In this document: one piece after another, positions 1 to 64,000 of the stretch | Position numbering within the stretch: position 1 is the stretch's first letter | How the letters are laid out: each line of letters opens with the position of its first letter | NCBI RefSeq assembly: GCF_023169945.1 | Contig: NZ_AP025591.1 | Span: forward strand, 1,014,501 to 1,078,500 | DNA from: Anaeromyxobacter oryzae | GTDB taxonomy: Bacteria > Myxococcota > Myxococcia > Myxococcales > Anaeromyxobacteraceae | DNA length: 64,000 nt | Direction of reading: 5' to 3' | Notes under the pieces: model-generated | What the model was told of the DNA's origin: nothing | The model's input: the letters and a program-made list of their open reading frames with translations, nothing else | The model's database searches: none | Program-made: the position numbers and the translations under genes

Positions 1-10
1 GAGGCCACCC

Positions 11-3000
11 ATGAACCCAGCACGCCCGACCGTCCGTCGCCGGCTCGTCGCACGCCTGTTCCCGCTCCTGGTGGCGCTCGGCGCCTTGCCGCTGCTCGCG
101 CCCACCTGCGACGGCAGCCAGCCGGGCCTGAAGACCTTCTCCCGCGGCTCGCTCATCATCCCGATGGACGTCTGCTACCAGTACATGACGGACGGCGTGA
201 AGAGCGGTTACACGCCGTTCGCGTGCCCGCAGGCGCCGGATCCCGGGGACGTGATCAAGGCGTACGGCCTCGTCTACCAGCTCATCCGCAACAACATCGC
301 GGTGTACTGGGTCATCAACCCGACGAAGACGGCCGTGACCGGTACCGACCTCGCCATCCAGTACGACGGCGGGTTCCCGGTCCTCCGCTACGACTGGGCG
401 AGCGGCGGGAGCGGCACCGCGCCGACCGCGCAGCACGTCGTACGCTACCTCGGCGGCCCCTTCGTCGTGGACGGCACCGACGCGGCGCGCGCGTCGCAGG
501 TGCTCCAGCAGTACAAGGCCACGTTCGGCGCGGTGCGCGTCCACGTCTCGAACGTCGCGTTCCAGGGGAACGTGGCGAAGACCATGGCGGGCGGCTGGAG
601 CGCCGGCGGGACGGTTCCGCCGAAGCTCGCGCTGCTCGACATCGGCAGCTCGGGCGCGGGCGCGAAGAACTCGGAGATCGTGATCCAGGGCTATCTCCAG
701 CGCGCGGGCCTCGACACCCCGGGCGCCGCGGGCACGGCCACCGGGACGCACGGCCAGATCTACGACCGGCTCTTCATGTCCGACTTCCTGCCGGACGCGA
801 GCGGCGACTGGAAGACGACGAACCTCTACAAGAACGGCTACCAGGTGCTCTGGGTTCCGCACTGGGCGGCGCCGAGCTCCTGCAGCGACTGCCCGCCGGG
901 CGCCTCGTGCACCTGCGCGAACAAGTACTCCGCCGCGACGATCGCCCAGGCTCTCCAGACGATCGGCGCCTTCTCGGTGGCGGGCAAGGACGTCTTCGCC
1001 GAGTGCGCCGGGCTCGGCAGCTTCGAGGGCGTGTTCAGCAGCACGTCCACGACGAGCACGTACGGCAGCACCTACCAGTCAGGCGCGGCCAACACGCACT
1101 TCGAGACCCAGGCGCCGACCGGCTTCTGGATCAACAAGACGACGAGCTCCGCGTACCTCTGGGGCAACTTCGCCTCGCCGCTCATGCAGCTCGGCGACTA
1201 CCCGTTCATCCCGCGCGACGGCGCGATCCAGAACTTCAAGGCCTCCGCGTACAAGGCCGAGACCACGCGGCTCATCTCCGACTCGACCGACAATACCTAC
1301 GACATCTTCACCCTCGTGCCGGGCACGGCGGCCCACGGGACGGTGGTGTACCTGGGCGGCCACAGCTACTCGGGGAGCGACGGCGCGTTCGAGGTGGGCG
1401 GAAGCCGCCTCGTCCTCAATACCCTCTTCAACCTCGGCGCGAGCTGCGTCGCGAGCGGCGTCGCCTGCAACACCGGCAAGCTCGGCGTCTGCGCGCAGGG
1501 CGTCATGGCCTGCGACGCGCAGGGGCAGGCGATCTGCAAGCAGGTCACGGCGGGCTCCGCCGAGATCTGCGACGGCCTCGACAACGACTGCAACGGACTG
1601 GTGGACGACGGCCTCGACGAGGGCTGCTACGACGGCCCCGTCGCGACGCGGAACGTCGGCCTCTGCCGGGACGGCGTCCGCTCGTGCAGCCGGCGCGCCG
1701 ACGGCAGCTACGCCATGAGCGCGTGCACGGGCCAGCTTCTCCCGTCGGACGAGGTCTGCAACGGCCTCGACGACAACTGCAACGGGAAGGTGGACGAGGA
1801 TCCCGTCGACACGACCAAGGGCCTCTCCCAGGCCTGCTACACCGGGCCGACCGATACCGTCGATCCCGCGACCGGCGTGCCGCTCGGCATCTGCAAGGCG
1901 GGCCTCCAGTCCTGCAGCGCCGGCACCTGGGGGGCCTGCCAGGTCTGCGGCCCGGACGCGTGGACGGACCGCAGCAACCCGGCGTACGCGAGCTGCGAGA
2001 TCCTCCCGCAGGCGGAGCTCTGCCAGGCGGACGGCGCCGGGAACCAGGTCGACATGAACTGCAACGGCGCCGTCGCGGAGACCTGCGGCTGCGTGCCCGA
2101 GACGTCGAAACCGCAGTCTTGCTACGACGGTCCGCCGGCGACGGCCGGCGTGGGGAGCTGCCGGAAGGGGACGCAGACCTGCGTCGCCGTCGGCCAGTGG
2201 AGCGCCTGCCAGGGCGAGGTGCTCCCGCAGAAGGAGATCTGCGGGAACGGGGTCGACGACGACTGCAACGGGATCGTCGACGACCCGGTGGTCTGCAACA
2301 CCTGCCCCGCCCCGGCCGATCCGGCCCGCGTCTGCTACGTGAACGCGGACCACTCCGCGCCGCAGGGGCTCTGCGCGAACGGCGTCCGGAGCTGTGCGGA
2401 CGGCATCCTCGGCGCCTGCGAGCAGATGATCCTGCCCGCGCCGGAGATCTGCGACGGCAAGGACAACAACTGCGACGGCCAGGTGGACGAGAACCCGGAC
2501 ACGCTCTGCATGGCCGGCTTCACCTGCGTGCACGGCGTCTGCATACCGCGGACGTGCGGCGTCGAGTCGCCCTGCCCCGATGGCTACGCGTGCCAGGGCG
2601 GCGCGTGCGTCCGCTCGACGTGCAACGGCGCGACGTGCGCCGACGGCCAGATCTGCGAGTTCGGCGCGTGCGTCGATCCCTGCGCGTCGGTGAAGTGCGG
2701 CGCGGGCTCCACCTGCGCGAGCGGCGCGTGCTCCGGCGGCGGCTGCTACTTCACAGGCTGTGACCCCGGCCTCGTCTGCCGCAACGGCGCGTGCGAGGCC
2801 GACCCCTGCGCCGCCCTCACGTGCCCGAGCGGCACGTTCTGCCGGGCGGGCGACTGCGTCCAGGCGTGCACGTTCGTGACCTGCGCCGCGGGCCAGCGCT
2901 GCGGCGGCGACGGGTTCTGCGTCCCGGACCTCTGCACGGGGAAGAGCTGCCCGCCCGAGCAGACCTGCGTCGACGGGACGTGCCAGGCCGATCCATGCCT

Positions 3001-5224
3001 CGGCATCGCCTGCGGCCAGGGCCAGGTCTGCGACGGCGGCAGCTGCGTCGACGACCCCTGCGCCGCGATCACGTGCCCCGCCGGCCAGTGCCTCCGCGGC
3101 CAGTGCTACGCGGCGGGCACGCTCACCGCGTCGCCGAAGCCGGACGAGCCGTCGTCCTCGGGCTGTGGCTGCGGCTCGGGCGCGGGGAGCCCACTCTCGG
3201 CGCTGCTGCTCCTCCTCGCCGCGCCGCTCGCGCGGCGGCGCCGGCGCCCGGCGGGCGGCGGCCGCGCCACGGGCGTCCTGGCCGTGCTGCTCCTCGCGAC
3301 GGCCCTGATCGGCGCGGGGTGCCAGAAGGCGTCCGATCCGTTCGATCCCACGAAGTGCGCCGAGACGTGTGGCGAGCAGCGGTGCGTCGACGTGCTGTCG
3401 GATCCCGTCCACTGCGGCCGCTGCGAGACGGCCTGCGGCGCCGGGCAGATCTGCGTCGACGCGACCTGCGGCCCGGCCACGGCGGTGGCACCGTTCATCA
3501 AGGCCGTGACGCCCGCCGCCGCGGCGAAGGGGAGCACCGCGCCGGTCGCGCTCACCGGCGAGCGGTTCGCCGACGGCGCCACGCTCCGCCTCGTCTCGCC
3601 CCGCGGGACGAGCACAGTCGCGGCGCAGGTCCAGGACGCGGGCCACCTCACGGCCGTCCTCGACCTGTCCGACTCGCCCACGACGTCGCTCGACCTCCGG
3701 GTCGTGAACCCGGATCACGTGATCTCGAACGCGGCGCAGTTCGACGTGATCACGCCGACGCCCATCGTGAACGCGGTCACCCCGGCGACGATCTCCGCCG
3801 GCGCCGCGCAGTCGCTCGCGGTGACCGGGAGCGGCTTCATGCCGGCGAGCCAGTGCCGCGTGAAGGGGGCCCGCCTCGCCGAGCAGGCGCTCCCGACCAC
3901 GCCGGCCTCGGGCACCGCCCTCACGTGCACGTTCGACACCGCCGGGCTCGCGCCGGGCGCGTACGAGCTCTGGGTCGTGAACGAGGGCACGCTCGCCTCC
4001 AACCACTTCGCGCTCGCGATCCAGAGCGCCACGCCGCACCTCGACGCCGTGAACCCGTCGACCGGCCAGCCCGGCGCGGTCGTCGCGCTGTCCGTCGTGG
4101 GCACCGGGTTCGACCTCACGAGCGCGGTCCTCTTCGACGGCACCGCGCAGCCGACGACGTACCTCGATCCCGGACACCTGCTCGTCCAGCAGCTCACCCT
4201 CCCCGCCTGCGCGAGCACCTGCTCGTCCAGCGTGGCGGTCCGGAACGCGTCCGTCACGTCGAACACCGCGCCGTTCGTGGTCGCCGCGACCGCGCCCAAG
4301 GCGGACAACCTGAGCGTCGCGCCCTCGCCGCTGTACCAGGGCGACACCGCGACGCTCACGTTCACCGGCAGCGGCCTCGCCTCGGCGACCGGGATCTCGG
4401 TCCTGCCGCCGGTGGGCGCCGCGCTCGCCGCGTCCCTCTCCGGGACGCCCACCGCGACCGAGGTGAAGGGCACCCTGTCGCTCTCCGGAACGCCGGACGG
4501 GCTCTACTCGGCGCAGGTCGTCTTCCCGGGGGGCGTCACGTCCTCGAGCTTCCAGTTCCGCGTCCTCTCGAACGTCGCGGTCCTCCGCTCGGCGACGCCG
4601 GCGGGCGGCAAGCAGGGCGACGTCGTCTCGACCACCCTGACCGCCTCGAACCTCCGCGAGCCCCGCGCCTCGATCCGCGTCGTCTTCCAGGGGCCCGGCG
4701 CGGCCGGCCCGGCGCGCACGCTCGTCCCGACCTCGTTCGCTCCCGCGGCGCCCTCGCTCCCGACGACCGTGGTCGTCCCCCTCGACCTCCGCGGCTTCGA
4801 GACCGGCACCTACGCGCTCTCGGTCGTGAACCCCGGCGCCGCCGCGTCCAACGCCGTCTCGTTCAGCGTCACGCCCGGCCCGCCGACGATCACCGCGGTG
4901 TCGCCGGCCTGCCTCGTCCAGAGCGACTCGCCGGCGACGGTCACGATCACGGGGACCAACTTCGCCGCCGACGCGAGCGGCGCGCCGGTGTCCCAGGTCA
5001 TGATCACGTCGACGGCGCTCGGCGGGAGCTTCGTCGCGCTTCCCGCGTCCGCGGTCGTCACGGTGAAGAGCGCGACCGAGATCCAGGTCCTGCTCGACAC
5101 GCGCGACGCGGTCGTCGATCCGTCCGCGGGCTACACGATCTACGGCGTCGCGGTGTGGAACCCGCCGGGGCCGCAGCAATCGAACTCCGATCGGAGCCTC
5201 AAGATCGGAAACGCCTGCCCGTAG
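11..5224 (+). CDS. Giant secreted Cys-rich MopE/TIG-repeat protein with internal MYXO-CTERM
   Basis: The 1737-residue product starts with an N-terminal signal sequence (Arg-rich then hydrophobic, residues about 8-30). Residues about 35-500 belong to no family I recognise. Residues about 500-830 carry MopE/thrombospondin-3-like acidic Cys motifs such as CDGLDNDCNG, CNGLDDNCNG and CDGKDNNCDG, which suggest calcium binding. Dense EGF-like Cys repeats follow (about 840-1035). At about 1048-1080 there is a complete MYXO-CTERM-type element: GCGCGSG, a Leu-rich helix, then RRRRR. Normally this element ends a protein, but here the frame stays open. It runs into a second hydrophobic stretch with a lipobox-like GAGC (Cys about 1104), then six TIG/IPT-like immunoglobulin folds to the end. 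The product is probably displayed on the cell surface. It could be a genuine fusion of two neighbours or a lost stop codon. The exact function is unknown. Confidence 0.85.
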   Translation: MNPARPTVRRRLVARLFPLLVALGALPLLAPTCDGSQPGLKTFSRGSLIIPMDVCYQYMTDGVKSGYTPFACPQAPDPGDVIKAYGLVYQLIRNNIAVYWVINPTKTAVTGTDLAIQYDGGFPVLRYDWASGGSGTAPTAQHVVRYLGGPFVVDGTDAARASQVLQQYKATFGAVRVHVSNVAFQGNVAKTMAGGWSAGGTVPPKLALLDIGSSGAGAKNSEIVIQGYLQRAGLDTPGAAGTATGTHGQIYDRLFMSDFLPDASGDWKTTNLYKNGYQVLWVPHWAAPSSCSDCPPGASCTCANKYSAATIAQALQTIGAFSVAGKDVFAECAGLGSFEGVFSSTSTTSTYGSTYQSGAANTHFETQAPTGFWINKTTSSAYLWGNFASPLMQLGDYPFIPRDGAIQNFKASAYKAETTRLISDSTDNTYDIFTLVPGTAAHGTVVYLGGHSYSGSDGAFEVGGSRLVLNTLFNLGASCVASGVACNTGKLGVCAQGVMACDAQGQAICKQVTAGSAEICDGLDNDCNGLVDDGLDEGCYDGPVATRNVGLCRDGVRSCSRRADGSYAMSACTGQLLPSDEVCNGLDDNCNGKVDEDPVDTTKGLSQACYTGPTDTVDPATGVPLGICKAGLQSCSAGTWGACQVCGPDAWTDRSNPAYASCEILPQAELCQADGAGNQVDMNCNGAVAETCGCVPETSKPQSCYDGPPATAGVGSCRKGTQTCVAVGQWSACQGEVLPQKEICGNGVDDDCNGIVDDPVVCNTCPAPADPARVCYVNADHSAPQGLCANGVRSCADGILGACEQMILPAPEICDGKDNNCDGQVDENPDTLCMAGFTCVHGVCIPRTCGVESPCPDGYACQGGACVRSTCNGATCADGQICEFGACVDPCASVKCGAGSTCASGACSGGGCYFTGCDPGLVCRNGACEADPCAALTCPSGTFCRAGDCVQACTFVTCAAGQRCGGDGFCVPDLCTGKSCPPEQTCVDGTCQADPCLGIACGQGQVCDGGSCVDDPCAAITCPAGQCLRGQCYAAGTLTASPKPDEPSSSGCGCGSGAGSPLSALLLLLAAPLARRRRRPAGGGRATGVLAVLLLATALIGAGCQKASDPFDPTKCAETCGEQRCVDVLSDPVHCGRCETACGAGQICVDATCGPATAVAPFIKAVTPAAAAKGSTAPVALTGERFADGATLRLVSPRGTSTVAAQVQDAGHLTAVLDLSDSPTTSLDLRVVNPDHVISNAAQFDVITPTPIVNAVTPATISAGAAQSLAVTGSGFMPASQCRVKGARLAEQALPTTPASGTALTCTFDTAGLAPGAYELWVVNEGTLASNHFALAIQSATPHLDAVNPSTGQPGAVVALSVVGTGFDLTSAVLFDGTAQPTTYLDPGHLLVQQLTLPACASTCSSSVAVRNASVTSNTAPFVVAATAPKADNLSVAPSPLYQGDTATLTFTGSGLASATGISVLPPVGAALAASLSGTPTATEVKGTLSLSGTPDGLYSAQVVFPGGVTSSSFQFRVLSNVAVLRSATPAGGKQGDVVSTTLTASNLREPRASIRVVFQGPGAAGPARTLVPTSFAPAAPSLPTTVVVPLDLRGFETGTYALSVVNPGAAASNAVSFSVTPGPPTITAVSPACLVQSDSPATVTITGTNFAADASGAPVSQVMITSTALGGSFVALPASAVVTVKSATEIQVLLDTRDAVVDPSAGYTIYGVAVWNPPGPQQSNSDRSLKIGNACP

Positions 5225-5244
5225 AGCGGGGCGCGCCGTCGGGA

Positions 5245-5395
5245 CCTCCCCTCTCCCCGACGTGCAAGGGGCAGGGTGAGGCTCGTTCGTGCTCCCTCTC
5301 CCCCACCGGGGGAGACGGCCGGTGAGGGCTTCGATCTCGCTTCCTTCGTTCGTACTCCCTCTCCCCCACCGGGGGAGAGGGCCGGGGTGAGGGGG
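5245..5395. repeat. Three tandem copies of a CCCTCTCC-type hairpin repeat
   Basis: The gap after the giant CDS holds three related hairpins, near 5248-5276, 5294-5318 and 5357-5381. The last has a perfect 11-bp stem (CCCTCTCCCCC / GGGGGAGAGGG) around a 3-nt loop. The second has one stem mismatch, and the first is degenerate. Each is followed by a GTGAGG-like tail, and copies 2 and 3 are preceded by CGTTCGT. They look like a dispersed intergenic palindromic (REP-like) element. They could also terminate both convergent transcripts, although none has a T-tract. Confidence 0.7.
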
Positions 5396-5420
5396 CTCGA
5401 TCGCAGAGGCGAGATGGCTC

Positions 5421-5807
5421 CTACGCCGCCGGCGGCGCCCCGACGGCCTTGCCCACCAGGGCCACCGCGTTCGTCGGATCGAACGGCTTCTTCAGGATCT
5501 CGTCCGCCCCGAGCCGGTGATACATGTCGAGCTCGCGGTCGCTGATCCGCGACGACATCAGCACGAGGTAGGTCTTCTTCCAGTGCGGGTGCGCCTTGAG
5601 CAGGCGGCAGACGTCCGCGCCGTTCAGCTTGGGCATGTAGATGTCGAGGAGGAGCGCGTCGGGATCGGCCGACGCCATCTTGCGGAAGACCTCCTCGCCA
5701 TCCCCGGCCGTGACGACCTCGTACCCGGCGTCCTCGAACGCGGACGTGAGGGCGTCGATGATCGCCTGGGAGTCGTCGACGACGAGCACGGTCTTCCGGT
5801 TCGACAT
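5421..5807 (-). CDS. Stand-alone response regulator receiver protein
   Basis: The 128-residue product consists of a single CheY-like receiver domain with no output domain. The acidic pocket is DD at 11-12, the phosphoacceptor is Asp55 in LLLDIYMPK, and the conserved Lys lies in the KKPFD motif near residue 107. It probably works as a diffusible phosphorylation target or by protein-protein contact. No histidine kinase is adjacent, so its partner is unknown. The ATG at 5807 was chosen because the receiver fold starts immediately after it (MSNRKTVLVVDD). It is divergent from the MEMO gene with only 27 bp between starts. The protein ends in a short Ala/Pro tail. Confidence 0.9.
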   Translation of the reverse strand: MSNRKTVLVVDDSQAIIDALTSAFEDAGYEVVTAGDGEEVFRKMASADPDALLLDIYMPKLNGADVCRLLKAHPHWKKTYLVLMSSRISDRELDMYHRLGADEILKKPFDPTNAVALVGKAVGAPPAA

Positions 5808-5817
5808 CCTGTCGGGC

Positions 5818-5846
5818 GTTATACTCCAACCACCGTGGTCCGTGAA
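5818..5846 (-). promoter_or_regulatory. Candidate promoter of the receiver gene
   Basis: On the minus strand TTCACG and TATAAC are separated by 17 bp, matching 4/6 and 5/6 of the sigma-70 hexamers. The predicted start of transcription lies only a few bases before the ATG at 5807, so the mRNA would have almost no leader. The -35 element falls inside the divergent MEMO reading frame. Confidence 0.35.
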
Positions 5847-6638
5847 CCTGCGGTCGCCGGCAGCTTCTACACGGGCGGCGCCTCCGCGCTCGCCGTCGAG
5901 GTGGACGCCTTCCTCGCCGGCGCCGGGCCGGCGCGCGCGCAGGCGCTCGGGATCGTCGCGCCGCACGCCGGGTACGTCTACTCCGGCGCGGTCGCCGGCG
6001 CGGTCTTCGGCCGCGTCGACGTGCCGGCGCGCGTCATCGTCCTCGGCCCCAACCACACCGGGCTCGGCCGCGCCCGCGCGGCGCTCTACCCGGAGGGCGC
6101 GTGGCGCACGCCGCTCGGAGAGGTGCCGGTCGACCCCGGCCTCACCCGTGCGCTCGCCGCGGCGCCCGGCGTGAGGCCCGATCCGCTCGCCCACCTCCGC
6201 GAGCACGCGCTCGAGGTCCAGATCCCGTTCCTGCAGCGGGCGCGGCCGGAGGGCCTCTCCATCGCCGCGCTGTGCCTCGCGCACCTGTCGTACGACGAGT
6301 GCGAGGCCCTCGGCGGCGCCGTCGCGGACGCGGCCCTGGCCGCCGGCGCCCTCGTGGTCGCGTCGTCGGACATGAGCCACTACATCCCGGCCGAGGCGGC
6401 TCGCGCCGCCGACGGGCGCGCCATCGAGCGGATCCTCGCGCTCGATCCCGAGGGGCTCTACGACGTCGTGCACGCCGAGGAGATCTCGATGTGCGGGATC
6501 ATCCCGGCGACGGTGATGCTCGTCGCGGCGCGGGCCCGGGGGGCGACGCGCGCCGAGCTCGTCCGGTACGCGAACTCCGGCGACGTGACCGGCGATCACC
6601 GGCACGTCGTGGGGTACGCGGGGATCCTCGTGGCCTAG
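5835..6638 (+). CDS. MEMO1 family protein (AmmeMemoRadiSam protein B)
   Basis: The 267-residue product has the usual length for the MEMO/AmmeMemoRadiSam-B family, which is related to LigB-type extradiol dioxygenases. Family hallmarks are the N-terminal REPAVAGSFY, the PHAGYVYSG motif with its metal-site-like His, GPNHTG, and SSDMSHY near residue 180. GTG at 5835 was chosen because the REPAVAGSFY motif follows it directly; an in-frame upstream extension would cover the divergent gene. No AMMECR1 or radical-SAM partner lies beside it, so it is separated from the usual trio. Its 3' end overlaps the convergent protease gene by 4 bp. The biochemical role of the family in bacteria is poorly defined. 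Confidence 0.88.
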   Translation: MVREPAVAGSFYTGGASALAVEVDAFLAGAGPARAQALGIVAPHAGYVYSGAVAGAVFGRVDVPARVIVLGPNHTGLGRARAALYPEGAWRTPLGEVPVDPGLTRALAAAPGVRPDPLAHLREHALEVQIPFLQRARPEGLSIAALCLAHLSYDECEALGGAVADAALAAGALVVASSDMSHYIPAEAARAADGRAIERILALDPEGLYDVVHAEEISMCGIIPATVMLVAARARGATRAELVRYANSGDVTGDHRHVVGYAGILVA

Positions 6639-7621
6639 CGGCGGCGCCGCCGGAGCCCGAGCGCGAGCAGCGCGAGGAGCGTCGTGCCGGCGAAGCCGGG
6701 GCCGGTGGCGCAGCCGCCGTGGCTGCTGCTGGGGCCGCCACCGCCGCTGCCGCTCGTGCTGCCGGCGGGGTAGAGCGTGCAGACGCCATCGACGTCATCG
6801 GGTGAAAGCGTCCGCTTCTTCGTCTCGACGGGTTGCTCGTACGGGTACATCGTGACGTCCGCCATCGCGGCGGTGCACGCGATCCCCTTGCTCGGCTCGC
6901 AAGGATGCGCGAGCCCGATGAAGTGGCCGATCTCGTGGGTGAGCGTGTTCTGCAGGTCGTAGTAGACGCAATCGGCCTGGCCGTAGCTGCTGCACGTCGC
7001 CGCCGGGGCAGCGCTCGTGTAGCAGGTGACGTAGATGCCGTTGGTCACGTTCGTGTCGATGGCGCCGGTGCCTCCGTTCCAGTCGACGATCTCGGTGTCC
7101 GAGTCGAGGATGGTCCCGTTCGTGGCGTTGTACGACACGCTCGTGAGCGCGAGCGTGCTCCTCCCGGCGCCGCCCTCGTCGTCGAAGCAGCCGTACTTGT
7201 TCCCGCAGGTGGGCGGCACCGCCTGGAAGCAGGGGTCGCTCACCGCGCTCGGGTTCTGGGAGCACCAGCCCTGCCGGAAGAGGACGACGTGCTCGGAGGT
7301 ATCCGCGCCGGCCTTGATGGAGGACGTCACTCCACCATAAGTGAACGACAGGTTCGTGCAGGCCGCCGTGTCGCCCGGATGCGTCGCGCCCTGCCACGTC
7401 GCGAAGGACGCCTTCGCGACGTCGATCGCAGGGCCGGACGCGTCGCCGGGCTGGCAGCTCGGGGCGGCGTTCGGCTGGGACGGGTTGATCTTCCAGGTGA
7501 TGCTCGGGGTGGGCCACTTGAGGCACAGCTTCGGCGTGCCGACGCACGTCTGCACGAACGCAGCCGCCGGGGTCGCGGCAGCGGCGAGGATGGCGACCAG
7601 GGTCGCTCTGAGCGCGGTCAC
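6635..7621 (-). CDS. Secreted metzincin-type metalloprotease with MYXO-CTERM anchor
   Basis: The 328-residue product has a cleavable signal peptide (hydrophobic Ala-rich segment within the first 22 residues). The extended zinc motif HEIGHFIGLAH lies near residue 225, which is the HExxHxxGxxH of matrixin-like metzincins. The C-terminus is a MYXO-CTERM tail: GGC, a Leu-rich helix, then RRRRR. The protein is therefore predicted to be exported and sorted to the cell surface. Several Cys pairs in between probably form disulfides. The GTG at 7621 overlaps the TGA of the upstream gene as GTGA, so the two are translationally coupled. The substrate is unknown. Confidence 0.88.
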   Translation of the reverse strand: MTALRATLVAILAAAATPAAAFVQTCVGTPKLCLKWPTPSITWKINPSQPNAAPSCQPGDASGPAIDVAKASFATWQGATHPGDTAACTNLSFTYGGVTSSIKAGADTSEHVVLFRQGWCSQNPSAVSDPCFQAVPPTCGNKYGCFDDEGGAGRSTLALTSVSYNATNGTILDSDTEIVDWNGGTGAIDTNVTNGIYVTCYTSAAPAATCSSYGQADCVYYDLQNTLTHEIGHFIGLAHPCEPSKGIACTAAMADVTMYPYEQPVETKKRTLSPDDVDGVCTLYPAGSTSGSGGGGPSSSHGGCATGPGFAGTTLLALLALGLRRRRR

Positions 7622-8136
7622 CGGGCGCCTCGCACGCGCCGCTCGAGGTCGGCGACGGACGTCGGTGCGATCAGGGCCTCTCCGGCGCGGAGCGCCTCCG
7701 GCCGCATGTCCTCCTGGTGCACCGCCGGCTGCGCGCTCGTACCCGCGACCGTCCACTTGCCGAGGGCGAGTCCGTTCACGCCCCAGGCCCCGGGGCGGCG
7801 GGCGAGGAACACGACGACGTCCTCGCCCACCTCGAACGTGGGCGCGGCGTCGACGTACTGGCCGAGGTCGCCGACGACGCCGCCCGGCACCGTGACCGTG
7901 ACCGTCTTCCCCGCGGCGCCCTTCCACGTGCTCGTCACCGCGATGTCGACGTCGGTGACGATGCGGTCGCTGCCGGGGGCGAAGCGCGACGTCTTGCGGA
8001 GGACGGTCCCGCGGACGACCGCGTCGGAGGTCCGGGCCGCCTCCTCGACCGTGGTGGCCTTGAACAGCGCGGCCGCGGCAGGGGCCGCCGAGAACAGCGA
8101 GAACAGGACGAGAACCGAGGCGAGCGCTCGTTGCAC
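7618..8136 (-). CDS. Secreted protein of unknown function, coupled to the metzincin
   Basis: The 172-residue product has a clear signal peptide (residues 1-23, ending ...SAAPAAA). The mature part is beta-rich, including a segment resembling an OB-like or Ig-like sheet (TVTVTVPGG, EVGEDVVVFL). I do not recognise a named family. It begins the two-gene operon with the metzincin, which it overlaps by 4 bp, so it may be an inhibitor, chaperone or co-factor of that protease; this is inference from position only. The start is divergent from gltX and the two genes share a very short gap that includes the palindrome AACATGTT. Confidence 0.75.
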   Translation of the reverse strand: MQRALASVLVLFSLFSAAPAAAALFKATTVEEAARTSDAVVRGTVLRKTSRFAPGSDRIVTDVDIAVTSTWKGAAGKTVTVTVPGGVVGDLGQYVDAAPTFEVGEDVVVFLARRPGAWGVNGLALGKWTVAGTSAQPAVHQEDMRPEALRAGEALIAPTSVADLERRVRGAR

Positions 8137-8171
8137 GCCGCTATCGTAAACATGTTATGGGTGCGCCCGCC

Positions 8172-9587
8172 ATGGCCACACCGCGTGTTCGTTTCGCCCC
8201 ATCCCCAACGGGTTACCTGCACATCGGCGGTGCCCGGACGGCCCTCTTCAACTGGCTCTGGGCGCGCCGCACCGGCGGCAAGTTCGTGCTGCGCATCGAG
8301 GACACCGACCGTGAACGCTCCACCCAGCAGGCGGTGGAGGCGATCATCGAGGCCATGAAGTGGCTCGGCCTCGACTGGGACGAGGGGCCGGACATCGGCG
8401 GGCCGCACCCGCCGTACTTCCAGACGCAGCGCCTGGACCTCTACAAGCGGCACGCCGAGAAGCTCGTCGCCGAGGGCAAGGCCTACGCCTGCTACTGCAC
8501 GCGCGAGGAGCTCGACGTGCAGCGCAAGAAGGCGGAGACGGAGAAGCGCCAGTTCCGCTACCCCGGCACGTGCCGGAACAAGCCATACGATCCCTCGAAG
8601 CCGCACGTGATCCGGTTCCGGGTCCCCGAGGTCGGGGCGACCAGCTGGAACGACCTCGTGAAGGGCGTCATCTCCACGCCGCACGACACCCTGCAGGACG
8701 AGGTGATCCTCCGCGGCGACGGCATGCCGCTCTACAACTTCGGCGCCGTCGTGGACGACATCACGATGGAGATCAACCTGGTCGGCCGCGGCGACGACCA
8801 CGTGAACAACACCGCGCGGCAGATCCTGATGTACCAGGCGCTCGGATACCCGGTGCCGACGTTCGCGCACTTCCCCATGATCCTCGGCGCGGACAAGGCG
8901 CGGCTCTCGAAGCGGCACGGGGCCACCAGCGTCACGGCCTACCGCGACATGGGCTACCTGCCCGAGGCGGTGGTGAACTACCTCGTCCGCCTCGGCTGGT
9001 CGCACGGCGACCAGGAGCTCTTCACCCGGGACGAGCTGATCCAGAAGTTCGACCTGAAGGACGTCGGGGCGACGGCGGGCGTGTTCAACCCCGAGAAGAT
9101 GGCGTGGGTGAACCACGAGTGGCTGAAGAAGCTGCCCGACGACGAGCTCGCGCGGAAGGCGCTGCCGTACTTCCGGGCGGCGGAACTGCCCGCGGAGGAC
9201 GACGCCAAGCTCCGCCACGTCTGCGCGGTCGCGAGGGAGCGCGCGAAGACCTTCGGCGAGTACGTCCAGCAGTTCCGCTACTTCTACGCCCCGCCCCAGC
9301 TCGACCCGAAGGCGAAGGACAAGTTCCTCACGGCGGAGACGAAGCCGGTGCTGCAGGCGATCCGCGACGGGATCGCCGCGCTGCCCGCGCTCGAGACCGC
9401 CGCGCTCGAGAAGCTCTTCCACGGCACCGCGGAGGCGCGCGGGGTCGGGCTCGGCAAGGTCGCGCAGCCTGTCCGCGTGGCGCTCACCGGCGGCACGGCG
9501 TCCCCCGGGATGTACGACGTCGTCCAGATCCTGGGGAAGGACGAGACGCTGAAGCGGCTCGACGACGCGCTGCGGCTCGTTCCGTAG
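8172..9587 (+). CDS. gltX: Glutamyl-tRNA synthetase
   Basis: This enzyme charges tRNA-Glu with glutamate (class I aminoacyl-tRNA synthetase). The N-terminus carries RFAPSPTGYLHIGGAR, containing the HIGH-equivalent HIGG. The KMSKS-equivalent LSKRHGAT is near residue 240. The product is 471 residues from ATG 8172, normal for bacterial GluRS. An alternative ATG at 8157 would add five residues; neither start has a convincing ribosome binding site. I preferred 8172 because family members begin a few residues before the RFAPSPTG motif. A GC-rich hairpin follows the stop codon. The window also encodes GlnRS and both cognate tRNAs. Confidence 0.95.
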   Translation: MATPRVRFAPSPTGYLHIGGARTALFNWLWARRTGGKFVLRIEDTDRERSTQQAVEAIIEAMKWLGLDWDEGPDIGGPHPPYFQTQRLDLYKRHAEKLVAEGKAYACYCTREELDVQRKKAETEKRQFRYPGTCRNKPYDPSKPHVIRFRVPEVGATSWNDLVKGVISTPHDTLQDEVILRGDGMPLYNFGAVVDDITMEINLVGRGDDHVNNTARQILMYQALGYPVPTFAHFPMILGADKARLSKRHGATSVTAYRDMGYLPEAVVNYLVRLGWSHGDQELFTRDELIQKFDLKDVGATAGVFNPEKMAWVNHEWLKKLPDDELARKALPYFRAAELPAEDDAKLRHVCAVARERAKTFGEYVQQFRYFYAPPQLDPKAKDKFLTAETKPVLQAIRDGIAALPALETAALEKLFHGTAEARGVGLGKVAQPVRVALTGGTASPGMYDVVQILGKDETLKRLDDALRLVP

Positions 9588-9601
9588 GGCTCCCCGTTGC
9601 G

Positions 9602-9634
9602 GCAACAGGCCGCTTGGCGGTCAGCGGCTGTTGC
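9602..9634 (+). terminator. Hairpin after gltX
   Basis: GCAACAGGCCGC (9602-9613) can pair with GCGGCTGTTGC (9624-9634) with one bulged G. It starts 14 bp after the gltX stop codon and precedes the Shine-Dalgarno of the next gene. There is no T-tract, so it is only a possible terminator or mRNA-stabilising structure. Confidence 0.45.
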
Positions 9635-9671
9635 AGCAGCATGCCTCCTTCTCGCTCGGAGGGAGGCCCCC

Positions 9672-10067
9672 ATGCGTCTCGTCGCCGCCGTCGTCGCCCT
9701 GCTCGCCGCAGGTTGCGCCACCTCACCCGCCGTGGATCCCTCGGTGCGGCTCCGCCCCGAGACCCGCCCCGAGTGTGCCGCGCACTGCGAGCAGCTCGGC
9801 ATGCGCCTCGGGGCCGTGGTGCTCATCAAGAACGCCGCGGGGTGCGTTTGCCAGCCGCGCGAGGCGCCGCCGGCGCAGGGAACCGCTGCGCCACCCGCGT
9901 CCGAGCCCCGGGCGGAAGTCGAGGGTGGCGGCGCCGCCGTCACGGGCGGCGCGCTCGTGATCGCCCTCGAGGAGGAGGCCCGGCAGCGGAATGCGACCGC
10001 GGGCCAGCCCCAGCCGACGACGCACACGCCGCCCTCGTGGTCGAGCCCGGGCGGCTACCACCACTAG
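9672..10067 (+). CDS. Small Cys-containing lipoprotein, unknown function
   Basis: The 131-residue product begins with a lipoprotein signal (short charged start, hydrophobic stretch, lipobox LLAAGC with Cys near residue 15). A short domain follows with three further Cys residues (ECAAHCEQLG ... GCVC). The C-terminal half is Pro/Ala/Gly-rich and low in complexity. ATG 9672 was chosen because GGAGGGAGG lies just upstream and the lipobox is at the right distance; an upstream in-frame extension lacks both. I recognise no family. The Cys pattern suggests a small disulfide-stabilised envelope domain. Confidence 0.75.
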   Translation: MRLVAAVVALLAAGCATSPAVDPSVRLRPETRPECAAHCEQLGMRLGAVVLIKNAAGCVCQPREAPPAQGTAAPPASEPRAEVEGGGAAVTGGALVIALEEEARQRNATAGQPQPTTHTPPSWSSPGGYHH

Positions 10068-10096
10068 CCGCGACGCAGACGGAACCGAGCTCTGGC

Positions 10097-10148
10097 GCCG
10101 CCCTCCACGGCGGGGTCCGGGGCGAGCAACCGAGGTTGCGAGGGCGGC
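10097..10148. other. Nested inverted repeat upstream of glnS
   Basis: GCCGCCCTC (10097-10105) pairs with GAGGGCGGC (10140-10148). Inside it GCAAC/GTTGC forms a second stem with a 4-nt loop (10126-10139). The structure ends 26 bp before the glnS start. It may terminate the preceding lipoprotein transcript or structure the glnS leader. Confidence 0.4.
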
Positions 10149-10174
10149 CCCGCTGGGATACCACCTGACCTCGC

Positions 10175-12493
<2,319 letters not shown>

Positions 12494-12508
12494 GCCGGGT
12501 CGCTCCCG

Positions 12509-14722
12509 TCAGGGCACCGCGACCCGCACGCGGACGGCGCCGGCGTCATCGGTCCAGGAGATGGTGAGCGGGTCACCGCCGGCGGTGAAGCTGGTCACCA
12601 CGCCGCCGGTCTCGAGCGGCGCCATCGGGTGGAACCCGGGGTCCCCGGCGTAGACGGTTCCCCAGCGGTGGAAGATGAAGCGGTCGACGCCCTTCTCCCG
12701 CTCCACGAACACGACCTTCCGCCCGACGATGACCGGTGACCGGACCGTCGCTCCGGCTCGCCCATCCGACAGCGACACCGGCGCGGACCATTGGCCGGAC
12801 GCCATGTCCCATTCCCGGGCCAGCACGCGCCCGCCCTCCACCCACGCGACGAACGGCGCGTATGACGAGCCGCCGTCGCCGCCCACCGCAGGCTCGGAGG
12901 CGCCCGCCGCCGGGTCAGCATTCAGGACGCCACCGAGGGTGCTCCAGACGTCCGGCAGAGTCGGCCGGTTCGGCAGATACGCACGCACGTAGAGCCGCGC
13001 GACGCCGTCCGGGCCGGTCTCGACGAGAGCGACATGGTACCAGCTCGCGGCCGAGTCAATGACCGAGCCGTCGACCGCGACGTTCGCGGGCGGGGTCAGC
13101 GTAAGCGACGCAATCGTACGCGTCGAGTCGAACCCCATCATGCGGAACACGCGCCGGCCGTTGTCGAGCTCGGTCCAGGCCTGGGCAAAGCCATCGAACG
13201 TCCGCACGAGCCGCACATCCGCGCTCGCGGATCGCGTCACCGCCACCCCCGCGCCCGCGCTCGTGCGGACGGTGACATCGCCGCCCGCGGCCGGTTCGAG
13301 CCAGAGGAGCGAACATCCGGTCGAATCCGAGTAAGCGCGTACTTCCGTCGCGCCTGACGCGACGAGCGTATCGGCCAGCGCGAGCGGCTGGGCACCCTGC
13401 GCCTGGAGGAGCTCGATCCGGCCCGGCGTCGCGTCGCCCGCGAGGCTCCGGCGAGCGATCTCGAGGGAGTCCGGCAACACGTCATAGGAAGGTGCCGGCA
13501 CGGTCCGGGCGCTCACGATCTCGGGCCCGAGCGCCGACGTCACCGAGCGGATCGGGCCCTCGCCGAACGGCGCGCGCCAGCCCGGCAGCTCGACCGTGCA
13601 GGTCTGTGGCGGGGCGGGCGGGACGCCGGCGAGGTTCATCACGGTGCGCGTCACGTCGAGCGTCCAGGGGCCGGGGAGGGCCGGCACCACCTGCGCTGGC
13701 TTGCACGCGATCAGGTCGGACGCGACCTGGACGCAGGTCGACGTGTCACTTCCCCCGACGTAGCGGACGGGCTGATCGAAGCGCGCCTCCACGAGAAGCG
13801 ACGACGGCGCGGTTGCCGAGACGGTACAGCCGAGGAGCGCGGGAGGCGCGTTCCTGACGAAGACCGTGAACTGCGGAGCGTGTACGAACCATTGTGGTGC
13901 CGAGAGCGTCAGCGCGTAGGAGCCATCCGGAACGGTCGTGGTGTCCCACGCGAGTGAGCCGCGACGCGCAACCGTCCCGATGGGGTTCCCGTCCAGGAGC
14001 ACCGTCAAGACGTCCGGCCCGAACTCCCACCAGACGCCGATCTGCGCCGTGCCGGAGACGTCCGGTCGCGAGATTTGCCAGGAGACTTCCACCGTCGGCG
14101 ATCCCCACGAGTAGGTCCGGAAGTCGTTGGCGAGCGGATTCCCCGCGAGGTCGCGAACGGCGAGCCGCAGCTCGGCGTATCCCAACGTCCGGAGATCCGA
14201 GTTCGTGCGGATCTCGATCCGACGGCCGTCCGGCGAGAGGGTCACGAGGGTGGGAACGGCGCTCCGCGTCGGGCCGGAGGTGAGGGTCACCGTCTCGCCG
14301 GTCACCGTCGCAGGGTCGAGCGGCTCGTCGAACGTCGCGGTGACCGCGAACGGCTCCGTCGAGTAGACCAGCCCCTCCCGCGGTGAGAAGGTCACGGAGG
14401 GAGGCGTCACGTCCCAGATCAGCTCGAGCGGCGCGCTGTCCTGTGCCGACGCGCCGCGATAGACGCGGGCGTGCACGCGGTGCGCCCCGACCGTCGGGAG
14501 CTTCACCGGCACCTCCTGGCCGACCGGGGCCGTGCCGGGCAGCTCCAGCCCGTCCACGAACAGGAGCGCACGGTCCACGCCGTGCGTCTCGACCCGGACG
14601 GTGGGGGCGACGTTCGAGACGGACCGTACCGCGACGAGCCGGATTGCCGGCTCGGACTCCGCGAGCGTGCAGCCGGACATCGCGACGAGTGCGACAGCGA
14701 AGGCGAACGAGCGCGAGTACAT
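12509..14722 (-). CDS. Lipoprotein with SbsA-type Ig-like domain
   Basis: The 737-residue product opens with a lipoprotein signal (hydrophobic segment, lipobox VAMSGC, Cys about 18). Residues about 95-210 match the SbsA/Big-type Ig-like fold (DVTPPSVTFSPREG..., ...AVRDLAGNPLANDF), typical of surface and cell-envelope proteins. The remainder is beta-rich repeats, including phrases such as VVFVEREKGVDRF that hint at a propeller or repeat-type sheet. No catalytic motif is visible. ATG 14722 was chosen because the lipobox follows at the proper distance. The upstream gene ends 11 bp before this start, so the two are probably one operon. The gene is convergent with glnS, with a 15-bp gap. Confidence 0.8.
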   Translation of the reverse strand: MYSRSFAFAVALVAMSGCTLAESEPAIRLVAVRSVSNVAPTVRVETHGVDRALLFVDGLELPGTAPVGQEVPVKLPTVGAHRVHARVYRGASAQDSAPLELIWDVTPPSVTFSPREGLVYSTEPFAVTATFDEPLDPATVTGETVTLTSGPTRSAVPTLVTLSPDGRRIEIRTNSDLRTLGYAELRLAVRDLAGNPLANDFRTYSWGSPTVEVSWQISRPDVSGTAQIGVWWEFGPDVLTVLLDGNPIGTVARRGSLAWDTTTVPDGSYALTLSAPQWFVHAPQFTVFVRNAPPALLGCTVSATAPSSLLVEARFDQPVRYVGGSDTSTCVQVASDLIACKPAQVVPALPGPWTLDVTRTVMNLAGVPPAPPQTCTVELPGWRAPFGEGPIRSVTSALGPEIVSARTVPAPSYDVLPDSLEIARRSLAGDATPGRIELLQAQGAQPLALADTLVASGATEVRAYSDSTGCSLLWLEPAAGGDVTVRTSAGAGVAVTRSASADVRLVRTFDGFAQAWTELDNGRRVFRMMGFDSTRTIASLTLTPPANVAVDGSVIDSAASWYHVALVETGPDGVARLYVRAYLPNRPTLPDVWSTLGGVLNADPAAGASEPAVGGDGGSSYAPFVAWVEGGRVLAREWDMASGQWSAPVSLSDGRAGATVRSPVIVGRKVVFVEREKGVDRFIFHRWGTVYAGDPGFHPMAPLETGGVVTSFTAGGDPLTISWTDDAGAVRVRVAVP

Positions 14723-14733
14723 GGCGAGCCCCC

Positions 14734-15855
14734 TCACGGCGTCACGTCCACGGCGAGGCCGATCCACGGGAGGACCTCGGCGCGATGGACGCTGTAGGCG
14801 ATCCCGGCGTCGAGCGCGCCGCGCCCGAGCCGGTACCGCCCGGCGAGGGCGAGGAGCGCGTCCGTCTCACCGGCCGCCCGGGAGAACCAGCTCTCGGTCA
14901 CCGCCGAGATCCCGTGCGCGACCTCGACCGTCCCGCAGACCGCCACGCCGACGTCGCCCAGGTTCGCGAGCCGGTTCGCGCCCCCGAACGTCGGGCCCGC
15001 GTACACGGTGAGATGGGCCCTGGGTCTCCCGACGGTCAGCGTCGCGGAGAGGTAGGCCGCGGTCCGGCTCCCTTCGCCCCACGCGCCGTGCACGCCGCCG
15101 GCGACGTGGACCCAGTCGCCGAGCGCCAGCCCGGTGCGGACCGAGCCCTGGACGTTGGAGCCGTACGCCCACGCATGTAGCGCCGGTATCGTCGACCCGA
15201 CGGAGACCGTCACGTGATCCCCGATGCCGGCGGACGCCGAGACGTCGACGACGTTCGCGGCGGACAGCTGGACCTCCCCGCTGCGGAGCAGATACCCAGA
15301 CGGCGCGGCGAGGTGACGCGGCGCCGGCCGGAAGGGACGCGGCTCCTCGCGCATCGGGATGACCTGCGCCACGTCCGTCTCGGCGAGCGCGCGCCGGCCG
15401 CCGGCGTTCTCGACGACGAGCCCCTCGGGACCGCGCTCGACGACGCGGCCCGCGACGACGCTCCCGTCCCGCAAGACCACCTGCACCTCCGGTGCGTCTC
15501 CGGCCGCGACCGCGCCGTGCTTGGCGACGTCGTGGAGCAGGCCGAGCACCTCGTCGAGCTTCAGGACGTGCACCTTCCCGGCCTCGTCGCGGACCGAGAC
15601 CTTCCCGCCCGCGACCACGATCACGTGCCCGCGGACCGTCCGGCCGTCGCGCAGGACGACCACGCCGTCCTGGCCGTCGGCGACGGGATCGAGCGGCGCC
15701 GATGCCGGCGTGGCCGGAGCGGCAGCGGCGGCGGTGGCTTCGAGTGGCGCGGCAGGCGGCGCCGGGACCGCGGCGTCGGCAGCGGGCTGCGAGGCGTCGA
15801 CGGTGGGCGCGTCCGCGAGCATCGCGAGCGCGCCGACCACGAGCAGGCTGACCAT
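14734..15855 (-). CDS. Envelope protein with C-terminal beta-barrel-like domain
   Basis: The 373-residue product has a signal peptide (MVSLLVVGALAMLADA). An Ala/Pro-rich linker follows, to about residue 60. Next come two similar small modules, VVVLRDGRTVRGHV and VQVVLRDGSVVAGRV (about 65-165), which look like SH3-like or Sm-like repeats. Residues about 185-373 alternate polar and hydrophobic residues in long strands and end in a hydrophobic strand (GLAVDVTP), suggesting an outer-membrane beta-barrel. GGAGGGG lies upstream of ATG 15855. It is the first gene of the probable operon with the Ig-like lipoprotein; together they may form an envelope complex. Confidence 0.75.
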   Translation of the reverse strand: MVSLLVVGALAMLADAPTVDASQPAADAAVPAPPAAPLEATAAAAAPATPASAPLDPVADGQDGVVVLRDGRTVRGHVIVVAGGKVSVRDEAGKVHVLKLDEVLGLLHDVAKHGAVAAGDAPEVQVVLRDGSVVAGRVVERGPEGLVVENAGGRRALAETDVAQVIPMREEPRPFRPAPRHLAAPSGYLLRSGEVQLSAANVVDVSASAGIGDHVTVSVGSTIPALHAWAYGSNVQGSVRTGLALGDWVHVAGGVHGAWGEGSRTAAYLSATLTVGRPRAHLTVYAGPTFGGANRLANLGDVGVAVCGTVEVAHGISAVTESWFSRAAGETDALLALAGRYRLGRGALDAGIAYSVHRAEVLPWIGLAVDVTP

Positions 15856-15976
15856 CGGTTCCCCTCCGGGTGGTCGCCCAGAGAACCACGTTCACCGACG
15901 GTCCGTAAAGGCGGGAAACCCCTCGCGCCGAGTCACCGCGGACCCGGGCCGTCCTCGCGCGCCGCGCCGGGCCTCT

Positions 15977-17215
15977 TCACGCGGCGAGCGCCGGCGCCTC
16001 GACCTCCGCGCGCCGCGCCGGCCGCCAGAACCGCCACGCGAGGGCGATGGTCGCGACCTGCACCGCCGCGACGAGGGCGACGCACGCCGGCCAGCCGCCG
16101 ACGCGCCACGCCGCGGCCGGGAGCACGCCGCCGGCAGCGCCGCCGAGGTAGTAGCAGGAGACGTAGAGGCCCGACGCCGCACTCCGCGCGTCCTCCGGCG
16201 CAGCCGTGCGGAGGAACGCGGTGGACGCCGCCTGGCTCACGAACGCCGCGGTGCACGTCGCCGCGAGCCCGAGCTCGATCCACCAGACCGCGTGCGCGAG
16301 GGTCAGCGCGCCGCCCACGACGGCGGCGCCGAGCGCCGTGGAGATCGCGCGGCGCGAGCCGACGCGGTCGATCCACCGCCCCGCGAACGGCGTCACGAGC
16401 GCGCCGACGAGGTAGACGACGAAGATCCAGGAGAGCGCGGTCGCGCCGAGCCGGAACGGCGGGCCGGCCAGGTAGAACGTGACGTACGTGAACGTCGCGA
16501 CGAGCGTGAACAGCACGTTGAAGCCGACCGCACAGGTCGCGAGCAGCCGGGGCTCGGTGACGAGGAGGTCGAGCCGGAGGCCTGCGGGGGACGCCGCTGG
16601 ACGCCGCTGCGGCGCGCGGGCCCGGGGGAGCGCGCGCGACGCGGCGAACGCCCCGACGGCGGTGAGGACGCCGAGCAGGACGAACGAGGCGCGCCACCCG
16701 CCCCAGCGCACCGCGAGACCGGACAGGACCCGGCCGGTGAAGCCGCCGATGACGTTCCCGGTCACGAGCGCCGACATCGCGCGGCCCAGCCCCCGGGCCG
16801 GCCAGACCTCGGCGATGTACGCGACCGCGACCGCGTACGCGCCCGGCACCACGAGCCCCTGCGCGAAGCGCCACGCGACGAGCGCGGGCACGCTCGTCGA
16901 CGTCGCGGCGAGCAGCGTCGGCACCGCGAGCGCGAAGAGGGACGCGACGATGACCCGCCGGTGGCCGAGCCGCGCAGCGAGCGCACCCGCGAACGGCGCG
17001 GCGATCGCGACGGCGATCGTCGGCGCGCTCACCGTGAGCGCGGCCTCCGCCTTGGAGACGCCGAAGACGCGCTCCAGGAGCGGGAGGAGCGGCTGGGTCG
17101 CGTAGACCGACAGGAAGGCGCAGAAGCCGGCGAGGCCGACGCCGATCCGCGCGGCCGCCCAGGAGCGGTCGTCCGGCGTGCCGGCGCCGGGCGGCGGGGG
17201 AGGAGCGAGGGGCAC
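15977..17215 (-). CDS. MFS transporter (drug/arabinose-efflux type)
   Basis: The 412-residue product has about 12 predicted membrane helices of the major facilitator superfamily. The motif-A-like loop AARLGHRRV follows TM2, and the second half contains GRWIDRVGSRRA. The arrangement resembles YnfM/Bcr-type proton-driven efflux proteins. It probably exports a small organic compound across the inner membrane. The gene is divergent from a LysR regulator, the usual arrangement for a regulator-effector pair. The start is uncertain: GTG 17215 was chosen because a TTG at 17251 would fall within the candidate operator. Neither has a strong ribosome binding site. Confidence 0.88.
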   Translation of the reverse strand: MPLAPPPPPGAGTPDDRSWAAARIGVGLAGFCAFLSVYATQPLLPLLERVFGVSKAEAALTVSAPTIAVAIAAPFAGALAARLGHRRVIVASLFALAVPTLLAATSTSVPALVAWRFAQGLVVPGAYAVAVAYIAEVWPARGLGRAMSALVTGNVIGGFTGRVLSGLAVRWGGWRASFVLLGVLTAVGAFAASRALPRARAPQRRPAASPAGLRLDLLVTEPRLLATCAVGFNVLFTLVATFTYVTFYLAGPPFRLGATALSWIFVVYLVGALVTPFAGRWIDRVGSRRAISTALGAAVVGGALTLAHAVWWIELGLAATCTAAFVSQAASTAFLRTAAPEDARSAASGLYVSCYYLGGAAGGVLPAAAWRVGGWPACVALVAAVQVATIALAWRFWRPARRAEVEAPALAA

Positions 17216-17247
17216 GGCGAGAGGATGAGGCGGCGCCGTCCATACGT

Positions 17248-17261
17248 CCAATATATCTTGG
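17248..17261. promoter_or_regulatory. Candidate LysR operator between MFS and LysR genes
   Basis: The 14-base site CCAATATATCTTGG matches its own reverse complement at 12 of 14 positions. It is an AT-rich dyad in an otherwise GC-rich region and lies 33 bp from the LysR start and 33 bp from the chosen MFS start. The dyad shape and the divergent pair fit a LysR binding site. Confidence 0.5.
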
Positions 17262-17293
17262 CTCTCAAACCGAGACGTTTGGAGTATCGATCG

Positions 17294-18238
17294 ATGGAGC
17301 TCCGCCACCTCCGCTACTTCGTCGCCGTCGCAGAGGAGCTGCACTTCGGCCGCGCCGCCGCGCGCCTCGGCATCGCCCAGCCGCCGCTCAGCCAGCAGAT
17401 CCGCCAGCTCGAGGACGAGCTCGGCGCCGAGCTGCTGGTGCGGGCGCGCCGGCGCGTGGCGCTCACCGAGGCGGGCCGGGTGTTCCTCGCGGAGGCCCGG
17501 GGCATCCTGCAGCGCGCGGCGGCCGCCGTGACCGCGGCCCGCCGCGCCGCCCGGGGCGAGACCGGCTCGCTCGCCGTGGGCGTCGTCGCGTCCGCGACCT
17601 ACGGCCTCGTGCCGCGCGTGTTCCGCACGTTCCGGGCCCGCCACCCGGACGTCGCGGTCTCGCTCGCGGTCATGAGCACCGGCGCCCAGGTCGCCGCGCT
17701 GCGCGCCGGCCAGATCCAGCTCGGCCTCGCGCGGCCGCCCTTCGGCGACGAGACCCTCGTCGCCGACGCGCTGGTCGAGGAGCCCGTCGTCGCGGCGCTC
17801 GCCGCGGACCACGCGCTCGCCGCCCGCCGCGCGCTGCGGCTCCGGGCGCTCGCCGCAGAGCCGTTCGTGCTCTTCCCGCGCGACCGCCGGCCAGGCTGGT
17901 ACGACTTCGTCCTGGGCGTCTGCCGCGGAGCGGGTTTCCAGCCCGTGGTCGGCCAGGAGGCGCCGGATCTCGCGACCGCGATGGCGCTCGTCGCCGCCGG
18001 GCTCGGCGTCACGCTCGTCCCGGCGTCCGTGCGGGACCTCCGGCGCGAGGGCGTGGCGTACCGACCGCTCGGCCCGCCCGCGCCGCGCACGACGCTGCTC
18101 GCGCTGCGGCGACCCGGCGATGCACTGCCGGTCGTCGACCGGTTCCTCGCGGTGGCGCGGGAGGTGCTCCGCGGGGCGGGCGCGCGGCGCCGCGCGACGG
18201 CGGCGTCGCCGCACGCGCGCTCGCGGTCGAGGCCGTAG
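17294..18238 (+). CDS. LysR-family transcriptional regulator
   Basis: The 314-residue product has an N-terminal winged helix-turn-helix (MELRHLRYFVAVAEELHFGRAA..., QPPLSQQIRQLEDELG) typical of the CatR/BenM/CbnR branch. The effector-binding periplasmic-binding-protein fold begins near residue 90 (GSLAVGVVASATYG). GGAG precedes ATG 17294 at good spacing; the same frame is open far upstream but the HTH begins exactly here. It probably senses a small molecule and controls the divergent exporter through the dyad between them. The C-terminal 20 residues are Arg/Ala-rich and probably disordered. Confidence 0.93.
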   Translation: MELRHLRYFVAVAEELHFGRAAARLGIAQPPLSQQIRQLEDELGAELLVRARRRVALTEAGRVFLAEARGILQRAAAAVTAARRAARGETGSLAVGVVASATYGLVPRVFRTFRARHPDVAVSLAVMSTGAQVAALRAGQIQLGLARPPFGDETLVADALVEEPVVAALAADHALAARRALRLRALAAEPFVLFPRDRRPGWYDFVLGVCRGAGFQPVVGQEAPDLATAMALVAAGLGVTLVPASVRDLRREGVAYRPLGPPAPRTTLLALRRPGDALPVVDRFLAVAREVLRGAGARRRATAASPHARSRSRP

Positions 18239-18400
18239 GCGCGCCCGGCGGGACACTCCGCCGCACGCGGAGTCAGCTCACCGCGCGCGAAGGGGTCAGT
18301 TGCGGCATCTCGCGCCGCCAAGGGCGGGTTTCCCCAAAGGCCCGCTCGACGGTGTTCTCCGCACGGTGCTTCAGCTCTGGGTCTCGGGGCCGGAGATCAC

Positions 18401-19123
18401 ATGACGGAACGCTCGGCGAAGCTCGTGTTCTGGGTGGGGACGGTCGCGTCGCTCGCGCTGTTCCTCGCGCTGACCCTCGACACCCACCGCCACTTCGATG
18501 CGCTCACGCACGCCGATCGCCTGGACGAGGCGGTCGTCACCGGGAAGCGCGCGTTCGAGCGGCACAACTGCAACGACTGCCACACCATCCTGGGCTTTGG
18601 CGGCTACTACGCCCCGGACCTCACGCGTGCCTACACGCGCGTGGGCGAGGAGACGATCCGGGCGCGCCTCGAGCGTCCGGAGCTGGTGCTCGCGTCGTCG
18701 TGGCGGAAGATGCCGCAGCAGCACGTCCCTGCCGCGGAGGTGACCGCCCTCGTCGCGTTCCTGCGCTGGGTCTCGGCCATCGAGAACAACGAGTGGCCGC
18801 CGCAGGACTCCGAGAACCGCTGGAAGGCGTCCACCCGCCGCCTGATCGCAGGCGCCGCTCTCTCGCCAGGCGCGGCGCTCGTCCAGCAGGAGAACTGCCT
18901 CGCGTGCCACGCACTCGGCGACAACGTCGCGCGCGTCGCCCCGCGGCTCGAGTGGATCGGTACACGTCGGGACGTCGCCTGGATCGCCGCGTACGTCGCC
19001 GACCCGCAGCGCCTCGCCCCCGGGACGTCGATGCCCGCGTATGACGCGCTCCCGGCGGCGCAGCGCCAGGCCATCGCCGAGTTCATCGTGAGCCTCGCCC
19101 CGAACCGCGGGAGGGAGCCGTGA
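18401..19123 (+). CDS. norC: Nitric oxide reductase cytochrome c subunit, diheme form
   Basis: The 240-residue product has one N-terminal membrane anchor (about 8-26). The NorC-type heme site CNDCHTILGFGGYYAPDL is at 57-61 onward. A second c-type heme site, CLACH, is at 166-170, in a cytochrome c domain with a possible distal Met (GTSMPAY). Ordinary NorC is about 150 residues with one heme, so this protein carries an extra electron-transfer domain. It should feed electrons from periplasmic donors to NorB for reduction of NO to N2O. The TGA overlaps the GTG of norB as GTGA. GGAG lies before ATG 18401. Confidence 0.92.
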   Translation: MTERSAKLVFWVGTVASLALFLALTLDTHRHFDALTHADRLDEAVVTGKRAFERHNCNDCHTILGFGGYYAPDLTRAYTRVGEETIRARLERPELVLASSWRKMPQQHVPAAEVTALVAFLRWVSAIENNEWPPQDSENRWKASTRRLIAGAALSPGAALVQQENCLACHALGDNVARVAPRLEWIGTRRDVAWIAAYVADPQRLAPGTSMPAYDALPAAQRQAIAEFIVSLAPNRGREP

Positions 19124-20451
19124 CGTACCAGAGCCAGCGGGTGGCCTACCCGTACTTCGTCGTGGCGCTCCTCCTGTTTGCGCTCCAGCTCGTGCTCGGG
19201 CTGTGGATCGCCTTCAACTACTGGTTCACGGTGCCGCAGGCGATCGTCGACGTGTTCCCGTTCTCGACCGCGCGCGCGATGCACACGAACCTGCTCGTGC
19301 TCTGGCTCCTGCTCGGGTTCATGGGGGCGACGTTCTACGCGATCCCCGAGGAGACGCAGTCCGAGCTCGCGTGGCCGAGGCTTGCGATCGTGCAGCTCGT
19401 CCTCCTGGTGGCCACGGGCGTCGTCTCGCTGGTGGGGTTCCTGTTCGGCTGGACCCAGGGGCGCCCGCTGCTCGAGATCCCGCGGCCCCTCGACTTCCTG
19501 ATCGTCGCCGGCGCGCTGATGTTCCTCGGCAACGTCGGGATGACCATCCTGCGAGCGCGGCGGTTCACCGCGACGCAGGGGAGCCTCCTCGGGGGCCTGG
19601 TCTTCCTCGCGCTGATGTATCTGTTCGGCATCCCCTTCTACCGGAACCTCGCCGTCGACTGGTACTACTGGTGGTGGGTCATCCACCTGTGGGTCGAGGG
19701 CGCGTGGGAGCTCGTGGCCGCGGCGCTCGTCGCGTTCATGATCATCCACCTCACCGGCGTCGACCGGCGGGTGGTCGAGAAGTGGCTCTACGTCGAGCTC
19801 GGCCTGTTCCTGTTCACCGGGATCGTCGGGACCGGCCACCACTACTACTGGCTCGGCGCGCCGAAGTACTGGCTGTGGGCCGGGGGCGTCTTCTCTGCGC
19901 TCGAGCCGCTGCCGATCGCCCTCATGCTGCTCGACACCTGGAATCACATGCGCGAGAGCCGGCGGCCACTCAGGCCACGACTCACCTGGGTGTTCCTCTT
20001 CGGCATGGCGGTGCTGCACTTCGTCGGCGCCGGCGCCTTCGGCTTCGCGCACACGCTCCCGCAGATCAACTACTACACGCACGGCAGCCAGGTGACCGTC
20101 TCGCACGGCCACCTCTCGTTCTACGGTGCGTACGTGCTCCTGAACCTGAGCTTCTTCTATTTCGCCATGCCGCGCCTCAGGCGCTTCCCGACGGACGAGT
20201 ACCGCTCCACCCTGGGACACTGGGGCTTCTGGGTGATGAGCATCTCGCTCCTCGGGATGAGCCTCGCGTTTGCGATCGCAGGCGTCCTGCAGACGTACCT
20301 CGAGCGCGTGCAGGGCCAGGCCTACATGGTGGCGCAGCAGCCGATGCGCTTCTGGATGCTCGTCGTCTTCCTGCACGGCATCGGCGTCCTCGCCGGCGCG
20401 GGGCTGGCCATCGTCCACCTGCTCACGCTGAAGCCGGCACTCGCGCGGTAG
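19120..20451 (+). CDS. norB: Nitric oxide reductase catalytic subunit
   Basis: The 443-residue product is a heme-copper-oxidase-superfamily membrane protein with about 12 helices. It is close to cNorB: AMHTNLLVLWLLLGFMGATFY holds a heme b His, HLWVEGAWEL the FeB-site His and Glu region, and GHHYYWLGAPKYWLW the following His pair. It lacks the long N-terminal quinol-oxidising extension of qNOR, in keeping with an adjacent norC. It reduces NO to N2O in the cytoplasmic membrane. No norQ, norD or norE lies next to it, so maturation factors must be encoded elsewhere or be unnecessary. The GTG start overlaps the norC stop by 4 bp. Confidence 0.95.
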   Translation: MTYQSQRVAYPYFVVALLLFALQLVLGLWIAFNYWFTVPQAIVDVFPFSTARAMHTNLLVLWLLLGFMGATFYAIPEETQSELAWPRLAIVQLVLLVATGVVSLVGFLFGWTQGRPLLEIPRPLDFLIVAGALMFLGNVGMTILRARRFTATQGSLLGGLVFLALMYLFGIPFYRNLAVDWYYWWWVIHLWVEGAWELVAAALVAFMIIHLTGVDRRVVEKWLYVELGLFLFTGIVGTGHHYYWLGAPKYWLWAGGVFSALEPLPIALMLLDTWNHMRESRRPLRPRLTWVFLFGMAVLHFVGAGAFGFAHTLPQINYYTHGSQVTVSHGHLSFYGAYVLLNLSFFYFAMPRLRRFPTDEYRSTLGHWGFWVMSISLLGMSLAFAIAGVLQTYLERVQGQAYMVAQQPMRFWMLVVFLHGIGVLAGAGLAIVHLLTLKPALAR

Positions 20452-20507
20452 ACGGTCCTCGCGCGTCGCTTCGCAGGGATCGTGCGCCGCCCGGCCGGAG
20501 CCGCAGG

Positions 20508-20590
20508 GCTCACCGCCGGGTCGAGCCCGCCCCACCGGAATCAGCAGGCCTTGAACCCACCGTCACATGGGTTAGCCTCCGGCGGTGAGC
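20508..20590. other. Long-range 12-bp inverted repeat overlapping a start codon
   Basis: GCTCACCGCCGG (20508-20519) is perfectly complementary to CCGGCGGTGAGC (20579-20590). The second arm covers the GTG start at 20585. Between the arms AACCCA/TGGGTT (20554-20573) can form a smaller hairpin. The structure could sequester the start region of the downstream lipoprotein mRNA or act as a norB terminator. Confidence 0.4.
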
Positions 20591-22513
20591 TCGAACCGAC
20601 GCGACCTCCGCACCGGCCCACGCACCCTCTGCCTCCTCCTCCTCCTCGTCACCGCGTGCTGGCGCACGAAGGCGGACATCCAGCGCGACTACGCGCGCAC
20701 GCTGGCCCCCGCCCGCCTCGCCACGGCGCCCGCCGCGGCGGCGGTCCGCGCGCTGCCGGTGCGGATCTACGTCGCCGACGACTACCGGGCGGAGACGCTC
20801 CGCTGGCGCGAGCGCATCGAGGCGCAGCTCGCCCGCGCGAACCAGATCCTCGAGGCGCAGTTCGGGGTCCGGCTCGTCGCGAAGGAGACGCTCCCGTGGG
20901 CCCGCTCGGGCCGGGAGACGGGGCTCGCGGCCGCGCTCGGCGACCTCGTGGCGAAGGATCCCGCGGCGGACGTCGAGTGGGTCGTCGGCTTCGTGTCCTC
21001 GTCCGAGCTGTTCTCCGGGTCGCACGAGCAGCTCGGGATGGCCAGGATCTTCGGGCGCCACCTGGTGCTCCGCGGCGTGATCTCCACCGACGAGGCGGCC
21101 GCGCTCCGCGAAACGCTCGACGCGCTCTCCGATCGCGAGCGCGACGCGCTCCTCCGCGAGCGGCAGCTCCACCGCGAGACCGCGGTGTTCCTCCACGAGT
21201 GGGCGCACACGCTCGGAGCGTTCCACGAGAGGGACGACGAGAGCATCCTGTCCCCGCGGTACCACCCGTCCGCCGCCGCCTTCTCGGCGGTCGCGGCCCG
21301 GATCGTCCGGCTCGGGCTCGACCAGCGCGCCGCGGCGGCTTCCGACGGGCACGCGTGGGGCCGGGCGTACCGCGCGGAGGTCGAGCGCGGGCGAGCCGCG
21401 GCGTGGGACGAGGCGACCGTCGCGGAGGCGCTGGCGCTGGCCGACGCCCTCGAGGCGCAGGGCCCGCCCGCGCCGCCGCCGTCCGCCGCCCGCGCCGCCG
21501 CGGACCTCCCGATCCCGGCGCCGCCCGCCGCGTCCTCCCCGCTCGCGATCGCCCCTGCCGCGACGAGCGCGCCCGGGGACGAGGGCGCGGCGCTCTCCCT
21601 CGCGGAGACGAACGACCGGCTCGGCGACGCCGCCCGCGCGTGGCGGGCGGTGGAGCCCGTCGCGGCGCGGCACCCGGAGCGCGGGTACCTGCAGGAGTAC
21701 GCGTGCCACCTGCGGCGGAAGGCGGAGCCCTCCGCGCCCGCCACGAGGGCCGCGTGCGGCACCGGCCGGAAGCTCCCGGCCACCGAGGCGTCGGTCCTCT
21801 TCTCGCGCGTGCTGGTCGAGCGCGGCGACCGCCCCGGCGCCGTCGCGGCGCTCCGTCGGGCCGAGGCCGCGTTCGCGAAGGCCACCCCGCCGCCGCCGGC
21901 AGCCGCCTGGGGCGAGCTCGCGCTGGCGCTGTCCGTCGTCGGGAGCTGCACGGCGGCCGAGCGCGCCGCCGCGCGCGCTCCCTCGGCCACCGGCTCGCGC
22001 AGCGCCGTCTCCGTCTGCGCCAGGACGCGGATCCAGGCGGCCCTTCCAGCGGCGGATCCGTCCGTCGACCTGGAGCGTGAGCCGGAGTACGTCGACGCCG
22101 TCCTGCGCGGGCGCTCGGACGTGGACGCCGGACGCGTCGCGGCGGCGCGCTCGGCCGCGGCGGCGCTCGAGGCCGCGTTCCCGCGCGCGCCGGGCGGCCC
22201 GCTGGTGCGGTGCCTCGCGGAGGCCCGGGGCGGCGATCCCGCCGCCATGCGCGCCGCCTGCGCCGCGGCGGACCGGGCCGCGCCCCGCGCGCCGGAGCCT
22301 CCGTTCGTGCTCGGCGTCGTCGCCGGACACGAGGGGCGCTGGCCCGACGCGCGCGATCACCTCCGCACCGCGCTCGAGCGCGACCAGGACGACGAGGGAA
22401 CCTGGGCGCGCCTCGGTGCCGTCTACGAGAAGCTCGGCGACGCCAAGGAGCTCGAGCGGCTCGACGTGCGCTACCGGACCCGGTTCGGCAGGACCCTCCG
22501 GCCGTGGTGGTGA
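20585..22513 (+). CDS. Lipoprotein with HExxHxxGxxH motif and TPR-like region
   Basis: The 642-residue product has a lipobox LVTAC (Cys25). The zinc-protease motif HEWAHTLGAFHE lies near residue 203. A metzincin-like N-terminal half (about 55-260) is followed by an Ala/Pro-rich linker. Helical repeats rich in Ala/Leu/Arg then run to the end; phrases such as TWARLGAVYEKLGDAKEL resemble TPR units. It is therefore a predicted membrane-anchored metalloprotease-like protein, but no Met-turn is obvious, so activity is uncertain. The GTG 20585 start lies inside one arm of an inverted repeat. It follows norB on the same strand, 133 bp away, and is probably not part of that operon. Confidence 0.75.
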   Translation: MSSNRRDLRTGPRTLCLLLLLVTACWRTKADIQRDYARTLAPARLATAPAAAAVRALPVRIYVADDYRAETLRWRERIEAQLARANQILEAQFGVRLVAKETLPWARSGRETGLAAALGDLVAKDPAADVEWVVGFVSSSELFSGSHEQLGMARIFGRHLVLRGVISTDEAAALRETLDALSDRERDALLRERQLHRETAVFLHEWAHTLGAFHERDDESILSPRYHPSAAAFSAVAARIVRLGLDQRAAAASDGHAWGRAYRAEVERGRAAAWDEATVAEALALADALEAQGPPAPPPSAARAAADLPIPAPPAASSPLAIAPAATSAPGDEGAALSLAETNDRLGDAARAWRAVEPVAARHPERGYLQEYACHLRRKAEPSAPATRAACGTGRKLPATEASVLFSRVLVERGDRPGAVAALRRAEAAFAKATPPPPAAAWGELALALSVVGSCTAAERAAARAPSATGSRSAVSVCARTRIQAALPAADPSVDLEREPEYVDAVLRGRSDVDAGRVAAARSAAAALEAAFPRAPGGPLVRCLAEARGGDPAAMRAACAAADRAAPRAPEPPFVLGVVAGHEGRWPDARDHLRTALERDQDDEGTWARLGAVYEKLGDAKELERLDVRYRTRFGRTLRPWW

Positions 22514-22678
22514 CGATCCCGCCGGGGATGAGCGGGCACCCGAGCGTGGCATCGTCGCGGTGGTCGGCCGACAGGCAGCTCGAGGCCCGGATCCGGGGCG
22601 CGCGGCCATCACGGCTCCTAGATGTGGGCAACGCACCACGCCGCGGTCGGGATCGTCTCCGACGGAAAGGCGCCGCTC

Positions 22679-24403
22679 ATGGCTTCGCCGGCAGGTTCCA
22701 CGTTCGAGAGCCGCTACCACCAGATGTTTCCGACGCTCGACGCCGTCGAGATCGACCGGCTCCGGCGCTTCGGCGAGAGGCGGACCTACCGCGCAGGCGA
22801 ACGCCTCGTGGCGACCGGCGAGGTCAGCCCCGGCCTGTTCGTCTTCGTGCGCGGCGAGGTCGCCCTCAGCCAGCACAGCGTGCTCGGGGACGAGCAGCCG
22901 ATCATCAACTACGGCCCTGGCTCGTTCCTGGGAGAGCTCGCCCAGCTCTCGGGCCAGCCCTCGCTCATCGACGCGCGCGCGACGACCGAGGTCGAGACGT
23001 ACGTCATCCCGACCCGGAGGCTGAGCGACCTGCTGGTGGCGGAGGCCGAGGTCGGGGAGCGCATCATGCGCGCGCTCATCCTGCGCCGCGTCGGTCTGCT
23101 CGAGAGCGGCGTCGGCGGACCGGTGATCGTCGGGCGTGCGGGCGACGGCGACGTGCTGCGGCTGGCCGGATTCCTCGCGCGGAACGGGCATCCGCACCAC
23201 GAGCTCGATCCCGACACCGACGCGAGCGCACGGACGCTCCTCGAGCACTTCCACGTCGACCCCTCGGAGCTGCCGATCGTGCTCTGCCCGAACGGCCGCA
23301 CGCTGCGGAATCCGGGCGAGGCCGAGCTGGCCGGCTGCCTCGGCCTCGTCCGTGCGATCGATCCGAACAGGGTTTACGACGTCGCGATCGTGGGCGCCGG
23401 GCCGGCCGGCCTCGCGGCTGCCGTTTACGGCGCGTCGGAAGGCCTGTCCGTCATCGTGCTCGATTGCCGCGCGTTCGGCGGCCAGGCGGGGGCGTCGGCG
23501 CGGATCGAGAACTACCTGGGGTTCCCGACCGGCATCAGCGGGTTGGCGTTGACGGCGCGTGCCTTCAACCAGGCCCAGAAGTTCGGCGCCGAGATGGCGA
23601 TCCCGGTCGAGGCGGTGCGCCTCGAGCGCGACCACGATGGCGACGGCGGGCGCTTCCAGCTGTCGCTCGCGAACGAGGAGCGCGTGAGGGCCCGCGCGGT
23701 CGTGATCGCGAGCGGCGCGCGGTATCGCCGCCTGAGCGTCGCGAACCTCGCGGCGTTCGAGGGGGCGGGCGTGCACTACTGGGCATCGCCCCTGGAGTCG
23801 AAGCTGTGCGTCGGGAAGGAAGTGGCGCTGGTCGGAGCCGGCAACTCCGCGGGCCAGGCGGTGGTGTACCTCGCGAGCGCGGTCACCAAGGTCTGGCTGC
23901 TCGCGCGCGGCAAGAGCCTCGAGGCGAGCATGTCCCGCTACCTGGTCGACCGCATCGCCGGCCTGCCCAACGTCGAGGTGCTGCTCCAGACGGAGGTGGT
24001 CGCCCTCGAGGGCGGGGGCGGTGTCCTGGAGGCGATCCGCTGGCGGCACGCGCCGTCGGGCGAGGAGACGCGCCGGCCGATGCGGCATCTGTTCCTCTTC
24101 ATCGGCGCGGACCCGAACACGTCGTGGCTGTCCGGGTCCGGCGTGGCGCTCGACGCGAAGGGGTTCGTGCGAACGGGCGCGGACGTCGCCGCCGGGCATC
24201 GGGCCCTGGAGACGAGCCGGGACGGCGTGTTCGCGATCGGCGACGTGCGGGCGGGGTCGACCAAGCGGGTCGCCGCGGCGGTCGGCGAGGGCGCGCAGGT
24301 CATCGCGACCATTCACGCGTTCCTGGCGGCCACGGGAGAGCGAACCGGCGTCACCGGTCACGACGCGGGGCGGGACGGAGCCCGGCAACCCGAGGCCCGG
24401 TGA
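22679..24403 (+). CDS. cNMP-binding / thioredoxin reductase-like FAD oxidoreductase
   Basis: The 574-residue product has three parts. A cyclic-nucleotide-binding fold (about 15-135) contains the GSFLGELAQLSGQP phosphate-binding cassette. A degenerate thioredoxin/glutaredoxin-like domain (about 145-220) lacks its CxxC. A thioredoxin-reductase-like FAD/NAD(P)H module has VGAGPAGLAA near residue 235, VGAGNSAGQA near 385, and GVFAIGDVR near 515. The redox CxxC expected between the nucleotide folds is absent (only a lone Cys in SKLCVGKE), so this is not an ordinary thioredoxin reductase. ATG 22679 was chosen for its upstream GGAAAGG; an ATG at 22622 is less likely. It may be a nucleotide-regulated oxidoreductase; the substrate is unknown. 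Confidence 0.87.
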   Translation: MASPAGSTFESRYHQMFPTLDAVEIDRLRRFGERRTYRAGERLVATGEVSPGLFVFVRGEVALSQHSVLGDEQPIINYGPGSFLGELAQLSGQPSLIDARATTEVETYVIPTRRLSDLLVAEAEVGERIMRALILRRVGLLESGVGGPVIVGRAGDGDVLRLAGFLARNGHPHHELDPDTDASARTLLEHFHVDPSELPIVLCPNGRTLRNPGEAELAGCLGLVRAIDPNRVYDVAIVGAGPAGLAAAVYGASEGLSVIVLDCRAFGGQAGASARIENYLGFPTGISGLALTARAFNQAQKFGAEMAIPVEAVRLERDHDGDGGRFQLSLANEERVRARAVVIASGARYRRLSVANLAAFEGAGVHYWASPLESKLCVGKEVALVGAGNSAGQAVVYLASAVTKVWLLARGKSLEASMSRYLVDRIAGLPNVEVLLQTEVVALEGGGGVLEAIRWRHAPSGEETRRPMRHLFLFIGADPNTSWLSGSGVALDAKGFVRTGADVAAGHRALETSRDGVFAIGDVRAGSTKRVAAAVGEGAQVIATIHAFLAATGERTGVTGHDAGRDGARQPEAR

Positions 24404-24482
24404 AGGGATACCCCGGCTCCAGGAGCGCCGCTGCCGGTCTCGCGCTTCGTAGCCGCGTCGTCCGCTGGACCACGCTTGCGCG

Positions 24483-25193
24483 TCACGGCGCCATCCGGGC
24501 CGGGAGCGTCGCCCTCACCGTGGTGCCCCTGCCCGGCTCGCTCTCGTAGCGCAGTGAGCCGCCGTGCCGCGCGAGGACCGAACGTGCCAGGACCACGCCG
24601 AGCCCGGTGCCATCCACGCGCGTCGTGAAGAACGGGGTCCCCAGCCGCCGCAGCGTCTCCGGGTGCATGCCTCGCCCCGTGTCGCGGACGACGATCTCGG
24701 CCCCGCCGGCGGACGAGCGCACCTGGACGCTCACCTCTCCACCGGCCGGTGTGGCCTCGATGGCGTTCGCGACGAGGTTGAGGACGGCCTCCGTGAGGCG
24801 CCGAGGATCGGCCTCCACGGTGGCGTCGCCGCTCGTCCGCAGCCGGACGCGAGCGGACTCCGCACGCGCGGACAGCACGAGCAGCGCGTCGGACACGAGC
24901 GGCCCGAGGTCGACGACGGTGGGCGTCAGCTCGTCGAGCGCCCGCGCGATCGACAGGCAGCGAAGCAGCCGCTCCTGCATGCGCGTGATCTCGCTCTCGA
25001 TGATCGCGAGGCGCGCGTGAGACGCCGACTCGGCGGGGTTGCGCAAGCCGAGCTGGACGAGCGCCTTCACCGCAGTGATCGAGTTCTTCAGGTCGTGCGC
25101 CACCTCGAGGCCGAGCTGCACGGCGCGCCGGGGCGGGCCCTTGGCCGTGACCACGGCGCCATCGCCGACCGCCTCCGTCTCCACACGGTTCAT
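24483..25193 (-). CDS. Short sensor histidine kinase without input domain
   Basis: The 236-residue product consists only of a transmitter: H-box VAHDLKNSITAV near residue 33, N-box NLVANAIEATP, G1 DTGRGM, F-box PFFTTR and G2 GTGLGVVLA. It has no sensor domain and no membrane helix, so it is probably a soluble kinase that receives input through other proteins. No response regulator is adjacent. ATG 25193 was preferred because GGGAG lies upstream; an ATG four codons earlier (25205) is also possible. The gene is convergent with the cNMP/FAD oxidoreductase gene. Confidence 0.88.
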   Translation of the reverse strand: MNRVETEAVGDGAVVTAKGPPRRAVQLGLEVAHDLKNSITAVKALVQLGLRNPAESASHARLAIIESEITRMQERLLRCLSIARALDELTPTVVDLGPLVSDALLVLSARAESARVRLRTSGDATVEADPRRLTEAVLNLVANAIEATPAGGEVSVQVRSSAGGAEIVVRDTGRGMHPETLRRLGTPFFTTRVDGTGLGVVLARSVLARHGGSLRYESEPGRGTTVRATLPARMAP

Positions 25194-25205
25194 GCCGTCT
25201 CCCAT

Positions 25206-25596
25206 CCGGTCGACGATCGAGAGCCGCGCATCCGGACAACCCCGGCCGCCACCCGGTGAGGCCGCGGATCCTGGGGACCTTTCCGCTTCCGTTTCGCAGG
25301 CGCGCGGGCGACGGGCCGGCCGCGATCCGTCGGACTCGCGCCGCCGGCTGACCGGGACAGCGCTCCGCTCCGGCGGCGGGAAGGTGGTCAGGAGCTGAGC
25401 GATCTGCGCGAACTCGACGGCACCTCCGGACCGGTCCGGTCGCCGCCCCCCAACGATCGCGAGCCGCGTTCACCGCGCTCAGTCGGTGCGGGGACCGGCG
25501 AGCGCGCGTCATGCGACGGCCGCGCAGCTCCGGCTCGCCCGATGCAGCGTCCCTCCTCCGTCGCGGCGGAAGCGCGCGCGCCGGAAGGAGCTCGAG
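25206..25596. other. Noncoding gap
   Basis: This stretch of about 390 bases separates the histidine kinase from a small membrane-protein gene on the opposite strand. I see no credible coding frame, RNA gene or strong repeat. It must contain promoters for the two divergent genes, but no hexamer pair stands out. Confidence 0.5.
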
Positions 25597-25818
25597 ATGA
25601 CGCTCAGCTGGATCGTCGCCGTAATCGGAACCGTCGAGCTCCTCGCGCTCGTCCTCGTCCTCTTCGCGATGAGCGTCCGCGGGAACCGGCCCCCGTCCCT
25701 GAACCAGCCAGGTACCAGGCTGGCACGGATCGAGCCGAGAAGCGGAGCACGACTCCGCCCGGCGAGCGGAGCCGTGTCCCCCAGGATCACGGTCCCGGTG
25801 CAGCGACGCTGGAGCTAG
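25597..25818 (+). CDS. Small single-pass membrane protein
   Basis: The 73-residue product begins MTLSWIVAVIGTVELLALVL, one membrane helix, and continues as a basic Arg/Pro-rich tail. The Shine-Dalgarno GGAAGGAG lies 7-14 bases before the ATG, which favours this start over upstream in-frame codons. It belongs to no family I recognise. The basic tail may face the cytoplasm. Coding potential is supported mainly by the ribosome binding site and the membrane helix, so it is tentative. Confidence 0.55.
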   Translation: MTLSWIVAVIGTVELLALVLVLFAMSVRGNRPPSLNQPGTRLARIEPRSGARLRPASGAVSPRITVPVQRRWS

Positions 25819-25924
25819 CGACGGCGCGCCCGGTCCACCCGCAATGCTCGCGGATCCGGGCGCGATCGTGAGGTCAGGAGCCGGCGCGTTCGTCGCGGGC
25901 GCGAGCCGCGACGGCCGAGCTCTC

Positions 25925-26791
25925 CTAGTGGAGCGGCGCGCCCTCGGACGGTGCGGAGACGCGCTGCGCACCGGACTGGATGAACCCGAGGAGATCGGCG
26001 TTGAGCTCATCGGCCCGCGTGGTGGCGAGGCCGTGCGGGCCGCCCTTGTAGATCTTCAGCGTGGCGCCCTTCACGAGCTTCGAGGACATGAGGGCGGACG
26101 TCTCGATCGGAACGATCTGGTCGTCGTCGCCGTGGACGATGAGCGTCGGCACGTCGAACTTCTTCAGGTCCTCCGTGAAGTCCGTCTCCGAGAACTGCTT
26201 GATGCAGTCGTACTCGCCCTTGATCCCACCCTGCATCGACTGCAACCAGAACGCGTCGAGGACTCCCTGTGAGATCTTCGCCCCCTTCCGGTTGTAGCCG
26301 TAGAACTGCATGGCGAAGTCCTTCCAGAGTTGCGAGCGATTGCCGAGGACGGCGGCGCGGAGCTGATCGAAGACCGCGAGCGGGATGCCCTTCGGGTTCG
26401 CGTCCGTCTTGAGGATCCGCGGCACGACGGCGTCGACCAGCACGACCTGCGCGAGGCGCTCCGTGCCGTGGCGGCCGACGTAGCGGGTGACCTCGCCGCC
26501 TCCCGTCGAGTGCCCCACCAGGACGATGTCGCGCAGGTCGAGCGCCTCGATCAGCTCCGCGAGATCGTCCGCGTACGTGTTCATGTCGTTGCCGTTCGAC
26601 GGCTGGCTCGAGCGGCCGTGACCGCGGCGATCGTGGCCGACGACGCGATGGCCGCGCTCGCACAGGAACATCATCTGCGCGTCCCAGGCGTCCGCGGTGA
26701 GAGGCCACCCGTGGGAGAAGACCACCGGTTGCCCAGCGCCCCAGTCCTTGTAGAAGATCTCCGTACCGTCACGCGTCGTGAAGGTGCTCAT
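25925..26791 (-). CDS. Alpha/beta hydrolase, non-heme haloperoxidase-like
   Basis: The 288-residue product is an alpha/beta-hydrolase of the cofactor-free chloroperoxidase/arylesterase type. The nucleophile elbow is VGHSTGGG (Ser near residue 95), the acid is in HGDDDQIVP, and the His is in GGPHGL. The oxyanion motif SHGWPL is near residue 26. Such enzymes hydrolyse small esters and can perform perhydrolysis. The sequence is soluble with no signal peptide. AGGAG lies at good distance from ATG 26791. It stands alone, so no pathway can be inferred. Confidence 0.93.
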
Positions 26792-27392
26792 CGCTTGGCT
26801 CCTTTCCGTCCTGGCCCTTCGTCGTTGTGCGTCGCGCTCGGCTGTGTCTCGAGGGCCCGTGGTACGCCACGAGGTTTTCGCGGCCGCATGGGTCGTAAGC
26901 GGCACTTCGCGATCGCGATCACGACCGCGCGGCTCGAGTCCCCTCCGCGAAGGCGCATGCCGCGCAGAAGAGCGTGAATGCGCACGCCAGAGTGCGCCAC
27001 CACGCGGCCGAGGCTGGAGGGCTCGTCTACCGGATGAAGCGCCTGCGGGGAGGCTCCGACGACGAACCGAGGCGTAGCCTGGCGCGATCCGAGCAGGGGC
27101 GAAGTAGCTCGCGGGCATCGAGCACGTCGCGACTCGCGCTCCTCGCGACGACGGCCGCGAGCTTGCCGGCAGCGAGCTCGTGCCGTAAGCCCCGGCCCGA
27201 CGACCTCATCGTCCCGAACCACGGGCTCACGCCGTACCGCGCAGACGAAGTGCGAGGCCCTCCACGCCGACCTCGACCGTGGCGGCATCCCGCGCCATCG
27301 ACCGTACGAGACCCGCGCACGTTCCGGAACGTCTGCCGCGCCGGCGGGGCGGCGGGGCGCGGTGAACCGCATCGCGCACCACGGGCCCGATC
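26792..27392. other. Long noncoding stretch before the tRNA terminator
   Basis: This region of about 600 bases lies upstream of the hydrolase and downstream of the tRNA genes. The open frames across it are Arg/Pro/Ala-rich, lack ribosome binding sites and match nothing I recognise. It is locally less regular in third-base GC than the flanking genes. It could hold a decayed gene or an unannotated RNA, but I cannot support either. Confidence 0.45.
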
Positions 27393-27429
27393 AAAGAAAA
27401 ACCCCCGCAACCGGACGAAGTTGCGGGGG
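27393..27429 (-). terminator. Intrinsic terminator after tRNA-Glu
   Basis: CCCCCGCAAC (27402-27411) and GTTGCGGGGG (27420-27429) form a perfect 10-bp stem with an 8-nt loop. On the minus strand it is followed by GTTTTTCTTT-like sequence. This is the clearest rho-independent terminator in the window, and it ends the tRNA transcript seven bases past the CCA of tRNA-Glu. Confidence 0.92.
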
Positions 27430-27435
27430 CACAGA

Positions 27436-27510
27436 TGGTGACCCGTACGGGATTTGAACCCATGTTTTCGGCGTGAGAGGCCGACGTCCTGACCGCTAGA
27501 CTAACGGGCC
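27436..27510 (-). tRNA. tRNA-Glu (anticodon CUC)
   Basis: The minus strand folds into a full cloverleaf. The acceptor is GGCCCGT/ACGGGTC with discriminator A, the anticodon loop CTCTCAC reads CUC, and the T-arm contains GGTTCAAATCC. The 3' CCA is encoded. It lies downstream of tRNA-Gln and is closed by an intrinsic terminator. It decodes GAG, the preferred Glu codon in this high-GC genome. Confidence 0.97.
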
Positions 27511-27570
27511 AGTTCCTTCGCTTGTGTATCCCCGGACGCTGCGGCAGTCAACGCCGGGAGCTGCATAAAG

Positions 27571-27644
27571 TGGCTGGGGGACTAGGATTCGAACCTAGAT
27601 AGCCAGATCCAGAGTCTGGCGTCCTGCCGTTAGACGATCCCCCA
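27571..27644 (-). tRNA. tRNA-Gln (anticodon CUG)
   Basis: The cloverleaf has acceptor TGGGGGA/TCCCCCA, including the U1-A72 pair and G73 typical of tRNA-Gln. The anticodon loop CTCTGGA reads CUG, and the T-arm contains GGTTCGAATCC. The CCA is encoded. Its 5' end is only five bases past the stop codon of the upstream protein gene, so it may be processed from a mixed mRNA/tRNA transcript with tRNA-Glu. Confidence 0.97.
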
Positions 27645-27649
27645 GTAGA

Positions 27650-27991
27650 TCATCTCCCCTTCAAGAGCACGAAGACGCGAGTCTCGCCCTTCAGCTCGTA
27701 AACGTTCAGCCCTTCCCACTGCCCCGGCTTCGCGTCCGGGTTCTCGATGTGCATCGCCTTCACGCCGGGCTGATCGGCGATCGGCCGCCTCGTGTACCGT
27801 GCGCCGTACGTCTGGCGGAAGAACTTCAGCGTCTCGTCATACGTCTTCGGAACCCGGTACCGGTTCTCGGAGACCTTCTCCGCGCCGTCGGGGAGCAGCG
27901 CGCCCGCCACCTTCACCTCGGCGAGGGCGAGCCCCGGGACCAGCGCGAGGACCGCGACGAGGGCGGCCTTATAGCGAGCAATTCGGGGCAC
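27650..27991 (-). CDS. Small secreted protein, unknown function
   Basis: The 113-residue product has a signal peptide (hydrophobic segment ending GLALA). The short mature domain contains YDETLKFFRQTYG and NVYELKGETRVFVLLKG. No named family is recognised. The start is uncertain: GTG 27991 gives a compact signal peptide, while an in-frame TTG at 28030 would add 13 residues. The stop codon is five bases before tRNA-Gln, so co-transcription with the two tRNAs is likely. It is the last protein gene of a minus-strand train beginning at the aspartase. Confidence 0.72.
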   Translation of the reverse strand: MPRIARYKAALVAVLALVPGLALAEVKVAGALLPDGAEKVSENRYRVPKTYDETLKFFRQTYGARYTRRPIADQPGVKAMHIENPDAKPGQWEGLNVYELKGETRVFVLLKGR

Positions 27992-28043
27992 AGTCAAGCA
28001 CCGTGTACCGGGCCCTCGCCTCGCCGTCAACCGGCAAGACGGC

Positions 28044-28589
28044 TCAGCGCCACACCCCGATCTCGCGCCCCTTGTGGCCCGCCTCGCGGAGCACCAGATC
28101 GCCGCGTTTCCAGGCGGCGCCCGCGGCCGGCCCCACCCAGAACCCCTTGGGATCGCTGCGCCGCCAGTTCTTCCGGAAGAGGTGGTGAACCTCCTCGAAG
28201 ATGCTCTTCAGCGCGAGCGGCTTCCCCTTCCGGTCCATGGGGTCGTCCGTGACCTCGAGCTCGGCCCAGAGCCGGCCCGCGACGAGCTCGCCCTCCTCGT
28301 TCCGGATGGACCGTTCGTAGTGGAACACCGGCGAGGGGATCTCCTCGATGACGAGCAGGCCCTTGTCCGGCCCCTTCTTCACCGGGTGGACGATCACGGG
28401 GCCGAACCGCTCGGCGGCGATGTACCAGCTCGAGCCCTCGAGCTTCGGGATCGTGTCCTCGTGGACGGGGAGCGGGGTCCAGCCGGGCGGCACCAGCTCG
28501 GGGTAGAGGGTCAGCTCGCGGCGGGCGAGGTGGCGGAAGACCGCCCGCTCGTCCTCGGGCAGCATGAAGTAGTGGAGGGTCGCGGCCAT
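28044..28589 (-). CDS. Conserved-looking cytoplasmic protein, unknown function
   Basis: The 181-residue product has no signal peptide and no membrane helix. It is rich in aromatic and charged residues (HYFMLPEDERAVFRHLARRE near the start, EEVHHLFRKNWRR near residue 140). The balanced composition and codon use argue for a real protein. I recognise no family. It sits 21 bp after the GspE-N-domain gene on the same strand and is probably co-transcribed. It could be a small immunity-type or adaptor protein, but nothing in the sequence decides this. Confidence 0.72.
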   Translation of the reverse strand: MAATLHYFMLPEDERAVFRHLARRELTLYPELVPPGWTPLPVHEDTIPKLEGSSWYIAAERFGPVIVHPVKKGPDKGLLVIEEIPSPVFHYERSIRNEEGELVAGRLWAELEVTDDPMDRKGKPLALKSIFEEVHHLFRKNWRRSDPKGFWVGPAAGAAWKRGDLVLREAGHKGREIGVWR

Positions 28590-28610
28590 CGGGCGGAGCC
28601 TACCACCGGC

Positions 28611-29876
28611 TCACCGGATGCGCGCGAGCATCGCCTCGTAGCTCTGCGCGATGCGGGTCGCGAGGATGAGCAGCTCCCCCACCCCGCTCGCGTCGAGCGT
28701 CGCGCCGCGGCCGGCGTCGCCGTAGAAGACGTTCACGACCCGCCCCATCGCGAGGATCGGGACGACGAGGGCGTTCGCCGGGACGCCGCCGCCGAGCTGC
28801 TTCAGGAGGCGGACGTTCGCCTCGGTCTTCGGGATGGGTCCGAGGAAGTGCGCCCGGGCCCGGACGACCGTGTCGACGATCCCGGGCGCGCCGAGCGGGA
28901 TCCGGATCCGCCGCACGACGTCGGCGCCCAGGTTCTCGCCGAGGCCGGACCAGCCCTGCGCCGCGCCGTGGTGGACCGTGAGCAGCACCGCGCGGCGGAA
29001 CTTCGAGCGGGCGTAGCGCAGGACCGTCCGCGCGATGGCGTTGCGCTCCTCGACGCCCTCGAGGAAGCGCAGCGCCTCGTCGAACCGGAGCGGCGACGGC
29101 TCGGGCTCGTCGCGCCGCGGCGCGGCGGGCGAGAGCCGGGCCGGCGGGGCGTGGCCTGCGCCGCGCGCCAGCGTCTCGATGAGGTCCGGCGTCGGCGGGA
29201 GCGGCTCGAGGAACTCGTCGCCGAGCTCGATGACGTCGTCCTCGCCCGGCGGTGCGGCGGCGACCGCCGCGGGCGCGGACGGCGCGGCCGGCGCGTCGAG
29301 GGCGAAGGAGCCCGTCTTCCCGTAGAGCGCGTCGAAGTCCGCCTCGCCCATGAGGTCGCCGGCCGGCGCGGCCTGCGGCGGCGGGGCGGCGACGGCAGAG
29401 GGCGCGGCGCGCCGGATCGTGTCGAAGTCCACGTCGATCCCGCGGAGCTCGCGCGCGACGCCGTACGTCCGCTTCAGGAGCGCCCAGATCCGCGCTTCCG
29501 GCGCGACGATCGGGTGGATCTGCTTGCCCGTCGCGAAGGCGACCTCGTCGAGCATCGACAGGTCGGACGGGTCGACCGCGATGACCGCGAGGCGGCGATC
29601 CACGAGCAGGAAGGGCACGGCGTCGAGCCGGTCGGCGAGGTCGGCGCGGAGGAGCGGCACCGCCTTCGGGTCGAGGACGAGCTCGCCCGACAGCGAGGGC
29701 ACGCGGTGCTGCCGCCCGAGCGCGTCGGCGAGCGCCGCCTCGGAGACCTGCCCGAGCTCGAGGAGGTTCGTGCCGAGCCGCCCGCCGAAGATCACCTGGT
29801 TCTTCAGCGCCGCGCGCACCGCGTCCGCGGTGCACGCGCCGTCCCGCACCAGGATCTCCCCGAGCCGCTCGGCCAC
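28611..29876 (-). CDS. GspE N-terminal domain protein (MshEN type) with C-terminal globular domain
   Basis: The 421-residue product starts with a type II secretion GspE/PilB N-terminal (MshEN-like) fold: LGEILVRDGACT, FGGRLGTNLLELG and ALGRQHRVP in the first 70 residues, continuing to about 150. A Pro/Ala-rich linker (about 160-260) follows. A second globular domain (about 265-421) resembles a GAF-like fold. There is no Walker ATPase, so it is not a secretion motor. MshEN domains bind c-di-GMP in some proteins, so a signalling role is possible. It starts at GTG 29876, 24 bp after aspA, and is likely in the same operon. Confidence 0.82.
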   Translation of the reverse strand: MAERLGEILVRDGACTADAVRAALKNQVIFGGRLGTNLLELGQVSEAALADALGRQHRVPSLSGELVLDPKAVPLLRADLADRLDAVPFLLVDRRLAVIAVDPSDLSMLDEVAFATGKQIHPIVAPEARIWALLKRTYGVARELRGIDVDFDTIRRAAPSAVAAPPPQAAPAGDLMGEADFDALYGKTGSFALDAPAAPSAPAAVAAAPPGEDDVIELGDEFLEPLPPTPDLIETLARGAGHAPPARLSPAAPRRDEPEPSPLRFDEALRFLEGVEERNAIARTVLRYARSKFRRAVLLTVHHGAAQGWSGLGENLGADVVRRIRIPLGAPGIVDTVVRARAHFLGPIPKTEANVRLLKQLGGGVPANALVVPILAMGRVVNVFYGDAGRGATLDASGVGELLILATRIAQSYEAMLARIR

Positions 29877-29900
29877 GCGGTCGATGATACCAGAGGGGGA

Positions 29901-31322
29901 TCAGGCGCGCCCGGGCCGCGTCAGCTTGCCGGCGTCGAGGATGCGCCGCGCCTCCGCGGGGGAGAGGCCGCCCTGCTCCACCGCGAGGTCCACGATCGAT
30001 CGGCCGGTCGCGACGGACGCCTTCACGATCTCCGCTGCCCTCGCATACCCGAGCCGCGGCGCGAGCGCCGTCGCGAGGCTCACGGTCCGCTCCGCGTAGA
30101 ACCGCGCCCGCGCCACGTCGGGCTCGAGCCCTCGGGCGCAGCGCGCGTCGAAGGCCCGCACGGCGCCGGCCGCGATCTCGAGCGCGTGGCAGAGGTCGAA
30201 GGCGACGAGCGGCATCATGACGTTCAGCTCGAGCTGCCCGCCGCTCGCGGCCCACGCGACGCCGGCGTCCAGCGCGATGACCTGGTACGACACCATCGCG
30301 AGCATCTCCGCCATCGAGGGGTTCACCTTGCCCGGCATGATCGACGAGCCCGGCTGCACCGGCGGGAGGCGCAGCTCCCCGAGGCCGGTGTTCGGGCCGC
30401 TGCCGAGGAGCCGGACGTCGCCGCCGATGCGGAGGAGCTCGAGCGCCGCGGTGCGGAGGGCGCCGGACAGGTTCGTGAACGGGGCGAGCGACTGCATCGC
30501 GTAGAACGGGTTCGGCGCGGGCGTGAGCGGCACGCCCGTGAGGCGCTCGAGCTCGGCGACGACCTCGCGCGCGTACCGCGGGTGCGCGTTGAGGCCGGTC
30601 CCCACCGCGGTCCCGCCGATGCCCAGGACCGACAGCTCCGGCAGCGCGTCGCGGACGCGGCCGGCCGCCGCCGAGAGCGCCGCCGCCCACCCGGAGACCT
30701 CCTGCCCGAGCCGGATCGGCGTCGCGTCCATGAGGTGCGTGCGGCCGGACTTCACGACGCCCTCCCACGCGCGCGCCTTCCGCTCGAACGTCGCCGAGAG
30801 CCCGGCGAGCGCCTCGATGACCGCGGGCGCGAGATCGAGCGCCGCGAGCCGGATCGCCGTCGGGACCACGTCGTTGGTGGACTGCGCCATGTTCACGTCG
30901 TCGTTCGGGTCGACGAGCGCCCGGTCGCCGCGGCGCCCGCCGAGGAGCTCGCAGGCGCGGTTCGCGAGGACCTCGTTCACGTTCATGTTGTGCGAGGTGC
31001 CGGCGCCGGCCTGGTACACGTCGACGACGAACTGGTCGCGGTGCCGGCCCGCGAGGACCTCGCGCGCGGCCTGCTCGATGGCGCGGGCCTTCTTGCGCGG
31101 GAGGAGGCCGAGGCGCGCGTTCACCCGCGCGGCGGCGAGCTTCACGCGCACGGTCGCGTCGACGAACGCGGGGTGGGCGCGGAGCCCGGAGATCGGGAAG
31201 TTCTCCACCGCCCGCGCGGTCTGGGCGCCGTACAGGGCGCTCGCGGGGACGGTCATCTCCCCCATGGTGTCCTTCTCGACGCGGGTGCGGGCGGCGCGGG
31301 ACGGGCGGCTGCGCTCGGGCAT
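29901..31322 (-). CDS. aspA: Aspartate ammonia-lyase (aspartase/fumarase family)
   Basis: The 473-residue product belongs to the aspartase/fumarase superfamily and catalyses reversible loss of ammonia from aspartate to fumarate. The SS-loop signature GSSIMPGKVNP is near residue 320. GQLELNVMMP and HNMNVNEVLANRA follow the aspartase rather than the fumarase pattern (FumC usually has GNFELNV). Other conserved segments are STNDVVPTA and GGTAVGTGLN; the last is also seen in FumC, so fumarase is a real alternative. ATG 31322 has AGGAGAG upstream and matches the aspartase N-terminus (RVEKDTMGEM...). It heads the minus-strand gene train. Confidence 0.85.
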   Translation of the reverse strand: MPERSRPSRAARTRVEKDTMGEMTVPASALYGAQTARAVENFPISGLRAHPAFVDATVRVKLAAARVNARLGLLPRKKARAIEQAAREVLAGRHRDQFVVDVYQAGAGTSHNMNVNEVLANRACELLGGRRGDRALVDPNDDVNMAQSTNDVVPTAIRLAALDLAPAVIEALAGLSATFERKARAWEGVVKSGRTHLMDATPIRLGQEVSGWAAALSAAAGRVRDALPELSVLGIGGTAVGTGLNAHPRYAREVVAELERLTGVPLTPAPNPFYAMQSLAPFTNLSGALRTAALELLRIGGDVRLLGSGPNTGLGELRLPPVQPGSSIMPGKVNPSMAEMLAMVSYQVIALDAGVAWAASGGQLELNVMMPLVAFDLCHALEIAAGAVRAFDARCARGLEPDVARARFYAERTVSLATALAPRLGYARAAEIVKASVATGRSIVDLAVEQGGLSPAEARRILDAGKLTRPGRA

Positions 31323-31622
31323 CTCGGCTCTCCTCTCCGTCGAGAGTGTACGGAACACGGGGGATCCGCGCGCGGGAAAGGCTGCCTCCCGGGGGAGGTG
31401 CCGACCGGGCGGGCGAACGGAGCGTCGACCGCGTCACGACGAACGGATGCACGGGGAGTGACAGGCGTCAAGCTTCCTCGCCACATTCCCGCCTGCCCTC
31501 CTGTGTGCGCCCCCGCCGTGAGGGGTGCGCCCGCCAGCGGGGCGTCCCACCGTGGCACGAGGTGCGTCGCGCCCGTCGCGCAGCCGTGCGCGGCCGCGGC
31601 CTGAACCTGGAAGGGAGGACGC
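31323..31622. other. Divergent intergenic region of aspA and the decaheme gene
   Basis: About 300 bases with no gene. It holds the dyad TGAC-AGGC-GTCA (31459-31470), a possible regulator site for the decaheme gene. On the minus strand TACACT (31345-31350) could be a -10 element for aspA, but no -35 is evident. GGAAGGGAGG directly precedes the decaheme start. Confidence 0.4.
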
Positions 31623-34001
31623 ATGCGGCGTTGGTGGCGCGGGCTCGCGTTCCTTGCGACGGTGGTGACGTTCGTCCTGACGATCGCGGCAGGCGGGTGC
31701 GGAAGCAGCAGCAGCAGCGGCGGCAGTGGTGGCGGCGGCGGCGGGGGCGGTGGGGGCGGCGGCGGCGGGGGCGGGACCCCGGCGCCGACCGACTTCAACA
31801 TGGAGATCCAGGCGCTCGACCTCCCGGCGACCGGCGCTCCGACCGTCACCTTCAAGGTGACGGACAAGAGCGGCGCGGCGATCGATCTGATCCAGGAGAT
31901 CAAGAACGGCGCCGCGAGCGCCGCCGGCACGAACCAGGTCACGGCTCCGCGGTTCACGCTGGCACAGCTCCAGGACTCGGGCGACTACGTCTCCGCGTAC
32001 GAGCGGACCGTCACCGGGAAGCCCTACACGACCGACGCCGGCGTCGTGCAGGCGGCGCTCCCGAGCGCGACGCAGGCGGTGTCCTCCAACGTCCCGACGG
32101 ACGCGACGCTGGACCAGCGGCTCACGAGCCAGGGGAACGGCGTCTACAAGTTCCAGATGGACGCGCCGGTCCGGACCGACCTCGACCGGTCCAAGACGTG
32201 GACCGTGGCGTCGTGGGCGACGCGGACGCTCGCCGCGGCGGGCGATCCGGGCCATCCGGCCCATGCGTCGTTCAACTTCGTCCCGAGCGGCGGCACGCCG
32301 CAGACGTACCAGGTCGTCATCGACTCCGCCTGCAACGTGTGCCACGGCTCCCTCGAGGCGCACGACCGGCGCACCGGGACCCAGCTCTGCATCACCTGCC
32401 ACTCGCCGCAGACCACGGATCCCGAGTCCGGCAACACCGTCGACTTCAAGTGGATGATCCACAAGATCCACCGGGGATCGAGCCTCCCCTCCGTGCAGAA
32501 CGGGAAGCCGTTCTTCATCGTCGGGTTCGCGCCGAACAACCCCGCCACCCTCCCCGCCTCCGCGATCCAGGACTTCAGCGACGTCGGGTTCCCGCGCGAC
32601 ATCCACGACTGCACCGCCTGCCACCAGGGCGCCAACGCGGATCGCTGGACGGCGGCGTCCCAGAACGCCTGCACGTCGTGCCACGACAACGTGAAGTTCG
32701 CGAACAACGCCGGCATGCCGACCTGCGCGGCGGGCGTCACCGCCGACTGCCGTCACCCGGTCGACATCTCGCCGAACACGGCGTGCGCGAACTGCCACAA
32801 CCCGGCGAGCGTCCAGCAGAACCACGTGAACCAGTTCACGGTCGAGGGCGCCAAGTTCAAGTACGAGATCACGAACGTGACCATGGGCGCCGACCGCCTG
32901 CCGGTGGTCCAGTTCCGCGTGACGGACCCGACGAACGGCGGCCGCGCGTACGTCCTCAACGGCTCCGGAGGCGGCACGGTGGACGCGCCCTGGAGCTACA
33001 CGAGCAGCGCCCCGCCGATCGGAGGCGCGAGCCGGCTCTTCGTCGACGTCGGGTGGGCGAACGAGGACTACAACAACGCCGGGAGCGGCAACAAGAGCCC
33101 CGGCGGCCACGACGCGCCCGGCCAGGCGGTGCAGATCAACGCGCTCACCACCGCGACCCCGGTGTCGGGCCAGGACGGCGTGTGGCAGGTCACCTCGCCC
33201 GTCGCGGTCCCGGCGAGCAGCTCGTTCACGGTCGTCCTCGAGGGTCATCCGGGCGTGAAGGTGAACGACACCACCTACATCCGGATCCCGGTGACGAACG
33301 ACATCAAGTACCTCGACGCGAGCGGCGGCGCGAACGGGCCGGCGCGGCGCGTCGTGGTCGCGACGGCGAAGTGCAACGCCTGCCACGGCCTCCTCAGCGC
33401 GCACGGCTCGAACCGGACCGGGAACACGCAGGTCTGCGCCGTCTGCCACAACCCCGACGCGACGGACGAGGGGCAGCGCGCGGACGCCCAGACCGCCGCG
33501 ACCCCGCCGCCGCTGAAGCCCGAGGCGCCGATCGACCTCAAGTACCTCATCCACTCGGTCCACGCCGACCGCGTGCGCGAGCACGACTTCGTCGTGATCG
33601 GCTTCGGCGGGTCCACGAACACGTTCCCGATCGGCTTCCCGAACGACGCCGGGAACTGCGCGATCTGCCACGACGGCACGACGTACCAGCTGCCCATCAA
33701 CGCGGCCGCGCACGACACCACCGTCGACACCGGCGCGAACCTGGCCGACCCGACCGACAACGTGCGGATCCCGAAGACGATCGCGGTCTGCACGAGCTGC
33801 CACGACCGCGTGCACTTCGACAACACCGCCGGCCTGAACGCCTGCAACACGACGCCGACCGGCGAGTGCAACCACAGCGGCGGGCCGCAGCAGAACAACG
33901 GGCAGCTCAGCGATCAGAACTGCCAGCTCTGCCACGGCGCGGGGGCGCAGTTCGCGGTGGAGAAGGTCCACCCGATCGTGCAGCCGGCGACGACGCCCTG
34001 A
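31623..34001 (+). CDS. OmcA/MtrC-type decaheme cytochrome c lipoprotein
   Basis: The 792-residue product is a predicted outer-surface multiheme cytochrome. The lipobox TIAAGGC places the lipid-modified Cys at 26. A Ser/Gly linker with a run of about sixteen Gly follows. Ten CxxCH sites follow, from residue 237 (CNVCH) to 767 (CQLCH), arranged in two five-heme groups separated by a beta-rich domain, as in the OmcA/MtrC family. It would carry electrons to extracellular acceptors such as Fe(III). No MtrA/MtrB-like periplasmic cytochrome and porin are adjacent, so its electron donor is encoded elsewhere. GGAAGGGAGG lies before ATG 31623. Confidence 0.93.
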   Translation: MRRWWRGLAFLATVVTFVLTIAAGGCGSSSSSGGSGGGGGGGGGGGGGGGGTPAPTDFNMEIQALDLPATGAPTVTFKVTDKSGAAIDLIQEIKNGAASAAGTNQVTAPRFTLAQLQDSGDYVSAYERTVTGKPYTTDAGVVQAALPSATQAVSSNVPTDATLDQRLTSQGNGVYKFQMDAPVRTDLDRSKTWTVASWATRTLAAAGDPGHPAHASFNFVPSGGTPQTYQVVIDSACNVCHGSLEAHDRRTGTQLCITCHSPQTTDPESGNTVDFKWMIHKIHRGSSLPSVQNGKPFFIVGFAPNNPATLPASAIQDFSDVGFPRDIHDCTACHQGANADRWTAASQNACTSCHDNVKFANNAGMPTCAAGVTADCRHPVDISPNTACANCHNPASVQQNHVNQFTVEGAKFKYEITNVTMGADRLPVVQFRVTDPTNGGRAYVLNGSGGGTVDAPWSYTSSAPPIGGASRLFVDVGWANEDYNNAGSGNKSPGGHDAPGQAVQINALTTATPVSGQDGVWQVTSPVAVPASSSFTVVLEGHPGVKVNDTTYIRIPVTNDIKYLDASGGANGPARRVVVATAKCNACHGLLSAHGSNRTGNTQVCAVCHNPDATDEGQRADAQTAATPPPLKPEAPIDLKYLIHSVHADRVREHDFVVIGFGGSTNTFPIGFPNDAGNCAICHDGTTYQLPINAAAHDTTVDTGANLADPTDNVRIPKTIAVCTSCHDRVHFDNTAGLNACNTTPTGECNHSGGPQQNNGQLSDQNCQLCHGAGAQFAVEKVHPIVQPATTP

Positions 34002-34034
34002 TCGCGGGGCGCCCCGGGGGAACGAGAGGGACGG

Positions 34035-34062
34035 GGGCCCGGCCGCTCCGGCGGTCGGGCCC
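34035..34062 (+). terminator. GC-rich hairpin after the decaheme gene
   Basis: GGGCCCGGCCGC (34035-34046) pairs with GCGGTCGGGCCC (34051-34062) with one mismatch and a 4-nt loop. It starts 34 bp after the stop codon and is preceded by GAACGAGAGGG, a leader also seen before the hairpin at 35949. There is no T-tract. Confidence 0.55.
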
Positions 34063-34104
34063 TCGGCGTCCGGCGCCTTCGGCACGCCGGCGCCGCCGCG
34101 GGGC

Positions 34105-34782
34105 TCAGCCCATCCGCAGGCGCGCCGCCAGGCGGCGGAACGCGAGCTCGGTCTTCGCGTCCTCGATCTCGCCCGCATCGCAGGCGCTGAGCGCCCCGGG
34201 CAGCGTTCGCCACTCGAGCACCGCGCCCTCCTCGAGCGGGGAGCCGTCGCCCTCGTGCGGCGCGTCGTAGCGGCCTGCCACGGCGGGGCGGGCGACCTCC
34301 GCCTCGAGCACGTGGATCTTCTCCGAGGCGATCCCTGGCAGCGGGAAGAACGGCCCGCCGAGCGGGCGGAACGCGTCGAGGGGTACCTCGAGGCCGGCCT
34401 CCTCCAGGACCTCGTCGGCAGCGCGCCGCCGGAGCGCCTCGACGCCGACCTCCCCCGGCTCGAGCACGCCCGCGACGATCTCCTCGACGAGCAGGTACTC
34501 CGGCTCGGGCAGGGCGGCGCGCTTCCCGCGGCGGAAGTACGCGGCGGGCCTGAGCCCGCGCCTCGTGAGCACCTCCACGCCGGCGGCCGTGCGGGCCCAC
34601 AGGCAGACGGCGACGGCATCGAGCGTCGGGCGGTCGATCACGTCGATCCGGTACTCGGGCGAGGTGCTCCCGTCCTCGCGCCGGTTCACCGCCCGGAAGC
34701 GCTTCAGCCGCAGGAACCCCTCGTCGAGGCGAGCCCGGGCCGTGTAGTCCTCGACGATCTCGATCGCGCGCACCTTCGGCAT
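34105..34782 (-). CDS. Nudix hydrolase (ADP-ribose pyrophosphatase-like)
   Basis: The 225-residue product carries a Nudix motif near residues 110-135 (GEVGVEALRRRAADEVLEEAGL), with the core Glu residues intact. Asp replaces the usual Arg of the RExxEE segment. Its length and N-terminal region (YTARARLDEGFLRLKR, VIDRPTLDAVAVCLW) resemble the NUDT5/ADP-ribose pyrophosphatase branch, which cleaves ADP-sugars. The substrate is not determined by the sequence. It has no clear Shine-Dalgarno and stands alone between oppositely oriented genes. Confidence 0.83.
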   Translation of the reverse strand: MPKVRAIEIVEDYTARARLDEGFLRLKRFRAVNRREDGSTSPEYRIDVIDRPTLDAVAVCLWARTAAGVEVLTRRGLRPAAYFRRGKRAALPEPEYLLVEEIVAGVLEPGEVGVEALRRRAADEVLEEAGLEVPLDAFRPLGGPFFPLPGIASEKIHVLEAEVARPAVAGRYDAPHEGDGSPLEEGAVLEWRTLPGALSACDAGEIEDAKTELAFRRLAARLRMG

Positions 34783-34937
34783 GTCTGCAATGGTGCACGG
34801 CGGCGACGCCGGGGAGAAGGGGAACCTTCCTCGAGACCGTCCGGCCGGGGAGGCGCCCTTCAGCGCCCTCCCCCGGCCAGGGACCCCCCGCGGCGCGCGC
34901 GCATCCGCATCATTTCCCTGCGGAGGACGTGCCAGCG

Positions 34938-35405
34938 ATGAAGGTCTCGGAGATCATCGAGGAGCTCTCAAGGCTCGTACAGCTCGAGGCGGACGCCGTC
35001 GCGGCGTACGACGCGGCCCTCGAGCTGCTCCCGGCGGGGCCGGTCCACGACGAGCTCGCGCTGTTCCGGCTGGAGCACCAGCGGCACGCGATGGCGCTCT
35101 ACGACGTGTTCATGCGCCTCGCGAAGACTCCGCCGGAGGTGGAGCCCGACGTGAAGGGCGTCGTGATCGGCGCGCTCACGCCCCGGGCGATCCGGTCCCT
35201 CGCGGAGCTGCTCGACGCCCTGCGCGGGAACGAGCAGCTCACCACGTCCCTGTACGCGAAGGCGCGCTCGAAGTCGTTCCCGCAGACGATCCGTGAGCTG
35301 CTCGATCGCGCCCACGGCGAGGAGCGGCACCACCTCGACTGGATCGAGCGCGCCCTCTCCCGCCTGGGGACGGCCGCCGGCGCCGCGGCCGCCGCGCACC
35401 CCTAG
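34938..35405 (+). CDS. Ferritin-like four-helix protein, paralog 1
   Basis: The 155-residue product is a predicted four-helix bundle of the ferritin-like (DUF2383/rubrerythrin-like) type. The spaced metal-ligand pattern is visible: Glu in EELSRLVQLEADAVAAYD, ExxxHxxxL in RLEHQRHAM, and HGEERHHLDWIERAL at the end. It may bind a di-iron centre in the cytoplasm. ATG 34938 has GGAGGA upstream; a GTG nine bases earlier would overlap that site. It is followed 72 bp later by a paralog of the same layout. Confidence 0.78.
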   Translation: MKVSEIIEELSRLVQLEADAVAAYDAALELLPAGPVHDELALFRLEHQRHAMALYDVFMRLAKTPPEVEPDVKGVVIGALTPRAIRSLAELLDALRGNEQLTTSLYAKARSKSFPQTIRELLDRAHGEERHHLDWIERALSRLGTAAGAAAAAHP

Positions 35406-35477
35406 CGACCGGCGCGGCGTCGCCGTGCTGCACCGCGGCGCAGCCATCCGCAGCTTCTCTCCGGGAGGAGGCCAGGG

Positions 35478-35942
35478 ATGACGAACCAGGAGATCGCGGA
35501 GGCGCTCGAGGAGCTCGTTCAGCTCGACATCGACGCGGTGCTCGCCTACGACCGCGCCATCGCCGGCATCGGCGAGGATCCCGTCGGGAACGCGCTCGCC
35601 GCGTTCAAGGTGGATCACCAGCGGCACATCCTCGAGCTGTCGCAGGTGCTGCTCGGGATGAGCCGCAAGCCGCCGCAGGCGAAGCCGGACGTGAAGGGCT
35701 CCATCCTCGGCGGGATGACGGGGCTGCGAGCGCGGCTCGGGACCCAGCAGGCGCTCGAGGCGATGCGCTCGAACGAGCAGCTCACGACGTCGACGTACGC
35801 GCGGATGCTCGCGAAGCCATTCCCGCCGGACGTCCTCGAGCTGGTGAGGAAGAACTCCGGCGACGAGCAGCGCCACCTCGCGTGGATCGAGCGGGCGCTC
35901 GACCAGCGGATCTGGGAGCAGGACGCGGGGGCGCACATCTGA
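35478..35942 (+). CDS. Ferritin-like four-helix protein, paralog 2
   Basis: The 154-residue product is a paralog of the preceding gene with matching motifs: EELVQLDIDAVLAYDRAI, DHQRHILELSQ, NEQLTTSTYAR and DEQRHLAWIERAL. The shared NEQLTTS and final His/Glu-rich helix show the common origin. GGAGGAGG lies before ATG 35478. The tandem duplication suggests two metal-binding proteins with slightly different roles, or a heteromer. A hairpin follows the stop codon. Confidence 0.78.
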   Translation: MTNQEIAEALEELVQLDIDAVLAYDRAIAGIGEDPVGNALAAFKVDHQRHILELSQVLLGMSRKPPQAKPDVKGSILGGMTGLRARLGTQQALEAMRSNEQLTTSTYARMLAKPFPPDVLELVRKNSGDEQRHLAWIERALDQRIWEQDAGAHI

Positions 35943-35948
35943 AACGAG

Positions 35949-35981
35949 AGGGCCGCGCCCGTTTCCCGGACGCGGCCCTCG
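35949..35981. terminator. Hairpin between ferritin-like gene and acnB
   Basis: GAGGGCCGCG (35949-35958) and CGCGGCCCTC (35972-35981) form a perfect 10-bp stem with a 13-nt loop, between two converging genes. It is preceded by GAAACGAGAGGG, like the hairpin at 34035. It could serve both directions, though it has no T-tract. Confidence 0.6.
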
Positions 35982-36003
35982 TCACCTCACGGAACCCGCG
36001 GCG

Positions 36004-38553
36004 CTACGCGACGACGCGGAGCCCCTTGTACTCGGGCAGCTCGTCGAACTGCAGGTACCGGTACACCTGGCCCGCCTTCGGGGCGATCTTCTCGTTGTAC
36101 GCCGCGAAGTACTCGGCCGGCGTCGGGAGCTTCCCGAGGTTCGCCGCGACCGCGCCCAGCTCCGCGGAGCCGAGGAACACCTTCGCGCCGTTGCCCATCC
36201 GGTCGTCGAAGTTGCGGGTCGACGTCGAGAACACGTTCACCGCGTCCGGCACGCGCGCCTGGTTGCCCATGCAGAGCGAGCAGCCGGCGATCTCGATCCG
36301 GGCGCCGACGGCGCTGTACGTGGCGTAGTACGCCTCGTCCTTGAGCTGCTGCTGGTCCATGCGCGTCGGCGGGCAGAGCCAGGTGCGGACCTGGCCCGTG
36401 TACTTCGCGCCCTTCCAGATCTCCCCGGCGGCGCGGAAGTGGCCGATGTTGGTCATGCAGGAGCCGAGGAACACGTCGTCGATCTTCGTGCCGGCGACCT
36501 CGGACAGGAGCTTCACGTCGTCGGGATCGTTCGGGCAGGCGAGGATCGGCTCGGTGATCTGGGCGAGGTCGATCTCGATGACCGCGGCGTACTCCGCGTT
36601 CTTGTCGGCGCGGAGCAGCTCGGGCTTCGCGAGCCACGCCTCGACGGCGGCGATGCGGTTCTCGAGCGCCGCCTTGTGGCCGTAGCCGTCGGCGATCATC
36701 TTCCGCATGAGCGCCACGTTCGACCGGAGGTAGGTCGCGACGCTCTTCTCGGAGAGGTCCACCGCCGCCGCGGCCGCGCTGCGCTCCGCCGCCGCGTCGG
36801 TCAGCTCGAACGCCTGCTCGACGGTGAGGTCCGGCAGGCCCTCCATCTCGAGGACGCGCCCGTTGAAGACGTTCTTCTTGTTCTTCTTCGGCACGGTGAG
36901 GAGGCCCTGCTTGATGGCCCAGTACGGGATCGCGTTCACGACGTCACGGAGCGTGATCCCGGGGTTCAGCTTGCCCTTGAACCGGACCAGCACCGACTCC
37001 GGCATGTCGAGCGGCATGAAGCCGAGCGCCGCGCCGAAGGCGACGAGGCCGGAGCCCGCCGGGAAGGAGATGCCGATGGGGAACCGGGTGTGCGAGTCGC
37101 CGCCGGTGCCGACCGTGTCCGGGAGGAGGAGCCGGTTCAGCCACGAGTGGATCACGCCGTCGCCCGGCCGGAGCGCCACGCCGCCGCGCTCCTGGATGAA
37201 CTGCGGCAGCGTCTTGTGCATCTTCACGTCGGCCGGCTTCGGGTACGCGGCCGTGTGGCAGAACGACTGCATCGTCATCGGCGCCAGGAACTTGAGGCAG
37301 GCGAGCTCCTTCAGCTCGTCCGCCGTCATCGGGCCGGTCGTGTCCTGGGAGCCGACGGTCGTCATCTTCGGCTCGTAGTAGCCGCCGGGCAGCGCGCCCG
37401 GGATGCCGCAGGCCTTGCCGACCATCTTCTGCGCGAGCGAGAAGCCCTGGCCCGGCTTCGGCTGGGGGTTCTTCACCTCCGCGAAGATCGTGATCGCCGG
37501 CATCCCGAGGGCCTTGCGGGCCTTGTCGGTGAGGGCGCGGCCGATGATGAGCGGGATGCGGCCGCCGGCGCGGAACTCGTCCGCGACGGTGACCGGCTCG
37601 ATCTTGAAGGTGGAGAGGACCTCGCCCTTCTCGGTGCGGACCTCGCCCTTCTTCGTGTCGACGACGATCACGTCGCCCGTCTTGAGCTTCGTGACGTCCG
37701 TCCGGATCGGGAGCGCGCCCGAGTCCTGCGCCGTGTTGAAGAAGATCGGGGCGATGACGCCGCCGATGATCACGCCGTTGCGGCGCTTGTTCGGGACGAA
37801 CGGGATGTCCTCGCCGATGTGCCAGAGGACCGAGTTGCAGGCCGACTTGCGGGAGGACCCGGTGCCGACCACGTCGCCGACGAAGGCGACCTGGAAGCCC
37901 TCGGCGCGGAACTTCGCGATCGTGTCGAGGCCGCCCTTGAACCGGGTCTTGCCCATCGCGAGCGCGTGGAGCGGGATGTCCGGGCGGGTCGACGCGTCGC
38001 CGGCGGGCGAGAAGTCGTCGGTGTTGATCTCGCCGTCGACCTTGAAGACCTTGAGCTTCAAGGTCTCCGGGAAGGCCGGGCGGTTCGTGAACCACTCCGC
38101 CTTCGCCCACGCGTCGACGACCTTCTTCGCGGCCGCGTTCGTCTTCGAGAGCGCGAGGACGTCGTCGAAGGCGCCGTAGACGTAGGTGGTGTGGGAGAGC
38201 GCCTTCGCGGCGGCGTCGGCGAGCTCGGCGTCCTTCAGCGCGGCGACGAGCGGCGGCACGTTGTAGCCGCCCATCATCGTGCCGAGCAGCTCGACCGCGT
38301 CCTTGCGGGAGACGAGCGGGCACTTCTTCTTGCCCGAGGCCACGTCGGCGAGGAACGCCGCCTTCACCTCGGCGGCGGCGTCGACGCCCGGGGAGACGCG
38401 GTCCCGGAGCAGCCCGAGGAGGAACGCCTCCTGGCCCTTCGGCGGGCTCTCGAGCAGCTTGACGAGCTCCCGGGTCTGCTCGGGATCGAGGGGCTTGGGG
38501 GGGATCCCCTGCGCCTTCCGCTCGGCCTCGTGCTTCAGGTACGCCTCGATCAC
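36004..38553 (-). CDS. acnB: Aconitate hydratase B
   Basis: The 849-residue product is an AcnB-type aconitase of the TCA cycle, interconverting citrate and isocitrate. AcnB-specific order is seen: a HEAT-like N-terminal domain (about 1-160), the swivelling domain ([15 protein letters not shown], near 170), then the [4Fe-4S] domains. Cluster Cys are in [10 protein letters not shown] (near 700) and GCSLCMGN (near 757-760). [10 protein letters not shown] lies near residue 490. The start is GTG 38553 with AAGGAGGAG just upstream. A sigma-70-like promoter precedes it. Confidence 0.96.
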
Positions 38554-38609
38554 TGGCTCCTCCTTGGGGAGTTTCGGGACTGCGGGTGGATAGGCTTCGG
38601 AAGCGATGC

Positions 38610-38638
38610 CCTATAGCACGGCCCGCCACGGGTGTCAG
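38610..38638 (-). promoter_or_regulatory. Sigma-70-like promoter of acnB
   Basis: On the minus strand CTGACA (-35) and TATAGG (-10) are separated by exactly 17 bp, matching 5/6 and 4-5/6 of the consensus hexamers. The start of transcription would be about 50 bp before the acnB GTG. It is one of the best hexamer pairs I found in the window. Confidence 0.65.
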
Positions 38639-38685
38639 CCGCTCCCACCCGCAGAACCACCCGGAAGAACGCAGCTTTTTGGGAC

Positions 38686-38707
38686 CTGACCAGTCCACAT
38701 TGGCCAG
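38686..38707. promoter_or_regulatory. Imperfect dyad upstream of the hybrid kinase
   Basis: CTGACCA and TGGCCAG flank 8 bp and differ from perfect symmetry at one position. The site lies in the short AT-richer part of the divergent acnB/kinase region. It could be a regulator site for either gene; this is inference only. Confidence 0.3.
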
Positions 38708-38771
38708 GGTTTTCCAGCACTGCCCGCCCCTGCGGCGTTCTGCCAGAATCAGGCCCCGGGGGGGGGCACCC

Positions 38772-40736
38772 GTGAGCGGACGACTGGATGGGACGGACGA
38801 GGCGCTGCGCGAGGCTGCGGAGCGCTACCGGTCCGTCGTCGCGGCGATGTCGGAAGGGGTCGTCTTCTTCGACGATCGGGGCCGGATCCTGGACTGCAAC
38901 CCGTCGGCGGAGCGGCTGCTCGGCGTCGACCGAGACGCGATCCTCGGCCGGACCTCCTCCGATCCCATCTGGCGGGTGATCCGCGACGACGGCTCGCCGT
39001 TCCCGGCCGACGAGTACCCCGCCAACCGCACGCTCCGGGACGGGAGCCCGGTCCGCGGCACGCTCATGGGCGTGTGCGTGCCGGACGGCGCCGTGCGCTG
39101 GCTGATGATGAACTCGGAGCCGCTCCTCCGGCCCGGCGAGGCTCGGCCCTACGCGGTGGTCACCTCGTTCAGCGACGTGACCGACGTCCGGGCGGCCCGC
39201 GAGGCGGTGCGCATCCGCGAGACGCGCCTGCGCGTCGCGCTCGAGTGCGCGCGCCACGCCTTCTGGGAGGTGGCGCTCCCCGGGACCGCGCTCGTCGCGG
39301 GCGCGCCCTGGACGCTCGTCGGCTACCGCGAGGGCGAGTTCCCGCGCACGATGGAGTCGTGGCGCGCGCTCATCCACCCCGACCACCGCCGCGCTGCGCG
39401 CGCCGCGTTCGAGGCGCACGTCGCCGGCCTGACGCCCTGGCTCCGCTCCGAGTACCAGGTCCGCGCGCGCGACGGAGGGTGGCGCTGGATCGTCGCGAGC
39501 GGCCGCGTGTACGAGCGCGACGCGTCGGGCCGGCCCACGTGCGCCGCCGGCACGATGACGGACGTGACCGAGCTGAAGGGTCTCCAGACGCAGCTCCAGG
39601 CCGCCGACCGGCTCGCGAGCGTCGGCACGCTCGCCGCGGGCGTCGCGCACGAGATGAACAACCCGCTCGCTTACGTGGTGTCCAACCTCGGCTTCGTGAA
39701 CGACGCCCTCGCGCAGCTCGAGCGGGGCACGCCGGGCGCGCCCGCGCCGGGCGAGCTGCGCCAGGCGCTCCGGGACGCGCTCGACGGCGCCGGCCGGGTC
39801 CGCGCGATCGTCCGCGGCCTGCGGCAGTTCGCGGTGCCGGAGCGCGCCGCCGCCCACGAGCCGGTGGACGTGGCGACGGAGATCGAGGCGGCGCTCGGGC
39901 TCGCCCGGAACGAGCTCGTCCACCGGGCGCGCGTCTCGGTGGACGTGCCGGCGAGCCTGCCGCGGGTGATCGCCGGCGAGCACGACCTCGGGCAGGTGCT
40001 CGTGAACCTCCTCCTGAACGCGGCGCAGGCGATCCCGGAGGGGCGCGCCGCAGAGAACGAGGTCCGCATCGCCGCCGGGATCGACGGCGACTGGGTCGTC
40101 GTGGAGGTGCGCGACACGGGCGCGGGCATCGCGCCGGCGGACCTGCCCCGGATCTTCGATCCGTTCTTCACGACGAAGCCGGTGGGCTGCGGCACCGGCC
40201 TCGGGCTGTCGGTCTGCCACGGCATCGTGACCGGGCTCGGCGGGCGGATCCACGTCGAGAGCCTGCCCGGGCAGGGCGCGCGCTTCCGGGTGTCGCTGCC
40301 CATCGCCCCGGAGCCGGAACGGGAGGCGGGGCCGGCGACGCCGGTCCCGCCGGCCGCGCCGCGCCGCGGGCGCGTGCTCGTGCTCGACGACGAGCCGCTC
40401 GTCGGCCGGAGCCTGGTCCGCCTGCTCCAGTCGAGCCACGACGTCGAGGCGCTCGTGTCCCCGGCGGAGGCGCTCCGGCGCATCGCCGGAGGCGAGCGCT
40501 GGGACGTGATCCTCTGCGACCTCATGATGCCGGAGCTCTCCGGGATGGACCTCGAGGATCGGATCGCCGAGGTCGCGCCGGCGCTCGTGCCGTGCGTCAT
40601 CTATCTCACCGGCGGCGCGTTCACCGACCGCTCCCGCGCGTTCCTCGCGGCGGGGCGGCCGTACCTCGAGAAGCCGGTGGAGCCCGCCGAGCTCCGGGCG
40701 AGGGTGGACGAGCGGATCCGGGCGGCGCGCCAGTGA
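38772..40736 (+). CDS. Hybrid PAS sensor histidine kinase with receiver
   Basis: The 654-residue product has two PAS domains (about 20-130 and 150-260; the second resembles PAS fold 3, with the end motif GTMTDVTELKGLQ). A transmitter follows: H-box GVAHEMNNPLAY near 291, N-box NLLLNAAQA near 412, DTGAGIAP, and FFTTKP...GTGLGLSVCHG. A C-terminal receiver (about 533-654) has phosphoacceptor Asp583 in CDLMMPELSG. There is no membrane helix, so it is probably a cytoplasmic sensor of redox or metabolic state. GTG 38772 follows a G-rich run. It sits at the 3' side of the cbb3 operon, in convergent orientation. Confidence 0.92.
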   Translation: MSGRLDGTDEALREAAERYRSVVAAMSEGVVFFDDRGRILDCNPSAERLLGVDRDAILGRTSSDPIWRVIRDDGSPFPADEYPANRTLRDGSPVRGTLMGVCVPDGAVRWLMMNSEPLLRPGEARPYAVVTSFSDVTDVRAAREAVRIRETRLRVALECARHAFWEVALPGTALVAGAPWTLVGYREGEFPRTMESWRALIHPDHRRAARAAFEAHVAGLTPWLRSEYQVRARDGGWRWIVASGRVYERDASGRPTCAAGTMTDVTELKGLQTQLQAADRLASVGTLAAGVAHEMNNPLAYVVSNLGFVNDALAQLERGTPGAPAPGELRQALRDALDGAGRVRAIVRGLRQFAVPERAAAHEPVDVATEIEAALGLARNELVHRARVSVDVPASLPRVIAGEHDLGQVLVNLLLNAAQAIPEGRAAENEVRIAAGIDGDWVVVEVRDTGAGIAPADLPRIFDPFFTTKPVGCGTGLGLSVCHGIVTGLGGRIHVESLPGQGARFRVSLPIAPEPEREAGPATPVPPAAPRRGRVLVLDDEPLVGRSLVRLLQSSHDVEALVSPAEALRRIAGGERWDVILCDLMMPELSGMDLEDRIAEVAPALVPCVIYLTGGAFTDRSRAFLAAGRPYLEKPVEPAELRARVDERIRAARQ

Positions 40737-40761
40737 CGGCCGGCGATCGGACACGCACGGC

Positions 40762-40867
40762 GTGCCCGTGCCCGTGCCCGTGAACGTGCCCGAGTCCCTC
40801 CGTGCCCATGACCCGCTTCCCGTGGCCCGATGCCCGAGTCCCCGCGGCCCGTGGCCCCGTTCCCGGT
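40762..40867. repeat. GTGCCC-rich repeat between kinase and ccoS
   Basis: The convergent gap is filled by a GTGCCC-based imperfect tandem, beginning with three GTGCCC units and then GTGAAC. It continues with CCCGTGGCCCG-like phrases. A closely similar series, in the same order and orientation, lies in the coding tail at 62110-62200. Confidence 0.7.
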
Positions 40868-41085
40868 CACGCACCGCCGCGCGGACGCCCGCGATCGTCA
40901 CGCCCCCCGTGATCGCGCCCGGGATCCCGGGCCGGCGGGGCACCCTCCTCCTCCTCGTCCTCCAGCATCCGGTACTTCGGCCCCTCGGGGTCCTCGTACT
41001 GCCCGCTCTTCACCGACCACATGAAGAGCAGCCAGGCCCCGATCCCGACGGCCAGCGAGAGCAGGATCAGGAGCCCGATGCTCAT
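40867..41085 (-). CDS. ccoS: cbb3 oxidase maturation protein CcoS
   Basis: The 72-residue product has one N-terminal membrane helix (MSIGLLILLSLAVGIGAWLL). The motif MWSVKSGQYEDPEGPKYRML is the CcoS hallmark. CcoS helps insert cofactors into CcoN. The C-terminal 25 residues are Arg/Gly/Asp-rich and longer than usual. Its ATG overlaps the ccoI TGA as ATGA, so translation is coupled. A GTGCCC-rich repeat begins at its stop codon. Confidence 0.92.
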   Translation of the reverse strand: MSIGLLILLSLAVGIGAWLLFMWSVKSGQYEDPEGPKYRMLEDEEEEGAPPARDPGRDHGGRDDRGRPRGGA

Positions 41086-43583
41086 GGCGCCATCCCCGCC
41101 GGCGCCGCGGCCGCGCGGGGCGCCGTCGCGACCGCCCTCACCGGCACGGGCACCGCGAGGCGCCGCAGTCGCACCGAGTTCCCGACGACGAACACCGAGC
41201 TCGCCGCCATCGCCGCGGCGGCGACGATGGGGTGGAGCACGCCGGCCATGGCGAGCGGGATCGCGACGAGGTTGTAGAAGAACGCCCAGAAGACGTTCTG
41301 GCGGATGACGGCGTACGCGCGCCGCGAGATGGAGACGAGCTCCGGGAGGAGGCGGAGATCGTCCCGGACCAGCACCACGTCCGCGCTCTCCATCGTGACG
41401 TCCGTCCCGCGCCCCATCGCCGCGCCGACGTCGGCCTGGACGAGCGCGGGCGCGTCGTTGAGCCCGTCGCCCGCGAACACCACGCGCCGCCCCGCCGCCT
41501 GGCGGCGCGCCACCTCGGCGCGCTTCTCGACGGGCGACGCGCCAGCCAGCGCGGCGAGACCGAGCCCGCCCGCGACGGCCCCGGTGGTGAGCGCGGTGTC
41601 CCCGCTCACGAGGGCGAGCTCGACCCCGAGCGCCCGGAGCGCCGCGATGGCAGCGGGCGCCTCCGGCCGGACCGGGTCCGCCACAGACAGCAGCGCCTCC
41701 AGGCGTCCGCCGCGCGCGAGGAACGCGACCGTCTCCGCCCGCGCCTCGCACACGCGGGCGCGTGCGTCCGCGTCGGGCGGCAGCGCGACGCCGCGGGCCG
41801 CGAGCAGCGCGCGGTTGCCCACCAGCACCTCGTCCCCGCCGACGAGCGCGACGACGCCCTGGCCCGGCACGGCGCGGAACCCCGTCGCCTCCCGCTCGGC
41901 GCCGGCGACGAGCGCGCGCGCGGCCTCCGCGACCGCGCGCCCGACGTGGTGCTCGCTCCGCCGCTCGACGGCGGCCGCCAGCGCGAGGGCCCCGTCGCGA
42001 TCGAGCCCGGGGGCGAGCGGCACGACCTCGCGCAGGGCGGGACGGCCGCGCGTCACGGTGCCGGTCTTGTCCAGGAGGACGTCGGTCGCCTTCGCGGCGC
42101 GCTCGAGGACGTCGCCGCCCTTGACGAGGATCCCGCGGGTGGTCGCCGCGCCGGTCGCCACCAGCACCGCGATCGGCGTCGCGAGGCCGAGGGCACACGG
42201 GCAGGCGATCACCACCACGGCGATGCCGGTCATGAGCGCCCGCTCCGCGGGGGCGCCGCGCGCGAGCCAGAAGGCCGACGTCGCCACGGCGAGGACGAGC
42301 ATCGCCGGCACGAACCCGCCGACGACGCGGTCCGCCACCGCCTGGATCCGCGGCTTCTGGGCCTGCGCGTCCTCCACGGCGCGGACGATCCCGGCGAGCA
42401 CGGTGTCCTTCCCGACGCGCGTCACCTCGACGAGGAGCGCGCCGTGCTGGTTCACCGTCCCGCCGATCACCGCCGCGCCCGGCGCCTTCGCGACCGGCCG
42501 CGACTCGCCGGTGAGGAGCGCCTCGTCCACCTCCGACGCACCCTCGAGCACCGTGCCGTCGAGCGCGATCCGCTCGCCCGGAAGCACCTCGATCCGGTCG
42601 CCCGGGCGGAGCTCCGACACCGGCACGCTCCGCCGCGCCGGCGTCCCGCCGGAGCCCGCCTCGACCCGCCGCGCCTCGCGCGGCGCGAGCCGGGCGAGGC
42701 GCGCCACCGCCTCCGACGCGCGCCCCTTCGCCGCCGCCTCGACGTAGCGGCCGACGAGGACGAGCGTGGGGATCATCGCGGCGGTGTCGAAGTAGACCTC
42801 GCCGCCGCGGAGCATGCCCCAGACGCTCTGCAGGAGCGCCGCGCCGGAGCCGATCACCACGAGCGCGTCCATGTTGAACCGCAGGTGGCGGAGCCCGCGC
42901 GCGGTCGCCCGCAGGAACGGCGCGCCGGCGTACAGGACCACGGGCAGCGTGAGCGCGAGGGCGATCCACTCCATGAGCCGCCGCGTCGAGCGATCGATGC
43001 CCTGGAAGTACCCGGCGTAGAGCGCGCCCTGGTACACCATGAGCTGCATCGACAGGAACGCCGCGGTGCCGAGCCGGACGAGCAGGTCCTTCGCCTCCGC
43101 ACGGCGCGCGGCGAGCTGCTCGGTGTCCGACCACGGCTTGGGCGAGTAGCCGGCGGCCCGGATCCGATCGAGGATCCGCGCGAGGTCCACCGCCGCCGGA
43201 TCGAAGCGGACGCGCGCCCGGTGCGTCGCGTAGTTCACGCGCGCCGCGAGCACGCCCGGCGTCCGGGCGAGGAGCTTCTCGTTCAGCCAGACGCACGAGG
43301 CGCAGCGGATGCCGTCGATGGCGACGTCGACCTCGGCGATCCCGCCCGCCTCGCGCACCGCGCCCTCGAACGCGGCGAGATCGAGCGGCGCCGCGCCGGC
43401 GGGGCCGGTCTCCGACCAGCGGCGCGTGTCGTAGTACGCGGCGAGCCCCTCGTCGTGAACGAGCTGGAAGACGCCCCGGCACCCCGCGCAGCAGAACACG
43501 CGCGGCGCACCGGCGATCTCGGCGCGCACCGCCTCGCGCGCGGGGAAGTCGGCCAGGCAGTGATCGCAGCGCAGCGCCGTCAC
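41082..43583 (-). CDS. ccoI: Copper-translocating P-type ATPase CcoI
   Basis: The 833-residue product is a heavy-metal P1B-type ATPase with cbb3-assembly features. The N-terminal CDHCLADF and CCAGC Cys clusters are followed by an HMA domain with CASC near residue 92. Metal-binding CPC is in ACPCALGLATP (near 461), phosphorylated Asp in DKTGTVTRG (near 504), and the hinge is GDGLNDAPAL (near 704). It supplies copper for the CcoN binuclear centre. The start is GTG 43583 with GGAGGG upstream, and it overlaps the preceding TGA as GTGA. Confidence 0.95.
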   Translation of the reverse strand: MTALRCDHCLADFPAREAVRAEIAGAPRVFCCAGCRGVFQLVHDEGLAAYYDTRRWSETGPAGAAPLDLAAFEGAVREAGGIAEVDVAIDGIRCASCVWLNEKLLARTPGVLAARVNYATHRARVRFDPAAVDLARILDRIRAAGYSPKPWSDTEQLAARRAEAKDLLVRLGTAAFLSMQLMVYQGALYAGYFQGIDRSTRRLMEWIALALTLPVVLYAGAPFLRATARGLRHLRFNMDALVVIGSGAALLQSVWGMLRGGEVYFDTAAMIPTLVLVGRYVEAAAKGRASEAVARLARLAPREARRVEAGSGGTPARRSVPVSELRPGDRIEVLPGERIALDGTVLEGASEVDEALLTGESRPVAKAPGAAVIGGTVNQHGALLVEVTRVGKDTVLAGIVRAVEDAQAQKPRIQAVADRVVGGFVPAMLVLAVATSAFWLARGAPAERALMTGIAVVVIACPCALGLATPIAVLVATGAATTRGILVKGGDVLERAAKATDVLLDKTGTVTRGRPALREVVPLAPGLDRDGALALAAAVERRSEHHVGRAVAEAARALVAGAEREATGFRAVPGQGVVALVGGDEVLVGNRALLAARGVALPPDADARARVCEARAETVAFLARGGRLEALLSVADPVRPEAPAAIAALRALGVELALVSGDTALTTGAVAGGLGLAALAGASPVEKRAEVARRQAAGRRVVFAGDGLNDAPALVQADVGAAMGRGTDVTMESADVVLVRDDLRLLPELVSISRRAYAVIRQNVFWAFFYNLVAIPLAMAGVLHPIVAAAAMAASSVFVVGNSVRLRRLAVPVPVRAVATAPRAAAAPAGMAP

Positions 43584-44254
43584 CCGAGCCCTCCGACCCC
43601 GAGCCCGCGCAGGACGAAGACGACGCCGAGCGCGGCGACGAGGAGGCCGCCGGCGCGGTAGAGGACGCCGCGCGCCCGCGCGCCGAGCCAGCTCGTCGCG
43701 ACGCCGGCGAGGAGCAGCGCCGGCAGCGTGCCGAGGCCGAACACGAGGGCGAGGAGGAGGCCGGTCGCGGGGTGGCCGGTCCCGGCGGCGCCGAGGAAGA
43801 GCGTCCAGGAGAGGCCGCACGGCAGGAAGCCGAGGACGAGGCCGAGCGGGTACAGGCGGCCGGCCGCGCCGCCCTCGAGGAGCGTGCGCGCGAGGGCGGA
43901 CAGCTTTCCGGCCGCGCGGGCCTCGATGCGACGGACGGAGAGCGCGAGGCCGGCGGCGCCGAGGCCCATGAGGACCATGACGACGCCCGCGATGACCGAC
44001 GCCGCCGCCGTCACGCCGGCGAGCCGCCCCGCGACGTTCACGAACGAGCCGGTCATCCCCATGACGCCGCCCACCATCGCGTAGGTGGTGAGCCGCCCGG
44101 CGTGGTAGGCGAGCTGCCCCTGGAGCGCCCGGGCCGTGCCGCGCGGCGCGCCGGCGAGGGCGAAGGCGCCCACGAGCGGGCCGCACATCGGGAGGCAATG
44201 GCCGAAGCCCCCGAGGAGCCCGGTCACGAACGCCATGGCGATGGTGCCCGCCAC
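43580..44254 (-). CDS. TauE/DsbD-like membrane protein of the cbb3 cluster
   Basis: The 224-residue product has about six membrane helices. Motifs FGHCLPMCGPLVGAFAL near the start and GFLPCGLSWTLFLGA near residue 130 are typical of the SafE/TauE family often found with ccoGHIS genes. The paired Cys residues resemble DsbD-type membrane thiols or metal sites, so it may support copper delivery. The GTG start at 44254 lies two bases after the fixH stop; ATG 44236 is an alternative. Its TGA overlaps ccoI as GTGA. Confidence 0.86.
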   Translation of the reverse strand: MAGTIAMAFVTGLLGGFGHCLPMCGPLVGAFALAGAPRGTARALQGQLAYHAGRLTTYAMVGGVMGMTGSFVNVAGRLAGVTAAASVIAGVVMVLMGLGAAGLALSVRRIEARAAGKLSALARTLLEGGAAGRLYPLGLVLGFLPCGLSWTLFLGAAGTGHPATGLLLALVFGLGTLPALLLAGVATSWLGARARGVLYRAGGLLVAALGVVFVLRGLGVGGLG

Positions 44255-44256
44255 GC

Positions 44257-45078
44257 CTACTCCTCCACCCGGAACGCCACGTCCGCCGTGCGCGGCGCGC
44301 CGCCCGCGGGCGCCACGGTGACTCGCGCGCTCCAGTCCTTCCGCCCGCTCGGGCAGCGGACGAGGACGGCCTTCCCCGCGTAGCGGCCCGCGCCGGCGCG
44401 GGCGAGCGACGTCCGGTTCGGCCCCATGTCCATGCCCTGCATCTCGAAGGCGACCGCGACGGCGGCGCCGTCCAGCGGCGCGCCACCCTGCCTGACCTCC
44501 GCCGCGACCACGAGGTCCGCCATCGTCCGGAGCGGGCGCGGGCCGAGCTCGAGCGTCACCGCGCCGCCGCCGCCGAGGTCGAGCGTGCACGGGTTCGCGG
44601 CGAGATCGCACCGGGCGGGCCCGGGCGCCGCGGCCGCCGCCGCGACCGACACGACGCGCGACAGCCTCGACCGGTCCGCGCCGTGGCGGACGTCGAACCG
44701 GAGCTCCCACCCGCCCGGCGCGGCGAACGCGGAGTCCACGACGTAGCGCCCGCCGCCCGCGTCCCGCGCCTCGGCCGTCCACTGACCGTGGCTGCTCTCG
44801 GCGCGCGTCACGGTCAGGGAGACCGTCGCGCCCGCGAGCGGCGCGCCGGCGTGGTCCCGGAGCTCGAAGACGATCGGCCCCGCCGCGGGGAGCGGCTCGC
44901 CGGGGACGGTCACCGTCCACCCGAGCGCCGCGCGGGCGTGGTGCTCGGCGTCGTGCTGGAGCCCCTCCTCGTAGGGCTTCGCGACGACCGTGTCCTCGCG
45001 GACCTGGCTGCCCACGTAGATGGCGGCTGCGACCGCGCCGAGGGCAGCGACGGCGGCGACGGCGATGAGCAGCTTCAA
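44257..45078 (-). CDS. fixH: FixH-like protein with extra YtkA-like domain
   Basis: The 273-residue product has an N-terminal membrane helix (LLIAVAAVAALGAVAAAIYVG) and a periplasmic FixH-type fold (about 60-160). A second beta-rich domain contains the Met-rich FEMQGMDMGPNRTSL near residue 230, typical of YtkA/FixH copper-related domains. Total length is clearly greater than ordinary FixH (about 160-170 residues), so a domain has been added. The TTG start overlaps the ccoG TGA as TTGA, with GGAGG upstream. It is needed for cbb3 oxidase assembly in other bacteria. Confidence 0.8.
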   Translation of the reverse strand: MKLLIAVAAVAALGAVAAAIYVGSQVREDTVVAKPYEEGLQHDAEHHARAALGWTVTVPGEPLPAAGPIVFELRDHAGAPLAGATVSLTVTRAESSHGQWTAEARDAGGGRYVVDSAFAAPGGWELRFDVRHGADRSRLSRVVSVAAAAAAPGPARCDLAANPCTLDLGGGGAVTLELGPRPLRTMADLVVAAEVRQGGAPLDGAAVAVAFEMQGMDMGPNRTSLARAGAGRYAGKAVLVRCPSGRKDWSARVTVAPAGGAPRTADVAFRVEE

Positions 45079-46307
45079 GGAGCCTCCGGGACCAGGATCG
45101 AGAGCTTCGTGGAGCGCCGCTCGAGCACGCGTTCGCCGGCGCGGACCTCCGCGACGAGGAGCGCGGGCTCGACGCCGGCGGGGAGCCCGCGCGCCGTCGC
45201 GACGACCCGGACCTGCCGGTGCTCGCCCGCGTGGAGCGCGATCGTGTCGGGGCGGACCGAGACGTCCCAGCCCTCCGCGCCGGCGCGCGAGGGCGCGAGG
45301 GCGAGGGTCACCGAGACCGGCGTCCGCGCGCGGTTCTCGAGCGCGACGGCGTAGGCGTTCACGACTCGCCCGTCCGCGCCCCGGCGCGCGGCGAAGCCGG
45401 CGTCGGCGCTCGCGACGAGCCCCACCAGGTCGCGGCCGGCGACCACCGCGACGAGGCCGACGAGCGCGGCCGCGGTCGCGGCGGCGAGCGCCACCGTCGC
45501 CGGGCGGACGAGCCGGCGCGGGGCGCCCGGCGCGCCGTGGAAGTAGCCGACGAGATCGGGCGCGCGCCGGAGCCTCGCCATGATCGGCCGGCACGCGTCG
45601 ATGCACGCGGCGCAGGCGATGCACTCCATCTGCAGGCCGTCGCGGATGTCGATGCCGGTCGGGCAGACCCGGACGCACGCGCCGCAGTCCACGCAGTCCG
45701 CGGCGCGGCGCGCGTCGTACGCGACGACGAGCGTCGACGGGTCGAAGAGGACGCCCTGCAGCCTCGCGTACGGGCAGACCGTCGCGCAGAACGTACCGCG
45801 CACGAAGGCGAGGTCCGCGAACAGCACCGCGCCGAGCGCGGCCCACGCGCCGCCGAGCACCGGCCCGAGCGCGCCGGCCGCGAGGCGGCGGAGGAACTCC
45901 TGCGGCGGGACGAAGTACCAGAGCGTCGCGGCGGAGAAGAGCGCGGAGACGAGGAAGACGAGGAGGAACCCGACCGGCCGGCGCCAGCGCCGCGGCCGCG
46001 CGCGCCGCTCGGGCGCGACCGGCGCGGTGAACTCCCCGAGCACCGTCTGCGGGCACGACCAGCCGCACCAGACGCGCCCGAAGAGCACGGTGACGAGGAG
46101 GAACGCCGCCGCGAGGAAGAGCACCGCCGCGAGCACGACGAAGCCCTCGTCTACCGCGAACGTCGCGCCGAACGCGAGGAGGCGCCCGCCCGGCACGTCG
46201 AGGCGGAGCGCGCTCTCCCCGCCGACGGACACGAAGGGCAGCCCGAGGACGACGAGCGCCTGGGCTGCCCCCGCGATCCTGCGCCACCTCTGGAAGCTAG
46301 TCGTCAT
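45075..46307 (-). CDS. ccoG: cbb3 oxidase accessory iron-sulfur protein CcoG
   Basis: The 410-residue product has about five membrane helices. The CGWSCPQ motif is near residue 81. Two [4Fe-4S] motifs are CVDCGACVRVCP and CIACAACIDACRP (about 195-235). A C-terminal Ig-like domain follows. This is the CcoG/RdxA layout; CcoG acts as a cupric reductase during cbb3 assembly. Its ATG lies inside the last codons of the small upstream gene (11-bp overlap), and its stop overlaps fixH. Confidence 0.94.
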   Translation of the reverse strand: MTTSFQRWRRIAGAAQALVVLGLPFVSVGGESALRLDVPGGRLLAFGATFAVDEGFVVLAAVLFLAAAFLLVTVLFGRVWCGWSCPQTVLGEFTAPVAPERRARPRRWRRPVGFLLVFLVSALFSAATLWYFVPPQEFLRRLAAGALGPVLGGAWAALGAVLFADLAFVRGTFCATVCPYARLQGVLFDPSTLVVAYDARRAADCVDCGACVRVCPTGIDIRDGLQMECIACAACIDACRPIMARLRRAPDLVGYFHGAPGAPRRLVRPATVALAAATAAALVGLVAVVAGRDLVGLVASADAGFAARRGADGRVVNAYAVALENRARTPVSVTLALAPSRAGAEGWDVSVRPDTIALHAGEHRQVRVVATARGLPAGVEPALLVAEVRAGERVLERRSTKLSILVPEAP

Positions 46308-46437
46308 CCTCGAGCATCTTGTACTTCGCGTGCTCCACCCGGTCCTTCCGCCGCCGGGAGAAGTAGAAGGCGATGATCCCGGCGAGCGCGAGGCACAGCG
46401 TCGCGCCGAAGATCAGGTAGGCGGTGTCGGAGCCCAT
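46297..46437 (-). CDS. 46-residue CcoQ/CcoS-like membrane peptide
   Basis: The frame encodes 46 residues: one membrane helix (AYLIFGATLCLALAGIIAFY), a basic stretch (SRRRKDRVEH) and the acidic end YKMLEDDD. The YKMLED tail resembles the CcoS end, whereas size, single helix and place after the subunit genes suggest CcoQ, the small fourth subunit of cbb3 oxidase. It is short enough to be missed by ordinary length cut-offs. ATG 46437 has GAGAG upstream, and its 3' end overlaps ccoG. Confidence 0.7.
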   Translation of the reverse strand: MGSDTAYLIFGATLCLALAGIIAFYFSRRRKDRVEHAKYKMLEDDD

Positions 46438-46504
46438 GGTTCTCTCGGGGTGCGGAGCGGAGCGGCTCCGGGCCCCGCGCAGGCGGAGCCCGGAGCGCCG
46501 TCGC

Positions 46505-46786
46505 TCAGCCCTTCTTCTTCCGCTGGGTGAGGATGATCAGCACGGCGGCGATCGTGGGGATCGCGGTGAACAGGATGGTCGCGAGGAGGTTCGACGACGC
46601 CGCGGCGCCGTTCCCCTCGAGGTCCTGCGACTGCGACCAGCCGCCGAGCGCGGGCGTGTACGCCCAGAGGTAGTACGCGCCGAAGACGATGAGCCCCCAG
46701 AACAGGAGGAGCCAGCCGGCGGGCAGCTTCCTCGCGGTGCCCTTCGCCTCGAACGCCTCGATGTCGTCCAGCTGCGGTTCGGACAT
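46505..46786 (-). CDS. CcoP N-terminal-like membrane protein without heme
   Basis: The 93-residue product has a cytoplasmic N-terminus and a first helix matching the FixP/CcoP N-terminal domain (PAGWLLLFWGLIVFGAYYLW). A second helix and a Lys-rich end (TQRKKKG) follow. There is no CxxCH, so it corresponds to the CcoP anchor without its two cytochrome c domains. One such domain appears fused to CcoO next door. It lies 13 bp after ccoO. Confidence 0.82.
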   Translation of the reverse strand: MSEPQLDDIEAFEAKGTARKLPAGWLLLFWGLIVFGAYYLWAYTPALGGWSQSQDLEGNGAAASSNLLATILFTAIPTIAAVLIILTQRKKKG

Positions 46787-46799
46787 GATGGTCGGCCTC

Positions 46800-47810
46800 C
46801 TAGTGGTGGCCCTCGGCCGCCTCGTGCGCCTTCTGGTTCCTGAGCCACGCCACGATCGACCAGATGTCGTCGTCGGACAGATCGCTCCCGTACGCCTGCA
46901 TCCCGCCGTCCGGCTGGCCCGGGCGGCCCAGCGCCTTCTTCGCGTCCGAGCCGCCCTTGATCACCGCGAAGTACGCCGCGTCGGGCAGATCGCCCTTCAC
47001 GCCGAGGAAGGTGTCGTCGATGAGGCTCGGCGCGACGCCCTCGGTGCCCTGGGCCTCGTCGCCGTGGCACGCGCTGCACGAGTTCGCCTCGAAGAGCTTC
47101 TTCCCCTTCACGACCGCCGCGACGTCGTTCGCGTGCGGGTTCGCCACCGCGAGGTCGACCTCGCCGCCGGCGGCCCCGCCGCGGTCCACGCCGCGCCCGA
47201 GCGAGACGACGTACGCCACGAGGGCGTCCAGCTCGCTCTTCCCCCCCACGACCGCCGGGACGGCCTCGATGTCCGCGTCGGTGTACGGGACGCCGAGCGT
47301 GCGCAGCGCCCGCATGTGGCCCTGGATGTCCGCGGCGTCGAGCTTCCCGTCCTTCAGGAACCGGTACGCCGGCATGTTCGAGCGCGGCACGAGCGCCCGC
47401 GGGTTCTCGAGGTGCGCCGCCTGCCAGTCCTTCGACGGCTTCACCCAGCCCTCGAACGCGAGGTCCGGGCCGGTGCGCTTCGAGCCCCAGAGAAACGGGT
47501 GGTCCCAGACGAACTCGCCGGCGAGCGAGTACTGCTCGCTCGGCACCTTGGCGCGGTTCCCCTTGTAGCGGACGACCTCGCTCTTCAGCGGCCGGACCGT
47601 CTGGGTGTGGCAGTTGACGCAGCCCTCGCGCTGGTAGACGTCGCGCCCGGCGAGGGCGAGGCCGTCGAGCGGCTTCATGCCGGCGGGCGGCGGCGGGTGC
47701 GTGCCCGGGGTGAAGATCGGGACGACCATCATGACGATGGTGCCGACGAGGACGACGACGGTCGCGAGCACCGCGAAGGCGACGGGCTTCCGGTAGATGT
47801 TTCCGCTCAT
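46800..47810 (-). CDS. ccoO: cbb3 oxidase subunit CcoO fused to a cytochrome c domain
   Basis: The 336-residue product has an N-terminal anchor (about 8-33). The CcoO core carries heme site CVNCHTQTVRPL at 64-68 and NMPAYRFL near 170. A C-terminal class I cytochrome c domain (about 235-336) carries CSACHGDEAQG near 246-250 and GGMQAYG. Ordinary CcoO is about 200-240 residues with one heme, so a CcoP-type domain has been fused on. GGGAGGG lies before ATG 47810, 14 bp after ccoN. Confidence 0.93.
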   Translation of the reverse strand: MSGNIYRKPVAFAVLATVVVLVGTIVMMVVPIFTPGTHPPPPAGMKPLDGLALAGRDVYQREGCVNCHTQTVRPLKSEVVRYKGNRAKVPSEQYSLAGEFVWDHPFLWGSKRTGPDLAFEGWVKPSKDWQAAHLENPRALVPRSNMPAYRFLKDGKLDAADIQGHMRALRTLGVPYTDADIEAVPAVVGGKSELDALVAYVVSLGRGVDRGGAAGGEVDLAVANPHANDVAAVVKGKKLFEANSCSACHGDEAQGTEGVAPSLIDDTFLGVKGDLPDAAYFAVIKGGSDAKKALGRPGQPDGGMQAYGSDLSDDDIWSIVAWLRNQKAHEAAEGHH

Positions 47811-47824
47811 GGTGTCGTCCCTCC

Positions 47825-49258
47825 CTACGCCGCCGAGACCGCAGCCGGGGCCGGCCGGGCGCGATCCTGCGCCGCCTCGAGCGCCTTGCCCTTCTGGATG
47901 GTCTTCAGGACGTTGTAGATGAAGAACAGCATGCCGACGGTGAAGATGATCCCGGCGAGCGTGCGCGTGTGCCAGTACGGATAGTTCCGCTCGAGCCCCT
48001 CCATGAAGGAGTACTTGAGGGTCCCGGAGGCGTCGGTGGCCTTCCACATCCAGCCCTGCTGGATGCCGGTGATCCACATCGTCACCGAGAAGAGGAGCTG
48101 GCCGACGAGCACGAGCCAGAAGTGGACGTTGGCGATCTTCTCCGAGTAGATCGTGGTCCCGTAGATCTTGGGGATGACGTAGTAGACCGACGCGCAGACG
48201 GTCATCGTCACCCAGCCCATGGTGCCCATGTGCACGTGGCCCGGCACCCAGTCGGTGTAGTGGATGAGCTGCGAGACGACGCGGAGCGCCTGCGTCGGCC
48301 CCTGCACCGTCTGCAGGCCGTAGAAGGTGATCCCGAGGACGAAGAACTTGGTCAGGTAGTTGGTCTTCATCTTCGACCAGTCCTGACCGACGGTGTAGTA
48401 GCCGTTCACCACCGAGCCCCAGCTCGGCGCGATGAGGAACATCGTGAAGACGATCGCGAGCGTCTGGATCCAGTCCGGGAGCGGCGTGTAGACGAGGTGG
48501 TGCGCGCCCGTCCACATGTACGAGAAGATGAGCGACCAGAACGCGACGATGGAGAGCCGGTGGCTGTAGATCGGCAGCCCGGTCGCCTTCGGGAGGAAGT
48601 AGTAGAACATCATCAAGATGGGGGTCGTGAACACGAAGCCCACCGCGTTGTGCCCGTACCACCACTGCACGTTCGCGGAGTTCACGCCGGCGAAGAGGTG
48701 GTAGCTCTTCATCCCGCCCGCCGGGATCGCGAGGTTGTTCACCAGGTAGAGGATGGCGACGGCGACGACGGTCGCGATGGCGTACCAGAGCGACACGTAC
48801 ATCTGCTCCTCGTTCCGCTTGATGATCGTCCCGAAGACGTTCACCGCGAACATCACCCAGAGCACCACGATGGCGATGTCGAGGGGCCACTCGAGCTCCG
48901 CGTACTCGAGCGACTGCGTGTAGCCCATCATCAGGCTCACCGCGGCGGCGGCGATGCCGACGTTGAAGAGCCACAGCTGCGCGCGCGCGAGCCGCGGGAA
49001 CAGGAGCGGCCGCTTGCAGAGGCGCATCACCACGTAATAGGTGAGCCCGAAGATCGCGCCGACGCCGAGCCCGAACGCGAGGCCGTTCGTGTGGACCGCG
49101 CGGAGCCGCCCGTAGGTCAGCCACGGGGTGAAGTTCGCCGCCGGCAGCCACAGCTGCACGCTGATGAGCAGCCCGATGACGATGCCCACGACCCCCCAGA
49201 AGATGGCCGAGAGGATGAACCCCTGGACCGTCCGGTGGTCGTACCGATAGTCGTTCAT
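47825..49258 (-). CDS. ccoN: cbb3-type cytochrome oxidase catalytic subunit CcoN
   Basis: The 477-residue product is a heme-copper oxidase subunit I with about 12 helices. It reduces O2 at a heme b3-CuB centre with high affinity. Conserved segments include AVHTNGLAFGLGVGAIFGL, WWYGHNAVGFVFTTPI, GAHHLVYTPLPDW, GTMGWVTM and GHVHMGTMG; the His residues in these ligate hemes and CuB. ATG 49258 was chosen because GGGAGGG is at proper spacing; an ATG at 49267 would be too close. It leads the operon. Confidence 0.96.
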   Translation of the reverse strand: MNDYRYDHRTVQGFILSAIFWGVVGIVIGLLISVQLWLPAANFTPWLTYGRLRAVHTNGLAFGLGVGAIFGLTYYVVMRLCKRPLLFPRLARAQLWLFNVGIAAAAVSLMMGYTQSLEYAELEWPLDIAIVVLWVMFAVNVFGTIIKRNEEQMYVSLWYAIATVVAVAILYLVNNLAIPAGGMKSYHLFAGVNSANVQWWYGHNAVGFVFTTPILMMFYYFLPKATGLPIYSHRLSIVAFWSLIFSYMWTGAHHLVYTPLPDWIQTLAIVFTMFLIAPSWGSVVNGYYTVGQDWSKMKTNYLTKFFVLGITFYGLQTVQGPTQALRVVSQLIHYTDWVPGHVHMGTMGWVTMTVCASVYYVIPKIYGTTIYSEKIANVHFWLVLVGQLLFSVTMWITGIQQGWMWKATDASGTLKYSFMEGLERNYPYWHTRTLAGIIFTVGMLFFIYNVLKTIQKGKALEAAQDRARPAPAAVSAA

Positions 49259-49438
49259 GTGCCCCATTCCCTCCCGTTGTCCGGGAAATGATCGCGCGCA
49301 AGGATACCCGAGGGTGACCGGGATCAGGAAAGAGGCGGTAAGTCCTGGCCCCTTCGTGGCCTGATACAAGAACCGACACGAGCAGCGGATGTGTTCCCGC
49401 GACGCGACTCGGTCGCAGTAAGCGCAGCCTGGCGCCGG

Positions 49439-51496
49439 CTAGCGGCTGCTCGACCGGAGGCGCGGAGTGACCGCATCCGCCGGACGGCGGCCCGCGGCCG
49501 GAGCGCCGTCGCGGATCGCGTCGAGCACGACGCGGAAGGTCGCCCCCTCGCCCGGCGCGCTCTCCACCTCCAGCGCGCCGCCGTGCGCGGCGACGATGTT
49601 GCGGCAGACCCACAGGCCGAGGCCGGTCCCGACGCCCGCCGGCTTGGTGGTGAAGAACGGCTCGAAGATCCGCGACTGGAGCTCGGGCGCGATGCCCGGC
49701 CCCGTGTCCGAGATCTCGATCGCGACCCGGTCCGCGCCGTGCGCGCGCGCGCGGATGCGCACCTCGCGGGCGACCGCGGCCTCGTCGGACACCGCGTGCG
49801 CGGCGTTCACGATGAGGTTCAGGAACACCTGCCCGAGCCGCGCCTCGCTCCCGCGCACCGGCGCGACCGGCTCCACGTCGACGATCACGCGGGCCCGCCC
49901 CCGCAGCTCCGGCGCGGCGAGCTTCACGGCGAACTCGAGCGCGCGCGCGACGTCCACCGGCCCGTGCTCCTCCGCGCCGGCCGTCGAGAGCGTGCGGAGG
50001 TCGCGGACGATGACGCGCATGCGGTCCGTCCCCTCCACCGCCTCCTCGAGCGCGCCGATCGCGTCGCGGATCCGGGCCGGATCGGTCGCGCCTTCCGCGA
50101 GCTGCTCCACCGCCCACTCGAGGTTCGCGCGCACGAACGCGAGCGGGTTGTTGAGCTCGTGGGCGACGCCCGCCGCGACGCGGCCCACGCTCGCGAGCCG
50201 GTCGGCGACCGCGAGCCGGACCTCGGCCTCCTTGCGCTCCGTGAGGTCGCGGCCCAGCGCCACGCGCGCCGGCTCGCCGCCGACGTCGATCTCGACGCCG
50301 AGGAACTCGGCCCAGCGCCAGCCGCCCGCGGTCCCGATCCGCACCTCGAGCGGCGGCTTCTCGCTGGTCGAGAGCACGCGGTCGCGGATCGCGGCCGCGT
50401 CGTCGGGGTGCGTCCAGTCGAGGACGGACGTGCCGACGAGCGCCTCGCCCGGCCGGCCGAGCCGGCGCGCGAGCGCGGCGTTCGCGTACAGGATGACGCC
50501 GCGGCGGTGGAGGACGACGTAGTCCGGCGATGCGTCGACGAGCCGCTGGAAGCTGTCGGCGTGCGCGCGGGCGAGGGCGAGGGCCGTCCGCCGCGAGAGC
50601 GCGATGGCGAGGACGTGCGCGACCGCGTCGAGGAAGCCCAGGTCCTCCTCCGAGACGGCTCCCGGCGTGTCGGCGTGTACGAGCAGGATCGCGAGCGGGG
50701 CGTCCCTGCTCCCGACCCGCGTCGCCGCGAGCCGGCGCGCGCCCGCTGCGCGGAGCGAGGGCGGGATGGCCGAGGCCGGCGCCGCGGCGGCGTCCTCGAG
50801 CCACACCGCCCGGTCGGCGGAGAGGACCGCATCGGCCAGCGGGAGCTGTGCGAGCGGGACCCCGTGGCCCGGCGGCACGCCGACGGCGCCGAGCGGCCGG
50901 AGCAGCTCGCCGCCGTCCGCGAGCTCGAGGACGCTGCCGCCCGTGAACCCGAGCGCGTCGACGGCGGTCCGGACCGCGTCCACGACCAAGTCCACCGGGC
51001 GCTCGCTCCCGAGCGCGCGCCCCGCGAGCGCGGCCAGCGCGGCCTGCTGCGCGAGCCGGGCCCTGAGCTGACGCTCGGCGGCGCGAAGCTCCGTCACGTC
51101 GAGCATCATCCCCGCGAGCCCCGCGGTCGCCCCGTCCCGGTCGCGGATGACGGCCTTCCGGAACACCACCTCGCGGCGGGACCCGTCCGCCCACTCCACC
51201 TGGGTCTCGTACTCCTGCGTGTCGCCCGTGCGGAACAGCGCGTCGTCCGCCGCGCGGTAGGTGCGCGCGAGGTCCGGCGGCGCGACCTCGAACACGGTGT
51301 GGCCCACGATCCCGCCGCGCGGCTGGCCCAGGTACCGCTCGAACGCGGCGTTGCACCCCTGGTAGATGCCGGCCAGGTCCTTGAACCATATCGGCGCCGG
51401 GACGGCGTCGAGGATCGACTGGAAGCGGCGCTCCAGCTCGGTCGCCGCGGGCGCGCCGGCGGGATCCGTCTTCGACGCGTCGTGCTGGTCCGCCAA
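49439..51496 (-). CDS. PAS-GAF-PAS sensor histidine kinase
   Basis: The 685-residue product has a PAS domain (about 20-135, ending [14 protein letters not shown]), a GAF domain (about 150-295) and a second PAS (about 300-425). The transmitter has [14 protein letters not shown] near residue 443, [10 protein letters not shown] near 560, DTGPGIAPE, and FFTTKP...[11 protein letters not shown]. There is no membrane helix or receiver. The TTG at 51496 is supported by GGAGGGG directly upstream. It lies 180 bp upstream of ccoN on the same strand and may control that operon; its response regulator is not adjacent. It is a paralog of the hybrid kinase at 38772. Confidence 0.9.
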
Positions 51497-51603
51497 CGGC
51501 CCCTCCGGCTCCCCCCGGAGCGCGCATCGTAGCGGTTCGCGCGAGGCGGGCGGAAGCGGTCGCGCCGGACCCGCTCTCCCCGTCCGCCCGATTGGAGGGT
51601 CGG

Positions 51604-53610
51604 TCAGGCGGAGCGGACGTCCACCCGGTTGTCGTAGAAGGTCGAGCCGCGCGCCTGGTCCGTGAGCCGCTGCGACGTGAGCGCATTCACGTTGCGCGCG
51701 CCGGGTGCGTGGGTGAGCCAGAAGACACCCTCGGCGACGGCCACGCCTGGCGGGACGCCGTCCAGGATGCGCAGGACGAACGTCGCCTCCCCGAGCTCGT
51801 TCCAGGCGACGACGGCCTGGCCGTCCGCGAGGCCGCGTCGGGCCGCCTCGGCCGGCGCGAGCTTCAGGATCATCCCGCCCGCCTTCTCCCGGAGCTCGGG
51901 CCGCTCCTGGAACGACGAGTTGAGCGTGTACAGGGCGGGGGCGGTCACGAGGCGGAGCGGCAGCGTGCCCGCGTCGGCGTGAGCGGGCAGGTAGCCGGGG
52001 AGCGGCTCGGGCTGCGCGGCGTTCAGGAGCTCGATCCTGCCGGACGGCGTCCCCCAGCGCGGGCCCGGTGGCGGCGCGAGCACCACGGGCTCGCCCGACG
52101 CGACACGCGCCCGGTCGGCCTCCCCGAGCCACCGCGGCGCGGTCCGCGCGAGGAGGAGCTCGATCACCTCGTCCGTGCTCATCCGGAAGAGCGGCTCGTC
52201 GAAGCCCATGGCCGCGGCGAGCCGCCGGAACACGTCCCAGTTCGGCAGCGCCTCGGCGACGGGCGGGATCGCCGGGCGGACCCGCTGGACGGCGTAGTGG
52301 CCGTAGGACCGGTACAGGTCGGCGTGCTCGAGCGACGTCGTCGCGGGGAGGACGACGTCGGCGAGGCGCGCCGTGTCCGTCATGAAGCGCTCGTGCACGA
52401 CGAGGAACAGGTCCTCGCGCGCGAGCCCGCGGAGCACCGCGTTCTGGTCGGGCGCGACCGCGGCCGGGTTCGAGCACCAGACGTACATGGCGCGGATCGG
52501 CGGGTCGGAGAGCTCGTTCAGCGCGCGACCGAGCTGGTTCATGCTCACGGCGCGCGTCGGGCGCGACAGCAGGTCCTCGCGGGTCAGCGGGGAGAGGTCG
52601 AACGCCGCCGAGGACGACGTCGACGCGAGGCAGCCGCCGCCCCTCCGGTCGTGCACGCCCAGCACCGCCGCGAGCGCGACGATGCTGCGGATCGTCATGG
52701 CGCCGTTCCCGTAGCGCGACGGGCCGCCGCCGATCCGGATGAACGGCGCGCGGGCGCGGCCGAGCGCGCGCGCGAGGGTCTCGATCGTCTCGGCGGGGAC
52801 GCCGGTGCGGGCGCTCACGTCGGCGGGCGCGTACCCGGCCAGCGCCCGCGCCCGGAGCTCCGGCCAGCCGATCGCCTCGGCGGCGAGGAACCGCTCGTCC
52901 GCGAGCCCCTCGCGGGCGAGGACGTGCACGACGCCGAGAGCGAGGGCGGCGTCCGCGCCGGGGCGCACGAGGACCACCTCGTCCGCGATGGCCGCCGTGT
53001 CGTTCGCGTAGGTGTCGACGAGGATCACGCGCGCGCCGTTCCGGCGCGCCTCCTTCACGCGGGCGACGAAGTGGAGGTTGGTCGCGACGGCGTTGATGCC
53101 CCACAGGACGACGAGGTCGGACTCCCGCACGACGTCCGGGGACGGCCCCGGGGTCGCCCCCATCACCGCGCTCCAGCCGGCCGCCTGCGCCGGCGTGCAG
53201 ATCGTCCGCTCGAGGCGGGTCGCGCCGAGGCGATGGAAGAACGCCATCCCGGCGTTCCGCTGCACGAGCCCCATCGAGCCCGCGTAGGAGTACGGCAGGA
53301 TCGCCTCGCCGCCGCTCTCGGCCGCGATCGCCTTCCAGCGATCGGTGACGATCCGGATCGCCTCGTCCCACGTGGCGCGCCGGAACGCGCCGGCGCCCTT
53401 CGGCCCGGTGCGGACGAGGGGGTGCGCGATCCGGTCGGGTGCGTGGACCGTCCGGTCGTAGCCGTTCATCTTCGGGCAGAGCGTGCCCCGCGAGTACGGG
53501 TGCTCCGGGTCCCCGCGCACCGCCAGGGCGCGGCCGCCCTCGACCTCGACGAGGAGGCCGCAGGCATCGGGGCAGTCGAACGGGCAGACGGAGCGAGCGA
53601 GGGTCGGCAT
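51604..53610 (-). CDS. Molybdopterin oxidoreductase (DMSO reductase family)
   Basis: The product is 668 residues from ATG 53610. The N-terminal iron-sulfur motif [10 protein letters not shown] with a later Cys in GTLCPKMNG binds a [4Fe-4S] cluster. The molybdopterin core follows, and the dinucleotide-binding C-terminal domain has [15 protein letters not shown]. It resembles the cytoplasmic, partner-free group of the DMSO reductase family, since no twin-arginine signal and no electron-transfer or anchor subunit lies nearby. The substrate is unknown. An ATG at 53622 would add four residues; neither has a clear ribosome binding site. Confidence 0.9.
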
Positions 53611-53664
53611 CACCGCGAACATACCGCGGCGACGAGCCCGCGGCGATGCCGCCCCCCGGCGCTC

Positions 53665-54072
53665 CTAGAACCGGCCCAGCGCCACCGGGAACAGCGCTTC
53701 GTTGCTCTGATCCACGCGCCGGAGGTCGAGCGACATCGAGTTCCCGTCGTGGACCGGCGTCGCCATGCCGTAGGCCGGCCCGGTGGTCGCGTCGACGACG
53801 CCCCACACCAGGCCGACGCCGAGGCCGATGAGCGCTCCGTACCCGAGGGTCCGCTGCCAGTCGTAGTTGCTCCGGTCGTTGATCTGCGTCTGGTACAGAA
53901 TGATGCCGCCTGCCACCGCGGAGCCGAGCACCGTGCCACCCACCGCGTCGCGCGCGATGGTGCCCGCGGCGCTCCCCTGGCGGACGTAGACCTCCTCCGC
54001 GCGAGCCACGCTCGCGAAGCAGAGCGCCACCCCGACCAGCACCGCCACCACCGCTCTGATGATCCTCTTCAT
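53665..54072 (-). CDS. Small secreted or outer-membrane protein, unknown
   Basis: The 135-residue product has a signal peptide (residues 1-24, ending VARA). Two Gly/Ala-rich hydrophobic segments ([17 protein letters not shown] and [16 protein letters not shown]) resemble glycine-zipper segments of envelope proteins. The end reads [31 protein letters not shown] lies before ATG 54072; a longer upstream frame lacks this signal. The function is unknown. Confidence 0.78.
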
Positions 54073-54217
54073 GCCTCCTCCCCCCTCCCTGGCCTCTCCC
54101 GGCCGGGGGTCCCTTCCTTCACCGTAGGGACGCGCTCGCCATCCCGACAAGGGTGCCTTGGACCCGGTCACGCCGGGTTGACGCTCGCGCGGGCGTGTGG
54201 TTCTCATCCGCGCGATC

Positions 54218-55180
54218 GTGCGCTCGCTCGTCACCGGCGCCGGCGGCTTCCTCGGCCAGGCCCTCCTTCGCGCGCTGTCGGCGCGGGGAGACCGCGTCGC
54301 GGCGCTCGTGCGGCGCGATCCGGAGGTCGTCGCGGCGCTCGGCGCGGAGCCGATCGTGGGCGACGCGACGGACCCGGAGACGCTCCGGCGCGCGGTGGCG
54401 GGGGCCGACGTGGTGTTCCACCTCGCGGGCGTGCGCCGCGCGACGGACCCCGCGGAGTTCCTCCGGGTGAACGCGGGCTCGACGCGGCTCCTCCTCGACG
54501 CATGCCTCGCCGCTGCGCCCGGGCTCTCGCGGTTCGTCCTCGCCGGGTCGCGCGCGGCGGTCGGCCCGTCTCGCGACGCCGTCCGGGAGGACGCGCCGCT
54601 CTCGCCGGTCGAGCCCTACGGCGCGTCGAAGGCGGAGGCGGAGCGGATCGCGCTCTCGTACGCCGGGCGGGTGCCGGTCGCCATCGCGCGACCGCCGCGG
54701 ATCATGGGGCCGGGCGACCGGGAGAACCTCCTCTTCTTCCGCATCGCCCGGGCCGGCCTCGCCCTCGACTTCGGCGATCGCCCCCTCTCGTGGATCGACG
54801 TCGACGACTGCGCCCGGGGCCTCCTGCTGCTCGCCGACGCTCCCGAGGCGCGGGGCGAGGTGTTCTTCCTCGCCTCGCCGGAGCCGACCAGCGCGCGCGG
54901 GCTCATGGAGGAGGCGGCGCGCGCGCTCGGGGTGCGCGCGCGGCGGGTGCCCGTCCCCGCCCCGGTGGTGCGCGGTGCGGCGCGCCTCGCGGACCTCCTG
55001 ACCGACTTGACCGGGAGGAAGCTCCCGCTGAACCGGAAGCTCGCGGCCCAGGTGCTCGCGCCGGGGTGGCGGTGCGATCCAGCGAAGGCGCGCGACCGGC
55101 TCGGCTTCGTGGCCGACACGCCCCTCGCGACCTCCGTCGCACGCGCGGCGGACTGGTACCGGGCGCACGGGTGGCTCTGA
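54218..55180 (+). CDS. NAD-dependent epimerase/dehydratase, first in putative ether-lipid cluster
   Basis: The 320-residue product is an extended short-chain dehydrogenase. The nucleotide motif TGAGGFLG is at residue 5 onward, and the catalytic YGASK is near residue 141. It probably oxidises or reduces a lipid-linked or sugar-like intermediate. GTG 54218 was chosen because TGAGGFLG follows closely; GTG 54197 adds seven residues. A weak TTGACG-TCTCAT pair lies just upstream. It begins the co-directional five-gene cluster, which matches my recollection of the M. xanthus elb locus. Confidence 0.86.
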
Positions 55181-55255
55181 CGGAGCGTGCATCCCTCGAG
55201 GGGGGTCCCTTCCGCCTTGCCAATTGCGCTCGCAGCGGTCTACTTGTCCGGACCG

Positions 55256-55933
55256 ATGGCGGAATCCGGCAAGGCCGCGTTCTTCGACGTGGACGGCACG
55301 CTCGTCCGCACGAACATCGTCCACGCGTTCGCCTACTACGCCATGAACCAGGGGTCCTTGTTCGGGACCGCATGGCAGACCGCGAAGACGGTCCTCTCGA
55401 TCCCGCTCTTCCTCGCGACGGACCGCGTCGACCGGAAGACGTTCAACGAGCTGTTCTACGCGTACTACCGGGGCCAGAGCGAGGACCGGCTCGAGACGCT
55501 CGCGGACGAGCTCTTCGAGGACGTGCTGAAGCCCGCGGTTCACTCCGGGTCGCGCCGGCTCGTGGACGAGGCGCGCCGCGCCGGGTGCCGCATCGTGTTC
55601 GTCACCGGCGCGCTGGACTTCACCGTGCGTCGCCTCGCCGAGCACCTCGGCGCGGACGAGGTGCTCGCGAACCGGATGCGGTTCGTGCAGGGCATCGCCA
55701 CCGGGCGCGTCGTGCCCCCCATCATCGAGGGCGCGCACAAGGCGCTCGTCGTCCGCGACTGGTGCGTGAAGCACCACGTCGCCCTCGAGAAGAGCTTCGC
55801 CTACTCCGACTCGTTCAGCGACTACCCGATGCTCGCGGTCGTCGGCCACCCGGCCGCCGTGAACCCCGACGCCCGCCTCGCGCGCGTCGCCCGCGCGTAC
55901 GAGTGGCCGATCCTGCGCACCACGGAGGAATAG
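55256..55933 (+). CDS. HAD-IB family phosphatase of the putative ether-lipid cluster
   Basis: The 225-residue product has the haloacid dehalogenase motifs: FFDVDGTLV (motif I, near residue 11), VFVTGA (motif II, near 122) and [11 protein letters not shown] (motif IV, near 184). It resembles the SerB/CicA-type HAD-IB group, which dephosphorylates small molecules. ATG 55256 was chosen because motif I follows closely. It lies 5 bp before the LarA-like gene, so it is in one operon. It may remove a phosphate from a lipid precursor; this is inference. Confidence 0.9.
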
Positions 55934-55938
55934 CCACG

Positions 55939-57552
55939 ATGCGCACGCCGCGGAGCCTCGGCCGGTTCTACGAGACGACCGAGCCGATCGTCACCATCGA
56001 CACCGACTCGCCGCCCCGCGTCCTCTTCTCCGGCGAGGACCTCCTCGTGGAGGATCTGCCGGTCGGGACGAAGGTCATCTACCCGCGGCCGCCCGTCGCG
56101 GGGCTCCCGAACGTCAAGGCCGCGATCCGCCGCGCGATCAACCAGCCGGAGGAGTCGCCGCCGCTGCACGCCCTCCTCCGGCCGGGCATGAAGGTGACGA
56201 TCGCCCTCGACGACATCTCCCTGCCGCTCCCGCCCATGCGGACGCCCGACGTGCGGCAGCAGGTGCTCGAGGTGATCCTCCCGCTCCTCGCCGACTCGGG
56301 CGTGGACGACGTGCACCTCGTCATCGCGGTCTGCCTGCACCGGCACATGACGCGGGACGAGATGAAGCGGATGGTCGGGGCGGACATCTTCGACGCCTTC
56401 TACCCGGACCGCTACTACAACCACGACGCCGAGGATCCCGGCGGCAACGTCGTGATCGGCGAGACGCGCCACGGCGAGCAGGTGATCGTGAACCGCCGCG
56501 CGGCGGAGTCCGACCTCCTCATCTACGTGAACCTGAACCTCGTCCCGATGGACGGCGGCCACAAGTCGGTCGGCACCGGGCTCACGACCTACGAGGGCGT
56601 GAAGGCGCACCACACGCCCGACCACATCCGGAAGAGCGACTCGTACATGGACCCGGCGCGGTCGGAGCTGCACCGCTCCGTGGAGCGAATCGGCAAGGTC
56701 ATCGACGCGAACCTGAACGTGTTCCACGTCGAGACGACGATCAACAACCGGATGTTCGATGGCCCGCTCGACTTCCTCATGAAGCGCGAGGAGGCGTACG
56801 GCGAGGTGGATCGCCTGAAGCTCTCGGCCATGAAGGCCGCGCTCTCGCGGATGCCCGCCGCGGCGAAGCGGAAGATGTTCCAGGCGGTCCCGGCGGCCTA
56901 CGAGGTGATCGCGGTCGCGGCGGGGAAGACGGAGCCGACGCACGCGAAGATCCTGAAGGCGAGCTGGGCGCAGTACGCGGTGGACGTGGACTTCCAGGCC
57001 GACGTGCTGGTGTACGGCGTGCCGTTCATCTCGCCCTACAACGTGAACTCGATCCTGAACCCGCTCCTCGTCCAGGTGATGGCGTGCGGGTACTTCTTCA
57101 ACTTCTACCGGGGGAAGCCGCTCCTGAAGAAGGGCGGCACGCTCATCCTCACCCACCCCTGCTCCGACGCCTTCGACCCGGTTCACCACCCGAGCTACAT
57201 CGAGTTCTTCCACCGGCTGCTGCCCGAGACGAGGGACGCGAAGGTGCTCGAGGCGAAGTACGAGCGCGAGTTCGCCGAGAACCCCACGTACGTGCACCTG
57301 TACCGGACCGGCCACGCGTACCACGGCGCCCACCCCTTCTTCATGTGGTACTGGGGCGAGAACGGGCGCGCGCACATGGGGAGGATCATCGCGGTCGGAG
57401 CCGACAACGCGCACGTGCCGCGGCTCCTCGGGTGGGAGCCCGCCGAGACCCTCGCCGAGGCCATCGACATGGCGCGGTCCACCCATGGCCGCGGGGCCGA
57501 GATCGCGATGCTGCACCACCCGCCCATCGTGATGACGCAGAACCTCGGATGA
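55939..57552 (+). CDS. LarA/DUF2088-like protein of the putative ether-lipid cluster
   Basis: The 537-residue product resembles the lactate racemase (LarA) fold. The LarA-type segments [16 protein letters not shown] (near 133) and [11 protein letters not shown] are visible, with several His residues that could serve as nickel-pincer or active-site ligands. LarA is about 420 residues, so this is a longer, divergent branch. LarB, LarC and LarE are not in the window, so the cofactor cannot be assumed. GGAGG is upstream. Its TGA overlaps the next start as ATGA. Confidence 0.85.
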
Positions 57553-60500
57553 ACGCGCACGGCAAGAACGGGGCGCACGGGCCCCACGTCCCCGCGACCC
57601 GGGCGCCGCCCGGGGGCAGGCCGCCGCCGCTCGACGTCGCGCGCCTGCTCGAGGGGCGGCGCCTCCTCGTCACCGGCGCCACCGGGTTCGTCGGCAAGGT
57701 CGCGCTCTCGCTGCTGCTCGACCGCTACCCCGGCGTCGGCCGCGTGTTCGTCCTGGTCCGGCCGGGGACCGGCGGGACGCCCGACGCGCGGTTCTTCGGG
57801 AAGATCGTCCCGGGCCGGCCGTTCGATCCGCTCCGCGCCCGCCACGGCAGCGCCTTCGAGGCGTTCGTCCGCGAGAAGTGCCTTCCGCTCGCGGGCGACG
57901 TGTCGGCGCCGCTCCTCGGCCTGTCCGCGCCCGACCTCGCCCGGCTCGACGGGCTCGACCTCGTCCTCAACTCCGCGGGCCTCGTCGACTTCGATCCGTC
58001 CCTCGAGCTCGCGCTCGGCGTGAACGTCCACGGACCGCGGAACGCGGTCGAGCTCTGCCGCCGCACCGGCGCCGGCCTCGTCCACGTCTCGACCTGCTAC
58101 GTCGCCGGGAACCGCGACGGCGTGGTGTTCGAGGACGAGGAGATCCCCGGGTACTTCCCGCGGCGCGCCGGCGTCGAGGGGCGGCCCAAGGCGCCCGTGC
58201 TCGACGGCGCGGAGTTCGAGCTCTCCGCGGAGCTCGGCGACGCCGAGCGGCGGATCGCGGAGATCCGCGCGCAGGCCGAGGACCGCGTCCAGCAGTCGCG
58301 GTTCCGCGACCGCGCCCTGGAGCGCCTCGAGGCCGAGGGGCGGCCGCGCGACGACGAGAAGGCGCTCCGGCTCGCCGTGGGCCGGGAGAAGCGGCTCTGG
58401 GTGTCCGAGCGGCTGGTCGAGGCCGGCATGGAGCGCGCCCGGCACTGGGGCTGGCCCAACACGTACACGTACACGAAGTCGCTCGGCGAGCAGGCGATCG
58501 CGGCGAGCGACGTCCCGTGGGCGATCGTCCGGCCGTCGATCGTGGAGAGCGCGCTCCGGTACCCGTTCCCGGGCTGGAACGAGGGCTTCACGACGAGCGC
58601 GCCCCTCGCGTTCATGGGCCTCAAGGGACAGCGCGCGTTCCCGATCTCCGACCAGGCGATCCTCGACGTGGTGCCGGTGGACCTGGTCGCGGCCGGCCTC
58701 GTCGCGGTCTCCGCGGAGCTGCTCGAGCGCCGGGACGCCTTGCGAGCGAAGGTCCAGCCGGACCAGGCCGTACCGGAGCGAGCGGGGAGACCGGGGGGGC
58801 GCGAGCCGGACGCGGGTGTCCCCGCGGCGGGAAGGGTCTTCCACCTCGCCTCCGGCGACGTGAACCCGCTCTGGGCCTCGCGCGCCGTCGAGCTGACCGC
58901 CCTCTACCGCCGCAGGTTCTACCGCGAGCGGACCGAGGGGAACGCCACCTGGAACAAGGTCCTCTCGCGCGTCGAGCCGTACCCGGTGTCTCGCGCGCAC
59001 TACCGGGTGTTCTCGTCGCCCGCGTTCGCCGCGCTGGCCCGGGGCGCGCGCCGGCTCGTCGAGGAGCACGCGCCGCGCTGGGGCGCCCCGAGGCTCTCCG
59101 CGCTCGCGCACCGCGTCGCCGGGGAGCTCGACGAGTGGACCCGGAAGTTCGAGCAGCTCGAGGCGCTCTGGAACCTCTACCTGCCCTTCGTCTGGGACAA
59201 CCACTACGTCTTCCGCTGCGCGGGGATCCGCGCGCTGCGCGAGCGCCTCCCGGAGGCCGACCGCGCCCTCGTCCCGTGGGACCCGGAGGCGCTCGACTGG
59301 AGGCGGTACTGGCTCGACGTGCACATGAAGGGGATGGAGGAGTGGGTCTTCCCGGGCCTCGAGGAGGAGGCGGACCGGCGCGTGCACGCGCCGAGGGCGC
59401 ACCGCGACCTCCTCGAGCTCCTCGACTCCGCCTGCGTCCGGTGGAAGGACCGTGTGGCGCTCCGGATGGCGGGGAGCGCGAAGGAGCGGATCACCTACGG
59501 GGAGCTGCGCGCCCTCTCGGATCGCGTCGCGGCGTTCCTCGCCGCCGCGGGCGTCGCGAGGGGGGATCGCGTGCTCCTCGCGTCCGAGAACCGGCCGGAG
59601 TGGGCGGTCGCGTACTTCGGGATCCTCCGCGCCGGCGCCGCCGCGGTGCCGGTGGATCCGAAGCTCTCCGAGGCGGAGCTCCTGAACCTCTGGCGCACCG
59701 CCGGAGCGCGGATCGGTCTCCTCTCCGACGACGCCGCGGAGGCGGCGCCCGGGCTCGCGGCGCGGGCGGCGGAGGCGGTGCCCGGCGCGCGGGCCGTGCT
59801 CCTCGGCGAGGCGCTCGCCGGCGGGCCCGCCCCGCCCGCGACGCGCGTATCGCCCGACGACCTCGCCTCGCTGATCTTCACGAGCGGCACCACCGGGACG
59901 CCGAAGGGCGTCATGCTCTCCCACCGGAACTTCGCGAGCCTGGTCGCGAAGCTCGTCGGGATCTTCGACCTCGGGCCCGGCGACGGGATGCTGTCGGTGC
60001 TGCCGCTGCACCACACCTTCGAGTTCACCGCCGGCCTGCTCGTCCCGCTCTCCCGCGGCGCCGAGGTCGAGTACCTCGACGAGCTCACCGCCGACCGCAT
60101 CGGCGAGGCGCTGGGCAGCGGGCGCGTGACGGCCATGATCGGCGTGCCGGCGCTCTGGTCGCTGCTGCACCGCCGCATCACGCAGGAGATCGCGGCGAAG
60201 CCGGGCCTCGTCGAGGGCGTGATGAACGCGCTCCGGAAGGGGAACGCGAAGCTCCGGGCGTCGGACCTCGGCTGGAACCTCGGGAAGCTCCTCTTCTGGC
60301 CGGTGCACCGGCGCTTCGGCGGGCGCCTCCGGCTCCTCGTGTCCGGCGGCTCGGCGCTCGATCCGGAGGTCCAGCGCGCGTTCCACGACCTCGGCTTCGA
60401 CCTGTACGAGGGCTACGGCCTCACCGAGGCGGCGCCGGTGCTCGCCGTCGCGAAGCCCGGCGGCGGCGTGCCGCCCGGGAGCGTCGGGCCGGCGCTCCCG

Positions 60501-62330
60501 GGCGTGGAGCTCAAGATCGCGGACCCGGACGCGAGCGGCGTGGGAGAGGTGCTCGCCCGCGGCCCGAACGTCATGACCGGCTACTGGCGGGGCGGCGACG
60601 CGCCGGGCGTCGACGACGCGCTCACGGCCGAGGTGCTCGAGGACGGCTGGCTCCGGACCGGCGACCTCGGGAAGCTCGACGCCGACGGGAACCTGACGCT
60701 CGTCGGGCGGGAGAAGGACGTCATCATCGACGCGAACGGGAAGAACGTGTACCCGGACGAGGTCGAGGAGCGGTACCGGGACCCGGACCTGGTGAAGGAG
60801 CTGTGCGTCGTCGGCCTGCCGGACGGGACCGCCGAGAAGGTCGCGATGATCGTGGTGCCGGAGTACGGCGACCGCGATCGTGGCGAGGTCCGGGCCGCGC
60901 TCGACGCGCACGTCCGCGCCGTCACGGCGTCCCTCCCGTTCCACCTGCGCGTGAAGGTGTGGCACGTGCTCGACGCCGAGCTCCCGAAGACCGCGACGCG
61001 GAAGGTGAAGCGGCCGCTCGTCCGCGAGGAGCTGCAGCGGCTCGAGGCGGCGGCCGCGAAGGGGCGCCGCGCCCGCGAGCGCGCCGGCGAGCTCGGCGAG
61101 GGCGCCGCCGCCGACGGGTGGCTGCTCGACCTCCTCGCCGACGTCTCGCGACGGCCCCGCGCCGGGATCGCCCACGACAGCCGCCTCGAGGCGGACCTCG
61201 GGCTCGACTCCCTGATGCTCACCGAGCTCGCCGCCGCGCTCGAGACGGCCGGCGTGCCGGCGGCGGCGATCGAGGACCTGCACCACGTCCAGACCGTCGG
61301 CGAGCTCGCGCGCGCCGTGAGGGCCGCGGCCCGGAAGCCGCCGGCGCACGAGGCGGCGCACCGGCGCGCCGCGAAGGAGCCCGCGGAGGACGGCGCGCTC
61401 GCGATCCCGGCGCCGCTCGCGGCGCTCGGGCGGCGCATCCTCGCCATCGGGCAGCGCGCGCTGTACCAGGACCTCTACCGGACGCGGGTGGTGGGCGAGG
61501 CGTTCATCCCGCACGACCGGAACGTGCTCGTCGTGGCGAATCACGCGAGCCACCTCGACATGGGCCTCGTGAAGGTGGCCCTCGGGGAGGAGGGCGCACG
61601 CCTCGCGGCGCTCGCCGCCAGGGACTACTTCTTCGACACGCCGGTGAAGCGCGCCTACTTCGAGAACTTCACGAACCTCATCCCGATGGAGCGCGAGGGC
61701 TCGCTCCGTGCGAGCCTCGGGGCGGCGGCCGAGGCGCTCCGGCGCGGGTATCACCTCCTCATCTTCCCGGAGGGGACGCGCTCCCGGGACGGCGAGATGC
61801 GCGCGTTCTACCCGACGGCGGGCTACCTCGCGCTGCAGTGCGACGTCGACGTCCTGCCGGTCTGGATCGCCGGCACCCGCGCCGCGCTGCCGCCGGGCGC
61901 GACGCTCCCGAAGCGCACCGACCTGGAGGTCTGGTTCGGCCCGCCGATCCCGGTGGCGGAGCTGCGCCGGCGGACGGCGGCGCTCCCACGGAGCGACGCG
62001 TACAAGGCCGCGACCGAGGTGATGGAGGACGCGGTGCGGGCGCTGGGGGAGAGGTGGAGGAGCGAACGGAAGGGGGCCGCGCCGGCGACGCCGGACGCGA
62101 GCGCGACCGCCGTGCCCGTGCCCCTGAACGCGCCCGCACCCCGTGCCTCTGACCCGCGTCCCGTGGCCCGTGGCCCGCATCCCGTGCCCCGCGACCCGAC
62201 CGCGACCTCGACGGCGACCGTGCCCCCCATCTCCGTTCGCCCCGAGCGTGGCGCCCGCGAGGCGGGCGCGGAGTCGAAGGGCGCGCCCGCCCCGACCGGC
62301 AAGGTGGCCGCGAAGCCGGAGGAGCCTTGA
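57549..62330 (+). CDS. elbD: Multidomain reductase / AMP-ligase / ACP / acyltransferase (ElbD-like)
   Basis: The 1593-residue product combines four activities. A fatty-acyl reductase (NAD_binding_4 type) is at about 33-430, with [10 protein letters not shown] near 41 and [10 protein letters not shown] near 305. An AMP-dependent ligase is at about 615-1165, with [11 protein letters not shown] near 777 and RTGDLGKL near 1037. A phosphopantetheine carrier has LGLDSLML with its Ser near 1219. A PlsC acyltransferase has NHASHLD near 1330 and FPEGTRS near 1406. This order fits ElbD of M. xanthus, a multifunctional ether-lipid enzyme. The last 90 residues are Pro/Ala-rich and carry the GTGCCC repeat. 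Confidence 0.9.
62110..62200 (+). repeat. GTGCCC-rich repeat inside the elbD-like coding tail
   Basis: This segment resembles the intergenic 40762-40867 repeat in order and orientation: GTGCCCGTGCCC, then TGAACG, CCCG, TGCC, TGACCCGC and TCCCGTGGCCCG. It is translated in frame into a Pro/Val/Arg-rich linker after the acyltransferase domain. This suggests an inserted or expanded repeat that the protein tolerates. Confidence 0.65.
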
Positions 62331-63346
62331 ACCTCCTCGTCACCGGCGGCACCGGCTTCCTCGGGACGGCCCTCGTCCCCATCCTGGCCGGCGAGGGGCA
62401 CCGGCTCCGGCTCCTGCAGCGGTCGGCCGCCGCGGACGCGGAGCGGCTCGGCGCCGAGGTCGTCCGGGCCGCCATCGGCGACGCGGACGCGATCCGCGCC
62501 GCGCTCGACGGCGTCGAAGCGGTGGTGCACCTGGCCGGGCAGGTCTCCTTCGATCCCGGCGATCCCGCGCGGCTGTACGATCTGCACGTCCAGGGGACCC
62601 GGCGCCTCCTCGAGGCCTCCGCGGCCGCGGGCGTGAAGCGCGTCGTGCTGGCGTCGTCCTCCGGCACCATCGCGGTGTCGCGGGACGACCGGATCGCGAC
62701 GGAGGCCGACCCCTACCCGTTCGACGTCGTGGGGGGGTGGCCGTACTACCTCTCGAAGATCTACCAGGAGAAGGCCGCCCTCCGGATCCAGCGCGACACC
62801 GGGCTCCCGGTCGTCGTGCTGAACCCGTCGCTCCTGCTCGGTCCGGGCGACGCGCGGCTCTCCTCGACCGACGTCGTCTTCAAGTTCATGGAGCGGCGCA
62901 TCCCGGCGATGCCGTCGGGCGGGCTCTCGTTCGTCGACGTCCGCGACGCCGCGGCCGCGTTCGCCGCTGCGCTCGTCCGGGGCCGCCCCGGCGAGCGGTA
63001 CCTGCTCGGCGGCGCGAACATGAGCTTCCGCGAGCTCTTCGGCCGGCTCGAGCGGCTCACCGGCGTCCCCGCCCCACGCGTCGCGCTCCCGTCGCGCGTG
63101 AACGTCGCCGGCGTGCGGCTCCTCGAGAAGCTCTCCGCCTGGCGCGGCGCCGAGGCGCCCATCGACGCGCGCTCCGTCGAGATGGGCGAGCACTTCTGGT
63201 ACTGCGCCTCGACGAGGGCCGAGGAGGAGCTGGGGTTCGTCGCGCGAGATCCGCAGGAGACCCTGTTCGAGACGGTGCGCTGGCTCGACGCTCACGTGCG
63301 CGGCCGGTCGCGGCCCGCGACGCTCGACGACCTGGCGCGCCGCTGA
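62327..63346 (+). CDS. NAD-dependent epimerase/dehydratase, last in putative ether-lipid cluster
   Basis: The 339-residue product is an extended SDR: TGGTGFLG at residue 6, catalytic YYLSK near 143, and the NPSLLLGPGD segment typical of dihydroflavonol-reductase-like enzymes. The TTG start overlaps the previous TGA as TTGA, with GGAGGAG upstream. It is homologous to the first epimerase of the cluster but not a close copy. It probably acts on a lipid intermediate with the multidomain enzyme. Confidence 0.9.
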   Translation: MNLLVTGGTGFLGTALVPILAGEGHRLRLLQRSAAADAERLGAEVVRAAIGDADAIRAALDGVEAVVHLAGQVSFDPGDPARLYDLHVQGTRRLLEASAAAGVKRVVLASSSGTIAVSRDDRIATEADPYPFDVVGGWPYYLSKIYQEKAALRIQRDTGLPVVVLNPSLLLGPGDARLSSTDVVFKFMERRIPAMPSGGLSFVDVRDAAAAFAAALVRGRPGERYLLGGANMSFRELFGRLERLTGVPAPRVALPSRVNVAGVRLLEKLSAWRGAEAPIDARSVEMGEHFWYCASTRAEEELGFVARDPQETLFETVRWLDAHVRGRSRPATLDDLARR

Positions 63347-63391
63347 GCGGAACCGCTCACCCGGCCTCGCCCCGCACGGCGTTCAGGTGGT

Positions 63392-63414
63392 CCTCCCCCG
63401 CGATGCGGGGGAGG
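63392..63414. terminator. Perfect hairpin between convergent genes
   Basis: CCTCCCCCGC (63392-63401) and GCGGGGGAGG (63405-63414) form a perfect 10-bp stem with loop GAT. It lies between the converging epimerase and zinc-ribbon genes. It resembles the hairpins near 5357 in composition (CTCCCCC/GGGGGAG) and may belong to the same repeat class. Confidence 0.6.
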
Positions 63415-63420
63415 GCGCGC

Positions 63421-63735
63421 TCACATCGTCCCGTTCGATACGTCCCTGAGCTTCCGCACCGCCGCCACGCCGCAGCGCTCGCCGCACGCCACGCAGACCT
63501 CGTACGTGAGCTCCTTCACGACGAGGACGTCGGGGTGGGCGTCCGCGGGCGCGATGCGGATCCCGCAGCCCGGACACGCGAGCGCCTCGACCCGCACCGG
63601 CCGCGCGAGGATCACCGACGTCCGGCGCGCCGGTGGGCAGGCGCTGCACTCGACACCGTAGAGGTAGCCGGTCTCGAGCCGCGGCGGCACCGCGTCGAGG
63701 TCCGCGCCACAGTACTGGCAGAGCTCGGTCGCCAC
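63421..63735 (-). CDS. Small zinc-ribbon protein
   Basis: The 104-residue product holds four Cys pairs: CQYC near residue 6, ECSACPP near 29, CPGC near 54, and CVACGERC near 81. They suggest two zinc ribbons or knuckles. There is no signal peptide or membrane helix. It may bind nucleic acid or a partner protein; no family was recognised. It is convergent with the last cluster gene. Confidence 0.75.
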   Translation of the reverse strand: MATELCQYCGADLDAVPPRLETGYLYGVECSACPPARRTSVILARPVRVEALACPGCGIRIAPADAHPDVLVVKELTYEVCVACGERCGVAAVRKLRDVSNGTM

Positions 63736-63800
63736 GCTGCTCGTCTAATCGCCGGCCCGCCGCGGCGCACTCCCGGGCCCCGCCCCGGACGAGGAAAGGT

Positions 63801-63852
63801 CCCGGGGCGCCGTCCCGGCCGCGCGCCCGCACGGCGAGGACGGCGCCCCGGG
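63801..63852. other. 14-bp perfect inverted repeat, first of two hairpins
   Basis: CCCGGGGCGCCGTC (63801-63814) pairs perfectly with GACGGCGCCCCGGG (63839-63852). A second perfect hairpin follows eight bases later. Both lie downstream of the partial gene on the minus strand. Confidence 0.65.
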
Positions 63853-63860
63853 TTCCGCGC

Positions 63861-63892
63861 GGCGGCGGGGATCCCACCGGATCCCCGCCGCC
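63861..63892 (-). terminator. 14-bp perfect hairpin, second of two
   Basis: GGCGGCGGGGATCC (63861-63874) pairs perfectly with GGATCCCCGCCGCC (63879-63892) around the loop CACC. The outer bases CCGCGC/GCGCGG can extend the stem across short gaps. It is 22 bp downstream of the stop of the minus-strand gene at the window edge and probably ends its transcript, though no T-tract follows. Confidence 0.65.
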
Positions 63893-63914
63893 CCGAGGCC
63901 GCGCGGAATTCAAC

Positions 63915-64000
63915 CTAGTTGCGGAGCCTCGTGATGCCCGACGTGGCCGTGCCGCCGAGGCTCGAGGTCACCGTCACGGTCGTCGGCTGCGGCACGCCCA
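63915..64000 (-). CDS. Partial 3' end of a probable secreted protein
   Basis: The last 85 bases read, on the minus strand, as an open frame to TAG (63915-63917). The visible C-terminus is VTSSLGGTATSGITRLRN, Thr/Ser/Gly-rich, as in exported beta-rich or pilin-like proteins. The two hairpins directly downstream support a real gene end. The rest lies beyond the window. Confidence 0.5.
   Translation of the reverse strand, partial: GVPQPTTVTVTSSLGGTATSGITRLRN

Follow-up and report, generated by a model that had tools for sequence, protein, structure and literature searches.

A cbb3 oxidase operon in Anaeromyxobacter oryzae with two heme domains on CcoO and a heme-free CcoP

The cbb3 operon and its subunits

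The window analysed here, a 64,000-nucleotide stretch of the Anaeromyxobacter oryzae genome, contains a complete cbb3 operon on the minus strand, in the order ccoN, ccoO, a gene for a 93-aa protein, a ccoQ-like gene, ccoG, ccoH, a gene for a DsbD_2-type membrane protein, ccoI and ccoS. Among bacterial oxygen reductases of high affinity, the cbb3 oxidases are a major group. The genes and features of the operon are as follows.

47825..49258, minus strand: ccoN, catalytic subunit, 477 aa (COX1, E 1.7e-107)
46800..47810, minus strand: ccoO with two c-type heme domains, 336 aa (FixO and Cytochrome_CBB3)
47607..47621, minus strand: first heme motif CVNCH, CcoO residues 64-68 (from the sequence)
47064..47078, minus strand: second heme motif CSACH, CcoO residues 245-249 (from the sequence)
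46803..47186, minus strand: C-terminal cytochrome c tail of CcoO, the added heme domain, residues ~209-336 (Cytochrome_CBB3, Cytochrom_C)
46505..46786, minus strand: heme-free CcoP, 93 aa, consisting of a FixP_N anchor (~residues 1-60) and a C-terminal membrane helix
46508..46600, minus strand: micro-subunit-like segment fused to the anchor, residues ~63-93 (profile match)
46297..46437, minus strand: ccoQ-like peptide, 46 aa (FixQ, E 1.5e-5)
45075..46307, minus strand: ccoG, assembly ferredoxin-type protein (TIGR02745, E 4.2e-78, below its cut-off; Fer4_18, E 2.5e-30)
44257..45078, minus strand: ccoH (FixH) with YtkA-like domains (FixH, E 6.2e-15; YtkA, E 1.6e-12)
43580..44254, minus strand: DsbD_2 / sulfite-exporter-type membrane protein of the cco operon (DsbD_2, E 2.3e-43)
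41082..43586, minus strand: ccoI, copper-type P-type ATPase, start approximate (E1-E2_ATPase, E 1e-52; HMA; ATPase-cat_bd)
40867..41085, minus strand: ccoS (FixS, E 8.8e-18)

CcoN, a FixO-type CcoO and the assembly genes ccoG, ccoH, ccoI and ccoS are thus all present, as in other cbb3 oxidases; a heme-bearing CcoP, which usually carries two hemes, is found neither at this locus nor in the genome. CcoN scores 528 bits against TIGR00780, below the cut-off of 583, and the His motifs expected for its metal ligands (HTNGLAFG, GHNAVGF, TGAHHLVY and GHVHMG) are present by eye. The 46-aa peptide had been described in the sequence-only reading as CcoQ/CcoS-like. It is CcoQ-like, with 25.2 bits against FixQ (below the cut-off of 29), but it was not matched by FixS in the Pfam profile search, and CcoS is the separate gene at 40867-41085.

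The same reading had assigned a second heme domain to CcoO, and this was borne out. Residues 5-184 match FixO (Pfam, E 3e-60) and residues 232-323 match Cytochrome_CBB3 (Pfam, E 8.4e-15), each domain with its own heme motif. Among 59 relatives, the Cys and His of both motifs are invariant, as are M146 and M304. A CcoO of this kind is an already-known protein type: the window's protein, tail included, aligns over residues 3-330 with the NCBIfam model NF011054/PRK14486 (CcoO plus cytochrome c) at 445.5 bits, against a cut-off of 447, and six genomes of the same genus score above the cut-off, at 478-516 bits. That model covers CcoO only and is silent on CcoP.

For the neighbouring 93-aa protein, the sole Pfam match is FixP_N (E 3.7e-5, profile positions 18-43 of 48, slightly below the Pfam cut-off), and its full sequence contains no CXXCH motif. 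FixP_N is matched by all 40 of its aligned relatives, and across 40 anchors from two phyla P22, G24, W25, L28, L32, G36, Y39, P45, G49, W50 and Q52 are invariant. The predicted structure consists of two long helices, modelled with low confidence (pTM 0.38). The description of this protein as the heme-free N-terminus of CcoP and nothing else holds for its anchor but not for residues ~63-93, which match a separate ~30-aa membrane peptide of Nitrospirota. Hereafter we denote a layout by the c hemes on CcoO plus those on CcoP, so that the window's locus is 2+0.

A full ccoP encoded elsewhere was looked for. FixP_N and FixO each match the single 6.72-Mb contig of the genome once, at this locus, and among the Cytochrome_CBB3 matches read out there was no anchored CcoP, that is, FixP_N followed by heme domains; the search called for by the earlier reading thus found no full ccoP, and we reject one outside this locus. 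Nor does a full CcoP hide in other genomes with this layout, because each carries a single FixP_N match: exactly one in 18 of the 18 Anaeromyxobacteraceae genomes with such a match and in 60 of the 60 from Nitrospirota. It might still be that a heme-bearing CcoP or another membrane cytochrome encoded elsewhere docks onto the complex and gives a third heme, since with 13 Cytochrome_CBB3 matches the genome has spare cytochromes; but with none of those read out CcoP-like, and one FixP_N in all, we give this hardly any credence.

Distribution and conservation of the layout

Fused CcoO occurs in 20 of 24 Anaeromyxobacteraceae genomes, and the heme-free anchor is present at each of the 19 family loci whose downstream DNA was read, including L017 and L019, where it was recognised on reading the DNA. 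The twentieth locus (G023) is split over contigs, and a FixP_N match adjoins it. The other four genomes of the family (G004, G010, G015 and G016), two of which are 99-100% complete, have neither fused CcoO nor FixP_N, and the cbb3 operon is seemingly absent from them.

In Nitrospirota, 39 of 346 sampled genomes have a full-length match to the CcoO-cytochrome protein; 6 of these are of the 2+1 type, and the 2+0 layout is found in ~33 of the 346. At the 30 Nitrospirota loci read, a CcoO of ~305 aa carries two hemes, a heme-free anchor of ~61 aa adjoins it nearly always, and a CcoQ-like peptide is often present. A further, separate occurrence of 2+0 is at L201 and L202.

Other layouts are distributed differently. 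The canonical 1+2 was found in Proteobacteria and in one Nitrospirota genome (L190), and 2+1 in some Nitrospirota and in most fused loci of the phylum to which G182 belongs. The 1+1 layout was found in some Nitrospirota and at the 13 other Myxococcota loci read, where CcoO mostly lies within frames of 700-900 aa that are CcoN-CcoO fusions. These PRK14485-type oxidases have two c hemes in all, as here, but with one on CcoO and one on CcoP, whereas both are on CcoO in the window. Two c hemes in total are therefore ordinary outside Proteobacteria, and it is their location that is unusual. The earlier statement that the enzyme would have two c hemes on one chain rather than three on two stands as to the chain, with two on CcoO and none on CcoP; the drop from three to two is not the special part, because 1+1 is normal in the other Myxococcota loci checked. 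The comparison across Myxococcota that had been proposed confines 2+0 to one family among those sampled. Many operons with this layout, which the earlier reading would have counted against it, do exist: it is present in most of that family and in about a tenth of the sampled Nitrospirota, and its fused CcoO is a named NCBI family. For the heme-free CcoP itself, however, a search of mostly subscription-free literature found no published description.

Several single loci depart from these patterns. At L191 (G412; minus strand, 2554-3378), the one 1+0 genome, a CcoO with one heme is accompanied by a headless CcoP, possibly leaving a single c heme in total. Four Nitrospirota loci (L221, 1962-5065; L222, 4841-7942; L223, 4736-7810; L224, 4572-7738) encode a single chain of 944-997 aa comprising CcoN, CcoO and two more cytochrome c domains, followed by a heme-free FixP_N protein of 50-74 aa. 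A divergent CcoO-like protein of Myxococcota (L177, G047), 320 aa long, bears two heme motifs, and a cytochrome c is encoded separately downstream of it.

Selection on the anchor bears on whether the small CcoP is a functionless, decaying remnant soon to be lost. Some features would fit decay: the heme-free CcoP ranges from 50 to 104 aa, and within the window's own genus dN/dS is 0.19-0.71, a weaker constraint than in Nitrospirota. Some Anaeromyxobacter-type pairs are at up to 0.5-0.7, and the close pair L018/L020 is at 0.93 on few changes. However, in Nitrospirota pairs dN/dS or pN/pS is 0.04-0.16, which is strong purifying selection; the anchor is present in every intact 2+0 locus read in both phyla, retains its invariant residues and has been kept in three separate lineages. 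A decaying remnant is thus very unlikely. Chance or an annotation artefact was ruled out on similar grounds, namely conservation of the layout in two phyla and purifying selection on the anchor in the Nitrospirota pairs. We conclude that a CcoP anchor combined with a CcoO tail is confirmed as a real and conserved layout.

The C-terminal third of the 93-aa protein adds a further element. It matches a profile of ~30-aa Nitrospirota ORFs with E 3.1e-7, compared with 0.02 for the best of 1800 shuffled decoys. In most Nitrospirota loci of the 2+0 type, such an ORF (MDISIxATIxFT...RKK) lies downstream of the anchor, as a rule with a ribosome-binding site; the pooled pN/pS is 0.14. In genus g2 of the window's family the element is a separate 34-aa ORF, while in the window and most of Anaeromyxobacteraceae it is the C-terminal helix of the anchor protein. 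Among the scanned loci of the 2+1 and 1+1 types it was found at L218 alone, and it has no Pfam match and no match among PDB sequences, CcoM included. The loci with this unannotated single-helix ORF are L065, L147-L173, L014, L018 and L020, and it lies in fused form at 46508-46600 of the window.

Origin of the oxidase and probable movement of the heme domain

We built the CcoO tree on the FixO domain alone, leaving out the tail columns. All 2+0 loci of Anaeromyxobacteraceae and Nitrospirota share the same side of a branch with full support (99; 100/100 in a second tree), with Anaeromyxobacteraceae as one group among Nitrospirota and the other Myxococcota on the far side (100/99). Vertical inheritance within Myxococcota receives no support from this tree. 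The placement of the family's CcoO among Nitrospirota, apart from other Myxococcota, fits lateral acquisition by the family's ancestor, and on this evidence the oxidase looks to have been acquired in that way. The trees would fit this direction of transfer but do not prove it.

Heme-free CcoP appears at three separate places on the tree, namely the main 2+0 clade, L201/L202 and the single-chain type, and at least four changes of state are needed, one locus with a heme on CcoP (L218) lying inside the main clade. As to the source of the tail, a quick tree grouped the 2+0 tails with the 2+1 tails and the 2+1 CcoP domains (support 91), whereas in a careful tree of fewer than 100 columns the 2+0 tails stay apart, so descent of the CcoO tail from a CcoP domain is not proven by the trees. 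Within single Nitrospirota 2+1 operons, the tail of CcoO shares 43-53% identity with the CcoP domain, which would fit one having been copied from the other.

Evidence that the domain moves between subunits comes from L218 (G816), where CcoO and CcoP bear one heme each. The CcoO of L218 lies inside the 2+0 clade as sister to L152 (100/96) and its CcoP anchor is of the 2+0 type, while its CcoP heme domain falls within the group of 2+0 CcoO tails (98/93, from 95 alignment columns and a single assembly). L218 could be taken for an ancestral missing link, but its position inside the 2+0 clade makes a later move of the domain onto CcoP likelier. Both chains have thus served as carriers of this heme domain, which looks portable.

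Proposed electron input and role of the anchor

In Rhodobacter capsulatus, the CcoP hemes cp2 and cp1 hand electrons on to the CcoO heme, from which they reach heme b and then b3-CuB (PMC7876108). For the 2+0 oxidase we propose a working enzyme in which the CcoO tail provides electron input in CcoP's stead and the anchor is kept for assembly, a reading to which we assign a probability of about 0.65. Electrons would enter from an external cytochrome c at the tail heme, which would take the role of the CcoP heme domains, and would continue through the CcoO heme and heme b to heme b3-CuB in CcoN. The helix of the heme-free CcoP may stabilize the complex or guide assembly together with CcoQ and CcoH (contacts of CcoP with both have been reported). 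In the window this helix is joined to another small membrane helix, which relatives encode as a peptide of its own of ~30 aa. The analysis establishes the sequences, their domains and conservation, the lack of another CcoP and the recurrence of the layout, while we infer the loading of the hemes, the path of the electrons and the part played by the anchor in assembly. The strongest support for the tail acting in CcoP's place comes from L218, where CcoP bears the same domain, albeit in one assembly and over 95 alignment columns. The earlier proposal of an alternative electron-input arrangement is supported, with two heme domains on CcoO, none on CcoP and no other CcoP.

Oxidase subunits with a single-domain cytochrome tail are known, and the CcoO tail might instead be a mobile cytochrome c built into the enzyme, as in caa3 oxidases, swinging on a linker and taking electrons directly from complex III or another donor. 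Consistent with this, the stretch that joins the tail (residues 211-220) has a mean pLDDT of 63 and low conservation in the alignment, in an AlphaFold model of CcoO alone with a mean pLDDT of 81.7 and pTM of 0.76. Among PDB structures, that model is matched best by the CcoO chains of cbb3 oxidases and next by cytochrome c folds; for the tail itself, the matches are ordinary cytochrome c folds, which leave the matter undecided. The domain exchange with CcoP in G816, however, suggests equivalence to a CcoP domain and not to a free cytochrome, and we consider a mobile tail unlikely.

Known systems share parts of this arrangement. The canonical CcoNOQP oxidases of R. capsulatus and Pseudomonas stutzeri (3mk7) share with the window's locus CcoN, the FixO domain (3mk7_B, E 9.6e-52), CcoG/H/I/S and, by a FixQ match below the cut-off, CcoQ, but their CcoP has two hemes and their CcoO one heme fewer. 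The PRK14485-type oxidases lie elsewhere on the CcoO tree, with CcoN and CcoO fused. Green sulfur bacteria have a reduced CcoP and a related operon: the Prosthecochloris CcoP, of 138 aa, combines FixP_N with a single Cytochrome_CBB3 domain (PMC10158934), and the cbb3 cluster of A. dehalogenans has been reported as syntenous with that of Chlorobiaceae (PMC2330069); there, however, CcoP keeps one heme. The tri-heme CcoP of Neisseria, a fusion with cytochrome c5 (PMC2924362), is likewise a modular gain of a cytochrome domain by a cbb3 subunit, but on an unreduced CcoP and not on CcoO. Databases already contain the CcoO fusion; new to specialists would be the heme-free CcoP and its repeated origin, the movement of a domain between subunits and the micro-subunit.

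More tentatively, at somewhat under even odds, the CcoP anchor may be an essential structural or assembly subunit and the heme domain a portable module for which CcoO, CcoP or a CcoN-O fusion chain can serve as carrier, with the 2+0 clade adding an unannotated single-helix subunit of ~30 aa. The roles of CcoP in holding the complex together and in passing electrons are hard to part in the usual model organisms and are separated naturally here, and because this has happened in three seemingly independent lineages, a direct test of each role is possible. For annotation, a short or missing ccoP does not mean a broken oxidase, and a c-heme count of three should not be assumed.

An additional cytochrome domain is also present on another accessory subunit of the oxidase family encoded in the window, a NorC-like protein of 240 aa with two heme motifs (18401-19123, plus strand), whose gene adjoins a NorB-like COX1 gene at 19120-20451.
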